A stretch of 43,745 nt of DNA from Clostridiaceae bacterium (GTDB lineage Bacteria; Bacillota; Clostridia; Saccharofermentanales; UBA5734): NCBI GenBank assembly GCA_012523135.1, contig JAAYJD010000020.1, forward strand, positions 1 to 43,745. The letters run 5' to 3'. Positions 1-43,745 of this stretch are shown here, piece after piece; positions within the stretch are counted from its first letter, which is position 1; each line of letters opens with the position of its first letter. The notes beneath the pieces were generated by a model. The model searched no databases. It was not told the DNA's origin and was given only the letters and a program-made list of their open reading frames with translations. Position numbers and translations under genes: made by a program.

Positions 1-19
1 AAGTCGAGGCAAGATGGTT

Positions 20-29
20 GTATTATAGT
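20..29 (+). promoter_or_regulatory. possible -10 region for hflX
   Basis: An AT-rich stretch with overlapping TATTAT (21-26) and TATAGT (24-29) lies about 60 nt before hflX. Any -35 element would fall at or before the window edge, so this is only a weak promoter guess. Confidence 0.3.
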
Positions 30-87
30 AAGAACGCACGTAAAATGCAAATGGACCCCTGGACAATATCAAGGAGGCGATAAACGA

Positions 88-1464
88 ATGGCAAGCCGTC
101 AAGCTGAGCAAAGGCCGCAAGATACAAAACCGCTCCAAGAGCGGGTCATTGTGGTTGGCCTGATCGTGGGGACGACCACGGAAGAACTGGACGAAGCTGA
201 CCGTTCCCTTGACGAACTCGGCGAGCTTGCCTTGGCTGCCGACGGTCAAGTGGTCGGTCGTATCAGCCAGCGCCGCCCGAAACCGGACCCAGCAACCGTG
301 CTCGGCAAAGGTAAGATCGATGAACTTGCTGCCGCCTGTGCAGCCTTGTCGGCGGACACCGTTATTTTCGATGACGAACTGACCGGCGCACAGATTCGCA
401 ACATCAGCCAGATCACGGACTGCAAGGTCATCGACCGGACGCTCCTGATCCTGGACATCTTCGCCCGGCGCGCGCGCAGTCACGAAGGCAAGCTCCAGGT
501 TGAAATGGCCCAGCTGCAGTATCGCCTGAGCCGCCTGACTGGTTTGGGCCGGTCGTTATCCCGCCTTGGCGGCGGAATCGGCACGCGCGGTCCAGGTGAA
601 ACGAAACTAGAAAGTGACCGCCGCCACATCAACCGGCGTATTGCCACCTTGCGTAAAGCCTTGGCAGATGTTGCCATTCGACGCGACCGTCTGCGCAAGC
701 ATCGCCATGATAACGAGATGATGAGCGTCGCCGTTGTCGGCTACACCAATGCCGGCAAATCGACCTTGATCAACACACTGTGTGCCGGTGACCTGTTTAC
801 TGCCGACCAGGTATTCGCCACGCTGGATCCCAGCGTGCGCCGCCTGGTTCTGCCTGGCGGCAATGCCGTTTTACTGGTCGATACCGTTGGCCTGATCCGC
901 CGTCTGCCGCACCATCTGGTCGACGCTTTTCACGCAACGCTCGAGGAAGTGGCAGATGCCGATCTTATCCTTGAGGTTATCGATGCTGCAGCACCGGATG
1001 CAGCTGCGAAAATGGCTGTTGTCGAGCAGCTTCTTGATCAGCTGGGCGCCTCGTCTCAGCCCCGCTACTTTGTTTTTAACAAAATGGACCTGATTTTGGG
1101 CGAACCCGTTGAAGCAGACCTGGATACGGTCGACCATGATCCGTCCGGTTTGATCCGTGAACAGGCTATGGCCATTGCAGCCAGCCAGGGACGCCAGGTA
1201 TTTCCGGTTTCAGCCCTGTCCGGCTCCGGCCTTGACGCGCTGCGGCAAGCCCTGGCAGACTTTGCCTCCGCTCACATGCTCGCTGTCGATCTGCTGCTGC
1301 CCTATAGCGAAGCGGCATTGCTCGACCTGGTCCGGCAAAATGGCCGTATCGATGCAATCACATATCTTCCCGAGGGTATTCAGGCTTCGGTACATGTCCG
1401 CTACAGCCAGTATGCTCAGCTGCAGCCGTATCTGACGCTTGCAGAAAATTCTGAAGAGCGGTAG
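88..1464 (+). CDS. hflX: GTPase HflX
   Basis: Ribosome-associated GTPase of the Obg-HflX superfamily; family members bind the 50S subunit and split or rescue stalled ribosomes, notably under heat stress. The 458-residue product has the HflX N-terminal domain with VLGKGKIDEL (71-80), the glycine-rich linker GGGIGTRGPGETKLE (161-175), and a G domain: G1 GYTNAGKS (218-225), G3 DTVGLI (265-270) and G4 FNKMD (about 331-335). An AAGGAGG site (71-77) is well placed before the ATG. It is upstream of the FabT-like regulator on the same strand, but a promoter and operator overlap its stop codon, so it probably forms its own unit. Length and motifs are normal for the family. Confidence 0.97.
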   Translation: MASRQAEQRPQDTKPLQERVIVVGLIVGTTTEELDEADRSLDELGELALAADGQVVGRISQRRPKPDPATVLGKGKIDELAAACAALSADTVIFDDELTGAQIRNISQITDCKVIDRTLLILDIFARRARSHEGKLQVEMAQLQYRLSRLTGLGRSLSRLGGGIGTRGPGETKLESDRRHINRRIATLRKALADVAIRRDRLRKHRHDNEMMSVAVVGYTNAGKSTLINTLCAGDLFTADQVFATLDPSVRRLVLPGGNAVLLVDTVGLIRRLPHHLVDAFHATLEEVADADLILEVIDAAAPDAAAKMAVVEQLLDQLGASSQPRYFVFNKMDLILGEPVEADLDTVDHDPSGLIREQAMAIAASQGRQVFPVSALSGSGLDALRQALADFASAHMLAVDLLLPYSEAALLDLVRQNGRIDAITYLPEGIQASVHVRYSQYAQLQPYLTLAENSEER

Positions 1465-1467
1465 ACT
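1439..1467 (+). promoter_or_regulatory. promoter of the FabT-like regulator operon
   Basis: TTGCAG (1439-1444), a 17-nt spacer and TAGACT (1462-1467) give a moderate sigma-A promoter (4 of 6 matches in each box) across the 3' end of hflX. The palindrome at 1469-1481 follows the -10 box directly and would cover the transcription start, a normal position for repression. Confidence 0.45.
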
Positions 1468-1468
1468 A

Positions 1469-1481
1469 TTTGATATTCAAA
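1469..1481 (+). promoter_or_regulatory. FabT-box-like operator
   Basis: TTTGA-TAT-TCAAA is a perfect 5-3-5 palindrome just after the hflX stop and before the FabT-like gene. Streptococcal FabT is known to bind TTTGA(N3)TCAAA-type dyads upstream of fabT itself. The site therefore fits autoregulation of this operon, by inference from family and position. Confidence 0.6.
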
Positions 1482-1524
1482 CCTTCTCCGAATCCGATAG
1501 GAGGTGACAGCCGCCAGGCAGCCG

Positions 1525-2055
1525 ATGAACGATTATGAAAAACGTGTAAACCAGCTGATGCTCGAGATCTTCGACCATATTCTTGTCACGGAGGAAAAAG
1601 CATTAAGCCGGGGAAACTTCAGCGACTTGTCTGTAGCAGAAATGCACACGCTGGAAGGCATTGGACTTTATGACAGCAAGACCATGAGCGAGACGGCTGC
1701 TGCCTTGGAGATCACAACCGGAACCCTGACCGTAGCCGTTGACCGGCTGGTTCGCAAGGGCTATGTCGAGCGGCGGCGCGATCCGCGTGACCGGCGTGTT
1801 GTCCGGGTTCGCCTGACGAAAAAAGGCAAGCTGGCTTACCGCATGCATGCCAAGTTCCATACCCTGCTGGTCGACCGCCTGACAAATCCGCTGGACAAAG
1901 ATCAGCAGCAAATCCTGCTTGCCACGCTCGAGCGGATCGCCCGCTTTGTCAATGAGCAGTACAAGCATTACACCGATCCGGCCGAAACGGCAACCGAGGT
2001 AAAAAGCAAAAACAATCAGGTCCGGGCCATAACAGGAGGACAGGAAAATGCCTGA
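1525..2055 (+). CDS. MarR-family regulator, FabT-like
   Basis: A winged-helix DNA-binding protein of about 176 residues. The opening (MNDYEKRVNQLMLEIFDHIL), FSDLSVAEMHTLEGIG, the recognition-helix region TTGTLTVAVDRLVRKGYVER and the wing RRDPRDRRVVRVRLTKKGK resemble streptococcal FabT, the repressor of fatty-acid synthesis genes that uses acyl-ACP as corepressor. The gene overlaps the ACP gene by 8 nt, which suits an acyl-ACP-sensing regulator. ATG 1525 is preferred because homologues begin near this motif. An upstream in-frame GTG at 1504 lies inside the AGGAGGTGA site, leaving an unusually long spacing of about 20 nt to the ATG. No fatty-acid synthase genes are in view, so its regulon may be lipid uptake or recycling instead. 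MarR family is certain; the FabT assignment is likely. Confidence 0.85.
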   Translation: MNDYEKRVNQLMLEIFDHILVTEEKALSRGNFSDLSVAEMHTLEGIGLYDSKTMSETAAALEITTGTLTVAVDRLVRKGYVERRRDPRDRRVVRVRLTKKGKLAYRMHAKFHTLLVDRLTNPLDKDQQQILLATLERIARFVNEQYKHYTDPAETATEVKSKNNQVRAITGGQENA

Positions 2056-2308
2056 TAAGGCGGGAAATACAATCGCCCAGATCGTTAGCCGGGCCTTGGC
2101 CGCGGTTACCGGACAGTCTGAAGACCAGTTCAGCGAACACACCGATCTGATCCAGGACTTGAACATGGATTCGTTGGCCCTCTACGAACTGGTCATTGAA
2201 CTGGAAGAACATTACCACGTGCAGATAACAGATGAGGATATCGACCGAATCAAAACCCTGGGCGATATTATCAGCTATATCGAGCGCAAGATTGGATCGG
2301 GGAGTTAA
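2048..2308 (+). CDS. acyl carrier protein
   Basis: An 86-residue phosphopantetheine carrier. Ser42 in LNMDSLALYEL is the expected attachment site for 4'-phosphopantetheine. The four-helix ACP pattern and acidic character (VIELEEHYHVQITDEDIDRI) are intact. AGGAGGA (2034-2040) gives good spacing to the ATG, and the start overlaps the end of the regulator. The acyl ligase begins 5 nt after the stop. This placement suggests a dedicated carrier that receives acyl groups from the adjacent AMP-forming ligases, rather than the housekeeping ACP normally found beside fab genes (inference). The partner enzymes cannot be proved from sequence alone. Confidence 0.93.
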   Translation: MPDKAGNTIAQIVSRALAAVTGQSEDQFSEHTDLIQDLNMDSLALYELVIELEEHYHVQITDEDIDRIKTLGDIISYIERKIGSGS

Positions 2309-2313
2309 AACCG

Positions 2314-4221
2314 ATGCAAATGATTCATGGAAAACAGTATTTCCCTGTTCGTTCGTTTACCACACTGCGGGAGATGCTGGACCAGTCTGTACGCCTGTAT
2401 GGCGACCAGACTGCGTTTCGTTTTCGCGATAAACCGGCCGATCCGCCACAGACACGGACCTACACGGACTTCCGCATGGAAGTCGACGCGCTGGGAACAG
2501 CTCTGTACGCGCTGGGTCTGTCAGGCAGCCGGATCGCGGTTGTCGGTGAGAACAGCTATGCCTGGAGCCTGGCATTCACGACCATTGTCTGCGGTGCGGG
2601 CATCGCAGTCCCGCTTGACCGGTTGTTGCCGCCCGAAGAACTGACCGGCCTGATCCGGCGCGGTGGGGTAGAAGTCATCTTTTACGATCCCCAGTTCCAG
2701 GAGACCTTGCAGCAAAACCTGTCGGAAACGGCTTCGCTTCGCGTGTTTGTCTGCATGCGCCCGGGCAAACTGCCCGGCGGAGGTGATACGGACTGGACAA
2801 CGCCTGATGAGAGCCTGGTTCACGGAACCCAGACCATTTGGATGCGCCTGGACGCCTTGCTGGCCTGGGGCCAGAACCGGCTTGAAAGCGGCGACACCAG
2901 CTACCGCCAGGCGGTCATTCAACCCGATGCCCTGATGTCGTTGCTGTTCACCTCAGGAACGACCAGTACCGCCAAAGCAGTCATGCTGAGCCATACCAAT
3001 GTCTGTGCTGATATCTTCGGCATCGCCGGCATGGTCAAGCTGGAACCGGGCACGCGGATGCTATCTGTCCTGCCGCTTCACCACACCTTTGAGAACACGT
3101 GCGGCTTGTTCATGGCGCTCTATATCGGAGCGGAGATCCATGTGGCCGACGGGCTGCGCTATATTCAAAAAAACATGCAGGAGTATGGGATCGACATGGT
3201 CATCGGCGTGCCGCTCCTGTTTGCCAATTTCTACGCCAAGGTCCAGCAAAGCCTGGCCAAGTCCGGTAAAGACAAGCTGGTACGCAAGCTGATTCCCTTG
3301 ACCCAGGGACTTCGCCGTGTGGGCATTGACTTGCGCCGCCGGGTCTACCGCCAGATCCTTGATGCCTTTGGCGGCCGTTTGCATTTGGGCATTTGCGGCG
3401 CGGCACCGATCGATCCGGAAATCATCCGCTTTTTCGACGCGGTCGGTTTCCATATCCTGCAAGGCTATGGCCTGACCGAAACCGCACCGGTTGTCTGTGG
3501 CTGCAACTCGAAAATATTCGTGCCGGGCACCGTCGGGCAGCCGGTTGCCGGGGTTGACGTGGCCATCGATGCTGAGCAGCCCGGCGATGACGGCGAGATC
3601 CTGGTGCGCGGCCCGATCGTGATGCAGGGCTATTACGAAGAGCCGGAGCTGACGGCCGAGGTGATCGACGCGGACGGCTGGTTCCATACCGGCGATCTGG
3701 GCCGGCTCGATCCGAAGACGAAATGCATCAGCATCACCGGCCGGGTCAAGTCGATGATCGTGCTTAAAAACGGCAAGAAGGTTTTCCCCGAAGAGCTGGA
3801 GTACCTGATCGGGCAGGCCGGTTGGATAAAAGAGTCCCTGGTCTGGGGTGAGACGGGCCAGGACGGCGACGTCATCGTCACCGCCAAGCTGGTTGTCGAC
3901 CGGGAGCGGCTCAAGGAGACCATTGGCCAGGAAACCGACGACAGCAGCATCGGCGCCCACCTGGAAAAGCTGATCCGCGACATCAACGCCAGACTGCCCG
4001 CGTTCAAGGGCATTCGCCAGTACGTGTTCAGCTTCCAGGAAATGGTCAAGACCACGACCCAGAAAATTCGCAGGCCGATTGAGATCGGTAAAATCAGCGA
4101 CCTGATGGCCCGACAGAAACTGAGATGGCAGGAACTGACCGGGAAGAACATCGACCCGATCACGGAGAAACCGGACACAGCTTCCAATCAGGCGACGACA
4201 GAAAGCAAATCGACAGATTAG
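2314..4221 (+). CDS. AMP-forming acyl-CoA/acyl-ACP synthetase (first copy)
   Basis: A 635-residue ANL-superfamily adenylating enzyme that activates a carboxylate, probably a fatty acid, with ATP and transfers it to a thiol carrier. Visible core motifs are FTSGTTSTAKAVMLSH (212-227), GYGLTETAP (384-392), GWFHTGDLG (455-463) and the C-terminal catalytic lysine K584 in TTTQKIRRP. The phosphate loop departs from the usual TSGTTGxPKGVxLSH: Gly-x-Pro-Lys-Gly is replaced by Ser-Thr-Ala-Lys-Ala. The protein is clearly paralogous to the product of 6117-7961, sharing LPLHHTFENT / LPMHHTFENT and LRYIQKNMQE / LRYFMKNMQE. Its place 5 nt after the ACP gene suggests acyl-ACP ligase activity, but an acyl-CoA product is equally possible. 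Confidence 0.88.
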   Translation: MQMIHGKQYFPVRSFTTLREMLDQSVRLYGDQTAFRFRDKPADPPQTRTYTDFRMEVDALGTALYALGLSGSRIAVVGENSYAWSLAFTTIVCGAGIAVPLDRLLPPEELTGLIRRGGVEVIFYDPQFQETLQQNLSETASLRVFVCMRPGKLPGGGDTDWTTPDESLVHGTQTIWMRLDALLAWGQNRLESGDTSYRQAVIQPDALMSLLFTSGTTSTAKAVMLSHTNVCADIFGIAGMVKLEPGTRMLSVLPLHHTFENTCGLFMALYIGAEIHVADGLRYIQKNMQEYGIDMVIGVPLLFANFYAKVQQSLAKSGKDKLVRKLIPLTQGLRRVGIDLRRRVYRQILDAFGGRLHLGICGAAPIDPEIIRFFDAVGFHILQGYGLTETAPVVCGCNSKIFVPGTVGQPVAGVDVAIDAEQPGDDGEILVRGPIVMQGYYEEPELTAEVIDADGWFHTGDLGRLDPKTKCISITGRVKSMIVLKNGKKVFPEELEYLIGQAGWIKESLVWGETGQDGDVIVTAKLVVDRERLKETIGQETDDSSIGAHLEKLIRDINARLPAFKGIRQYVFSFQEMVKTTTQKIRRPIEIGKISDLMARQKLRWQELTGKNIDPITEKPDTASNQATTESKSTD

Positions 4222-4230
4222 GGGAGGCAG

Positions 4231-5178
4231 ATGGCTTTGGCTGAAGTCGGGCAACCGGATGTCTTTTGTTTTATCATCAACCCGCGGGCAGGCCGTCGGG
4301 ACGGGTCCCACCTGACGGGTCGGATCGAAACGGTCTTCGCGCAAGCGCCAGGTCAGCCGAGCTGCCGGATCTTGCTGACCGAAAGACCCGGACATGCGAC
4401 CGAACTTGCAGCCGAGCTGGCTGCGACCTACGGAAACCGCGCGGTGATCTTTGCCTGCGGCGGCGACGGCACAGCCCGCGAAGTGGCCGCCGGCGTGGCT
4501 GGAACCGAGGCGGCCATGGGGATTGTGCCGATCGGTACCGCCAACGATCTGGCCCGCACGGCACTGAGTACGCGCGAGGTGGACAAGCTGCTGCCCATGC
4601 TGCCTTTCCCCAAGATACGCCCGATCGACGCGGTCAAAATCGACAACGAGACCTGCATCAACATCACCTCGCTCGGCTTCGACACCAAGGTGCAGATCAA
4701 AGCGGCTCAATTGAACCGGCGGCTGCGCTTCCTGGGCAGCTCTGTCTATCCGCTGGCGATCCTCCAGTCCTTGTTCGGGCGCCGTTCCTACCGCATGCGC
4801 TACACAATCGAGACCGTGCAGCCGGACGGTTCGCACCAGGAGGTCAGCGGTACATCGTCGTTCATCCTGGCCGCCATCTGCAACGGGCGCTTTTACGGCG
4901 GCGGCTACAACCCGGCACCGCAAGCCTTGCTCGACGATGGCAAACTGACGTTCTGCCTGGTCGATGACCTGCCGCTCAGACGAATCATTCAACTGCTGCC
5001 CAAATACAAACAGGGCACCCATCTGGGGGATCCGGCGATTCATCAATGGCAGGTTGTATCGGGTGAGCTCGAAGCAGCCGGCACACCGCTGCTGGGCAAC
5101 TACGACGGCGACGCGTTCAGCTGCGACCGTTTGAGCTTTCAGATCATGCCGGGCGCGGTCCGGTTTGCGTTCTATTGA
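4231..5178 (+). CDS. diacylglycerol kinase family lipid kinase (YegS/DgkB type)
   Basis: A 315-residue soluble lipid kinase of the DAGK catalytic family, which phosphorylates diacylglycerol or a related lipid to return it to the phosphatidate pool. The hallmarks are FIINPRAG (14-21), CGGDGTAREV (76-85) and the nucleotide-loop segment PIGTANDLART (100-110). A GGGGAGG site precedes the ATG, and the gene lies 9 nt after the acyl ligase as the last gene of the regulator-ACP-ligase operon. It overlaps the convergent PlsC-type acyltransferase by 7 nt. With that acyltransferase it could make and recycle phosphatidate. The substrate cannot be told apart from other lipids, or sphingoid-like bases, by sequence. 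Confidence 0.9.
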   Translation: MALAEVGQPDVFCFIINPRAGRRDGSHLTGRIETVFAQAPGQPSCRILLTERPGHATELAAELAATYGNRAVIFACGGDGTAREVAAGVAGTEAAMGIVPIGTANDLARTALSTREVDKLLPMLPFPKIRPIDAVKIDNETCINITSLGFDTKVQIKAAQLNRRLRFLGSSVYPLAILQSLFGRRSYRMRYTIETVQPDGSHQEVSGTSSFILAAICNGRFYGGGYNPAPQALLDDGKLTFCLVDDLPLRRIIQLLPKYKQGTHLGDPAIHQWQVVSGELEAAGTPLLGNYDGDAFSCDRLSFQIMPGAVRFAFY

Positions 5179-5954
5179 TTTTTGGCTGATGTCAGTTCAG
5201 GCCGTGGAATCCGCTTTTTTGCATATTGCGCATGCATCCAGTCGCTGAGCGCCTGGGTCATCTGCTTGGGGTTCTTGTAATCCGCCGGATCGAGCGGCTT
5301 GCCGAAGGTTAAGATCACTTCACGCTTTCGCCCGTGGGCAGCGTCGAAGGGCTGGGGTGCTTTCATATGGCGGTTAAACACCTCGTAACCGCCGTCAATA
5401 AAGACCGGCAGCAGCGGCACCTGGCTCTTCAGGGCAATGTAGGCCGCCCCGTCCTTGAATTCTCCCAGCTGCCCGTCGACAGAACGCGTGCCTTCCGGGT
5501 GCACCAGCAGAATGTTGCCTTCTTCCACCTTTTTCCTGGCAATAATCAACCCGCGGACCGGGTTGCCGAAACGGTCGATCGTGATCGCGCGGCCAACCCG
5601 GACGATCAGCTTGCCGAGCAGACCATGGCGGTCCTCCAGATCCTTGGCCGCGATGCAGCTCATCAGGCGAAAATGGTTCCTGGGCAGATACGACCCGATC
5701 CACATCCCGTCGACATACGTTTCGTGGTTGGCTGCGATGACATAAGGGGTCTGTTTCGGGATGTTGTCGAGGCCGTCGGCATGCAGGTAAATGCCCAGGT
5801 GCGTATAGGCCATCCCGAATAGGTAGGCCATGTTGCCGACCAGCCCGCGCCGCAGCGGGTAACGGGCATAATGGTGATCGATCGCCGTTCGTTTATGTCC
5901 GCCAGGCCTGCAGGCCCGCGCGTCTTCCTGATGCTGTCGGGATGTCTGATTCAA
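5172..5954 (-). CDS. 1-acyl-sn-glycerol-3-phosphate acyltransferase family (PlsC-like)
   Basis: A membrane-associated acyltransferase of 260 residues that transfers an acyl chain to lysophosphatidate or a similar acceptor. It shows the HX4D catalytic motif NHETYVD (His77, Asp82), the LVHPEGTRS block (150-158) and a hydrophobic segment NMAYLFGMAYTHLGIYL near residues 41-57. The start chosen is TTG at 5954: AGGAGG lies 10 nt upstream and no ATG has a comparable site. The longer open frame reaching 6188 runs back through the divergent promoter region and looks non-coding. The gene converges on the lipid kinase with a 7-nt overlap and diverges from the second acyl ligase, placing it inside the lipid module. 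Confidence 0.87.
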   Translation of the reverse strand: MNQTSRQHQEDARACRPGGHKRTAIDHHYARYPLRRGLVGNMAYLFGMAYTHLGIYLHADGLDNIPKQTPYVIAANHETYVDGMWIGSYLPRNHFRLMSCIAAKDLEDRHGLLGKLIVRVGRAITIDRFGNPVRGLIIARKKVEEGNILLVHPEGTRSVDGQLGEFKDGAAYIALKSQVPLLPVFIDGGYEVFNRHMKAPQPFDAAHGRKREVILTFGKPLDPADYKNPKQMTQALSDWMHAQYAKKRIPRPELTSAKNQ

Positions 5955-6008
5955 CCGGATATAACCTCCTGGATCCAATGGCCCCCCATCAGGGACCGGA
6001 CGCTTATG

Positions 6009-6037
6009 TTGAAGAATAACACATATTTTGCTAAAAT
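6009..6037 (+). promoter_or_regulatory. promoter of second acyl ligase
   Basis: TTGAAG (6009-6014), exactly 17 nt, then TAAAAT (6032-6037). This would drive the second acyl ligase, with addBA possibly downstream in the same transcript. The leader would be about 70 nt. Confidence 0.6.
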
Positions 6038-6038
6038 A
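6024..6038. promoter_or_regulatory. AT-rich palindrome over the -10 box
   Basis: TATTTT-GCT-AAAATA is a perfect 6-3-6 inverted repeat that covers the -10 box of the second acyl ligase promoter, in the divergent plsC/ligase spacer. It may be an operator. Its core size equals the FabT-like box at 1469-1481, but the arm sequence differs. Confidence 0.4.
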
Positions 6039-6116
6039 CGATAGACTGACGGGTCCAAGCTTGCCTGACATCTGGTTTCTATTTACGCTTTTTGTCTTTC
6101 CGACGGGGGTAACAGC

Positions 6117-7961
6117 ATGCAGACAACAACGGGGCAGCGACATCATGCCGCACGTTCCTTTTCCACCTTGATCGAAATGCTCCGCCAAAGCGCCGATCTC
6201 TATGGCGATGCTCCTGCTTTCCTGTTTCGCAATCGACCGGGCGACCCTGTGCAGACCCGGAGCTACCGGACGTTTTTATCGGATGCCGAAGCAGTCGGCA
6301 CCGCGCTTTCAGGTCTGCCGCTGCAGCAGCGCCGTATGGCCATTCTGGGCGACAACGGTTATGGCTGGGCACTGGCCTTTCATGCCGTGATCAATGGCGC
6401 CGGGGTTGTCGTTCCCCTGGACAAGCAGCTGCCTGACCTGGAGGTGCAGCGCCTGATCGAGCGGGGCCGGGTCGATGTCCTCTTTTTCGGCCGCCAGCAG
6501 CGCAGCGTCGCCCGGACCGTGCTCGACTGCTGCCCCCGGATCGCCTATGCGATTTGCCTTCATGAGGCAGACGGCTCGGCACCCGGTGATGTAGCCGTCG
6601 CAGACGGAGGTGCTGCCGCCGATGGGCCGCCTTGCACCCAACTCACCTTGAATGACCTGATCCGGCAGGGACAAAAGCGCCTGGCACAGGGCGACCGCGC
6701 CTTTGTCGGGGCCGCCATCGATCCCCATGCCCTGGCATCGCTGCTGTATACATCCGGGACGACGGCCCAGCCTAAGGGGGTCATGCTCAGTCAGGAAAAC
6801 CTGTGCAGCAACATTCAGAGCATCAGCGGCATCCTGCCGATCAGGCCGGGAGAGAAACTGCTCTCGATTCTGCCGATGCACCACACTTTTGAAAATACCG
6901 CCGGGCTGAATTACCTGCTCTATTGCGGCGGCTGCATCTGCTTCAACGACGGCCTGCGCTATTTCATGAAGAACATGCAAGAATGGCAGATCGAGGTCAT
7001 GATCGCCGTGCCCTTGCTGTTTGAAAACGTCTACCGCAAAATGCAGGAGAACCTGGCCGCATCGGGCAAGGATTTGCTGGTGCGGGTGCTGCGACCGCCT
7101 GCGCGTGTCCTGCGCTACGGCGGCATCGACCTGCGCCGCCGTTTGTTTGGACGTATCCTGGCCGCCATGGGCGGGCATTTGCGTCTGGTCGTGGTCGGCG
7201 CCGCGGCCATCGATCCGGAAATCACCCAGACTTTCAATGACTTTGGCATCGATTTTTTCATGGGTTACGGCCTGACGGAAGCCTCGCCGGTCATTGCCTG
7301 CTGCCACCGGAACAACCATGTGATCGGCAGCGTGGGGCCGCCGCTGCCCGAAATTGACGTAGCGATCGATACCGATAGCGACCAGCCGGGCGCCATTGGC
7401 GAGATCCTGACCCGCAGCCGCAGCGTGATGCTCGGCTATGAAGACAGCCCCGAGGAGACGGCCGCGATCCTGACGCCGGACGGTTGGCTGCGGACCGGGG
7501 ATATGGGCTACCTGGACAAAACCGGATCGCTGCACATCACCGGGCGCATCAAATCGATGATTGTCCTGGCCAATGGCAAAAAAGCTTTTCCAGAAGAAAT
7601 AGAAGCCTTGCTCCTGCAAATCGAGGGCGTCGCGTCCGCCATGGTCTGGGGCGACGAGTCAGCCACAGACGCGGTCGATATCTGCGCCTTGCTTCAGATT
7701 GATCGAGCCCTGCTGCCTGAAGCGCTGGCCGCTCAGACGGAAGAAGCGTTAAGCGCCTGGCTGGCCGAACACGTGAAGGCCGTCAACCGTTCGATGCCCG
7801 TCTACAAGAGCATCCGTTGGTTTTTGTATACGGAAGAGGATCTGGTTCGCACGACCACGATGAAGATCAGGCGCCAGCCGCAGCTGGAACGCATCCAGCA
7901 GTGGCTGAGCCGGCAGAACCTGACCATGCGTCAGGCCTGCGGCTGCCTGATGCGGTCTTGA
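6117..7961 (+). CDS. AMP-forming acyl-CoA/acyl-ACP synthetase (second copy)
   Basis: A 614-residue adenylating enzyme paralogous to the product of 2314-4221, starting with the same N-terminal pattern (HxARSFSTLIEMLRQS versus PVRSFTTLREMLDQS). The phosphate loop is canonical here: YTSGTTAQPKGVMLS (211-225). Also present are GYGLTEASP (383-391), GWLRTGDMG (456-464) and catalytic K583 in TTTMKIRRQ. The start is supported by alignment with the paralogue; the ribosome site is a weak GGGGG tract. A relatively strong promoter lies upstream. The stop codon is 1 nt from the addB start, so the ligase is probably cotranscribed with addBA. A fatty acid substrate and CoA or ACP as acceptor are inferred. 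Confidence 0.88.
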   Translation: MQTTTGQRHHAARSFSTLIEMLRQSADLYGDAPAFLFRNRPGDPVQTRSYRTFLSDAEAVGTALSGLPLQQRRMAILGDNGYGWALAFHAVINGAGVVVPLDKQLPDLEVQRLIERGRVDVLFFGRQQRSVARTVLDCCPRIAYAICLHEADGSAPGDVAVADGGAAADGPPCTQLTLNDLIRQGQKRLAQGDRAFVGAAIDPHALASLLYTSGTTAQPKGVMLSQENLCSNIQSISGILPIRPGEKLLSILPMHHTFENTAGLNYLLYCGGCICFNDGLRYFMKNMQEWQIEVMIAVPLLFENVYRKMQENLAASGKDLLVRVLRPPARVLRYGGIDLRRRLFGRILAAMGGHLRLVVVGAAAIDPEITQTFNDFGIDFFMGYGLTEASPVIACCHRNNHVIGSVGPPLPEIDVAIDTDSDQPGAIGEILTRSRSVMLGYEDSPEETAAILTPDGWLRTGDMGYLDKTGSLHITGRIKSMIVLANGKKAFPEEIEALLLQIEGVASAMVWGDESATDAVDICALLQIDRALLPEALAAQTEEALSAWLAEHVKAVNRSMPVYKSIRWFLYTEEDLVRTTTMKIRRQPQLERIQQWLSRQNLTMRQACGCLMRS

Positions 7962-7962
7962 C

Positions 7963-10900
7963 ATGCTGCGCCTGATCTACAGCATGCAGCGCAGCGTTCT
8001 GCGCCGGACCTGCCTGGAACTGGCTATCCGGCAGACCGAACAAGCACCGGACAGCCGGGTTTTGCTTGTCGTTCCGGAACAGACCAAGATGGATATGGAG
8101 CAGGACTACCTGGCCATGTCCCGTGCGCCCGGCCTGATGCAGGCCGAGGTGCTCAGCTTTCGCCGGCTCGCCTGGCGGCTGCTGGGGGAAGTCGGCCGCC
8201 AGCCGCTTGCCCCGGTCGATCCGGTTGGCCGGGCCATGCTGATCCACCGGGTTCTGCACCAGAATAAGGATAAGCTGCACAGTTTCGGGTACCTGGCCGA
8301 CAAGCCTGGCTTTATCCGCCAGGTGACCGCGGTGCTCGGCGATCTCAAGCGTTACCGGATCGGCGCGGATCAGCTCCAGGAGGCCGCCGAAAAGGCCGAA
8401 GAAAAGGCGCTTCGGGATAAAAGCCTCGACCTGGCCTGTGTCTTGGGCGGCTACGACGCGGCCTTGGCGCAAACCGGACTGACCGATGCCGAAGACGATC
8501 TGACCCGCCTGGCTGAACTGCTGCAGACCCTGTCCGATCTGCCGGGAACCGACTGGCCCTGGCCCTGGTCCCGCCTGGGCTGGCTCAGGCAGGCGCATGT
8601 CCTGGTCAGCGGTTTCGGTGAAGTGCGCGATTTCACGCCCCAGGAGTCGCTCGTGCTCCAGGGCCTGGCCGGCCTTTGCGCGCACGTGACGCTGACCGCC
8701 GCGGCCGATGCGGCGCCAGGCGATTCGCAGGTGCTTGACCAGGGGCTGGAAGCCTATATGGCCGGCCGCAGAACCATCTGGCATCTGCAGACGGTGCTGC
8801 CCGGTCTGAAGATCAGCCGGATTGACGCGGAAGCGACCGGTCTGCAGGCCCGGATCGCGCGTCTGCTGCGCCACGGCAGCCAGGCGATCAAGCCGGACAC
8901 ACAGGACGAGGAGGCGCTGCAGCTGATCAAGGCAGGTTCGACCGACGATGAGCTCAGCTTTCTGGCCGGCACGATCCGCCAGCTGGTGCAGCAGGAAGGC
9001 TACCGTTACCGCGACATCTGCGTTGCCTTGTGCAGCCTGCCGTCTTACCTGCCGCGCCTGCGCGCCGTTTTCCGCGAGTATGGCCTGCCGCTTTTTTTGG
9101 ATATGGAACGGCCGCTTAACGGGTCGCCCCTGATGCGCCATGTGCTGGGCTTGCTGGATATCGGCCTGACGAACTGGTCGCGCCAGGCCCTGATGGCATA
9201 TCTGCGTGCCGGCCTTAGCGATTTGGCGGTCGCGGATATCGACCGCCTGGAAAATGTTTGGCTGGCCCGCGGCCTTTTCCGCCGGGACCGGATTTTCCGC
9301 GACGCGCTGTACCGTTTGCCGGGACTGGCAACCGCAACGGAATCAGAGGCGCCGGGTTCTGATCCCGACGAAGCCGGGCCTGAACGCGAAACGCCGGAGG
9401 CTGGCCTGCTGGCTCTGCGTGACCAGGTGCTGCTGCCGGTCAGGGACGCGCTGCGCCGGTTGTCCGCCAACCCGGATGTACGGGGCAAGGTCGCGGCGCT
9501 GCGCCAGGTCCTGGCCGACAGCGGGATGCTTGAACGGGTTGAAAGCCTGACAAGCCGCTGGGCCGAACAGCAGGAGATGGACGCCGCCGTCATGCTGGCC
9601 CAGTCCTGGAACGCGCTCAACCGGATCCTGGACCAGTATGTGCAGCTGGAGCCTGACCTGCCCGTCTCCATGAAGCAGTTTCGGGACAGCCTCTCAGCCG
9701 GACTGGACACCGCCGCCGCGGGTGTTATTCCATCGGCGATCGACCAGGTGGGTATCGGCGACCTGCAGCGATCGATGCTGCGCCGTGCCAAGGTGCTGTT
9801 TGTCGTCGGGGCCAGCGCGCAGAACCTGCCGCCGGCGCTGCCGCCGGAAGGCTTGCTTAAGGACCCAGACCGGCAGCGGATCGCCCAGCTGACCGGGCAG
9901 TTTTTGCCCAGCAGCGCCCGCGACAAGGTGTTTGCCGATTCCTTTATCCTCGAAACGCTGCTGACACAGCCCGTCGAACGCCTTTTTCTTTCGACAGCCG
10001 CGCCGCCGGCCAATATTTTCAACCAGCTGGCCGCCCAGTATCCCGGCAGCTTAAATCATCTGCCCGCGTGCTGCGACCGATCGGATCCGCGCCTCAACGC
10101 GCCGGCGCCGGCCATGCGCTGGCTGCTGAGCAATCAGCCGGGCCTGGGCCCGCTGCGTGAAGCGCTGGCCGAATGGCTCGCGGCCAGTGGCTTAAGGCTG
10201 CCGGGACGAGAGGAGCGCCGGCTGTCGGTCCGCTCCGACCTGATGCACGCACTCTACGAAGCGCCGGTTGTTCTGAGCGTGTCGCAGCTGGAAAAATACG
10301 CCAGCTGCCCGTTCAGCCACCTGGCCGAACGTCTGTTGGCCTTGCAGCAGCGGCCGGAATGGCGTCCGGAAATCACAGAGACCGGCGTGCTGCTGCACGG
10401 GATCCTCGAACGGGCCATGCAGGCGATCCGCCGCGACCAGCTGGCGCTGCCGGAGACAGAGCGCGAGCAGCTGCCCCAGACCTTTTGGGACCGCTGGCTC
10501 CAGGCGGACTTGTCTGCCCTGATCGACAGCTGGATGCGGGAGTCCGCCGAGCGGGAAGGCCTGGACCGGCTGTACGATATCGGGCTCAACGCCTCCGCCG
10601 GACGACGCGTCCGCCGAACGGCGGAGTCCTCGCTGCAGGTCATGCTGGCGCAGTTCCGGCAGGAAAAATACCAGCCGGTGCGCTTCGAATGGATCTTTGA
10701 CCCGCAGCGCCAGGGCCAGCTGCGCCTGCCGATGCCGACAGAACAATCCGTCTGGCTGCGCGGCAAAATAGACCGGATCGACCACAGCGGCAGCGATGGA
10801 GAAACTGCGTTTCGCGTCATTGACTACAAGAGCGGCCAGAAGACGGCCGACTACCTGGCCCTCTACCACGGCCTGGCGCTGCAGCTGCCGATATACCTGG

Positions 10901-11376
10901 CGGCCTATGCCAGCGCCCATCCACACCTGAAACCAGCCGATGCCGCCTGGTTCACCGTCAACCGTCCCTTTTATGCGGCCAAAGCAGGCGAACAGGTTCC
11001 GGACGACGCGCTGGCTGACAAGCTGGTCAAAATGCAAAAGCTGACCAGCCTGAACCTGGAATCCGACGATCTCATCCGGTTATGCCGTCACGCCGGCCGC
11101 CAGGCCGCCAGGCTGGCCGGTGAACTGCTCAGCGGACGCTTTCCCGTCCGCCCATGCCTGCTCCCCGGTCAGAGAGCCCCCTGCAGCTGGTGTGATTTCC
11201 GTGCCGTGTGCCGGTTTGTCGCCGCCCCGTCAGCCTGGAACAGACCGGCGAAATGGCCCGCAGCCGATGGGTCGCAGGGCAGCTTGAAAGCGTCCTTTCT
11301 GGAACAGATGCGCCAATTGTATCCTGAAGCCAGACTGTCCGATCCCGGCGCGATGCAGGAGGAACAGACACCATGA
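7963..11376 (+). CDS. addB: AddB subunit of the AddAB helicase-nuclease
   Basis: The 1137-residue AddB subunit of the AddAB double-strand-break processing complex, which resects DNA ends for RecA-dependent recombination in Bacillota. Seen are the VPEQTKMDMEQDYL motif near the N-terminus, the nuclease core FRVIDYKSGQK (around residue 950) and the four cysteines of the AddB iron-sulfur cluster: one in YASCPFSH (about residue 780) and three in APCSWCDFRAVC (about 1072-1083). Odd point: the N-terminal Walker A loop usual in AddB (GRxGxGK(T/S)) is absent, replaced by LIYSMQRSVLRRT. Family knowledge says AddB ATP hydrolysis is dispensable for unwinding, so the complex may still work through AddA. 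The gene overlaps addA by 4 nt (ATGA). Confidence 0.93.
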   Translation: MLRLIYSMQRSVLRRTCLELAIRQTEQAPDSRVLLVVPEQTKMDMEQDYLAMSRAPGLMQAEVLSFRRLAWRLLGEVGRQPLAPVDPVGRAMLIHRVLHQNKDKLHSFGYLADKPGFIRQVTAVLGDLKRYRIGADQLQEAAEKAEEKALRDKSLDLACVLGGYDAALAQTGLTDAEDDLTRLAELLQTLSDLPGTDWPWPWSRLGWLRQAHVLVSGFGEVRDFTPQESLVLQGLAGLCAHVTLTAAADAAPGDSQVLDQGLEAYMAGRRTIWHLQTVLPGLKISRIDAEATGLQARIARLLRHGSQAIKPDTQDEEALQLIKAGSTDDELSFLAGTIRQLVQQEGYRYRDICVALCSLPSYLPRLRAVFREYGLPLFLDMERPLNGSPLMRHVLGLLDIGLTNWSRQALMAYLRAGLSDLAVADIDRLENVWLARGLFRRDRIFRDALYRLPGLATATESEAPGSDPDEAGPERETPEAGLLALRDQVLLPVRDALRRLSANPDVRGKVAALRQVLADSGMLERVESLTSRWAEQQEMDAAVMLAQSWNALNRILDQYVQLEPDLPVSMKQFRDSLSAGLDTAAAGVIPSAIDQVGIGDLQRSMLRRAKVLFVVGASAQNLPPALPPEGLLKDPDRQRIAQLTGQFLPSSARDKVFADSFILETLLTQPVERLFLSTAAPPANIFNQLAAQYPGSLNHLPACCDRSDPRLNAPAPAMRWLLSNQPGLGPLREALAEWLAASGLRLPGREERRLSVRSDLMHALYEAPVVLSVSQLEKYASCPFSHLAERLLALQQRPEWRPEITETGVLLHGILERAMQAIRRDQLALPETEREQLPQTFWDRWLQADLSALIDSWMRESAEREGLDRLYDIGLNASAGRRVRRTAESSLQVMLAQFRQEKYQPVRFEWIFDPQRQGQLRLPMPTEQSVWLRGKIDRIDHSGSDGETAFRVIDYKSGQKTADYLALYHGLALQLPIYLAAYASAHPHLKPADAAWFTVNRPFYAAKAGEQVPDDALADKLVKMQKLTSLNLESDDLIRLCRHAGRQAARLAGELLSGRFPVRPCLLPGQRAPCSWCDFRAVCRFVAAPSAWNRPAKWPAADGSQGSLKASFLEQMRQLYPEARLSDPGAMQEEQTP

Positions 11377-14300
11377 GCCCCCAGCCAACAGCCGAACAAC
11401 AGCGTGTTATTGACGCGCCCCGCCAGAACATCCTGGTGTCGGCGGCGGCTGGCTCCGGCAAGACGACGGTCATGACCGATCGCATCGTCGCGCGCATCCG
11501 GGACGGGCTGCTGGAGGTGCCGCGTGTCCTGGTCGTGACGTTTACCGAAGCGGCCGCGCGCAACATGCGCCAGAAGATCGAGGACAAACTGCGCGCGGCC
11601 CGGGCCCAGAGCGAAGATCCTGAGCAGCGTCGCCGCCTGGGCCGGCAGCTGGCTTTGTTGCCGGCCGCGTCGATCTCGACGATTCACGCCTTCTGCCTGC
11701 AGGTGATCCGCGATTTTTACCCGTCTGCACGAGATGATCAGGAACGCCCGCTGATTGAGCCGGGATTTGCCGTCGAAGACCGTTCAGCGGCCGACATCCT
11801 GCTGCAGGAGGTGCTGGACAGCTGCCTGCAGGAATGGTACGAAGCGATCGACGAAGACCGCCTGCCGGAGGGGATGGCAGGCGAGGCGGCCGATGTCCCT
11901 GTGCGCCAGGCCCTGTTCGGTGCCTTTTACCGCCTGACCGACGGCTACGGCGACAGCCGCAGCGACAGGCCGGTCCGTGAATTGATCCTCGGTTTGTACC
12001 ATTTTTTACGCAGCCTGCCTGATTACGACGCGTTTGTCCGGGAGCGGCTGCAGGACCTGCGCCAGGCCGCGTCTGACTTTTCGGCCAGTCCGCATGCCCG
12101 CGCCATCCTGGCTCAGCTCAAGCTGCGCCTCGACCGGGCCATGTCGGTCATACCTGAACTGGAGGAGATGCTGGGCCGCCCCGTTCGCCTGATGGCCGAC
12201 CGCCGGCGCAGCGACGAACTGCAAGCCGCCCTTGTCAGCGCGCTGCAGACCCTGAAAGCCCTGCATACCGGCCTTGCAGCCGGTGACAGCAGCTGGGACT
12301 GGGACGCGGTCTGTGCCAGCGGCCAGGGCTTGACGGATCTGAAAATACCGAACAGCTACAAAAGCGACACCCCGGAGAAGACCCAGGTTGTGGATCTGTT
12401 CTGCCGCTATGTCGCCGAAGCGGTCTGTTTCCTGTCCGGAAACCTGGGTACCGGCAAGTACCGGCAGCACTTCATCTTCCAGACCGCCTGGCAGCTGAAC
12501 AAGACCGCGGCCATGATCGAGGCAGAAATCCGGGAGATGCTGCCGGTCATCGACGTCTTGTTTTTGTTGGTCAACGGGTTGGACGCGCGCTATACCGACC
12601 GCAAACGCGAGACGGGCGTCATCGACTTCAGCGATTTCGAGCATCTCGCGCTGGCCATCCTGCGCCGGGACGAGCCCCGCAACCATTACCGGGAGCGCTT
12701 CCAGGAGATTTACATCGATGAGTACCAGGACACCAGCAGCATCCAGGAAGCGATCCTCGACGCCATTCGGGCGAACAATTGCCTGATGGTCGGCGACATC
12801 AAGCAAAGCATCTACCGCTTCCGCCACGCGCGGCCGCAGATTTTCCGCGGCAAAGCGTCAGATTATACGCAAGGCAATGACGGCATCCTCCTGGAACTGA
12901 ACCGCAATTTCCGCTCCGTCAGCGGCATTCTGGAGGCCGTCAACGGGGTTTTTACGCCCCTGATGTCACAAGATGCCGGAGAGATCGACTACGACGCGCA
13001 CCACGCGCTGGTGCCCTTCAGAGCCGGCGACCCGGCGGTGGCGCATCCGGTTGAACTGATGCTGCTCGACCGCAGCCAGGTGCCGGAGGTGCCTGACGAC
13101 GAGGAAGAGCCAGAAGCCGGGCGGATCATGAGCGAGGACTTGAGCGCCTATGGCCAGGAAGCCCTGATGGTCATCGGCCAGATGCGTTCGCTGCACGCCG
13201 GCGGCATCCACTGGCGCGACATGGCGGTTCTGGCCAGGACCCGGGCCATCCTGGCCGCGTACCGGGAGCAGCTGGACATGGCCGGCGTCCCCGTACTGGC
13301 AGATACCGGTTCCATGGTGATGGACGCCCCGGTCATCCGCCAGATCGAGACGGCGCTGCAGCTGCTGGATAACGCGCGCCAGGACATCCCGCTGGCATCC
13401 GTTATGCATGGCGGCATCGGCCCGCAGACCTTCAGCCTCGATGAGCTGGCCCAGATCCGCCTGTTCGGGCGCCAGGCAGGGCTAAGATATTTCCACGAAG
13501 CCGTGCCGGGCTACCGGGAAGCGGGCCCGGATCTGGCCCTGCGTCAAAAACTGGATCATTTTGACGACTGGCTGGAGCAGATGCGCCAGCAGGCGCTCTT
13601 CCTGAATGTCGGCGAACTGGTCGGCCTGGTTTTGACCCGGACCGGCTGGATCGACCGGGTGGCGGCGGAACCGAACGGCCAGAACCAGGTGCGACTGCTG
13701 CGGCGTTTCCAGGCCTGGTCCGAGGACTATGAAAGCGGCCGGGCCAAAGGCCTTTTCCGTTTTGTCCGCTACCTGGAGAACATGCGCAGCCAGGACTGGC
13801 CGGAACAGCCGGTTGACCTGGAAACAGCTGATGAAGACGCCGTTCGCCTGCTGACCATCCACGGCGCAAAAGGGCTGGAGTTTCCCGTCGTGTTTCTGGT
13901 TGGAACCAGCGGGCGCATCGCGGATCGCGACAGCCAGGAGCACTTGGTGCTCAGCGAGAACCTGGGCATCGGGTTTGATTACAGCGACCCGGAGCGCCGC
14001 ATCCGCTATCCGACCCAGCTCAAAACGGCCATGCTGGATGACATGCGTTCGGCCGGGTTGTCTGAAGAACTGCGTTTGCTTTATGTTGCCATGACGCGGG
14101 CCATGGACCGCCTGATCGTCGCCGGCACGGTCGCGTTGAAGCCGGAACGCGGCGATACGCGCCTGGCGGGCTTGCTAGAACAATCGGGCCGGCACGACGA
14201 TCCGCGCCTCCCGGGCTATCTGGTGCTGTCCGCCCGCAGCTACCTGGAATGGATCGTCCTGGCCCTGACCCGGAATCCGGATCTCGATCTTGGCTTTTTA

Positions 14301-15284
14301 TCCTTAGCCGCAGCGCACCGCCAGACAGCCGACGCGATCTGGCAGGTTCGTCTCTTCGATCTGGCCACCGTTCAGGCCCAGGAAGAAGCATGCCGTGAAA
14401 CGGCCAGGGTTGACGTGTCCGGCCAGCAGGCCCAGGATGTTGCCGCCGTCACGCCTGACTGGTCAGCATTGGAACTGGAGAGCCTGCGCCAACGCATAAC
14501 CGGACTGTATCGTCACGAACAGGCGGCCCGGACGCCCATCAAGCTGACGGTCAGCGAACTGAAGCGCCAAACGATGCCGGACGATCCTGACCGGGAGCTG
14601 GCCTCGGATGTACCGCCTGATTCCACCTGGGCGCTGCGGGGTATCGACCTCACCCTGGTTAAGACCGATCAGCCCGATCACCCCCTGCTGCACGGGGCAT
14701 CGCTGGGGACTGCGCTGCATGCCGCCCTGCGTTACCTGGACCTGGCCCCGGCAGCTCAAAACCCGATTCCAGCTGAAATCGAGCGCCAGCTGGACGCCAT
14801 GGCCCAAGCGGCTATGCTCAGGCCCGCTGAGCGCGAAGCTCTGCAGCCGTTTGTGCCGGCCCTGCTGGCCTTTGTGCGTTCGGACCTGGCCTGGGAAATT
14901 CTGCGCGCGCAGCGGGCTTTGGCAGATTCAGTCCACCAGGAAATGCCCTTTACGCTGGCTTTGCCTGCCCGCCTGGTCTATACCGCCAACTCGGGTCTGG
15001 CAGCGGACGACCAGGTCATGGTCCAGGGCATCATCGACCTGTGGTACCGCCATGAGGGGGAAATCACACTGGTTGACTTCAAATCGGACGACATCCGCGG
15101 TGAACCGGAGCAGATCGCGCACGAACTGGTCCGGCGCTACGCGAACCAGCTGACCTGGTATGCCCGGGCGATCGAAGCGGTCTCTGGCACGGCGGTGCGG
15201 CGCTGCCTGATCTGGCACATCCGGGGGGCGCGCGCTATTTTGGTGCCGCTTGCTCCGGGTTGGCCTGCTGCGGAACCTGGCTGA
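11373..15284 (+). CDS. addA: AddA subunit of the AddAB helicase-nuclease
   Basis: A 1303-residue UvrD-like superfamily 1A 3'-5' helicase fused to a RecB-type nuclease. Walker A is SAAAGSGKTT (23-32); motif Ia is TFTEAAARNM; motif II is IDEYQDTSS (about 448-456); LLTIHGAKGLEFPVVFL (about 825-841) is motif V; LLYVAMTRAMDRL is motif VI. The C-terminal nuclease domain carries GIIDLWYR and VDFKSDD (about 1233-1239). The start ATG overlaps the addB stop, giving translational coupling. The 3' end overlaps the convergent tadA by 50 nt. Length is typical of AddA and all motifs are intact, so this subunit should supply the ATP-driven motor for the complex. Confidence 0.97.
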   Translation: MSPQPTAEQQRVIDAPRQNILVSAAAGSGKTTVMTDRIVARIRDGLLEVPRVLVVTFTEAAARNMRQKIEDKLRAARAQSEDPEQRRRLGRQLALLPAASISTIHAFCLQVIRDFYPSARDDQERPLIEPGFAVEDRSAADILLQEVLDSCLQEWYEAIDEDRLPEGMAGEAADVPVRQALFGAFYRLTDGYGDSRSDRPVRELILGLYHFLRSLPDYDAFVRERLQDLRQAASDFSASPHARAILAQLKLRLDRAMSVIPELEEMLGRPVRLMADRRRSDELQAALVSALQTLKALHTGLAAGDSSWDWDAVCASGQGLTDLKIPNSYKSDTPEKTQVVDLFCRYVAEAVCFLSGNLGTGKYRQHFIFQTAWQLNKTAAMIEAEIREMLPVIDVLFLLVNGLDARYTDRKRETGVIDFSDFEHLALAILRRDEPRNHYRERFQEIYIDEYQDTSSIQEAILDAIRANNCLMVGDIKQSIYRFRHARPQIFRGKASDYTQGNDGILLELNRNFRSVSGILEAVNGVFTPLMSQDAGEIDYDAHHALVPFRAGDPAVAHPVELMLLDRSQVPEVPDDEEEPEAGRIMSEDLSAYGQEALMVIGQMRSLHAGGIHWRDMAVLARTRAILAAYREQLDMAGVPVLADTGSMVMDAPVIRQIETALQLLDNARQDIPLASVMHGGIGPQTFSLDELAQIRLFGRQAGLRYFHEAVPGYREAGPDLALRQKLDHFDDWLEQMRQQALFLNVGELVGLVLTRTGWIDRVAAEPNGQNQVRLLRRFQAWSEDYESGRAKGLFRFVRYLENMRSQDWPEQPVDLETADEDAVRLLTIHGAKGLEFPVVFLVGTSGRIADRDSQEHLVLSENLGIGFDYSDPERRIRYPTQLKTAMLDDMRSAGLSEELRLLYVAMTRAMDRLIVAGTVALKPERGDTRLAGLLEQSGRHDDPRLPGYLVLSARSYLEWIVLALTRNPDLDLGFLSLAAAHRQTADAIWQVRLFDLATVQAQEEACRETARVDVSGQQAQDVAAVTPDWSALELESLRQRITGLYRHEQAARTPIKLTVSELKRQTMPDDPDRELASDVPPDSTWALRGIDLTLVKTDQPDHPLLHGASLGTALHAALRYLDLAPAAQNPIPAEIERQLDAMAQAAMLRPAEREALQPFVPALLAFVRSDLAWEILRAQRALADSVHQEMPFTLALPARLVYTANSGLAADDQVMVQGIIDLWYRHEGEITLVDFKSDDIRGEPEQIAHELVRRYANQLTWYARAIEAVSGTAVRRCLIWHIRGARAILVPLAPGWPAAEPG

Positions 15285-15783
15285 GCGCACGCCGCCTGCG
15301 CTGGGCTTTGCTTCCGTCCGCCCGGTCCGATGCGCGTCTTTTGCGAAAAAAATCAAGCAGCAGCACGCGGCTTTCCTGGGCCAGCACGCCACCCTTGACC
15401 GCGACAGCATGGTTGTGGGCCAGATCCGCCAGATTGGCAATTGAAACGCAAGCCCCGGCTTTGGGGTCTTGGGCTCCGTAGACGAGCGAGCGGATTCGCG
15501 CCTGGATGATGGCTCCGGCGCACATGACACACGGTTCCAGGGTCACATACAGGTCGCAATCGTCAAGCCGCCAGCTGCCCAGACGCCGGCTGGCCTGGCG
15601 CAGCGCCATCATCTCGGCATGCTCCGTCGCATCCTGGCGCTGCTCGCGCCGGTTGTAGCCCCGGCCGACGATAACGCCGTCCCGGACCACCACGGCGCCG
15701 ACCGGGACGTCGCCCTGCCGTGCCGCCCTGGCGGCCAGGATGAGTGCCCGGCGCATCAGCCGTTCGTCGGCAGACGAGGTCAT
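15235..15783 (-). CDS. tadA: tRNA-specific adenosine deaminase TadA
   Basis: Zinc-dependent deaminase that converts the wobble adenosine 34 of tRNA-Arg(ACG) to inosine. The cytidine-deaminase fold motifs are HAE (55-57, in ATEHAEMMAL) and PCVMCAGAI (84-92), giving the His/Cys/Cys zinc ligands and the proton-shuttling Glu57. At 182 residues it is longer than the usual 150-165; the surplus is an Arg/Ala-rich tail after LLLDFFRKRR that falls where the gene overlaps convergent addA by 50 nt. The ATG overlaps the galactokinase-family stop (ATGA), so the gene is translationally coupled as the last member of the DUF3842-kinase-tadA operon. Confidence 0.95.
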   Translation of the reverse strand: MTSSADERLMRRALILAARAARQGDVPVGAVVVRDGVIVGRGYNRREQRQDATEHAEMMALRQASRRLGSWRLDDCDLYVTLEPCVMCAGAIIQARIRSLVYGAQDPKAGACVSIANLADLAHNHAVAVKGGVLAQESRVLLLDFFRKRRASDRADGSKAQRRRRALSQVPQQANPEQAAPK

Positions 15784-17078
15784 GGCACGGGATTCAACGC
15801 GACAGATCCGAGCGGCCTGACCCGCATCTGGGCCGGGGCGTCGGGTCCGAACAAGGCGCGCATGGCGTCCAGGTAGACGTCAACCAGGTCCAGCGGGACA
15901 AACGCCTGGATGGTGCCGGCGAACCCGCCGCCATGGACACGGCACGCGCCGCGCCCCGCGAGAATTTTTTCGGATACGGACAAGGCCAGGGCCAATGATT
16001 GCTCATCCGGGAAGGACGGCGAATAGATGTTCTGCAGCTGGGTGCGCGAGCTGGACCCGGAGGCGGTGACGAGGGCCAGGAACGCGCCAAAATCCTGGCG
16101 GCGCAAGGCGTCCGCCTGCAGGCGAACGCGGTCGTTGTCCTGGAAAAAATGAATGGCGCGCAGCAGCGCGCGGTCCGTGACCTGGCTGCGCAGGCCGGGC
16201 AGGCGCTGCCAGAAGGTTTTCTCATCGACTTCGCGCAGCACCGCGCAGCCAAAACAGGCCGCGACCTGTTTCATGTCCTGCGGGATCGAGGCATAGTCCG
16301 CGGTCAGGTCCGCGTGATTGCCGCCGGTGTTGGTGATGACGAGGGCATGCCCGGTCGCGGTAAAATCCAGGTCGATCGGGGTGACAGCGGGCTTTTGCGG
16401 GTCAGCGAAATCGATCGCCATAAAGCCGCCGACAGAGCAGCCGCACTGGTCCATCAGGCCACTCGGTTTGCCGAAATAATGGTTTTCGGCGTATTGGCCG
16501 ATCTTAGCGCGCTCCACGGGTGCCAGTTTGCCTTCGTTCCAGAGCTCGTCGAGGATCGTTGCCACCAGCACTTCGAAGGCAGCGGAGGAGCTGAGACCGG
16601 AACCTTTGGGCACCCGACTGGCTGTGTAGGCGTCGAAACCGCCGATGCCACAGCCGCGCTGGGTAAAGGCGGCCGCGATACCCCGGATCAGGGAAGCGGA
16701 ATGGCCTTTCTCGTCATCTTGCGGTTCCAGCCGGACCAGGTCGATGACATCCATGTGGTCGAACCCTTCAGACTGCAGGCGGATGATTCCATCCTGGTTG
16801 GGCGCGCAGACCGCGATGATGTCCAGGTCGACCGAAGCGCATAAAACACGGCCATGCTGGTGGTCGGTGTGGTTGCCGCCCACTTCGGTCCGTCCAGGCG
16901 TGCTGAAAAGAGTGGCCTGCTGATGACCGGGAAAACAATCTTCAAACAGCCCGGCCAGGCGCAGCCAGCGACGGGTCTGCATGTCAAGGTCAACCTGACC
17001 GGTTCCGTAAAGGGCTTGCATGGTTGCCTGCACCGATTCTGACTGCAGGATGGTGCCGACTCGATCGACCATGTTCAT
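15780..17078 (-). CDS. galactokinase family protein (GHMP kinase)
   Basis: A 432-residue GHMP-superfamily sugar kinase most like galactokinase, which makes galactose-1-phosphate from galactose and ATP. Motifs: the signature PGRTEVGGNHTDHQ (61-74), the GHMP ATP loop PKGSGLSSSAAFEVL and the C-terminal CRVHGGGFAGTIQAF. The signature is atypical: the usual GEHTDY, whose Glu and Tyr lie near the sugar site, reads GNHTDH. There is also an N-terminal extension of about 35 residues. No galT or galE is in the window. AGGAGG precedes the ATG; the gene is 52 nt after the DUF3842 gene and couples to tadA. GHMP sugar kinase is certain; galactose as the substrate is probable only. Confidence 0.85.
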   Translation of the reverse strand: MNMVDRVGTILQSESVQATMQALYGTGQVDLDMQTRRWLRLAGLFEDCFPGHQQATLFSTPGRTEVGGNHTDHQHGRVLCASVDLDIIAVCAPNQDGIIRLQSEGFDHMDVIDLVRLEPQDDEKGHSASLIRGIAAAFTQRGCGIGGFDAYTASRVPKGSGLSSSAAFEVLVATILDELWNEGKLAPVERAKIGQYAENHYFGKPSGLMDQCGCSVGGFMAIDFADPQKPAVTPIDLDFTATGHALVITNTGGNHADLTADYASIPQDMKQVAACFGCAVLREVDEKTFWQRLPGLRSQVTDRALLRAIHFFQDNDRVRLQADALRRQDFGAFLALVTASGSSSRTQLQNIYSPSFPDEQSLALALSVSEKILAGRGACRVHGGGFAGTIQAFVPLDLVDVYLDAMRALFGPDAPAQMRVRPLGSVALNPVP

Positions 17079-17130
17079 GGGTCTTTCCTCCTAGTATGTA
17101 GGGTATAATGGACGATGTCCGGATGGATTC

Positions 17131-17559
17131 TCACGGGGACAGCTGGTCCGCCAACAGAGCGACAGCGCGGTCGACGAGCTGCGGCAAAGGCAGGTCGCCG
17201 ATGCCGACCACCTGCAGGTGGCATTTACCGAAGGGGATCAGGATCTTGACGGCATCCGCCTCGGCGATTGCCGTCGCCATGGCCGGGCTCAGTTCGCCGT
17301 ACATGGAACCGGCTGCGATGATCCCGATGGCGCCCAGGATGACGTCGGCGGACCGGCAGTTCCAGATCACGGCCGATTCGCCGGTCGCACCGGCGTCAGC
17401 GCCGGCCCGGAGCATGTTCGATGTCGCCAGGGCATTGGTGCCGACGGCGACCAGCTCAAAGCCAGTCAGATTCTCCCGGCGGATTTTTTCGATCAGGGCT
17501 TTGCCAATACCCCCGCCCTGACCGTCGATGATGACAACTTTTGCTGTTCCAGACTGCAT
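17131..17559 (-). CDS. DUF3842 family protein
   Basis: A small protein of 142 residues resembling DUF3842, a family of unknown function found mainly in clostridia. It begins with a Rossmann-like glycine-rich segment, VVIIDGQGGGIGKALIEKI, followed by ELVAVGTNALATSNM and GAIGIIAAGSMYGELSP, suggesting nucleotide or small-ligand binding. ATG 17559 is preferred over the TTG at 17568 because AAGGAG lies 10 nt before the ATG but only 1 nt before the TTG. It is the first gene of an operon with the galactokinase-family kinase and tadA, under the promoter at 17603-17631. No specific function can be assigned. Confidence 0.8.
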   Translation of the reverse strand: MQSGTAKVVIIDGQGGGIGKALIEKIRRENLTGFELVAVGTNALATSNMLRAGADAGATGESAVIWNCRSADVILGAIGIIAAGSMYGELSPAMATAIAEADAVKILIPFGKCHLQVVGIGDLPLPQLVDRAVALLADQLSP

Positions 17560-17573
17560 TTTCCCCAATCTCC

Positions 17574-17602
17574 TTGCCTTGCTGCCTTTTACCCCTTATA
17601 AT
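17574..17602 (+). promoter_or_regulatory. promoter of zinc-ribbon/PAP2 operon
   Basis: TTGCCT (17574-17579), 17 nt, TATAAT (17597-17602). The -10 box directly abuts the -10 box of the divergent promoter on the other strand, so RNA polymerase should not occupy both at once. The leader is about 80 nt. Confidence 0.6.
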
Positions 17603-17631
17603 ATCATAATGTCGTTCGCTGCGGATGACAA
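17603..17631 (-). promoter_or_regulatory. promoter of DUF3842-kinase-tadA operon
   Basis: On the minus strand: TTGTCA (17631-17626), 17 nt, TATGAT (17608-17603), each 5 of 6 to consensus. This is the better of the two divergent promoters in this spacer. Confidence 0.65.
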
Positions 17632-17654
17632 AATCACACCAGAATCCCGCACGC

Positions 17655-17669
17655 CGTCCCGCAGGGACG
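17655..17669 (+). other. short hairpin in 5' leader
   Basis: CGTCCC-GCA-GGGACG is a perfect 6-bp stem with a 3-nt loop, about 10 nt before the ribosome site of the zinc-ribbon gene. It could affect translation or mRNA stability. No U-tract follows, so it is not a terminator. Confidence 0.4.
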
Positions 17670-17691
17670 CGCTGATAAAAGGAAGGTCCAC

Positions 17692-18432
17692 ATGCCTCTA
17701 AATGAAGGGCGCTGCCCGAACTGCGGCTCAATATTACAGCTCAATACGGCTGCCGAAAAAGGCCATTGCCTTTTCTGCGACGCCGTATTCGAAAACGCGC
17801 AGGCGTTCGAGATTGCCGATAACCCCGGCGACCACACGTTCCCCAATTTGCCCCAGCCCAAGTACGAAGGCCCCAACCTCGATCCGGATTTATCGGCCCG
17901 CGGTTCAGGCGTAAGCGCCTCTTCGGCCAACAAGCCCAAGAAGAAGCCTCGTCCGGCGCCTCCGCCGGTCTACATCCCCAAGGAGCCGGTCAAGCTGCCG
18001 GATATCCGGCTGCCCCGCAAGACCATGCTCCGCATCCTGCTGATATCGCTGGTAGTCATCCTGGTAGCTGTCGCGATCGCGATTCCGCTGATCCTGAAAC
18101 GGGACGAGGTGCGCCGCGGGCTGCTGGATTCCCTCGACGATATCGCCCCGTTCACCATTCAGGTTGAGCAGGACGCCGCGATCTGGCACACAGCCAACAA
18201 TTACTTGATGGTCTCGACAGCAGATGCAGTGACCCAGGACGAGGCGATCGCTTTTTTCAAGGCATTCTGTGAGAAACGGGCGACGCTGCTGGGTGTTGAC
18301 ACCCAGCAGTTCCAGGCGGTGTACGCGCCGGTCAAGGTCAAGCTGGTCAGTCCCGACGGCGGCTTTCTGATCGCCAAACCGGAAAGCCAGGCGGATCTGG
18401 ACAGCGGAAAGGCCGTTACCGTCCTGCCATGA
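17692..18432 (+). CDS. zinc-ribbon single-pass membrane protein, function unknown
   Basis: A 246-residue protein I cannot assign to a named family. It starts with a four-cysteine zinc ribbon (CPNC at 8-11, CLFC at 26-29), then a Pro/Lys-rich linker (KPKKKPRPAPPPVYIPKEP, about 83-101), a single transmembrane helix (about 113-134, ILLISLVVILVAVAIAIPLIL), and an extracytoplasmic domain of about 110 residues. The layout of an N-terminal cytoplasmic zinc ribbon, one helix and a small outer domain is common among clostridial envelope proteins of unknown role. AGGAAGG precedes the ATG, and the stop overlaps the PAP2 gene (ATGA), indicating coupled expression with a membrane phosphatase. Confidence 0.8.
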   Translation: MPLNEGRCPNCGSILQLNTAAEKGHCLFCDAVFENAQAFEIADNPGDHTFPNLPQPKYEGPNLDPDLSARGSGVSASSANKPKKKPRPAPPPVYIPKEPVKLPDIRLPRKTMLRILLISLVVILVAVAIAIPLILKRDEVRRGLLDSLDDIAPFTIQVEQDAAIWHTANNYLMVSTADAVTQDEAIAFFKAFCEKRATLLGVDTQQFQAVYAPVKVKLVSPDGGFLIAKPESQADLDSGKAVTVLP

Positions 18433-19142
18433 TCCGGACGCTGCGCAACGGCTTGGCACGCAACACCTGGTGGAGCCGGCTGCTGATCGCCTCCACGTAC
18501 CTGGTCTCGACCTTCTTTTACATGATGACCAACCGCCTGGCCAGTAACCATGACCGGGCGGTTGTCTTTAAGTTCGCTTTGGATGATCAAATTCCCCTGG
18601 TCCCGTTTTTCGTCCTGTTTTATTTTGCCTGGTTCGCTCTGGTCGGATCCGTCTTCCTCTGGCTGGTCTTCGACCGCCGGACGGGCCGGGCGATTGACCG
18701 CCATACCGCGGCCATCGTGCTGGCCATGGTCCTGTCCGCGCTTGTCTTTATCGCCTGGCCGACCCATGTGCCCCGGCCGGAGGTGTACGGCGACACGTTT
18801 TTCCGGCGCCTGGTATTGCTGATCTACAGCATCGACGAGCCGTATAACTGTTTTCCCAGCCTGCATGTCGCCGTCGCCGCCCTGAACGGGCTGACGTTGT
18901 ACCGGCACGGCCCGCGCCGAATCCTGTTCCGGCTCGCTGCCGCGGCTGTGGTGGTCCTGATCATGCTCTCGACCGTCCTGATCAAGCAGCACTTTACGCC
19001 GGACATTCTGGGCGGCCTCGCCCTGGCCTGGCTGTGCGACCGCCTGGCCGCTCTCCTGGTGAAAAAGAAGCCGGCAAAAGGCGCGGTTCGCCAGGAAATA
19101 GACAGAACCGGCCCAAAACCGGGCAATGAGAGAGCGACATGA
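18429..19142 (+). CDS. PAP2-superfamily membrane phosphatase
   Basis: A polytopic membrane protein of 237 residues with about six hydrophobic helices. The PAP2 catalytic motifs are visible: NCFPSLHVAV (C2, with its PSxH) and STVLIKQHFTPDILGG (C3, S-x7-H-x3-D). The first motif is weak. Family members remove phosphate from phosphatidate, undecaprenyl pyrophosphate or related lipids, or act as phospholipid-dependent transferases; the FPSLHV form resembles the inositol-phosphorylceramide-synthase-like branch. It overlaps the zinc-ribbon membrane gene by 4 nt, and the pair probably acts at the envelope. The lipid substrate is unknown. Confidence 0.85.
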   Translation: MIRTLRNGLARNTWWSRLLIASTYLVSTFFYMMTNRLASNHDRAVVFKFALDDQIPLVPFFVLFYFAWFALVGSVFLWLVFDRRTGRAIDRHTAAIVLAMVLSALVFIAWPTHVPRPEVYGDTFFRRLVLLIYSIDEPYNCFPSLHVAVAALNGLTLYRHGPRRILFRLAAAAVVVLIMLSTVLIKQHFTPDILGGLALAWLCDRLAALLVKKKPAKGAVRQEIDRTGPKPGNERAT

Positions 19143-19157
19143 ACTGCTGTCAGAAAG

Positions 19158-19187
19158 AGCAGCAAAACGGCGGCTGTTTTTCTTTTG
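19158..19187 (+). terminator. weak terminator after PAP2 gene
   Basis: AGCAGC and GCTGTT can pair (with one G-U) around a 9-nt loop, followed by a broken U tract (TTTCTTTT). It would separate the PAP2 operon from the candidate small RNA downstream. The stem is short, so this is tentative. Confidence 0.35.
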
Positions 19188-19242
19188 TTTCTATGGTGTT
19201 CACATTTATTCATATTTCGGTAGAAAATTGGACAAAGTCTTT

Positions 19243-19251
19243 TGTTATAGT
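19243..19251 (+). promoter_or_regulatory. extended -10 promoter for candidate small RNA
   Basis: TGTTATAGT is an extended -10 element (TGn plus TATAGT). No convincing -35 box lies at 16-18 nt; a TTGGAC at 19228 is only 12 nt away. It would start a transcript near 19258, just before the first hairpin. Confidence 0.4.
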
Positions 19252-19257
19252 TGAAGC

Positions 19258-19353
19258 ATAGCAAGACAGGAATTGCTAACCTCCTTCTTTCATACTTTTC
19301 TCCTCCAATTTTGGAACAGTTCCGGGAGTGGTGCCCCGGAATTGTTTTTTTTT
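19258..19353 (+). ncRNA. candidate small RNA with anti-Shine-Dalgarno motifs
   Basis: An intergenic unit of about 96 nt with typical regulatory small-RNA architecture. A 5' hairpin (19259-19278: TAGCAA, 8-nt loop, TTGCTA) is followed by an unpaired pyrimidine-rich stretch with ACCTCCTT (19279-19286) and TCTCCTCC (19299-19306), then a Rho-independent terminator with nine U residues. ACCUCCUU is identical to the anti-Shine-Dalgarno core of 16S rRNA, so it could pair with strong ribosome sites such as AAGGAGGT at 29286-29293 (DUF1836 gene) and 29859-29866 (nfeD). No protein-coding frame fits this strand. It is a prediction from structure only; an attenuated leader or PAP2 3' UTR fragment is the alternative. 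Confidence 0.5.
19317..19353 (+). terminator. Rho-independent terminator
   Basis: A stem CAGTTCCGGG / CCCGGAATTG (10 bp, one G-U) with an 8-nt loop and nine consecutive T residues. The T tract is on the plus strand only, so it ends plus-strand transcription. It sits just past the end of the minus-strand DUF2161 gene. Confidence 0.85.
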
Positions 19354-19356
19354 GAA

Positions 19357-20067
19357 CTATTCGGCTGAATCTTTAAGTTCCGCCACCAGGACGGCGTACT
19401 GATCGAGGGCCTGCCTGCCGGCGTTGCTCAGGCGGTAACGACCAAAACCCAGCCGTTCGAACCATTTATAGTGATTATCGTAGAGAATGTTCCAGGTGAG
19501 CTGCGGCGCGCCCAGCGCTTTCAGCTGACTGGCACTGGCGTCATCGAGGCCGGTCATCAGGGCGGCGACGCGCAGCGCCTGCTCGCGGTAGACGGTCACC
19601 CGGGGGACCTTGGTGCTGCCGCCGCGGTTATGGTCGCCGTGACGCCCTTCAAATTCCTGTTTCAGCCTGAGCATGCGGGCCTTGTTGCGCCGGATCAGCT
19701 GGCTGCGGTCGACCATCTGCGGGACCAGCGCGACAGACACCGGTCTGGACGGCTTTTCGAGGTCGACGATCATGAGCCCGAGCTCTAACCGCCGCAGCAG
19801 GTGGAGCAGCTGCTGCCAGCGCCGGCCGGTCTGGGCTTTGCCCGCTCGCGCGACGGCGATCCAGACATCGGAAAACAGCCTCTGGCGCTGCGTCGCCTGC
19901 AGGATGACGGTCAGGTTCAGCACAAGCTTCAATTCGACCGCCATCATGGTCTGATCCCGGGTGCTGGCGACCAGGTCGCAAGCGCCCACTTCGCCGCGTA
20001 CCGTGCAGCCTGACTGCTCCAGAAAAATCCGCACGGGCTCGTAAAGGTCCTGTTCAAGATGCTTCAC
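19357..20067 (-). CDS. DUF2161 family protein, PD-(D/E)XK nuclease-like
   Basis: A 236-residue protein matching the DUF2161 pattern, a family predicted to have the PD-(D/E)XK phosphodiesterase fold. The N-terminal part has the expected core: EVGACDLVAS (Asp31) followed 14 residues later by ELK (45-47). The C-terminal part, with QLTWNILYDNHYKWFERLGFGRYRLSNAG, looks like a winged-helix-type module. GTG 20067 is chosen because GGAGG lies 6 nt upstream; the longer frame to 20166 has no ribosome site. It stands alone between the candidate small RNA and the ABC importer. A nuclease role is inferred from fold motifs; a DNA-defence role is possible but has no neighbour support. Confidence 0.8.
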   Translation of the reverse strand: MKHLEQDLYEPVRIFLEQSGCTVRGEVGACDLVASTRDQTMMAVELKLVLNLTVILQATQRQRLFSDVWIAVARAGKAQTGRRWQQLLHLLRRLELGLMIVDLEKPSRPVSVALVPQMVDRSQLIRRNKARMLRLKQEFEGRHGDHNRGGSTKVPRVTVYREQALRVAALMTGLDDASASQLKALGAPQLTWNILYDNHYKWFERLGFGRYRLSNAGRQALDQYAVLVAELKDSAE

Positions 20068-20123
20068 ACCATACCTCCGGGAGAAGGATTGCAGTGGCCT
20101 GTTACGACCTATCTTAACATGGC

Positions 20124-20145
20124 CCTTGCTGACGTACCAGCAAGG
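20124..20145. repeat. inverted repeat in divergent spacer
   Basis: CCTTGCTG-ACGTAC-CAGCAAGG is a perfect 8-bp inverted repeat with a 6-nt centre, between the DUF2161 start and the ABC importer operon. No U tract follows on either strand, so a regulator-binding site is more likely than a terminator. Confidence 0.5.
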
Positions 20146-20232
20146 CACAAACGCCGAAAAATACAAAAATGCGCAAATCGTTCTCTTGTATCATCTCCCC
20201 GCGATGCCTAGACTGGTGTTGATCCACGTGCC

Positions 20233-20241
20233 TGGTATATC
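20233..20241 (+). promoter_or_regulatory. possible extended -10 promoter of ABC importer operon
   Basis: TGGTATATC provides TGn plus a TATATC -10-like hexamer 31 nt before the lipoprotein ATG. No good -35 is visible. No Fur box or cobalamin riboswitch was recognised in the 204-nt spacer. Confidence 0.3.
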
Positions 20242-20271
20242 ACGTTGACGAAACATCCTAGGGAGGTTCTT

Positions 20272-21309
20272 ATGCGTCAGTCTCGTTCTTTCCGCTTTTT
20301 TTCCACTCTGCTGGTCTTGCTTGTTGCAAGCCTGGTCCTGGCTTCCTGCCAGGCCGCGCCGTCGACGACAACCACGGCCAGTACGACCACGGCCGCGCCG
20401 GACACCTTCCCGGTCGGTGTGCGTAACGCCGCCGGTGAAACGGTCACCATCGCATCCAAGCCCCAGGCGATCATCGTGACGAATGTCTGGGCGGCTGAAA
20501 TCCTGCTCGACCTGGTTGACACCAGCCGGATCAAGGGCCTGTCCGCCTGGGGTGACGATCCTGTTCTGTCGGAAACCGCAGGCAAAGCCGCGGCTGTCGC
20601 CGCCCGGGTCAGCACTCAGGAGCCTGAAGGCATCGTCACCTTGAAGCCGGACCTGGTCATTATCGACTCGTTTTCAGATGTCGACGGTTCATTAACCAAG
20701 ACGCTGCAGGCCGCAAACATTATCGTGCTGCAGTTGGCATCCCCGACTGATTTCGACCAGATTAAGGCCGCCATTGCCACGCTGGCCGCCGCCTGCGGCG
20801 AAACCGCCAAAGGCCAGCAGCTGATCGACGGCGTGGACGCTGTCCTTAACGACGTTCAGACGAAACTGCAGGGCTTGAGCGAAGCCGACAAGCTCAAAGT
20901 CATGTATTACGAAGATTATTACGACCCGTCCGGCTCGAGCGCCGGCATGCTGGCGGCATACGGCACCGGATCGCCTTTTGACGCCATCGTCCGCGCGGCT
21001 GGCCTGATCAATGTCTGCAATGTGCAGAACTATTCGGCCGTCAGCAAGGAAAAGGTGGTCGGGGAGTGGAAGCCGGATCTGCTGATCGTCCCGGCGATCA
21101 CCTACGGTCCGGATTTCAAGGCGGTCGATGACAAAGGCGCGACGATTATCGGCGCGATCAAGGCCGATCCCCTGATGCAGACGCTGCCGGCCGTACAGAA
21201 CGAGCGCGTCATTGCCCTGGAGGAAAAGCACCGCGGTTCTACCTCGCATTACATGGTTAAAGCCGTGGCGGAACTGGCCCAGCTGGCATATCCGGACAAA
21301 ATGAAGTAA
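20272..21309 (+). CDS. ABC importer substrate-binding lipoprotein (siderophore/cobalamin type)
   Basis: A 345-residue extracellular lipoprotein of the periplasmic-binding-protein class used for iron-siderophore, haem or cobalamin uptake. It has a lipoprotein signal peptide ending in the lipobox LASC (Cys26), a Thr/Ala-rich linker (STTTTASTTTAAP), and two lobes with motifs such as PQAIIVTNVWAAEILLDL and LKPDLVIIDSF. ATG 20272 is preferred over the frame start at 20245 because GGGAGG (20261-20266) is correctly spaced and the signal peptide begins there. The permease and ATPase genes follow. The ligand cannot be read from sequence; ferric siderophore or a corrinoid are the usual choices. Confidence 0.9.
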   Translation: MRQSRSFRFFSTLLVLLVASLVLASCQAAPSTTTTASTTTAAPDTFPVGVRNAAGETVTIASKPQAIIVTNVWAAEILLDLVDTSRIKGLSAWGDDPVLSETAGKAAAVAARVSTQEPEGIVTLKPDLVIIDSFSDVDGSLTKTLQAANIIVLQLASPTDFDQIKAAIATLAAACGETAKGQQLIDGVDAVLNDVQTKLQGLSEADKLKVMYYEDYYDPSGSSAGMLAAYGTGSPFDAIVRAAGLINVCNVQNYSAVSKEKVVGEWKPDLLIVPAITYGPDFKAVDDKGATIIGAIKADPLMQTLPAVQNERVIALEEKHRGSTSHYMVKAVAELAQLAYPDKMK

Positions 21310-21326
21310 TCAGCCTGTCGAGACAC

Positions 21327-21389
21327 GCCCGGTTTCTGTATAATAGGTCGTGGCAGATCGTCAGCCGTGAACCGAAACAGGGACCGGGC
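21327..21389 (+). other. structured spacer between binding protein and permease genes
   Basis: Positions 21327-21338 (GCCCGGTTTCTG) and 21378-21389 (CAGGGACCGGGC) can form a 12-bp RNA helix with two G-U pairs around a 39-nt loop, ending 14 nt before the permease ribosome site. The loop can form a smaller inner helix (GTGGC with GCCGT). A TATAAT at 21339-21344 lies at the top of the stem. It does not match a riboswitch class I recognise. Confidence 0.45.
21339..21344 (+). promoter_or_regulatory. possible internal promoter -10 box
   Basis: A consensus TATAAT lies 69 nt before the permease ATG. No clear -35 is seen at 16-18 nt. It might allow permease and ATPase expression separately from the binding protein. 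Confidence 0.35.
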
Positions 21390-21412
21390 TGTTTGCCTGC
21401 TTGGGGGTACTG

Positions 21413-22468
21413 ATGAGCACAAAACAGGGCCTTTCTTCAAAAAGCAACGCCAGATTGCTGTCCATGCTGGTGACCGGGACGGCCCTGCTGGCCGGGACGA
21501 TCATCCTGTCGGTGGCGCTGGGTTCTGTATCGGTCAAGCCCGCCGTGATTCTGCGAGCGATTTTCAGTTGGGCCCGCCTGCCGGTTGAGGCTCCGGACCC
21601 GGCGGATTATACGGTCATCATGCTGATCCGCCTACCCCGTGTTATGCCTGCTGTCCTGGCCGGTGTCGGCCTGGCGGTGTCCGGAACCATCATGCAGGGA
21701 GTCTTCCGCATCCCGCTGGCTGAGCCCGGAATTCTGGGCGTATCAGCCGGCTCCAGCTTCGGCGCCCTGCTGGCGATCGCCGGCGGACTGTCCAAGTTTC
21801 TGACGCTGCCGGCCTTTGCTTTTGTCGGCGCCCTGCTGGCCGTCAGCATGATCATCGGCGTTTCCGTTGGGAGCGGCGGCAAATCCCGTACGGTCACACT
21901 CATCATGAGCGGCATGGCGATCAGCGCCCTGTTCGGCGCCCTGACCTCACTGACGTTGTCGCTGGCCAACGAGTACCAGGTGTCCAGCTACATTTTCTGG
22001 ACCATGGGCGGCCTGGCCAACCGGCGCTGGGCCCATGTCGGGGCCATGGTGATTCCGGTCCTGGTGACACTGGTGGTCATCATCTACAAGTCCCGGGACC
22101 TGGATATCCTGCTGCTGGGCGACGAGGAGGCGCGGGCCTTGGGTGTTTCGCCTCTCGTGACACGCATGCTGATGATCCTGCTGGCCTCCGTCTGCACGGC
22201 GGCCATCGTCGCCGTCACCGGCCCGATCGGCTTTGTCGGCCTGATCATCCCGCACATCATGCGCATGCTGGTTGGCCCGTCGCACCGCCGCCTCGTTATG
22301 GCCAGCGCGTTTGGCGGCGCGATTTTCCTGATGCGTTGCGATTTGCTGACCCGCCTTTTCGCCTGGCCGACCGGCGCGGAAATATCGGTCGGTGTCGTGA
22401 CCGCCCTGGTCGGCGCGCCGTATTTCCTGTTCCTGATTATCCGATCCGCCCGCAAGGGCACATCCTGA
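21413..22468 (+). CDS. FecCD-family ABC permease
   Basis: An integral membrane permease of about 351 residues, with roughly ten hydrophobic helices, of the FecCD/BtuC family for iron-siderophore or cobalamin import. Diagnostic stretches are RLPRVMPAVLAGVGLAVSG (the conserved RLPR start of the family), GILGVSAGSSFGALLAI and GPIGFVGLIIPHIMRMLVG (the coupling-helix region that contacts the ATPase). ATG 21413 is chosen with GGGGGT (21403-21408) upstream. It lies 103 nt after the binding-protein gene, across a structured spacer, and 14 nt before the ATPase gene. A single permease suggests a homodimer. Confidence 0.93.
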   Translation: MSTKQGLSSKSNARLLSMLVTGTALLAGTIILSVALGSVSVKPAVILRAIFSWARLPVEAPDPADYTVIMLIRLPRVMPAVLAGVGLAVSGTIMQGVFRIPLAEPGILGVSAGSSFGALLAIAGGLSKFLTLPAFAFVGALLAVSMIIGVSVGSGGKSRTVTLIMSGMAISALFGALTSLTLSLANEYQVSSYIFWTMGGLANRRWAHVGAMVIPVLVTLVVIIYKSRDLDILLLGDEEARALGVSPLVTRMLMILLASVCTAAIVAVTGPIGFVGLIIPHIMRMLVGPSHRRLVMASAFGGAIFLMRCDLLTRLFAWPTGAEISVGVVTALVGAPYFLFLIIRSARKGTS

Positions 22469-22482
22469 AAGGGGGTTGTGGC

Positions 22483-23292
22483 ATGGAAGCAGATCTTGCG
22501 CTTAATACAGCCCCCGTCCGGATTTTATGCGAACAGCTTAGCTACAGCGTCGGCAGCCAGAACAAGCTGACGATCCTGGACAAGGTCTCCTTCAGCGCGC
22601 AGAACGGCGACTTTATCGGCATTGTCGGCCCCAACGGCGCCGGCAAGACGACCCTGCTGCGCCAGATCGGCGGTCTGCTCCAGCCCACTGCAGGCACGGT
22701 AGCCTGTAACGGACGCCTGGTTCAGCAATACTGGGCGCGGGATTATGCCCGCATCTGCAGCTACATGCACCAGGACACCGTCATGCCTTTCGATTTTCCG
22801 GTGCGCGACGTGGTCCTGATGGGCCGCCATCCCTACGCAACCGCGCTGGCCGCCTATTCAGCGGCGGACTACGACTATGCCGAGCGCTGCATGGCGCTGG
22901 CCGGCTGCCTGGCCGACGCCGACAAACGCGTTACCGCCCTGTCAGGCGGCGAGCGGCAGCGGGTCATGTTTGCCCGCGTCCTGGCTCAGGATACGCCGCT
23001 GGTGCTGCTGGATGAGCCGACCGCCAGCCTGGATATCCGTTACGCCCACGAGGTTTTCCGCCAGATCCGGGGCCTGGCCCAAGCCGGCAAGCTGGTGATC
23101 GCGGTCATGCACGACTTGCGAGCGGCGGCCCGCTACTGCAACCGGCTGTTCCTGCTCTACAAGGGTGAGCTGGTCGCCCAGGGTGACCCGGAGGAGGTCC
23201 TGCACGAAGGGCACATCAGCTACGCGTTTGACATCGCGGCCAAGACATACCGGAACGAGCTGGGCCACTGGGATTTTGACCTCGTCGAATAA
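22483..23292 (+). CDS. ABC importer ATPase (FepC/BtuD type)
   Basis: A 269-residue cytoplasmic ATPase for the adjacent permease. Walker A is GPNGAGKTT (49-57), the Q-loop region contains MHQDTVMPFDFPVRDVV, the signature is LSGGERQRV (153-161), Walker B is LLDEPTASLD (175-184), and the switch His is in VMHDLRAAAR. The frame extends upstream into the permease gene, but ATG 22483, with a GGGGG tract before it, gives the normal N-terminus. The VMHDL...LYKGELVAQGDPEEVL ending is typical of siderophore/cobalamin ATPases. A metallo-beta-lactamase-fold gene follows after 34 nt on the same strand. Confidence 0.95.
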   Translation: MEADLALNTAPVRILCEQLSYSVGSQNKLTILDKVSFSAQNGDFIGIVGPNGAGKTTLLRQIGGLLQPTAGTVACNGRLVQQYWARDYARICSYMHQDTVMPFDFPVRDVVLMGRHPYATALAAYSAADYDYAERCMALAGCLADADKRVTALSGGERQRVMFARVLAQDTPLVLLDEPTASLDIRYAHEVFRQIRGLAQAGKLVIAVMHDLRAAARYCNRLFLLYKGELVAQGDPEEVLHEGHISYAFDIAAKTYRNELGHWDFDLVE

Positions 23293-23326
23293 CAAACCAG
23301 ATCCGATTGCGAGAGGAGAGCGAACC

Positions 23327-24088
23327 ATGGCACACGATGATTCCAAGACGATGAACGTCCGCTATCTGGGTCACAGCGCCTGGCTGGTGGAAAGCCAGGC
23401 GCGCACCTGGCTGTTCGATTACGGCCGGGTTCCCGTCCGGGGTTCTGCGGACGAAGGCACCTTTGCGTTGGCCCGGTACACCCGCCGCCCGCTTGACATC
23501 CTTTTCTCGCACCTGCACGGCGACCATTGCCACCCGGAGCTGGCCCATGAAGCCGCCGCACAAGATGGCGTCGCGGTCTATCTGGGCCTGGACGCACCGC
23601 CAGGCGATCGCCTGCCGGCCTGGACCCGGAACGCGCGCCTGGTCTTGCCGCGCTCCCGCCAGGCTGTCCCGGGACAGACGCTGCTGGCAAGCGGGTCGAC
23701 CGACCAGGGGGTATCCTGGCTGGTCGCGACGCCAGACGTGCTGCTGTATCACGGCGGGGATCTGGCGCTTTGGGACGACCTGGACAGCTTTCGCCAGCCG
23801 TACAAACAGGAGGTCGGCTGGCTGGCCGAACAGACGCGCGCGCTGGGCCGGGTGCCCGACATCGCCTTTTTGCCGGTCAGCACATCCGACGGCTACCAGG
23901 AAGACGCGTTGCTTGAAGGGATCGATTTCTTTTTGCAGACCATCCGGCCGCGTATCGTTTTCCCGATGCACGCCTGGGGCTTTGAACCGCTCTATGAGCG
24001 CTTTGCCGGCTGGATGGCCGTGCACCATCCGGAAACAGCCGTTTGCCTGCCCGGACCGGCCGGCCACAGCCAGGCCGTCAAAATATAA
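23327..24088 (+). CDS. metallo-beta-lactamase-fold hydrolase
   Basis: A 253-residue protein with the MBL-fold metal site HLHGDH (62-67 in FSHLHGDHCHP), a second region LLYHGGDLALWDD, and a C-terminal FPMHAWG His. The family includes UlaG-like and other metal-dependent hydrolases; the substrate is unknown. AGGAGAG precedes the ATG. It is the fourth gene of the importer operon, 34 nt after the ATPase, so it may process the imported ligand, for example by hydrolysing a siderophore or phosphoester. That role is inferred only from position. It overlaps the convergent chromate-transporter gene by 11 nt. Confidence 0.85.
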   Translation: MAHDDSKTMNVRYLGHSAWLVESQARTWLFDYGRVPVRGSADEGTFALARYTRRPLDILFSHLHGDHCHPELAHEAAAQDGVAVYLGLDAPPGDRLPAWTRNARLVLPRSRQAVPGQTLLASGSTDQGVSWLVATPDVLLYHGGDLALWDDLDSFRQPYKQEVGWLAEQTRALGRVPDIAFLPVSTSDGYQEDALLEGIDFFLQTIRPRIVFPMHAWGFEPLYERFAGWMAVHHPETAVCLPGPAGHSQAVKI

Positions 24089-24674
24089 ACCGCAGCAGGA
24101 TACCGGCCAGCCCGGCACCCATGATCAGGATCAGCGGATGAAGCTTGAACTTGTGATGGATAATCAGTGCGGCGGCAAAGATCAGCAGGGCGGCCGGCTG
24201 GATGGCAGCCAGCGGCTTGCTGAAGAGTGTCGCAAACCAATTCCGCAGCGTTTGGTCGGCAGCGACATGCACGAGGGCGGTCTTGCCGATAAAGACCGCA
24301 GCGGACGCGATCAGGCCGACAACCACCGGCCGCAAACCGTAAAAAATCATGGTATAGAGCGGGTGCTTCTGGTAGCGGCTGACAAAGCTGGCGACAAGCA
24401 GGATCAGCAGCAGCGACGGCAAGGTCACCCCGGCCGTTGCGACCAGGCTGCCGGCCACGCCGGCGGTCATGTAACCGACATAGGTGGCTGAATTGACGGC
24501 GATGGGACCGGGCGTCATTTCCGCGATGGCCACGATATCGGCGAACTGGTCGGCGGTTAGCCAGCCGTGATGCAGGATTTCGCTCTGGATCAGCGGAATC
24601 ATGGCATAGCCGCCGCCGAAGCTGAACAGGCCGATCCGGAAAAATGAGTAGAAAAGCTCAAACAGCAAGCTCAT
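24078..24674 (-). CDS. chromate transporter half-protein (second)
   Basis: A 198-residue membrane protein of the CHR (ChrA) superfamily in the short, single-domain form. The N-terminal signature is FFRIGLFSFGGGYAMIPLIQ, followed by EMTPGPIAVNSATYVGY. Single-domain CHR proteins usually occur as adjacent pairs thought to work together as one transporter. The ATG overlaps the stop of the partner gene (ATGA), indicating coupled and possibly stoichiometric synthesis. The exported ion need not be chromate; no chromate regulator or reductase is nearby. The gene ends an operon of six genes and overlaps the MBL-fold gene tail to tail. Confidence 0.9.
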   Translation of the reverse strand: MSLLFELFYSFFRIGLFSFGGGYAMIPLIQSEILHHGWLTADQFADIVAIAEMTPGPIAVNSATYVGYMTAGVAGSLVATAGVTLPSLLLILLVASFVSRYQKHPLYTMIFYGLRPVVVGLIASAAVFIGKTALVHVAADQTLRNWFATLFSKPLAAIQPAALLIFAAALIIHHKFKLHPLILIMGAGLAGILLRFIF

Positions 24675-25297
24675 GATTCAGGCCCTTTCTGCTGTCTGTC
24701 CGCCTGGCTGCGTCGGCCGGTCACCCGGTCGGTGAGGTTCGGATGCAGGGCATACAGGAGCAGACCGACCGCTGCGCCGCCCAGCAGAACGAGCAGGGCA
24801 TGGACACGGAAGAGGGCCACCAGCAGCAGACCGGCCACGGCCAGGGTCGCCGTGATCCAGTCGTGCACGACACGGCGGGCCATCTTGATGGCTGTCGCCA
24901 GGATCAAAGCCGTGACGGCTGCCAGCACGCCGGTAAAGAACTGTTGGACATAGGGGTTGCTCTGGATATTCGTCGTGGTCAGGGCAATGACCAGGATCAC
25001 CAGGACCGACGGCAGTGTACAGCCCAGCATGGCGGCGATCGCGCCGCTGGTGCCGGCGAGGTGGCGGCCGATCAGGATCGATGCGTTGACCGCGACCGGT
25101 CCCGGCATGGATTGGGCCAGGGCGATCATGTCAAGCAGTTCGTCCGGCTGGACCCATTTCTTGTTGTCTGTTATCTCCCGCTCAATCAGCGGCAGCATGG
25201 CGAATCCCCCGCCGAACGTGAACAGGCCGATCCGGAAAAAAGTTCCGAACAGCTTTAGCCGGAGATGCGGTATCGGTTGCGTTGATTTCCCTTGCAT
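24671..25297 (-). CDS. chromate transporter half-protein (first)
   Basis: A 208-residue CHR-family membrane protein with FFRIGLFTFGGGFAMLPLIE and SMPGPVAVNASILIGRH, paralogous to the next gene. Start ATG 25297 is chosen because AGGGAG lies 5 nt upstream; the longer frame to 25372 runs into the regulator gene. It ends with a polar tail (TGRRSQADRQQKGPES) and overlaps the second half by 4 nt. It lies 13 nt after the ROK-like gene, so the pair is probably read through from the tag promoter at 29178-29197 or from an internal promoter that I cannot identify. Confidence 0.9.
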   Translation of the reverse strand: MQGKSTQPIPHLRLKLFGTFFRIGLFTFGGGFAMLPLIEREITDNKKWVQPDELLDMIALAQSMPGPVAVNASILIGRHLAGTSGAIAAMLGCTLPSVLVILVIALTTTNIQSNPYVQQFFTGVLAAVTALILATAIKMARRVVHDWITATLAVAGLLLVALFRVHALLVLLGGAAVGLLLYALHPNLTDRVTGRRSQADRQQKGPES

Positions 25298-25310
25298 GCT
25301 AACTCCCTGT

Positions 25311-26411
25311 TCAGCCCTCCGCCAGGCTGGTTTCGAGGACATAGGCGGCGGCGCCAAGTGCCAGAATACCATAATCCGGCGGGTAATCCAAGAGTTGCGG
25401 GATCGCGGCGCCAGCTGCCGCGATGTTGTTCAGTTCCTGCCGGAACAGGACGATCAGCTCCGGGAACTCCTCGATCAGGCTGCCAGCCAGCATCAGGCGG
25501 GCGCTGCCGGCCAGCGTATTCAGGTTGACGGCACACGCGGCCGCAGCCTGGGCTGCTTCCTGCAAGACCCGGCCGGCTTTTTTCTTTCCGGCCAGCGCGG
25601 CGCGGCTGAAATCGTCCCAGTTCAGCTCGGAATCGTGCTTGACTTGACGGAAACGGCGCAGCAACGCGGATCGCGCGCAGACCTGCTCAAGCTGGAGATA
25701 GCCGGCCCGGTCCGGATCTGCCGCCTGCCAGTCGCCCAGCGTTTGCATCTCCAGCGGCGCGGGATACAAGGGGCCTTGCCTGATGATTGCAGCGCGGATG
25801 GCGTCGCCCAGTGACAAATAGAGCACGTGATCGCTGCCTGGGGTTGTGTCGAGCCAGAGGGCGGCGTAGAGCGCGGGCTCAGCCGCGTTCAGGTTGTGCA
25901 CCGGCAGACCCAGGGCCTGCTGCAACTCAAGACAGGCAGCCGATGCATCCGGCTCAAGATGCCAGGCGGTTTGGGACAAACCTAAACCGAGCAGCTTGTC
26001 CGGAGGCCGTCCGCCGACCAGGCCGGTGACGGCTCGCTGGACAACCGGCAGCAGCCCTTCGACCAGCATGGCCTCGATTCCAGGCAGCGGGCAGCGCTCA
26101 AGCGGGTGCAGCAGCAGGTCCGTCAGGATCAGTTCGCCCGATCCGAGGCCGAGGTGCAGGCCGAGTAGAAAACCGGCATCCGGGACGCACCGGTAAAGGC
26201 CAGGCCGCCGGCCGCCGGTAGAATCCGCCAGGTCATATTCCTCGATCAGGCCCAGGCGGATCTGCTTGTCCAGCGCCCGGTTCAAGGTTGTCGCCGGCAG
26301 ACCGAGCCGGTCAGACAGCTGCTGGCGCGTAAGGCCCTCGTGGCGGCGTATCGTGACATACAGCGCGCGGGCCTGGCCGGCCAGCGCCTTGCCGCTTTGC
26401 AGCAAACCCAT
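25311..26411 (-). CDS. ROK-family-like transcriptional regulator, degenerate
   Basis: A 366-residue protein with an N-terminal winged helix (RHEGLTRQQLSDRLGLPATTLNRALDKQIRLGLIEE, about 23-58) and a C-terminal actin-like ROK domain, arranged as in NagC/XylR-type sugar repressors. The ROK domain looks degenerate: GLHLGLGSGELIL replaces the DxGGTK phosphate motif, and the zinc signature CxCGxxGCxE is missing. It may therefore have lost sugar-kinase-like ligand chemistry and act only as a repressor. GGAGG is well spaced to the ATG. It lies 38 nt after the MFS transporter gene, which it may regulate. Confidence 0.75.
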   Translation of the reverse strand: MGLLQSGKALAGQARALYVTIRRHEGLTRQQLSDRLGLPATTLNRALDKQIRLGLIEEYDLADSTGGRRPGLYRCVPDAGFLLGLHLGLGSGELILTDLLLHPLERCPLPGIEAMLVEGLLPVVQRAVTGLVGGRPPDKLLGLGLSQTAWHLEPDASAACLELQQALGLPVHNLNAAEPALYAALWLDTTPGSDHVLYLSLGDAIRAAIIRQGPLYPAPLEMQTLGDWQAADPDRAGYLQLEQVCARSALLRRFRQVKHDSELNWDDFSRAALAGKKKAGRVLQEAAQAAAACAVNLNTLAGSARLMLAGSLIEEFPELIVLFRQELNNIAAAGAAIPQLLDYPPDYGILALGAAAYVLETSLAEG

Positions 26412-26449
26412 ACGGCACCTCCATCAATCAGTTCCGGGCTGCCTGCCGG

Positions 26450-27745
26450 TCAGGCCGGCAGATCGTCCGGTGCGGCGGCTTCCGGATTGGCCTCGCCATG
26501 CCGGACATTGATCATGCAGACAAAAGCGAGGGCAAAGGCGATGACTGAATACAGGAAAAGCGTGGAATAGTCGTCGGTCAAGTCCCGGATCCAGCCGAAT
26601 AGGGTCGGGCTGAGGATCGCGGCACTGAACGAGAAAAAGTAATAATAGCCGGTAAAACTGCCGATTCGCTCTTTGCTGGCCAGCTCAACCACCATGGGCA
26701 GCGAGTTGATGTTGATGCAGGCCCAGGCTGCGCCGCCAAGCAGCAGCAGGCCGCGCAGGATCCACAGGTTCTGGATGAAGAGCATGGGCAAAAACAGGAC
26801 GACCATGCCGGTCAGGCCAATCAGAATCATTTTTTTCCGGCCGACGCGGCCGGCCAGGATGCCCGCGGGCAGAGCGAAAGCAACCAGCGACAGGGAGAAC
26901 AGCGTCAAGGTCATGGTGGCGTCACCCTTGGAAACCCCCAGTTCCTTGGTCGCGTACAAGGTGAAAAACGATTCGACCGCGTTATAGCCGCAGAACCAGA
27001 AGAAAATGGCCACCAGCAGCGACAGCAGGCTCTTTTTTTCAGGCCCGGACAGCCCTTTGAGCAGATCGTTGTTGATGCGGGCCCGGGCTTTATCCCGCCA
27101 GGACTGGCGCGGCGCATCCGCCGCCAGGACCTGTTCGCGGGCAGCCATGATCCGGGCCATGTGGCGGCTGTCGGGTTCCTTGACGAAAAAGACCAGCATC
27201 AGCAGGGCGAAGATCATGACCACCGAGCCCATCAGGAACGGCATGTTGTCGCCGCCGACATTGGACAGGTAACCGCCGACCAGAAACGCGATGATGCCGC
27301 CGACGCCGCCCATCAGGTTGATGATGCCGTTGGCCTTGCTGCGCTGCACCGGAGGTGTCAGGTCCGGCATCAGGGAAACGACCGGCGAACGCCAGACCGA
27401 CATGATCAGGTTGAAGAGGATGATGACGCTCATCATGCCGAGCAGACTGGTTGTGCGCGGGATGAAAAAGAAGGCGGCCGCACAGAGCGGAATACCGACC
27501 AGGATATAGGGCATGCGTTTGCCGAAACGGGTCCGGGTCCGGTCGCTGAGCTGCCCGACCAGCGGCTGGAAGACGACGCCAAACATGTTGTCGATGGTCA
27601 TGATAAACCCGATCAGGGCGGTGCTCTGCAGGTAGCGCTCCTCGAGCATCACCGGCACAAAGCTGTTGTACAGGCTCCAGGCCAGGGAACTGGCAAAAAA
27701 TCCGAAACCAATCAAGAAGGTCTTGCGGTAATTCAGCGCTTGCAT
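26450..27745 (-). CDS. SLC45/GPH-like MFS transporter
   Basis: A 431-residue, 12-helix major facilitator. The loop motif GQLSDRTRTRFGKRMPY (64-80) and WRSPVVSLMPDLTPPVQRSKANGI are typical of the bacterial SLC45-like/GPH branch, whose members often carry disaccharides or glycosides by cation symport. AAGGAGG precedes the ATG. It lies 29 nt after the glycerophosphodiesterase gene and directly before a ROK-like regulator gene, an arrangement typical of a small sugar-uptake unit. The substrate is not predictable, and no glycoside hydrolase lies in the operon. Confidence 0.88.
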   Translation of the reverse strand: MQALNYRKTFLIGFGFFASSLAWSLYNSFVPVMLEERYLQSTALIGFIMTIDNMFGVVFQPLVGQLSDRTRTRFGKRMPYILVGIPLCAAAFFFIPRTTSLLGMMSVIILFNLIMSVWRSPVVSLMPDLTPPVQRSKANGIINLMGGVGGIIAFLVGGYLSNVGGDNMPFLMGSVVMIFALLMLVFFVKEPDSRHMARIMAAREQVLAADAPRQSWRDKARARINNDLLKGLSGPEKKSLLSLLVAIFFWFCGYNAVESFFTLYATKELGVSKGDATMTLTLFSLSLVAFALPAGILAGRVGRKKMILIGLTGMVVLFLPMLFIQNLWILRGLLLLGGAAWACININSLPMVVELASKERIGSFTGYYYFFSFSAAILSPTLFGWIRDLTDDYSTLFLYSVIAFALAFVCMINVRHGEANPEAAAPDDLPA

Positions 27746-27774
27746 ATTGCCTCCTTAAGTCCTGCAGCCGGATT

Positions 27775-28527
27775 CTAAATCCGGTCTGCCAATTCCCGGC
27801 GCAGCGCCAGGGCTGTATCCGGAACATTGGTGATGATGGCGTCGATACCGAGGGCGAGCGCCTGCCGGATGTGGTCCGGCTGGTCGATCGTCCAGGCGTT
27901 GAGCCGGATCCCGGCTGCGCGGCAGTCTTCGCTCATGTTGGGGATCTGCAAGTTGGCGTAATGCGGGTGCAGAGCCTGGACACCGCAGTGCCGGGCCAGG
28001 ACCCAGGGTTCATAAATCCCGCAGCTGTAGAGCAGGCCGCAGGGCACCGCCAGCCGGCGCGACCGGATTTTTCCAGCCGCCAGCACCATGCTGTAGTGGT
28101 TGAAGGAGGACAGGCAGATCTGGTCGGTCATGCGATGCGCGACGGCAAGATCAAGCACAGCCTGCTCCAGGCCGGCATAGGGAAGAACGCTGTTCTTGAG
28201 CTCGATGTTGATCATCAGGCCGGACGGCCGAACCAGATCGAACACCTCGGCCAGTGTGGGGATCTGCTGCCGGCCGGAACCTGGTTTGATCTGGCCGAAG
28301 TCCAGCGCGCGCAGTTCGGCCAGGGTCATCTGGCTGACCTGGCCGGGCTGGTTGGCGGCCCGGCGGCACGACTCGTCATGGGTGACGACGATGGCGCCGT
28401 CGGCGGACAGGTGGACATCCAGCTCGATGCCGTCCGCCCCCTGGCGGATGGCCAGCTCGAAAGCGGCCAGTGTGTTTTCCGGGGCTGCGGCGCTGGCACC
28501 CCGGTGGGCCCAGATTTGTGTTGACAT
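27775..28527 (-). CDS. glycerophosphodiester phosphodiesterase
   Basis: A 250-residue cytoplasmic GDPD-family enzyme that hydrolyses deacylated phospholipids to glycerol-3-phosphate and an alcohol. The TIM-barrel catalytic residues are visible: AHRGASAAAPENTLAAF (His8, Arg9, Glu17), ELDVHLS (Glu35, Asp37) and VTHDE (His50). Start ATG 28527 has AGGAGGG upstream; the frame runs back to 28614 but overlaps tag without a ribosome site. It lies between tag and the MFS gene in the same operon. No lipid-anchor signal is seen, which suggests an intracellular scavenging role, possibly linked to the phospholipid-turnover genes at the start of the window. Confidence 0.93.
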   Translation of the reverse strand: MSTQIWAHRGASAAAPENTLAAFELAIRQGADGIELDVHLSADGAIVVTHDESCRRAANQPGQVSQMTLAELRALDFGQIKPGSGRQQIPTLAEVFDLVRPSGLMINIELKNSVLPYAGLEQAVLDLAVAHRMTDQICLSSFNHYSMVLAAGKIRSRRLAVPCGLLYSCGIYEPWVLARHCGVQALHPHYANLQIPNMSEDCRAAGIRLNAWTIDQPDHIRQALALGIDAIITNVPDTALALRRELADRI

Positions 28528-28561
28528 GCGGTCCCTCCTGGTTAGATCGGGCTCACGCCCG

Positions 28562-29149
28562 TTATTTGGCCGGCGCATTGTCGGGGTGACAGTCGCACCA
28601 GGCAAGATGGTCACAGACCAGTCCGGCCGCCTGCATCAGGGAATAGCAGATTGTCGGACCGACAAAAGAAAAGCCACGGCCTTTCAGGTCGCGGCTGAGT
28701 GTCTCGGACAAGTCCGTGCTGGCGGGAACCTCCTCTGGGGAAGACCAGTGGTTGATGACCGGTTTACGATCGACCGCCGCCCAGAGCAGCTGGTCCAGGC
28801 TGGAGCCTGAACGGATCAATGTTTGCCAGGCACGGGCGTTGGTCATCGCGGCCCGGATCTTGCGCGCGTTGCGGATGATCCCGGGGCTGCCAAGCGCCTG
28901 TTGGATTTCGGTTTCTGTCCAGACCGCCAGACGATGGGGGTCAAAGCCAGCCAGTGCCGCCCGGATCGCCGGCCGCTTCGCCAGGACAACCGCCCAGCTC
29001 AGGCCAGCTTGCATGCCTTCCAGCAGCAGCAGTTCAAAGAGCCGCCCTTCGTCGTGGAGCGGGATCCCCCATTCGCTGTCATGGTAGCGCAGGGACTGTT
29101 CGTCCTTGCTTGCCCAGGGACAGACACGCCGTCCCGTCAGATCGATCAT
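28562..29149 (-). CDS. tag: DNA-3-methyladenine glycosylase I
   Basis: A 195-residue base-excision repair enzyme that removes 3-methyladenine. It carries the Tag zinc ligands with the family spacing: Cys10 and His23 (13 apart, in VCPWAS and RYHDSEWG), and His181 and Cys185 in DHLAWCDCH. The core QAGLSWAVVLAKRPAIRAAL and GFSFVGPTICYSLMQAAGL are also characteristic. ATG 29149 follows a GGAGG at 8-nt spacing; the longer frame to 29272 passes through the promoter. It is the first gene of a six-gene minus operon with an otherwise unrelated cargo (lipid, sugar and ion transport). A 20-bp palindrome at 29178-29197 overlaps its -10 box. Confidence 0.95.
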   Translation of the reverse strand: MIDLTGRRVCPWASKDEQSLRYHDSEWGIPLHDEGRLFELLLLEGMQAGLSWAVVLAKRPAIRAALAGFDPHRLAVWTETEIQQALGSPGIIRNARKIRAAMTNARAWQTLIRSGSSLDQLLWAAVDRKPVINHWSSPEEVPASTDLSETLSRDLKGRGFSFVGPTICYSLMQAAGLVCDHLAWCDCHPDNAPAK

Positions 29150-29177
29150 CGGACATGCCTCCGCAGATGCTCTCTGT

Positions 29178-29197
29178 CGGACATTATACCATGTCCG
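29178..29197 (-). promoter_or_regulatory. tag promoter with embedded palindrome
   Basis: CGGACAT-TATACC-ATGTCCG is a perfect 7-bp inverted repeat with a 6-nt centre. The minus-strand extended -10 (TGGTATAAT, with TATAAT at 29188-29183) lies inside it; an AAGACA -35-like box is 18 nt upstream (29212-29207). A bound regulator would block transcription. It is not a LexA box of the Bacillota type (CGAAC-N4-GTTCG). A third copy of CGGACAT occurs at 29150-29156. Confidence 0.6.
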
Positions 29198-29240
29198 TGG
29201 GGCACCTGTCTTTGCGAGTAAAAAGATCATAAAAACCCTG

Positions 29241-29269
29241 TTGACGTTCAAGTGAACCTGTGATACAAT
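29241..29269 (+). promoter_or_regulatory. promoter of DUF1836-nfeD-flotillin operon
   Basis: TTGACG (29241-29246), 17 nt, TACAAT (29264-29269), 5 of 6 in each box; one of the best promoters in the window. The spacer contains GTTCA-AG-TGAAC (29246-29257), a perfect 5-2-5 palindrome that could bind a regulator between the two boxes. Confidence 0.75.
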
Positions 29270-29299
29270 CAAGAAAACTTAACAAAAGGAGGTGAGAAC

Positions 29300-29878
29300 A
29301 TGTTACAGCAGTGCCTGCCGGGAACCAACATCCAGATGGATCTGCAGGGCGGACAAGATTACCGCCGGGCGTTCGACGCGGCTTTTGCCATGACCGGCGG
29401 GATCTTTCTCTCCCAGCTGACCGAGATCGTCGGTGTCCCGCCCGCCACCTTGCAGAACTGGGTCAAGCGCGGGTATGTCTCCAGTCCGGTCGGCAAACGC
29501 TACACGCGCCGCCAGACCTGCCGGATTATCCTGATTGCCCTGCTGCGCCACACGCTGTCGCTGGAGGAAGTTGCCGATTTGCTCAGCTGGATCAACAACG
29601 ATCTGGCGGACGAGCAGGATGACCTGATCGATGACAGCGAGCTTTACCTGTTTTTCTGCGATGTGGTGCAAGGCTGGCCGCCGGAACGTTGTCCTGATTC
29701 GGATCAGCTTGTTGCGCAGATCGAACAGGTCACCCGGGCGTTTCCGGACACAGTACCGGGAAGCCGGGCCAAGCTGAACCAGGTTTTGCTGGTCATGACG
29801 CTGGCCTACGGGGCCTGGCTGCTGCAGACAGAAGCCAGAAGGCGCCTGGCCAGTTTGAAAGGAGGTGCGCAGCCTTGA
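29300..29878 (+). CDS. DUF1836 domain-containing putative regulator
   Basis: A 192-residue protein matching DUF1836, a family common in Bacillota with a MerR-like helix-turn-helix. The HTH is seen in FLSQLTEIVGVPPATLQNWVKRGYV, followed by GKRYTRRQTCRIILIALLR and the family segment LLSWINNDLADEQDDLIDDSELYLFF. Function is unknown; DNA binding is inferred. Translation should be strong, with an extended AAAGGAGGTGA site before the ATG. It is the first gene of an operon with an NfeD protein and flotillin, and its stop overlaps the nfeD TTG start. The palindrome inside its own promoter makes autoregulation plausible. Confidence 0.85.
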   Translation: MLQQCLPGTNIQMDLQGGQDYRRAFDAAFAMTGGIFLSQLTEIVGVPPATLQNWVKRGYVSSPVGKRYTRRQTCRIILIALLRHTLSLEEVADLLSWINNDLADEQDDLIDDSELYLFFCDVVQGWPPERCPDSDQLVAQIEQVTRAFPDTVPGSRAKLNQVLLVMTLAYGAWLLQTEARRRLASLKGGAQP

Positions 29879-30516
29879 TTGCGCAATGGTGGAACCACAT
29901 GAATCTGACCCAGCAGCTGTTTGCGATTTTTGCCATTCCGGGGACGGTGGCCCTGGTGGTCCAGACCATTCTGCTGGTGGTCGGGATGGGCACACACGAC
30001 GCCGATGCGGATGGAGCCGATGCCGGTGCCGATGGGGGACTGGACGGCGATGTTTTCGCCGATCCGGGTCTGCGTGTGCTGACGGTCCGCGGCCTGGTCG
30101 CCTTTTTCGCCGTCGGCGGCTGGGTGGGGATCGCCCTGATCGACTGGAATGTACCTGTTGCCCTGGCGGCGGTGCTGGCCCTGCTGGCCGGCCTGGGCGG
30201 TCTGTTCCTGGTCGCCTGGCTGTTCAAGGTCATGCTCCGGCTGCAAAGCGCCGGCAATCTCGACATCCGCAACGCCATCGGTTCGGTTGGCCGCGTTTAC
30301 CTGACCGTACCGGGCGGCGGCCGGTTTAGCGGCAAGGTGACCTTGCTCCTGCAAGAACGCGCGGTTGAACTTGAGGCGCTGACGGACGGCTCGCAGCCGA
30401 TTCCGACCGGTTCCCAGGTTCAGGTGACCGGAATCCGGGGCAGCCAGATCATCGTCGTACCCCTGGTGGAAAACGAAACAGACATGCATCAACACGAACA
30501 ACACATGACAAAATGA
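29875..30516 (+). CDS. NfeD-like membrane protein
   Basis: A 213-residue membrane protein with a first helix (FAIFAIPGTVALVVQTILLVVG), a short Asp/Ala-rich acidic stretch (DADADGADAGADGGLDGD, about 43-60), two more helices (about 75-115), and a C-terminal OB-like NfeD domain (NAIGSVGRVYLTVPGGGRF to QVQVTGIRGSQIIVV). NfeD proteins partner flotillin-like SPFH proteins in membrane microdomains; the short form without a protease domain matches YuaF of Bacillus. The TTG start at 29875 overlaps the upstream stop and has GGAGG 9 nt before it. The flotillin gene follows after 17 nt. Confidence 0.88.
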   Translation: MIAQWWNHMNLTQQLFAIFAIPGTVALVVQTILLVVGMGTHDADADGADAGADGGLDGDVFADPGLRVLTVRGLVAFFAVGGWVGIALIDWNVPVALAAVLALLAGLGGLFLVAWLFKVMLRLQSAGNLDIRNAIGSVGRVYLTVPGGGRFSGKVTLLLQERAVELEALTDGSQPIPTGSQVQVTGIRGSQIIVVPLVENETDMHQHEQHMTK

Positions 30517-30533
30517 AAGGTTAGGTGAAACAC

Positions 30534-31922
30534 ATGCCTCCAAGTGCCATTATCAGTCTGGTCATCATCCTGCTCGTCGTCATGACGACCTTCCTGGTTT
30601 TGCTTTCGCGCTACCGTAAGTGCCCGTCAGACAAGATCATGGTCATCTACGGCAAGGTCGGCAGCAACAAGGACGGAACCATGCGTTCCGCCCGCTGTAT
30701 CCACGGCGGTGCCTCCTTTATCTGGCCGGTCGTCCAGGCCTATGAGTATTTGGACCTGACGCCGATCTCGATCAGTGTCGATCTGACAAACGCCCTCTCG
30801 CGCCAGAACATCCGCATCGACGTGCCGTCGCGCTTCACCGTGGGCATCTCGACGGAACAGGGCGTCATGCAGAACGCCGCCGAGCGTCTCCTGGGTCTGA
30901 AGCTTCCGGAAATCCAGGAACTGGCCAAGGACATCATCTTCGGCCAGCTGCGCCTGATCATCGCGACCATGGACATCGAAGAGATTAACACGGACCGCGA
31001 CAAGTTCTTGGAGTCGGTCTCGCGCAACGTGGAAACGGAACTTAAAAAAATCGGCCTGCGCCTGATCAACGTCAACGTGACCGATATCAACGACGAATCG
31101 GGCTACATCGAAGCCCTGGGCAAAGAAGCCGCCGCCAAGGCGATCAACGATGCCAAGAAATCAGTCGCTGAGAAAGACCGTGACGGCTCGATCGGTGAAG
31201 CTAACGCACACCGTGACCAGCGCATCCAGGTCGCCGCGGCCGATTCGACCGCCATCCAGGGTGAAAACGAAGCCAAAGCCGCGATTGCCGCATCCAACGC
31301 CGTTCGCCGCGAAAAAGAAGCTGAGGCGCTGCGCCGGGCGACAACCGCGGAGAAGACACAGGCCGCCAAAGCCCTGGAAGAAGCCTACACGGCCGAACAG
31401 AAAGCCGAGCGTACACGCGCCGACCGCGAAAAAGCCACCTTGGAAGCCGATGTGCTCGTCAAAGCCGAGGTGCGCAAGCGCGAGATTGAGTACCAGGCCG
31501 AAGCCGAAGCCGAGCGGCTGCGCCGCCAGGCCAAGGGCGAGGCTGACGCTATATATCTGAAGATGGAGGCTGAAGCGCGCGGTTTGCAGGAAATCCTGAC
31601 CAAGCAGGCCATGGGCTTGGGCCAGATCGTCCAGTCGACCGGCGGTGACGCCAACAACGCACTGCGTCTGATGCTGGCTGACAAGATGGAAAATCTGCTC
31701 AGGATCCAGGTTGAAGCGATCAAGAACATCAAGATCGACAAGGTGACCGTCTGGGACAGCGCCGGCGGCGACGGAAAAGCACCGGCGACCGCGAACTTCC
31801 TGTCCGGCATGCTTAAGTCCATCCCGCCGATCAACGACATGTTCAAGATGGCCGGCATGGAGTTACCCAGCTACCTGGGCAAGGAAGTAGACGCCCCGGC
31901 TCAAGCAGATCCCCAGAACTGA
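30534..31922 (+). CDS. flotillin-like SPFH protein
   Basis: A 462-residue protein with an N-terminal membrane hairpin (IISLVIILLVVMTTFLVLLS), an SPFH domain (about 25-200; GASFIWPVVQAYEYLDLTPISI and MDIEEINTDRDKFLESVSRNV) and a long Ala/Glu/Lys-rich coiled coil (about 215-340). It scaffolds functional membrane microdomains and is the counterpart of FloT/YuaG. ATG 30534 is preferred over GTG 30525, because TAGGTG is correctly spaced to the ATG and overlaps the GTG. The nfeD gene precedes it, and a terminator at 31947 closes the operon. Length and architecture are normal. Confidence 0.92.
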   Translation: MPPSAIISLVIILLVVMTTFLVLLSRYRKCPSDKIMVIYGKVGSNKDGTMRSARCIHGGASFIWPVVQAYEYLDLTPISISVDLTNALSRQNIRIDVPSRFTVGISTEQGVMQNAAERLLGLKLPEIQELAKDIIFGQLRLIIATMDIEEINTDRDKFLESVSRNVETELKKIGLRLINVNVTDINDESGYIEALGKEAAAKAINDAKKSVAEKDRDGSIGEANAHRDQRIQVAAADSTAIQGENEAKAAIAASNAVRREKEAEALRRATTAEKTQAAKALEEAYTAEQKAERTRADREKATLEADVLVKAEVRKREIEYQAEAEAERLRRQAKGEADAIYLKMEAEARGLQEILTKQAMGLGQIVQSTGGDANNALRLMLADKMENLLRIQVEAIKNIKIDKVTVWDSAGGDGKAPATANFLSGMLKSIPPINDMFKMAGMELPSYLGKEVDAPAQADPQN

Positions 31923-31946
31923 TTGTGCAAGCGCCGCAAGGCCAGG

Positions 31947-31979
31947 ACCGGACCGGCTGAAAAGCCGGTCCGGTTTGTG
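31947..31979 (+). terminator. terminator after flotillin gene
   Basis: A perfect 12-bp stem (ACCGGACCGGCT / AGCCGGTCCGGT) with a GAAA loop, followed by TTGTGCTGT. The U tract is poor, but the stem is very strong. The downstream end merges with the -35 region of the next promoter. Confidence 0.7.
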
Positions 31980-32003
31980 CTGTCTGACCGGATTTGCTAC
32001 AAT
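31975..32003 (+). promoter_or_regulatory. promoter of uridine-kinase-like gene
   Basis: TTGTGC (31975-31980), 17 nt, TACAAT (31998-32003). The -10 is good and the -35 is weak (TTG only). The leader is about 17-20 nt. Confidence 0.5.
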
Positions 32004-32026
32004 CAAAAGACACCAGGAGGTGGCCC

Positions 32027-33022
32027 ATGGCACAGCTAAGCCAGATGATCATGATCACCATCGAGGAACTGGAAGCACAACTGGGTGTTAGCAAGTTCCC
32101 TCGATTTATCCGGCAGTGCGAAGCGGCGTTCCAGCTGAAAATCGAGCGGGCTTGCCAGCAGATCCTCGCGCGCCCAGATCTGCAGGCGATCTTTGTCTCC
32201 GGGCCGACCGCCTCGGGTAAGACCACGTTTTCAGACCGGCTGGCCAACGCCCTGACCCAGGCCGGACGGCCGACACGCGTCCTGTCGCTTGATGACTATT
32301 ACAACAGCGTCACGGTCCACCGCGACGCGATGGGACGGCCGGACTACGAGACGATCGCCATGCTGGACACTGAGGCTATGATCCGCGATTTCACCCATAT
32401 GTTTAACGGAGAGACGGTGCGGCTGCCGACGTTCGATTTTGTCAGACGCCGGCGCGTTTTCGAGCCGAACAAAATTCTGCGCCTGGATGAGAAGGACCTG
32501 GTTGTCATCGAAGGCCTGCACGGCCTGTCCGACCAGATCATCGGCCATCTGCCCAAACAGCATGTTTTCGGGATTTTCATCATGCCCTGGAGCACGTTCC
32601 TGGACGGCCGCCAGCTGCTGGGCAGCCGCGATCTGCGCATGCTCCGGCGCATCTCCCGCGATGTCCTTCACCGGGGTTCGACCGCCCTGTCGACCATCGA
32701 TTACTGGCCGATGATCGACCATACGGAAGAGCACTTTTTCCCGCCTTACCTGGCGCGTGCCGACCTGTACATCAATTCCTGCCTGCCCTATGAATTCTGC
32801 ATCGTGCCGCCGCTGGCCGCCGCCAGAATCCGGGAATCGCTCGTGCGCTGGGAGCAGGGAACCCTGCCGCCGTCGGTCTATATCCATAATGAAAAGGGGT
32901 ACGCCGATTTGCCTCAGGCGGTCGAGGAAGCCCGCGAGCTGCTGGCGGCCTGCACCCGTCTGCCCCAGGCCGACCTTTCCCTGGTTCCGCCCCAGTCCAT
33001 CCTGCAGGAATTCATCCGCTGA
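32027..33022 (+). CDS. uridine kinase / phosphoribulokinase family protein
   Basis: A 331-residue P-loop kinase. Walker A is GPTASGKTT (59-67), followed by RVLSLDDYYNSVTVHRDAMGRPDYE, the uridine-kinase-like acceptor region, and FVVIEGLHGLSD-type Walker B (VVIEGLHGLS). An N-terminal helical extension of about 50 residues precedes the kinase core, as in the group annotated as nucleoside or uridine kinase in clostridia. A different substrate, such as another nucleoside, cannot be excluded. ATG 32027 has AGGAGGTGG upstream. It has its own promoter, and a second promoter for metA follows. Confidence 0.82.
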   Translation: MAQLSQMIMITIEELEAQLGVSKFPRFIRQCEAAFQLKIERACQQILARPDLQAIFVSGPTASGKTTFSDRLANALTQAGRPTRVLSLDDYYNSVTVHRDAMGRPDYETIAMLDTEAMIRDFTHMFNGETVRLPTFDFVRRRRVFEPNKILRLDEKDLVVIEGLHGLSDQIIGHLPKQHVFGIFIMPWSTFLDGRQLLGSRDLRMLRRISRDVLHRGSTALSTIDYWPMIDHTEEHFFPPYLARADLYINSCLPYEFCIVPPLAAARIRESLVRWEQGTLPPSVYIHNEKGYADLPQAVEEARELLAACTRLPQADLSLVPPQSILQEFIR

Positions 33023-33029
33023 TCGCTCT

Positions 33030-33057
33030 TGACAAGCGGCGCGAACGTGCAATACTG
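33030..33057 (+). promoter_or_regulatory. metA promoter
   Basis: Consensus TTGACA (33030-33035), a 16-nt spacer, AATACT (33052-33057) with an upstream TGC that makes it an extended -10. There is room for only a 50-nt leader and no S-box or T-box riboswitch. Confidence 0.55.
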
Positions 33058-33111
33058 GTGAACAGTACGGTGATTGCCATCGCCGTCGCCACATGAGCGA
33101 GGAGGGTATCG

Positions 33112-34035
33112 ATGCCGATAAAAATACCTGACAACCTGCCGGCCGCCGGCGTTCTGGAACAGGAAAACGTCTTTGTCATGTACGAGAACCGGGCGTACAG
33201 CCAGGATATCCGGCCGCTGCGCATCCTGATCCTGAACCTGATGCCGAATAAGATTGTCACGGAAACCCAGCTGCTGCGCCTGCTGGGCAATACGCCGCTG
33301 CAGGTCGATGTTGACCTGATCTATACGGCAAGCTACAACCCGCGCAACACGTCGACGGAACACCTGACCAAGTTCTACGAAACCTTTGACCAGGTGAAAG
33401 ACCGGCGCTACGACGGCTTTATCATTACGGGCGCGCCGGTCGAGCTGATGCCTTTCGAAGAGGTGGCCTACTGGCCGGAACTTGCCGAAATCATGGACTG
33501 GAGCCGTTCGCACGTCTATTCGACCTTACACATCTGCTGGGGCGCCCAGGCGGGGCTTTACCACCACTACGGCATCCCCAAGTATGACCTGCCCCGGAAA
33601 ATGTTCGGCGTCTTCGCCCACAGCCGCAGCTGGACCCGGCCGGTCAAGCTGTTCCGCGGCTTCGACGATGTCTTCCATGTGCCCCATTCACGCCATACAG
33701 AAGTGCGCCGGTCCGACATCGAAAAGGTTCCCGAGCTGCGCATCCTGTCGGAATCCGAAGTGTCCGGTGTCTACGCGGTCTCAGACCTCAAGGGCCGGCA
33801 GATATTCCTGACCGGTCATTCGGAATACGACCCGCTGACCTTGAAGTATGAGTATGCGCGCGATACGGAACGCGGTCTGGCGATCGAGGTGCCCGTCAAC
33901 TATTTTCCGCATGACGATCCAGGAAAACCGCCGGTGGTCATCTGGCGCAGTTCGGCATACCTGCTTTTCGCCAACTGGCTGAACTACTATGTGTACCAGG
34001 AGACCCCGTTTGATTTATCGTCCCTGGCGACCTGA
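33112..34035 (+). CDS. metA: homoserine O-acetyltransferase (MetA type)
   Basis: A 307-residue MetA-family enzyme for the first committed step of methionine synthesis. The catalytic Cys142 sits in [16 protein letters not shown], and the His/Glu pair in TGHSEYD (236, 238). Residue 111 is Glu ([13 protein letters not shown]). In this family Glu111 goes with acetyl-CoA use and Gly111 with succinyl-CoA use, so acetyl-CoA is the likely donor despite the common succinyltransferase label. AGGAGGG precedes the ATG. It has its own promoter between the uridine-kinase-like gene and trxA, and no other methionine genes are in the window. Confidence 0.95.
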
Positions 34036-34145
34036 CAGACAGGTCATGGGCATGTAACTCAAGTTACTGCACGCAAAAGCCGGCAAAGCTATGATCAGGA
34101 CAACACGAAACGCCCCTTTTGCGGGCATATTTACTGGAGGTTCAT

Positions 34146-34463
34146 ATGGCGCTGACAATTAAGTCCGACAATTTTGATGAACTCGTCATGAAGAGCGACA
34201 AGCCTGTCATGATTGATTTTTGGGCGGTCTGGTGCGGCCCCTGCCGCATGGTGGCCCCGACCATCGACAAGCTGGCGGAAGATTACAAAGGACGCGCTGT
34301 TGTCGGCAAAGTCAACGTCGACGAAGAGAGCGACCTGGCCGAGCAATTCCGGGTCATGAGCATCCCCACGCTCTATGTTCTCAAGAAGGGCCAAGTTGTC
34401 GAACGACTGGTCGGCGCGCGGCCGTATGCAGAGCTGGCCGCCATTTTGGACAAGCATCTCTGA
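34146..34463 (+). CDS. trxA: thioredoxin
   Basis: A 105-residue classic thioredoxin that reduces protein disulfides. The active site is WCGPC (29-33; Cys30 and Cys33) inside DFWAVWCGPCRMVAP, followed by the cis-Pro loop SIPTLYVLKKG. ATG 34146 follows GGAGG with 6-nt spacing; the frame opens earlier without a ribosome site. A 110-nt spacer separates it from metA and contains a TATGAT (34090-34095) that might be a -10 box. A strong terminator follows at 34486-34510. No thioredoxin reductase is nearby. Confidence 0.96.
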   Translation: MALTIKSDNFDELVMKSDKPVMIDFWAVWCGPCRMVAPTIDKLAEDYKGRAVVGKVNVDEESDLAEQFRVMSIPTLYVLKKGQVVERLVGARPYAELAAILDKHL

Positions 34464-34485
34464 AGCCAGGAAAAATTAGCAAACC

Positions 34486-34510
34486 AAAGACGCGCAAGCG
34501 TCTTTTTTTT
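34486..34510 (+). terminator. Rho-independent terminator after trxA
   Basis: AAAGACGC-GCAA-GCGTCTTT forms a perfect 8-bp stem with a GCAA tetraloop, followed by a continuous T run to 34510. It is the clearest terminator in the window. Confidence 0.92.
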
Positions 34511-34544
34511 ACCCGTTCGGACCCAATCTGCCCTCGCGGGATCG

Positions 34545-34553
34545 TGCTATAAT
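34545..34553 (+). promoter_or_regulatory. extended -10 promoter of nnr-alr operon
   Basis: TGCTATAAT is a consensus extended -10 (TGn plus TATAAT at 34548-34553), 35 nt before the nnr ATG and just past the trxA terminator. No -35 is needed for this class. Confidence 0.65.
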
Positions 34554-34587
34554 GGCTTTGATATGCAGCGGCAAGGAGGCGGAAGCG

Positions 34588-36165
34588 ATGAGATTGATCG
34601 GAACGGCCGGACAGCGGGCGATCGACGCGGCCTGGCAGCGGCAGACCGGGCTGCCCCTCATCCAGCTGATGGAGGCTGCCGCACACGCGGTTGTCAGGCT
34701 ATGCCGCCAGCTGGCAGATGCGCAAAACCAGAAGACCTTGCCGGTTTTAGTCCTTTGTGGCCGCGGGCAAAACGGCGGCGACGCGTTTGCCAGTGCCCGG
34801 CTGCTGGCTGCCCTGGGCTGGCCGGTGGCCTGCCGCCAGCTGGATCCCGACGCGACACTGCCGCCCGAAGCCGAAGCGAACCGTCAGGCCTGGCTTAAGT
34901 TGGGGCATGAGGCAGGAGCGCCAATCGAGGCGGATTTTGAGCTGGAGCGGCCGGGACTTATCCTGGACGGCCTCTTTGGCACCGGCTTCCAGACCGCGCG
35001 CGGCCTGCCTGACCAGGCCCGGGCGCTCAGTCGAAACATCGCCCGGGCGCGTGCCCGGGGTCATCTCGTCGTCGCGATCGACATCCCGTCCGGAGTGGAC
35101 GCGGACAGCGGCTGCGCGGCGGAGCAGGCCATCCAGGCAGACTGGACGGTCAGCTTTATCCGGCCCAAGATCGGCCTTTGCGCGGCACCGGGCCATTTTC
35201 TGGCCGGCCAAATCGTCATCGACCCGATCGGCGTCGACGCGGCGCTGACCGACCGCGTTCTCGACGGCCTTTTGGTTCCGCCGGTCATCTGGCTGACCGG
35301 GGACCTTTTGCGCCCCTGGTGTCCCGCCCGCCCGCCGGACGCGCATAAAGGCCTGTTTGGTAAGGTCCTGCTGGCCGGAGGATCGCTCCAGATGCCCGGC
35401 GCCCTGGCCCTGGCCGGCGAAGCTGCCGGTCGCTCGGGAATCGGACTGCTCCAGCTGGCTTTGCCCGTCGCCATCGCGCCGGCCCTTGTGAGCGCCTGTC
35501 CGGAAGCGCTCCAATTGCCACTGGAGAGACAAGAAGACCTGGCGCAGGTTGTCCTGCCGATATTGGAAAATGTCCAGGCTGCGGCCATTGGCCCCGGAAT
35601 CGGCCGGCCGGCCTGGCTGGGCCAGCTGCTCGAGCTGCTGATCCGGCATAGCCGCCGCCTGGTTATCGACGCGGATGCCCTGAACGAGATCAGCCGCGAA
35701 CCCGAGCGTTACCAGCCGCTGCTCCGGGCACGGACAGAGCATGGCCTTGAAGCCGCTGTTCTGACCCCGCATCCCGGCGAGTTCCGCCGCCTGGCTCCAG
35801 ACATCGACCAGACCGACCGGCTGGCGGCCGCCCGGACGCTGGCGGCCCGCACCGGCTGCCTCGTTGTGCTCAAGGGCGCCTGCACGGTGATCGCCGATCC
35901 GGGGGGCGCTTGCTGGCTGAACACGACCGGCCAGGATGGACTGGCCCGCGGCGGCAGCGGCGACGTGCTGACCGGGCTGCTTGCCGGATTCCTGGCCCAG
36001 GGCCTGCCCGGCTGGCAGGCGGCCGGCGCGGCGGTGTACTTGCATGGGCTGGCCGCGGATCTGGCGGCCCGGGACAAGGGCCGCCGGGCGATGCTGCCCC
36101 GGGACGTTCTGACAAAGCTGGGTTCTGCCATGCGCAGGATCGGATGGGAAGTCGAAGATGTCTGA
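34588..36165 (+). CDS. nnr: bifunctional NAD(P)HX epimerase / ADP-dependent dehydratase
   Basis: A 525-residue metabolite-repair enzyme that repairs hydrated NAD(P)H. The N-terminal YjeF_N epimerase domain shows VLCGRGQNGGDAFASARLL, GLFGTGFQ and DIPSGVDADSG. The C-terminal YjeF_C (NnrD) ATP- or ADP-dependent dehydratase domain shows HKGLFGKVLLAGGS, LVIDADALNEI, LTPHPGEFRRL and TGQDGLARGGSGDVLTGLLAG. ATG 34588 is chosen with AAGGAGG upstream; the earlier open frame crosses the promoter. It overlaps alr by 8 nt, so the two genes are cotranscribed. Both domains look complete. Confidence 0.95.
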   Translation: MRLIGTAGQRAIDAAWQRQTGLPLIQLMEAAAHAVVRLCRQLADAQNQKTLPVLVLCGRGQNGGDAFASARLLAALGWPVACRQLDPDATLPPEAEANRQAWLKLGHEAGAPIEADFELERPGLILDGLFGTGFQTARGLPDQARALSRNIARARARGHLVVAIDIPSGVDADSGCAAEQAIQADWTVSFIRPKIGLCAAPGHFLAGQIVIDPIGVDAALTDRVLDGLLVPPVIWLTGDLLRPWCPARPPDAHKGLFGKVLLAGGSLQMPGALALAGEAAGRSGIGLLQLALPVAIAPALVSACPEALQLPLERQEDLAQVVLPILENVQAAAIGPGIGRPAWLGQLLELLIRHSRRLVIDADALNEISREPERYQPLLRARTEHGLEAAVLTPHPGEFRRLAPDIDQTDRLAAARTLAARTGCLVVLKGACTVIADPGGACWLNTTGQDGLARGGSGDVLTGLLAGFLAQGLPGWQAAGAAVYLHGLAADLAARDKGRRAMLPRDVLTKLGSAMRRIGWEVEDV

Positions 36166-37381
36166 TCAGCGCGAGACGATCTGGCTCCGGCAGGGCCGTG
36201 ACTTGTTAACCCGCTCCTGGGCGGAGGTCGACCTGGACCAGGTGGCCGCGAATGCGCGCCTGATCCGCGGAAAAGTCCGACGCAGCTGCGACGTGATGGG
36301 CGTTGTCAAGGCCGACGCCTACGGGCACGGCGTCTTCCCGGTCGCCCAGGTGCTGCTGCAAAACGGGGTCAGCCGTCTGGCCGTGTCCATGCTGGATGAG
36401 GCGATCGAGCTTCGCCAGGCCGGCGTCATCGCACCGATCCTGGTGCTCAGCTACACCGACCCGCGCCGCGCGCGGGAAATCCTGACCCACCAGATCACCC
36501 AGACGGTCTACAGCCGCGACCTGGCCCAGGCCTTGTCGGCCGCCGCGCAGGATCTGGACACCGAGGCCCGCATCCACATCAAGGTCGACACGGGCATGGG
36601 CCGCGTCGGTTTCCTGGCCGGTTACCAGGCGGTCAAGGAGATCGGCTGGATCCGCGCGCTGCCGCGCATCGTGGTCGAAGGGCTCTACACGCACTTCGCC
36701 AGTGCGGATGAAGCGGATGACGGCTACACCTGGCAGCAGTTCGAGCAGTTCATGAGCATCAGCCGCGAACTGGACCGGATCGGTCTGCCGATCCCCCTCA
36801 AGCATGTCTGCAACAGCGCTGCGACGATGCGCTTTCCGGCCATGCACCTGGACATGGTGCGCCCCGGGCTGATTCTGTATGGCATGGTGCCGCCCGGCTG
36901 TCCGGATGCCTGGCCTGAATTGCAGCCTGCCATGACGCTGAAAACCAGTGTCATCCTAGCCAAGGAACTGCCGGCCGGCCGCTCTGTCAGCTACGGGCGC
37001 CTGTTCACGACAGAACGCGACAGCGCCATCGTCACGATCCCGATCGGTTACGCGGACGGTTATTCGCGCCGGCTCAGCGGCCGGGCCGAGGTCCTGGTTC
37101 ATGGCCAAAGAGCCCCGGTGGTCGGCCGGATCTGCATGGATACCTGCATGGTCGATGTCAGTCATATCCAGGATCCGCCGGTCAAGGTCGGCGACCCGGT
37201 CGTCCTGTTTGGCCCCACAAACGGAAACGGACCGGAATCGGTCACGGTGGACGATGTCGCCGACTGGCTGGACACGGTCAATTACGAGGTCACTTGCCTG
37301 ATTGGCAGGCGCGTGCCGCGTGCCTACCTGCAGGGCAACGCCGTGCATAACGTGCAGAACTATCTTCTGCTGAGGGATTGA
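36158..37381 (+). CDS. alr: alanine racemase
   Basis: A 407-residue PLP-dependent enzyme that makes D-alanine for peptidoglycan. The PLP-binding lysine is Lys51 in VMGVVKADAYGHG; the other catalytic base is the Tyr in GRSVSYGRLF. GRVGF and GRICMDTCMVDVSH, which contact the cofactor and dimer partner, are present. The N-terminus starts with about 20 extra residues before WAEVDLDQ. The start ATG overlaps nnr, and the ribosome site is modest (GGGAAG). The neighbouring nnr and UroD-family genes form one probable transcript. Confidence 0.96.
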   Translation: MSDQRETIWLRQGRDLLTRSWAEVDLDQVAANARLIRGKVRRSCDVMGVVKADAYGHGVFPVAQVLLQNGVSRLAVSMLDEAIELRQAGVIAPILVLSYTDPRRAREILTHQITQTVYSRDLAQALSAAAQDLDTEARIHIKVDTGMGRVGFLAGYQAVKEIGWIRALPRIVVEGLYTHFASADEADDGYTWQQFEQFMSISRELDRIGLPIPLKHVCNSAATMRFPAMHLDMVRPGLILYGMVPPGCPDAWPELQPAMTLKTSVILAKELPAGRSVSYGRLFTTERDSAIVTIPIGYADGYSRRLSGRAEVLVHGQRAPVVGRICMDTCMVDVSHIQDPPVKVGDPVVLFGPTNGNGPESVTVDDVADWLDTVNYEVTCLIGRRVPRAYLQGNAVHNVQNYLLLRD

Positions 37382-37386
37382 AAACG

Positions 37387-38490
37387 ATGGATTCCAAAGA
37401 GCGACTCTTGCGCAGCTTCCGGCACGAGCCGGTTGACCGCATCCCGGTCTCGACCTACGAGCTGGTCGGTCACAACCCGGATGCCTGGGAAAACCGCGAG
37501 CCGTCCTACGCGCGCCTGATGGATGAGATCCGCGCCCGCACCGATTGCCTGTACATGTCCGGCCCGGACTGGATCGAAGCGCCCGAGCCGTTTCGCGAGG
37601 TCACGACCTGGTGCGAAGGGAAGAGCGTTATGACACGCACCCGGCTCCACACCGGCAAGGGCGTGCTGGAACAGCTGCTGCGATCGGACGATGCCATCCA
37701 CACGGTCTGGAAACTGCGCCATTTTTTGCAGGAACCCGAAGACATTGCCGCTTACCTGTCCCTGCCATACGAACCCGCCAAAGTCAATTTCACGGCTTTT
37801 GACGACCGGGCCCGCCAGCTGGGCGGACACGGCTTGATGATGCTTTCCATTCCGGATCCGATCTGCGAGGCGGCCGAGCTGTTCAGCATGGCGGATTTTC
37901 TTGTTTTAGCCCGGACAGAGACCAAATTGACCCGCACTTTTCTGGACGCGCTCTTCGAACGCCAGCAAGAGCGGCTCAGGCAGATCCTGGCCCATGACGT
38001 CCGGGACGTGGTCGTCCGGATCTGCGGACCGGAATACGCAACGCCGCCCTTTTTGCCACCGGAGCTCTTCCGGGATTTGGTCACGGTGTACCTGATCCCG
38101 GTCTGCCGCCAGATCCGGCAGGCCGGCGCGATTCCGCGCATCCACTGTCACGGGCGGATCGGTGCGGTCATCGACCAGTTTGCCGAGACCGAGGCCTTGG
38201 CCCTGGATCCCCTGGAACCGCCGCCGGACGGGGATATCCCGCTGGCTGAGATTAAGCGCCGCTATGGCCGGCAGTTTTGCCTGCTGGGCAACCTCGAGCT
38301 GCATGAGCTGGAAAACGCCGACCCGGCGCGGATTGACGCGCTGGTCCGTCAGGCGATGGCAGACGCCAAGGCGGGCGGCGGCTTCATCCTGATGCCAACC
38401 GCGGCGCCGATCAACGTGCCGCTGTCGCCGCGCACCGAAGCCAATTATCTGCAGATGATCGAAAGCGCCTCGCGGTACGGCCAGACCTGA
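37387..38490 (+). CDS. uroporphyrinogen decarboxylase (UroD) family protein
   Basis: A 367-residue UroD/MtaA-type barrel protein. The start resembles the family (SKERLLRSFRHEPVDRIPV), and IPRIHCHGRIGAVIDQF and GNLELHELEN match the central barrel. It lacks the late Cys of cobamide methyltransferases: the segment reads GFILMPTAAPINVP, with no Cys. Haem-type UroD is unlikely, because such enzymes have an N-terminal RQAGRYLPE-like motif that is absent here. A methyltransferase or other one-carbon role is possible but unproven, and no corrinoid protein is nearby. ATG 37387 has GAGGG at 10-nt spacing; TTG 37378 is the alternative. It overlaps no gene and converges on the SDR gene with a 3-nt gap. 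Confidence 0.8.
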   Translation: MDSKERLLRSFRHEPVDRIPVSTYELVGHNPDAWENREPSYARLMDEIRARTDCLYMSGPDWIEAPEPFREVTTWCEGKSVMTRTRLHTGKGVLEQLLRSDDAIHTVWKLRHFLQEPEDIAAYLSLPYEPAKVNFTAFDDRARQLGGHGLMMLSIPDPICEAAELFSMADFLVLARTETKLTRTFLDALFERQQERLRQILAHDVRDVVVRICGPEYATPPFLPPELFRDLVTVYLIPVCRQIRQAGAIPRIHCHGRIGAVIDQFAETEALALDPLEPPPDGDIPLAEIKRRYGRQFCLLGNLELHELENADPARIDALVRQAMADAKAGGGFILMPTAAPINVPLSPRTEANYLQMIESASRYGQT

Positions 38491-38493
38491 CGC

Positions 38494-39288
38494 TCAGTAG
38501 GCTGTGTCGTAGGGCCAGGGCTGGCCGCCGGCCAGGGCGCCGCCATCCACGTTGTAGAGCTGGCCGGTCATGTATCCGGAGGCGTCGGAGGCCAGAAGCA
38601 GCGTCAGCCCGATCAGTTCGTCCGGGTTGCCCGGCCTGCCCAGGGTGATGCGCTCGCGCAGATAGGCGGATCGCTGCGGATGCTCCCAGGTGGGAACCGT
38701 GAGCGGTGTCAGGATGTGGCCAGGCGCGATGCAGTTGGCCGTGATGTTGAACTTGCCCCACTCGATGGCCATCGAGCGGGTCAGGGCGGCGACGCCGCTC
38801 TTGCTGGCTCCGTAGACCGATACCCCGCCGAGCATGCTGGTGCAGTTGTAGGAGCCGATGTTGATGATGCGGCCGCCGGTTCTCATCAGGGTCTTTTTGA
38901 CGACCGTTTGGGTCAGGAAGAAGACGCCTTTCAGGTTGACCGCCATGATGCGGTCATAGGTCTCTTCCGAAACATCCAGCAGGCCTTCGCGCTTGTTGAT
39001 GCCGGCGCAGTTGACCAGGACGTCGATCCGGCCGGTCTGGGCCAGAACATCGTCGATCGTCCGCTCAAGCAGCCCGGTTTTGCTGACATCAAGGGCGACC
39101 GGCACATGATCATCGCCAGGCAGTTCGTCGGCCAGCTTCTGCACGGCAGCCAGATCCAGGTCCGCCAGCACCATGCGGGCACCGGCAGACGCCAGACCTT
39201 CCGCCAGGGCGCGGCCGATCCCGCCGGCCGCGCCGGTCAGCAGGACAACTTTTCCATGAAGGGCAAACAATTCATCCAGGTATGACAC
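38494..39288 (-). CDS. short-chain dehydrogenase/reductase (gluconate 5-dehydrogenase-like)
   Basis: A 264-residue NAD(P)-dependent oxidoreductase of the classical SDR type. The cofactor motif is TGAAGGIG (18-25), NCAG follows, then the catalytic Ser in INIGSYN and YGASK. It resembles enzymes that interconvert keto and hydroxy groups on hexonates or polyols. The GTG start at 39288 has AGGAGG at 8-nt spacing. It is the last gene of the GntR-transketolase-dehydrogenase operon, 21 nt after the alcohol dehydrogenase gene, which suggests that the two dehydrogenases act in series on one substrate. The substrate itself is unknown. Confidence 0.87.
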   Translation of the reverse strand: MSYLDELFALHGKVVLLTGAAGGIGRALAEGLASAGARMVLADLDLAAVQKLADELPGDDHVPVALDVSKTGLLERTIDDVLAQTGRIDVLVNCAGINKREGLLDVSEETYDRIMAVNLKGVFFLTQTVVKKTLMRTGGRIINIGSYNCTSMLGGVSVYGASKSGVAALTRSMAIEWGKFNITANCIAPGHILTPLTVPTWEHPQRSAYLRERITLGRPGNPDELIGLTLLLASDASGYMTGQLYNVDGGALAGGQPWPYDTAY

Positions 39289-39309
39289 AATGAGATCCTC
39301 CTAACGTGC

Positions 39310-40335
39310 TTAAGGGTTCAACAGCATGACTTTCAGGTGGTTTTCCGGGTCGCTTGCCAGGAACCGGAACGCTTCGGGCCCTTCGGCCAGGCAGAGCCGG
39401 TCGCTGATCAGCGGATCTGTCTGGATCTTGCCATCGGCCAGCAGGCCCAGGGCCTGGGCAAATTGGGCGGGGCTGTAGATGTAGGTCCCGCGGATGGTCA
39501 GTTCCCGGGTGACGATGCGTTGCATGTCGCATTCGATCTGGCGCTGGTGGTTGCCGATCCAGACGCTGGTGCCGCCCGGCTTGAGCGCGTCCAGGGCCTG
39601 GGCGGCGGTGCGCGACAGGCCAACGGCCTCGATCGACACGTCGATGCCAGCATCCGCGCCATGTCCGGCGAGCCAGGCGGGGAGGGATGTTTGGGCCGGA
39701 TTGACGACATCGTCGGCACCGAGCCGGCGGGCCAGTTCGGAACGCGCGGGGCTGATCTCGCTGACCAGGACCAGGGACGGGTTTTTCAGGCGCACAGCCT
39801 GGAGAGCGAGCAGCCCGATTGTCCCCGCACCCACAATCAGGACGGTCTTGCCGGCCAGGTCGCCCGCCTGGCAGACAGCCCGCCAGGCAACGGCCAGCGG
39901 CTCGGTCAGCGCGCCGACTTCATACGATACAGGTGCCGGCAGCGGCAGGAGCAGCTGCTCAGGCAGGCAGATGAACTCGGCCATGGAACCATCCTGGCTC
40001 ATGGCCCCGAGGAACGTCTTGTAGCGGCAGCGGTGCTGCAGGCCGGACTGGCAGTCCGGACAGCGGCCGCAGGTGAGGGCCGGGTAGGCGATGACGCGGT
40101 CGCCGGGCTTGAAACGGCTGGCCCGGGCGCCGACGGCATCGACCTGGCCGGAAAACTCGTGGCCCATGACCAGGGGCGGGATGCGGCGGCCGGTCTTGCC
40201 AAGGTAGCCCTGGACGTCCGAGCCGCAGATACCGTTGGCCCGCACCTGGATGCGGACATCGCCAGGTCCCGGCTCCGGTACCGGCCGTTCCTGCAGCTGC
40301 AGAACGCCGGGTGCGGTGTAGACCAGGGCTTTCAT
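39310..40335 (-). CDS. zinc-dependent medium-chain alcohol/polyol dehydrogenase
   Basis: A 341-residue MDR-superfamily enzyme. The catalytic zinc ligands are Cys37, His59 and Glu60 (NGICGSD, GHEFSG); the structural zinc is held by four cysteines (89, 92, 95, 103, in CGRCPDCQSGLQHRC). The NAD-binding site is VLIVGAGTIGLLALQ. It is most like threonine, sorbitol or galactitol-1-phosphate dehydrogenases. The ATG overlaps the stop of the transketolase C-half (4 nt), so it is translationally coupled. The neighbouring transketolase and SDR genes indicate a sugar or polyol pathway. Confidence 0.9.
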   Translation of the reverse strand: MKALVYTAPGVLQLQERPVPEPGPGDVRIQVRANGICGSDVQGYLGKTGRRIPPLVMGHEFSGQVDAVGARASRFKPGDRVIAYPALTCGRCPDCQSGLQHRCRYKTFLGAMSQDGSMAEFICLPEQLLLPLPAPVSYEVGALTEPLAVAWRAVCQAGDLAGKTVLIVGAGTIGLLALQAVRLKNPSLVLVSEISPARSELARRLGADDVVNPAQTSLPAWLAGHGADAGIDVSIEAVGLSRTAAQALDALKPGGTSVWIGNHQRQIECDMQRIVTRELTIRGTYIYSPAQFAQALGLLADGKIQTDPLISDRLCLAEGPEAFRFLASDPENHLKVMLLNP

Positions 40336-41276
40336 CGGGCGGTCTCCCGGTCCAGGCGCATGGCCGCCTTGGCGATCGCTTCGCTTGTCAGCCCATAGTG
40401 CGCCAGCAGTTCCTGCCAGTTGTAGGCGGAAGTGCCGAACTGGTCGGCGATCCCGATCATGGCCGAGGGCAAATTGAGCCGGCCGGACAGTGCTTCGTGC
40501 ACCGCGCTGCCCAGGCCGCCGATCACGCTGTGTTCTTCGGCGGTCACGAAAGCCCGGCAGCCCCTGAGCACCTCGACCAGCCGGTCGGCATCCAGCGGCT
40601 TGATCGTGCTGATGTTGACAACCTTGAGGCGGATACCTTCGCGGGCAAGCTGTTCGGCCGCTTCCAGCCCGAGAGACACCATGACGCCGGTCGCAAGGAG
40701 GGCGATGTCGCCGTCGGGTTTCACTTCCGTGATCTGGCCGATTTGCCAGGGCACGTCGGGGTCGGTCAGGACCGGCAGATCGTTGCGGCAGACACGCAAA
40801 TAGACCGGACCGTCGTGTTCGGCCATCGCCATGACCATCTTTTCGGTCTCGACGGCATCGACCGGCGAGAGGACCGTCATGTTGGGCAGGACGCGCATCA
40901 GGGCCAGATCGTCGATGCTCTGGTGCGTCGACCCGTCACCGAAGTCGGACAGGCCGGCACTGGACCCGCAGATCTTGACGTTGAGGCCGGGGATGCAGAT
41001 GCTGGTCCGGATCTGGTCATAGGCGCGGCCGGTGGCGAAAACGGCAAAGGAGCCCGCGAACGGGATTTTACCGGTCAGGCTGAGGCCCGCTGCCGTCGCG
41101 ATCATGTTGGCTTCGGCGATGCCCATTTCAAAATAGCGCTCCGGGAACGCATCCTGGAAAAAGCAGCTCATCGTCGATTTGCCCAGGTCGGCTTCGAGCA
41201 CGACGACCCGGCTGTTCTGCCGTCCCAGCCTGACAAGGCTTTCGCCGTAGGCTTTCCGTTGATTCAACCACAGCAT
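40332..41276 (-). CDS. transketolase, C-terminal subunit
   Basis: A 314-residue C-terminal half of a split transketolase (pyrimidine-binding and C-terminal domains). The family segment FEMGIAEANMIATAAGL contains the conserved Glu that activates the thiamine diphosphate ring. DLALMRVLPNMTVLSPVDAVE and VVNISTIKPLDAD are also typical. GGAGGG precedes the ATG, and the start overlaps the N-half gene by 13 nt, so the two subunits are made together. It needs the N-half for the cofactor diphosphate site. The pathway could be pentose exchange or cleavage of an unusual ketose such as apulose or a sulfo-sugar; the sequence does not decide. Confidence 0.93.
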   Translation of the reverse strand: MLWLNQRKAYGESLVRLGRQNSRVVVLEADLGKSTMSCFFQDAFPERYFEMGIAEANMIATAAGLSLTGKIPFAGSFAVFATGRAYDQIRTSICIPGLNVKICGSSAGLSDFGDGSTHQSIDDLALMRVLPNMTVLSPVDAVETEKMVMAMAEHDGPVYLRVCRNDLPVLTDPDVPWQIGQITEVKPDGDIALLATGVMVSLGLEAAEQLAREGIRLKVVNISTIKPLDADRLVEVLRGCRAFVTAEEHSVIGGLGSAVHEALSGRLNLPSAMIGIADQFGTSAYNWQELLAHYGLTSEAIAKAAMRLDRETAR

Positions 41277-42115
41277 GTTTCGTCCCTCCGCTTCTGTTCC
41301 AGGTCAACCAGCGCCTGACGGTATAGGTCTTCTGTCAGGATGCCGTTGTGATAGGCCGCCGTGTTTTCGGCAAACGGGATGCCTTTGCCCTTGACCGTAT
41401 GGGCGACGATCATGGTCGGGCGGCCCGAAACCTGATCGGCCTGCTCCAGGGCGGCGCAGACCGCCGCGACATCGTGCCCGTCGATCTCAATAACCTGCCA
41501 GCCGAAGGCCTGCCACTTTTCGGTGAAGGGGTAGGTGTTGAAGCGCTGGGCGATCTCGCCGGTCGCCTGGATGCGGTTGCAGTCGAGCAAGCCGACCAGG
41601 TTGTCCAGCTTGAAGTTGGCTGCGGCCATCGCCGCTTCCCAGACCTGCCCTTCAGCCAGTTCGCCGTCGCCCAGCATGACGAAAACTTTGCTTTCCAGAT
41701 GGTCGAGACGCAGCCCGAGCGCCATGCCGACCCCGATCGACAGGCCCTGGCCGAGCGAGCCGCTGTTGGCTTCAATGCCCGGGGTGCGGCGCAGGTCGGG
41801 GTGGCCCTGCAGCATGCCGTTCAGCTTCTTGACGTGCCTCAGTTCAGCCTCGGGAAAGTAGCCACAGGCCGCCAGGGCCGCGTACTGGGCGAGCGCCGCG
41901 TGGCCTTTGCTCATGACAAAGCGGTCCCGTTCCGGCCAATGCGGGTTCTGGGGGTCGTGCTTCATTTTCCAGCCGTACAGAGCCGCCACGATGTCCGCGG
42001 CCGAGCAAGACCCGCCGATGTGCCCGGCTTTGCCGACCCCGGTCATCTCGATGATGTGATAGCGGATTTTCCAGGCCAGGTCTTCGATCCGGGCCTGTTG
42101 ATTTGAATCAAGCAT
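41264..42115 (-). CDS. transketolase, N-terminal subunit
   Basis: A 283-residue N-terminal half of a split transketolase. It carries the thiamine-diphosphate motif GDGELAEGQVWEAAM followed by NFKLDN (149-172), the conserved GHIGGSCSAADIVAALY (31-47), and SLGQGLSIGVGMALGLRLD. AGGAGGG is 6 nt before the ATG; the ATG falls inside the last codons of the GntR gene (8-nt overlap). Split halves are common in Bacillota and archaea, where they often serve specific catabolic routes rather than the central pentose phosphate pathway. The two halves and two dehydrogenases suggest a dedicated route. Confidence 0.94.
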   Translation of the reverse strand: MLDSNQQARIEDLAWKIRYHIIEMTGVGKAGHIGGSCSAADIVAALYGWKMKHDPQNPHWPERDRFVMSKGHAALAQYAALAACGYFPEAELRHVKKLNGMLQGHPDLRRTPGIEANSGSLGQGLSIGVGMALGLRLDHLESKVFVMLGDGELAEGQVWEAAMAAANFKLDNLVGLLDCNRIQATGEIAQRFNTYPFTEKWQAFGWQVIEIDGHDVAAVCAALEQADQVSGRPTMIVAHTVKGKGIPFAENTAAYHNGILTEDLYRQALVDLEQKRRDETCCG

Positions 42116-42842
42116 TGAATCCCTCCTGATTTTGATGATGACTTGCCGTGGCAGTCCGGTATTCCCGAATTTTATCGATCGTGCGTTGAAGATGCGTTTT
42201 CATCAGGCTGTAGGCGCGTTCCGGTTCGCGTTCGGCAAAGGCGGCCAGGATCAGCTCATGAAACTGGATGCCGATATCCGGCCCGATGGCCTCGATGACC
42301 TTGCGAAAATTGACAGATAAAATGTCGCGCAGAATCTGCTCGACCTGGTAGAAGTAGCGGTTCTGCGAAAGCTTAACGATCTGCAGGTGAAAATCCAGGT
42401 CGAGACGTGCCGCCTCGTCCGGATCGTTGACCGCCTGGCGCATCTTTTCGTACAGGCGCTTCAGCCGGCCGATCTCGCGCGTGTCCATGCGCAGGCAGGC
42501 CAGCCGGGCGGCTTCGCACTCGATCGCCAGGCGGAATTCGAGGATTTCGATCATGTCGCGGTTGCCCTGGACATAGACGGGGATGATCGCGTCAAACAAG
42601 GCCGCCTGGTTTTCTTCGCGCACATAGGTGCCGCTGCCCTGGCGGGCCTCGATCAGGCCCAGGCTCTTGAGACGCTCCAGGGCGGACCGGATCGACATGC
42701 GGCTGACGCCGAACTGCTCCTTGAGCGCAAGCTCTGCCGGAAGGCGCGACCCGGGCGCCCATTCTCCGCTCAGGATCAGGTTTTTCAGCTGGACGAAAAC
42801 CGCGTCGCCCACATGGACCCGTTCGATCGGCTTGACCGGCAT
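42108..42842 (-). CDS. GntR-family regulator with FCD domain
   Basis: A 244-residue FadR-subfamily repressor. The winged helix is at 10-76 (LPAELALKEQFGVSRMSIRSALERLKSLGLIE, GSGTYV); the C-terminal FCD ligand domain includes DLDFHLQIVKLS and FHELILAAF, whose Asp/His residues often bind a metal plus an organic acid or sugar acid. GGGAGG precedes the ATG. It is the first gene of the transketolase operon, with a promoter and a GntR-type palindrome directly upstream. Family knowledge suggests induction by an intermediate of the encoded pathway. Confidence 0.93.
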   Translation of the reverse strand: MPVKPIERVHVGDAVFVQLKNLILSGEWAPGSRLPAELALKEQFGVSRMSIRSALERLKSLGLIEARQGSGTYVREENQAALFDAIIPVYVQGNRDMIEILEFRLAIECEAARLACLRMDTREIGRLKRLYEKMRQAVNDPDEAARLDLDFHLQIVKLSQNRYFYQVEQILRDILSVNFRKVIEAIGPDIGIQFHELILAAFAEREPERAYSLMKTHLQRTIDKIREYRTATASHHQNQEGFNA

Positions 42843-42863
42843 GGATACCTCCCAAATTGTAGG

Positions 42864-42874
42864 TTGTCAGACAA
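42864..42874 (-). promoter_or_regulatory. GntR/FadR-type operator
   Basis: TTGTC-A-GACAA (plus strand) is a perfect 5-1-5 palindrome that fits the GntR pattern GTM-N-KAC (here GTC-A-GAC). It lies about 10-20 nt after the predicted start of the gntR transcript, where a bound regulator would block elongation or initiation. Confidence 0.7.
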
Positions 42875-42890
42875 ATTAAGACATAATCCG

Positions 42891-42919
42891 AGTATAGCGT
42901 GCGATCCAGCGCCTGTAAA
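42891..42919 (-). promoter_or_regulatory. promoter of gntR-transketolase operon
   Basis: On the minus strand: TTTACA (42919-42914), 17 nt, TATACT (42896-42891), each 5 of 6 to consensus. It lies 12 nt after the end of the AraC gene, so the two genes are probably independent units. Confidence 0.75.
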
Positions 42920-42931
42920 GGTCCGTTCGGG

Positions 42932-43745
42932 TTAATCCGCCTGGCGGTAAATGCGCGGGGTCGTGCCTTTGACGCGGACAAATGCGTTCTTGAACGTGAT
43001 GTAGTTGATGTAGCCGACCGCTTCGGCGATGGCGGACAGGGGCGTGCGGGTCTGCTGCATCAGCTCAATCGCCTTGCTGACGCGCAAGGTCTGCAGATAA
43101 TCGGAAAAGGTCATCCCCAGCTGTGTTTTGAGCATCTTGGAGAGCTGAGTGCGGTGCATGCCGGACAGATCAGCCAGCTGTTTCATGCTCAGGTTCTGGT
43201 CTGCGTAATGCTCGTCGATGTAGCTGCGGATGAGCTTGCCCATGTGGTAGGTGCTTTCGTGACGGACTTCATCGATCAAGGTGCACAACTGGCGGATCGT
43301 CTGTTCGATGGTGGCCCACTTGGCGTCTTTGTCACGGCAAGCCAGAAAGTGGTTATATTGTTCCTTGATTTCCTTTTGCTCAACATCATAATCCGCCGCC
43401 AGGCGCAGCAGGAAGGACATGACACACGCCGGATCCGTTGTTTCCTGAACCTCGTGCAGCATGCTGGCACATGCCTCGGGCTTGTTGGCCTGCAGATCAT
43501 TGGTCAAACTGATTTGCGTCGTAATCGGCAAGGTGTACTCAACTTGCCGGCGTAACACGATATCGGTCTTCAGGGCGACATACTGCGGATGAAGCTCTTC
43601 CGGCCTGTGCATGATCTTAGACAAGGCAAAACAAAGCTTGTTGCCGGCTTGCTGCCGCAGATAGTCCTCGATTTGATTGCGCTGGGCAGAAGCCGTCCGG
43701 TTTGCCTTGAACCAGTAGAGCAGGCAGCGATCTCCTGACAGCACG
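42932..43745 (-). CDS. AraC-family transcriptional regulator (5' end missing)
   Basis: The window cuts off the N-terminus; about 271 C-terminal residues are visible. The last 100 residues are a double helix-turn-helix of the AraC/XylS type: LSMKQLADLSGMHRTQLSKML and TPLSAIAEAVGYINYITFKNAF, then the usual VKGTTPRIYRQ. The middle part (IMHRPEELHPQYVALKTDIVLRRQVEYT) resembles the sensor-linker region of YesN-like AraC regulators, which often have an extracytoplasmic sensor upstream. It lies on the same strand before gntR, so it could also regulate the transketolase operon. The true start lies outside the window. Confidence 0.88.
   Translation of the reverse strand, partial: VLSGDRCLLYWFKANRTASAQRNQIEDYLRQQAGNKLCFALSKIMHRPEELHPQYVALKTDIVLRRQVEYTLPITTQISLTNDLQANKPEACASMLHEVQETTDPACVMSFLLRLAADYDVEQKEIKEQYNHFLACRDKDAKWATIEQTIRQLCTLIDEVRHESTYHMGKLIRSYIDEHYADQNLSMKQLADLSGMHRTQLSKMLKTQLGMTFSDYLQTLRVSKAIELMQQTRTPLSAIAEAVGYINYITFKNAFVRVKGTTPRIYRQAD

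Follow-up and report, generated by a model that had tools for sequence, protein, structure and literature searches.

A conserved small RNA gene predicted in an order of Clostridia carries the complement of a complete translation start

The window, by which we mean the whole 43,745-nucleotide stretch of DNA analyzed here, contains a predicted small RNA gene with promoter elements and an intrinsic terminator, flanked by a PAP2 gene and a DUF2161 gene and preceded farther upstream by a gene for a zinc-ribbon-like membrane protein (Table 1). All elements that a preliminary description had listed at this place (an extended −10, a 5′ hairpin, ACCTCCTT, TCTCCTCC, a terminator and its T9 tail) are present in the sequence, and its proposal of an independent small RNA gene with its own promoter and terminator is supported by the sequence layout and by terminator covariation. 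Its statement that the RNA belongs to no known family agrees with scans of Rfam 15, which at gathering and relaxed thresholds gave no match above cut-off (best sub-threshold match isrK, 18 bits versus 50). The single-sequence fold of the RNA region is modestly above chance (z = −2.45; 4 of 200 shuffles equally good), and the locus on its own is only suggestive. It is conservation across genomes, not the single-sequence fold, that places the RNA gene beyond chance.

Table 1. Positions of the predicted small RNA gene, its parts and its neighbors in the window.
Feature	Position	Strand	Remark
Zinc-ribbon-like membrane-protein gene	17692–18432	+	ORF; conserved upstream neighbor of the RNA gene
PAP2 gene	18429–19142	+	adjoins the RNA gene on its upstream side
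Tandem 10-bp repeats TTCACATTTA / TTCATATTTC	19199–19218	+	putative activator-binding site
Extended −10 TGTTATAGT	19243–19251	+	TANNNT kept at a fixed distance from the box
Predicted small RNA, ~95 nt	19258–19353	+	5′ end deduced from the −10 and 3′ end from the T-run
5′ hairpin UAGCAA-N8-UUGCUA	19259–19278	+	stem 19259–19264 with 19273–19278, six pairs
First CU-rich motif ACCUCCUU (DNA ACCTCCTT)	19279–19286	+	seed of the preliminary description; in part of the homologs only
Near-invariant core UUUCAUACUUUUCUCCUCCAA (DNA TTTCATACTTTTCTCCTCCAA)	19288–19308	+	mostly unpaired (predicted); conserved
Anti-AUG CAU (DNA CAT) within the core	19291–19293	+	natural spacing to the anti-SD
Anti-SD UCUCCUCC (DNA TCTCCTCC) within the core	19299–19306	+	natural spacing to the anti-AUG
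Intrinsic terminator hairpin and tail	19313–19353	+	hairpin 19313–19348
Terminator loop AGUGGUG	19327–19333	+	part of the terminator hairpin
T9 tail of the terminator	19345–19353	+	nine T
DUF2161 gene	19357–20166	−	other flank of the RNA gene

A BLAST search with positions 19200–19360 (161 bases) against 58 relatives matched more than 20 genomes (E = 4.6e-40 to 3e-5); the matches are intergenic and come from the same genus, the same family and another family. A covariance model built from an alignment of 20 homologs and run on 188 genomes of the order identified 44 copies in 44 genomes of families f1 and f3 (53–110 bits), with a 45th copy (G048) cut by contig ends. The predicted homologous transcripts are 84–108 nt long (median 94), and nearly all of them retain both CCUCC and the terminator. 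This is not the outcome that the preliminary description had set as refuting, in which orthologous regions would have lost both the hairpins and the CCUCC seed. Family f4 contains six diverged copies with the same plan (30–43 bits) at other genomic places. Viral contigs yielded no copy. On this comparative evidence, the predicted small RNA gene is real and evolutionarily conserved.

Class- and phylum-wide searches with the model also returned matches outside the order (best 37 and 43 bits), which we do not count as homologs; those read out are terminators beside opposite-strand gene starts or are missing the core. As such matches include real opposite-strand genes, outside the order we do not read a model score under about 45 bits as homology. 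The weak matches in family f2, mostly terminators beside opposite-strand gene starts, are likewise not counted. One f2 locus (L213, G026:C36:90349-90450) is a possible relative, with CU-rich ACCTCCTTTTTTCATTAATGCTCTCC before a terminator and an opposite frame of only 13 codons. In genus g2 there is a second copy (L072, 654–760; L073, 605–708; L074, 617–723; L075, 723–828), which has diverged and contains CUUCAUGAUCUCCUCC and UUUUCUCCUCC; in L072 and L073, more near-identical hairpins come in tandem after its terminator hairpin (loop AGUGGUGA).

The most conserved part of the RNA is the core TTTCATACTTTTCTCCTCCAA, which is near-invariant across homologs while its flanks drift; conservation peaks here and not at the terminator alone. 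Its reverse complement, TTGGAGGAGAAAAGTATGAAA, reads as a complete translation start, with a Shine-Dalgarno (SD) sequence, a 6–8 nt spacer and AUG. Cores that have changed keep both CAT and CCTCC (CATACTTTCTCCTCC in genus g2 and CATACTTTTCCTCC in part of g20), as do the f4 cores CATTTACCTTCCTCC and CATTACCTTCCTCC, whose RNA forms are CAU-UUACCUU-CCUCC and CAU-UACCUU-CCUCC. Within f1 and f3 the spacer between CAU and CCUCC stays at 8, 7 or 6 nt despite changes in length or sequence. These changes match what joint pairing with an SD sequence and an AUG would predict. The core is predicted to be mostly unpaired, with a mean unpaired probability of 0.74 over 34 homologs (0.85 in the RNA of the window), a value only slightly above that of core-shuffled controls (0.69).

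The 5′ part of the RNA is more variable. The hairpin is kept in close relatives with one compensatory change, and farther away there are unrelated hairpins or none; the ACCTCCTT motif occurs only in close relatives, in part of the homologs, and the remaining 5′ parts are unrelated. The preliminary description had pictured two hairpins flanking an unpaired CCUCC seed identical to the anti-SD of 16S rRNA. Of this picture the conserved terminator stands, but the 5′ hairpin is lineage-specific. CCUCC is kept, has anti-SD character and is predicted to be mostly single-stranded, but the conserved seed is the downstream TTTCATACTTTTCTCCTCCAA, not ACCTCCTT. The anti-SD is present as described, but the real likeness is to the complement of a complete start, anti-SD plus anti-AUG. 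The anti-AUG CAT had no place in the earlier account.

The promoter is organized around a TTCAYA-type box. In 34 of 46 sequences the distance from the start of this box to a (T/C)ANNNT hexamer is exactly 37 nt; no other spacing reaches more than 12. Often there are two such boxes, repeated at 10 bp, the distal repeat being present in part of the homologs only. The promoter region of the window (19199–19251) is without a good −35. Given the weak or absent −35, the extended −10 and the box at a fixed 37 nt, this promoter is probably activator-dependent. A search for further regulon members by promoter pattern gave, apart from the RNA genes, background-level matches only.

We searched for targets in the RNA's own genome, in relatives and among the gene starts of the window. 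With up to 3 mismatches, the only match to the 20-mer core complement in the RNA's own genome is the RNA gene itself. Relatives contain about one extra 20-mer site per genome; the only orthologous target to recur among them is a pair within genus g17. A 16-mer complement search in the relatives is barely above its reversed control. Paired with the 36 starts predicted for the window, the seed does not reach better duplex energies than its shuffled or reversed versions. These comparisons do not show that the seed masks many ribosome sites, as the earlier description had suggested it could: the duplexes are no better than controls, and outside the RNA gene the genome has no near-full complement. 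The two AAGGAGGT complements it had pointed to, before the DUF1836 and nfeD genes, are both present (at 29286 before ATG 29300 and at 29859 before TTG 29875) but are ordinary strong SD sites.

Gene-start matches in relatives are biased toward lipoproteins (14/31, versus 3/21 when the control pattern combined a consensus SD with the same ATGAA; p = 0.034 by Fisher's test); an initial comparison, whose background was small and biased, did not reach significance (p = 0.13). Since half of the matched lipoproteins lie in genomes without a clear RNA copy, the bias is weak evidence and may reflect lipoprotein starts in this group rather than regulation. Genes for exported lipoproteins are the leading candidate target class, weakly supported by these matches. 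In three f2 genomes without a clear RNA (L212, L211 and L208), lipoprotein starts match the core complement with 1–2 mismatches, e.g. TTGGAGGAGAAGAGTATGAA. In a genome with the RNA, the start of a GntR-type regulator gene (G024:C23:10778-10797, L214) matches with one mismatch (TTCGAGGAGAAAAGTATGAA) and is a candidate single-gene target.

That no specific target stands out in the comparisons with the own genome, the relatives and the window starts speaks for a reading in which the RNA mimics the 16S 3′ end, binding ribosome-associated factors or leaderless or SD-bearing mRNAs globally instead of acting as an mRNA-specific antisense. The CCUCC-type anti-SD, of which there are two in the family to which the window belongs, fits such a mimic as well. 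We nevertheless regard it as unlikely: ACCUCCUU, the motif most like the 16S tail, is less conserved than the other, and the conserved part carries a CAU at AUG spacing that would be superfluous for a mimic of the tail.

The strand of the gene bears on a further alternative. Across 48 homologs, the terminator stem shows two-sided changes at 13 of 13 pairs, 97% of cells are paired, and none of 500 shuffles reaches its covariation score. The T fraction after the stem is 0.72 versus an A fraction of 0.36 before it, and T-run polarity favors the plus strand in 45 of the 46 informative homologs and the minus strand in 1 (45:1). By these measures, the plus strand is the predicted RNA-coding strand. 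In the contrary reading, a small leader peptide or gene is encoded on the minus strand, with GGAGGAGAAAAGTATG as its ribosome-binding site and start and the hairpin as its 5′ leader. This reading draws on the core complement being a perfect SD, ATG and AAA, and on unrelated genomes in which the model picks up a terminator followed by an opposite-strand lipoprotein start. Real opposite-strand genes of that kind, however, have open frames with signal peptides, which this locus does not; here the frame that follows the ATG is 2 to 50 codons long, and its peptides (MKEGG*, MNKK*, MKKI* and others) show no conservation. With the T-runs and the promoter layout, at its fixed spacing, both on the plus strand, we consider a minus-strand gene very unlikely.

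Gene order around the RNA is also conserved. In all 44 f1 and f3 genomes with a strong match, the RNA gene lies downstream, on the same strand, of the zinc-ribbon gene, at a distance of 57–316 nt in 39 of the 44, ~3.9 kb in four genomes of genus g13 and 821 nt in the window, where the PAP2 gene stands between. The zinc-ribbon gene encodes a protein of 246 aa with an N-terminal zinc-ribbon-like CxxC...CxxC and one transmembrane segment; such a protein is present in 116 of 128 genomes of the order, and searches of it against Pfam and NCBIfam gave nothing above cut-off and sub-threshold matches to zinc ribbons only. In the two genomes of genus g15 that were read, the zinc-ribbon gene is present with a uridine-kinase-like gene directly 3′ of it, and the RNA was not found. 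Among the genomes compared, only this one has a PAP2 gene between the zinc-ribbon and RNA genes, so that the PAP2 gene looks like a recent insertion or rearrangement; a search of the genome collection with the neighbor protein returned only a distant PAP2.

Such a fixed position could mean that the region is simply the 3′ end and terminator of the zinc-ribbon transcript, with the RNA as a by-product. A by-product would hardly be expected to have its own box and −10 at a fixed spacing or its conservation peak in the core rather than in the terminator alone. It would also have to survive separation from the zinc-ribbon gene by the PAP2 gene in the window and by ~3.9 kb in the four g13 genomes, and in f4 the copies occupy other positions, three of the genomes having theirs behind a threonine-synthase-like gene. 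We give this reading very little probability. Least probable of all is a reading that puts the information into the AGUGGUG loop of the terminator, which might for example bind a protein or form a kissing loop, and makes the CU-rich core secondary. The loop is well conserved in most genera and the paralogous g2 loci repeat the terminator hairpin several times in tandem, but g11, g13 and part of g20 have altered the loop or lost it while keeping the core.

Several Bacillota RNAs offer points of comparison. Those of the RsaE/RoxS and FsrA type pair with Shine-Dalgarno regions through unpaired C-rich seeds and repress translation; their seeds are UCCC or C-rich, without an anti-AUG at SD spacing. 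The RNA described here shares the unpaired C-rich seed with them (as predicted) but adds the anti-AUG, and it has no Rfam match. LhrC of Listeria has CU-rich pairing sites. It is a Bacillota RNA with multiple gene targets under envelope-stress two-component control (PMC4132741). LhrC is multicopy and belongs to another lineage, and the Rfam scans gave no sequence relation between it and the RNA of the window.

The closest counterparts in design are the CiaR-dependent csRNAs of Streptococcus, which carry anti-SD and anti-AUG stretches in unpaired regions and are transcribed from direct-repeat promoters (PMC3091779). Like the present RNA, csRNAs are small, end in a terminator, often have a 5′ stem-loop and leave a complement of SD and start codon unpaired, which here is predicted, and their direct-repeat promoters have a −10 and lack a normal −35 (PMC3091779). 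A promoter and terminator of its own, as in start-site-blocking RNAs, are present here at the level of sequence. In csRNAs, however, the box is TTTAAG-N5-TTTAAG and ends 10 nt before the −10 (PMC3091779), whereas here the repeats are 10-bp and TTCAYA-type, and 37 nt separate the start of the proximal box from the −10. The csRNAs are also multicopy and diverse (40 types; PMC3091779), whereas the present RNA is mostly single-copy, its core near-invariant and its synteny fixed. The homolog alignment does not contain the nonamer [A/C]UCCUAAA[A/C] of the csRNAs. With both the CiaR box and the nonamer missing, we do not assign this RNA to the csRNAs. It is a new sequence family of an already known functional design, csRNA-like in build and unrelated in sequence, synteny and promoter box.

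We consider it likely that the gene encodes a stand-alone, trans-acting antisense RNA of ~95 nt that blocks translation starts. The RNA would be transcribed from its own regulated, probably activator-dependent promoter and would end at the intrinsic terminator, leaving the ~21-nt core, the reverse complement of an idealized translation start UUGGAGGAGAAAAGUAUGAAA, mostly single-stranded. Up to this point the proposal is built on conservation, strand, terminator, promoter layout, synteny and complementarity. From the design of the RNA and the analogy with streptococcal csRNAs, we infer that the core would pair with a group of mRNAs across their SD, spacer and start codon and that this pairing would block ribosome entry. 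The strictness of the core, spacer included, exceeds what generic SD pairing needs and counts against this explanation. So do the lack of a second site within 3 mismatches in the own genome, duplex energies no better than those of control seeds, and an unpaired probability of the core only slightly above that of shuffled cores.

A more specific version, which we think rather doubtful, is that the RNA complements the lipoprotein start consensus of the lineage, TTGGAGGAGAAAAGTATGAAA, so that switching on the activator would shut down the whole class of exported lipoproteins. Envelope-stress RNAs of enterobacteria repress outer-membrane proteins, and the RNA would then be their Gram-positive counterpart.

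As a start-blocking antisense RNA or otherwise, the locus defines by its sequence a family of small RNAs that Rfam lacks, in an order represented here mainly by draft genomes. The csRNA design, a complement of the whole start site, recurs in it without any relation in sequence and with another promoter box. Three families share a nearly fixed core, yet no target matches it fully. This raises the question of whether one RNA regulates many starts through partial matches or whether something else keeps the core fixed. The conserved gene order and the 37-nt rule of the promoter provide handles for finding the activator and the targets.
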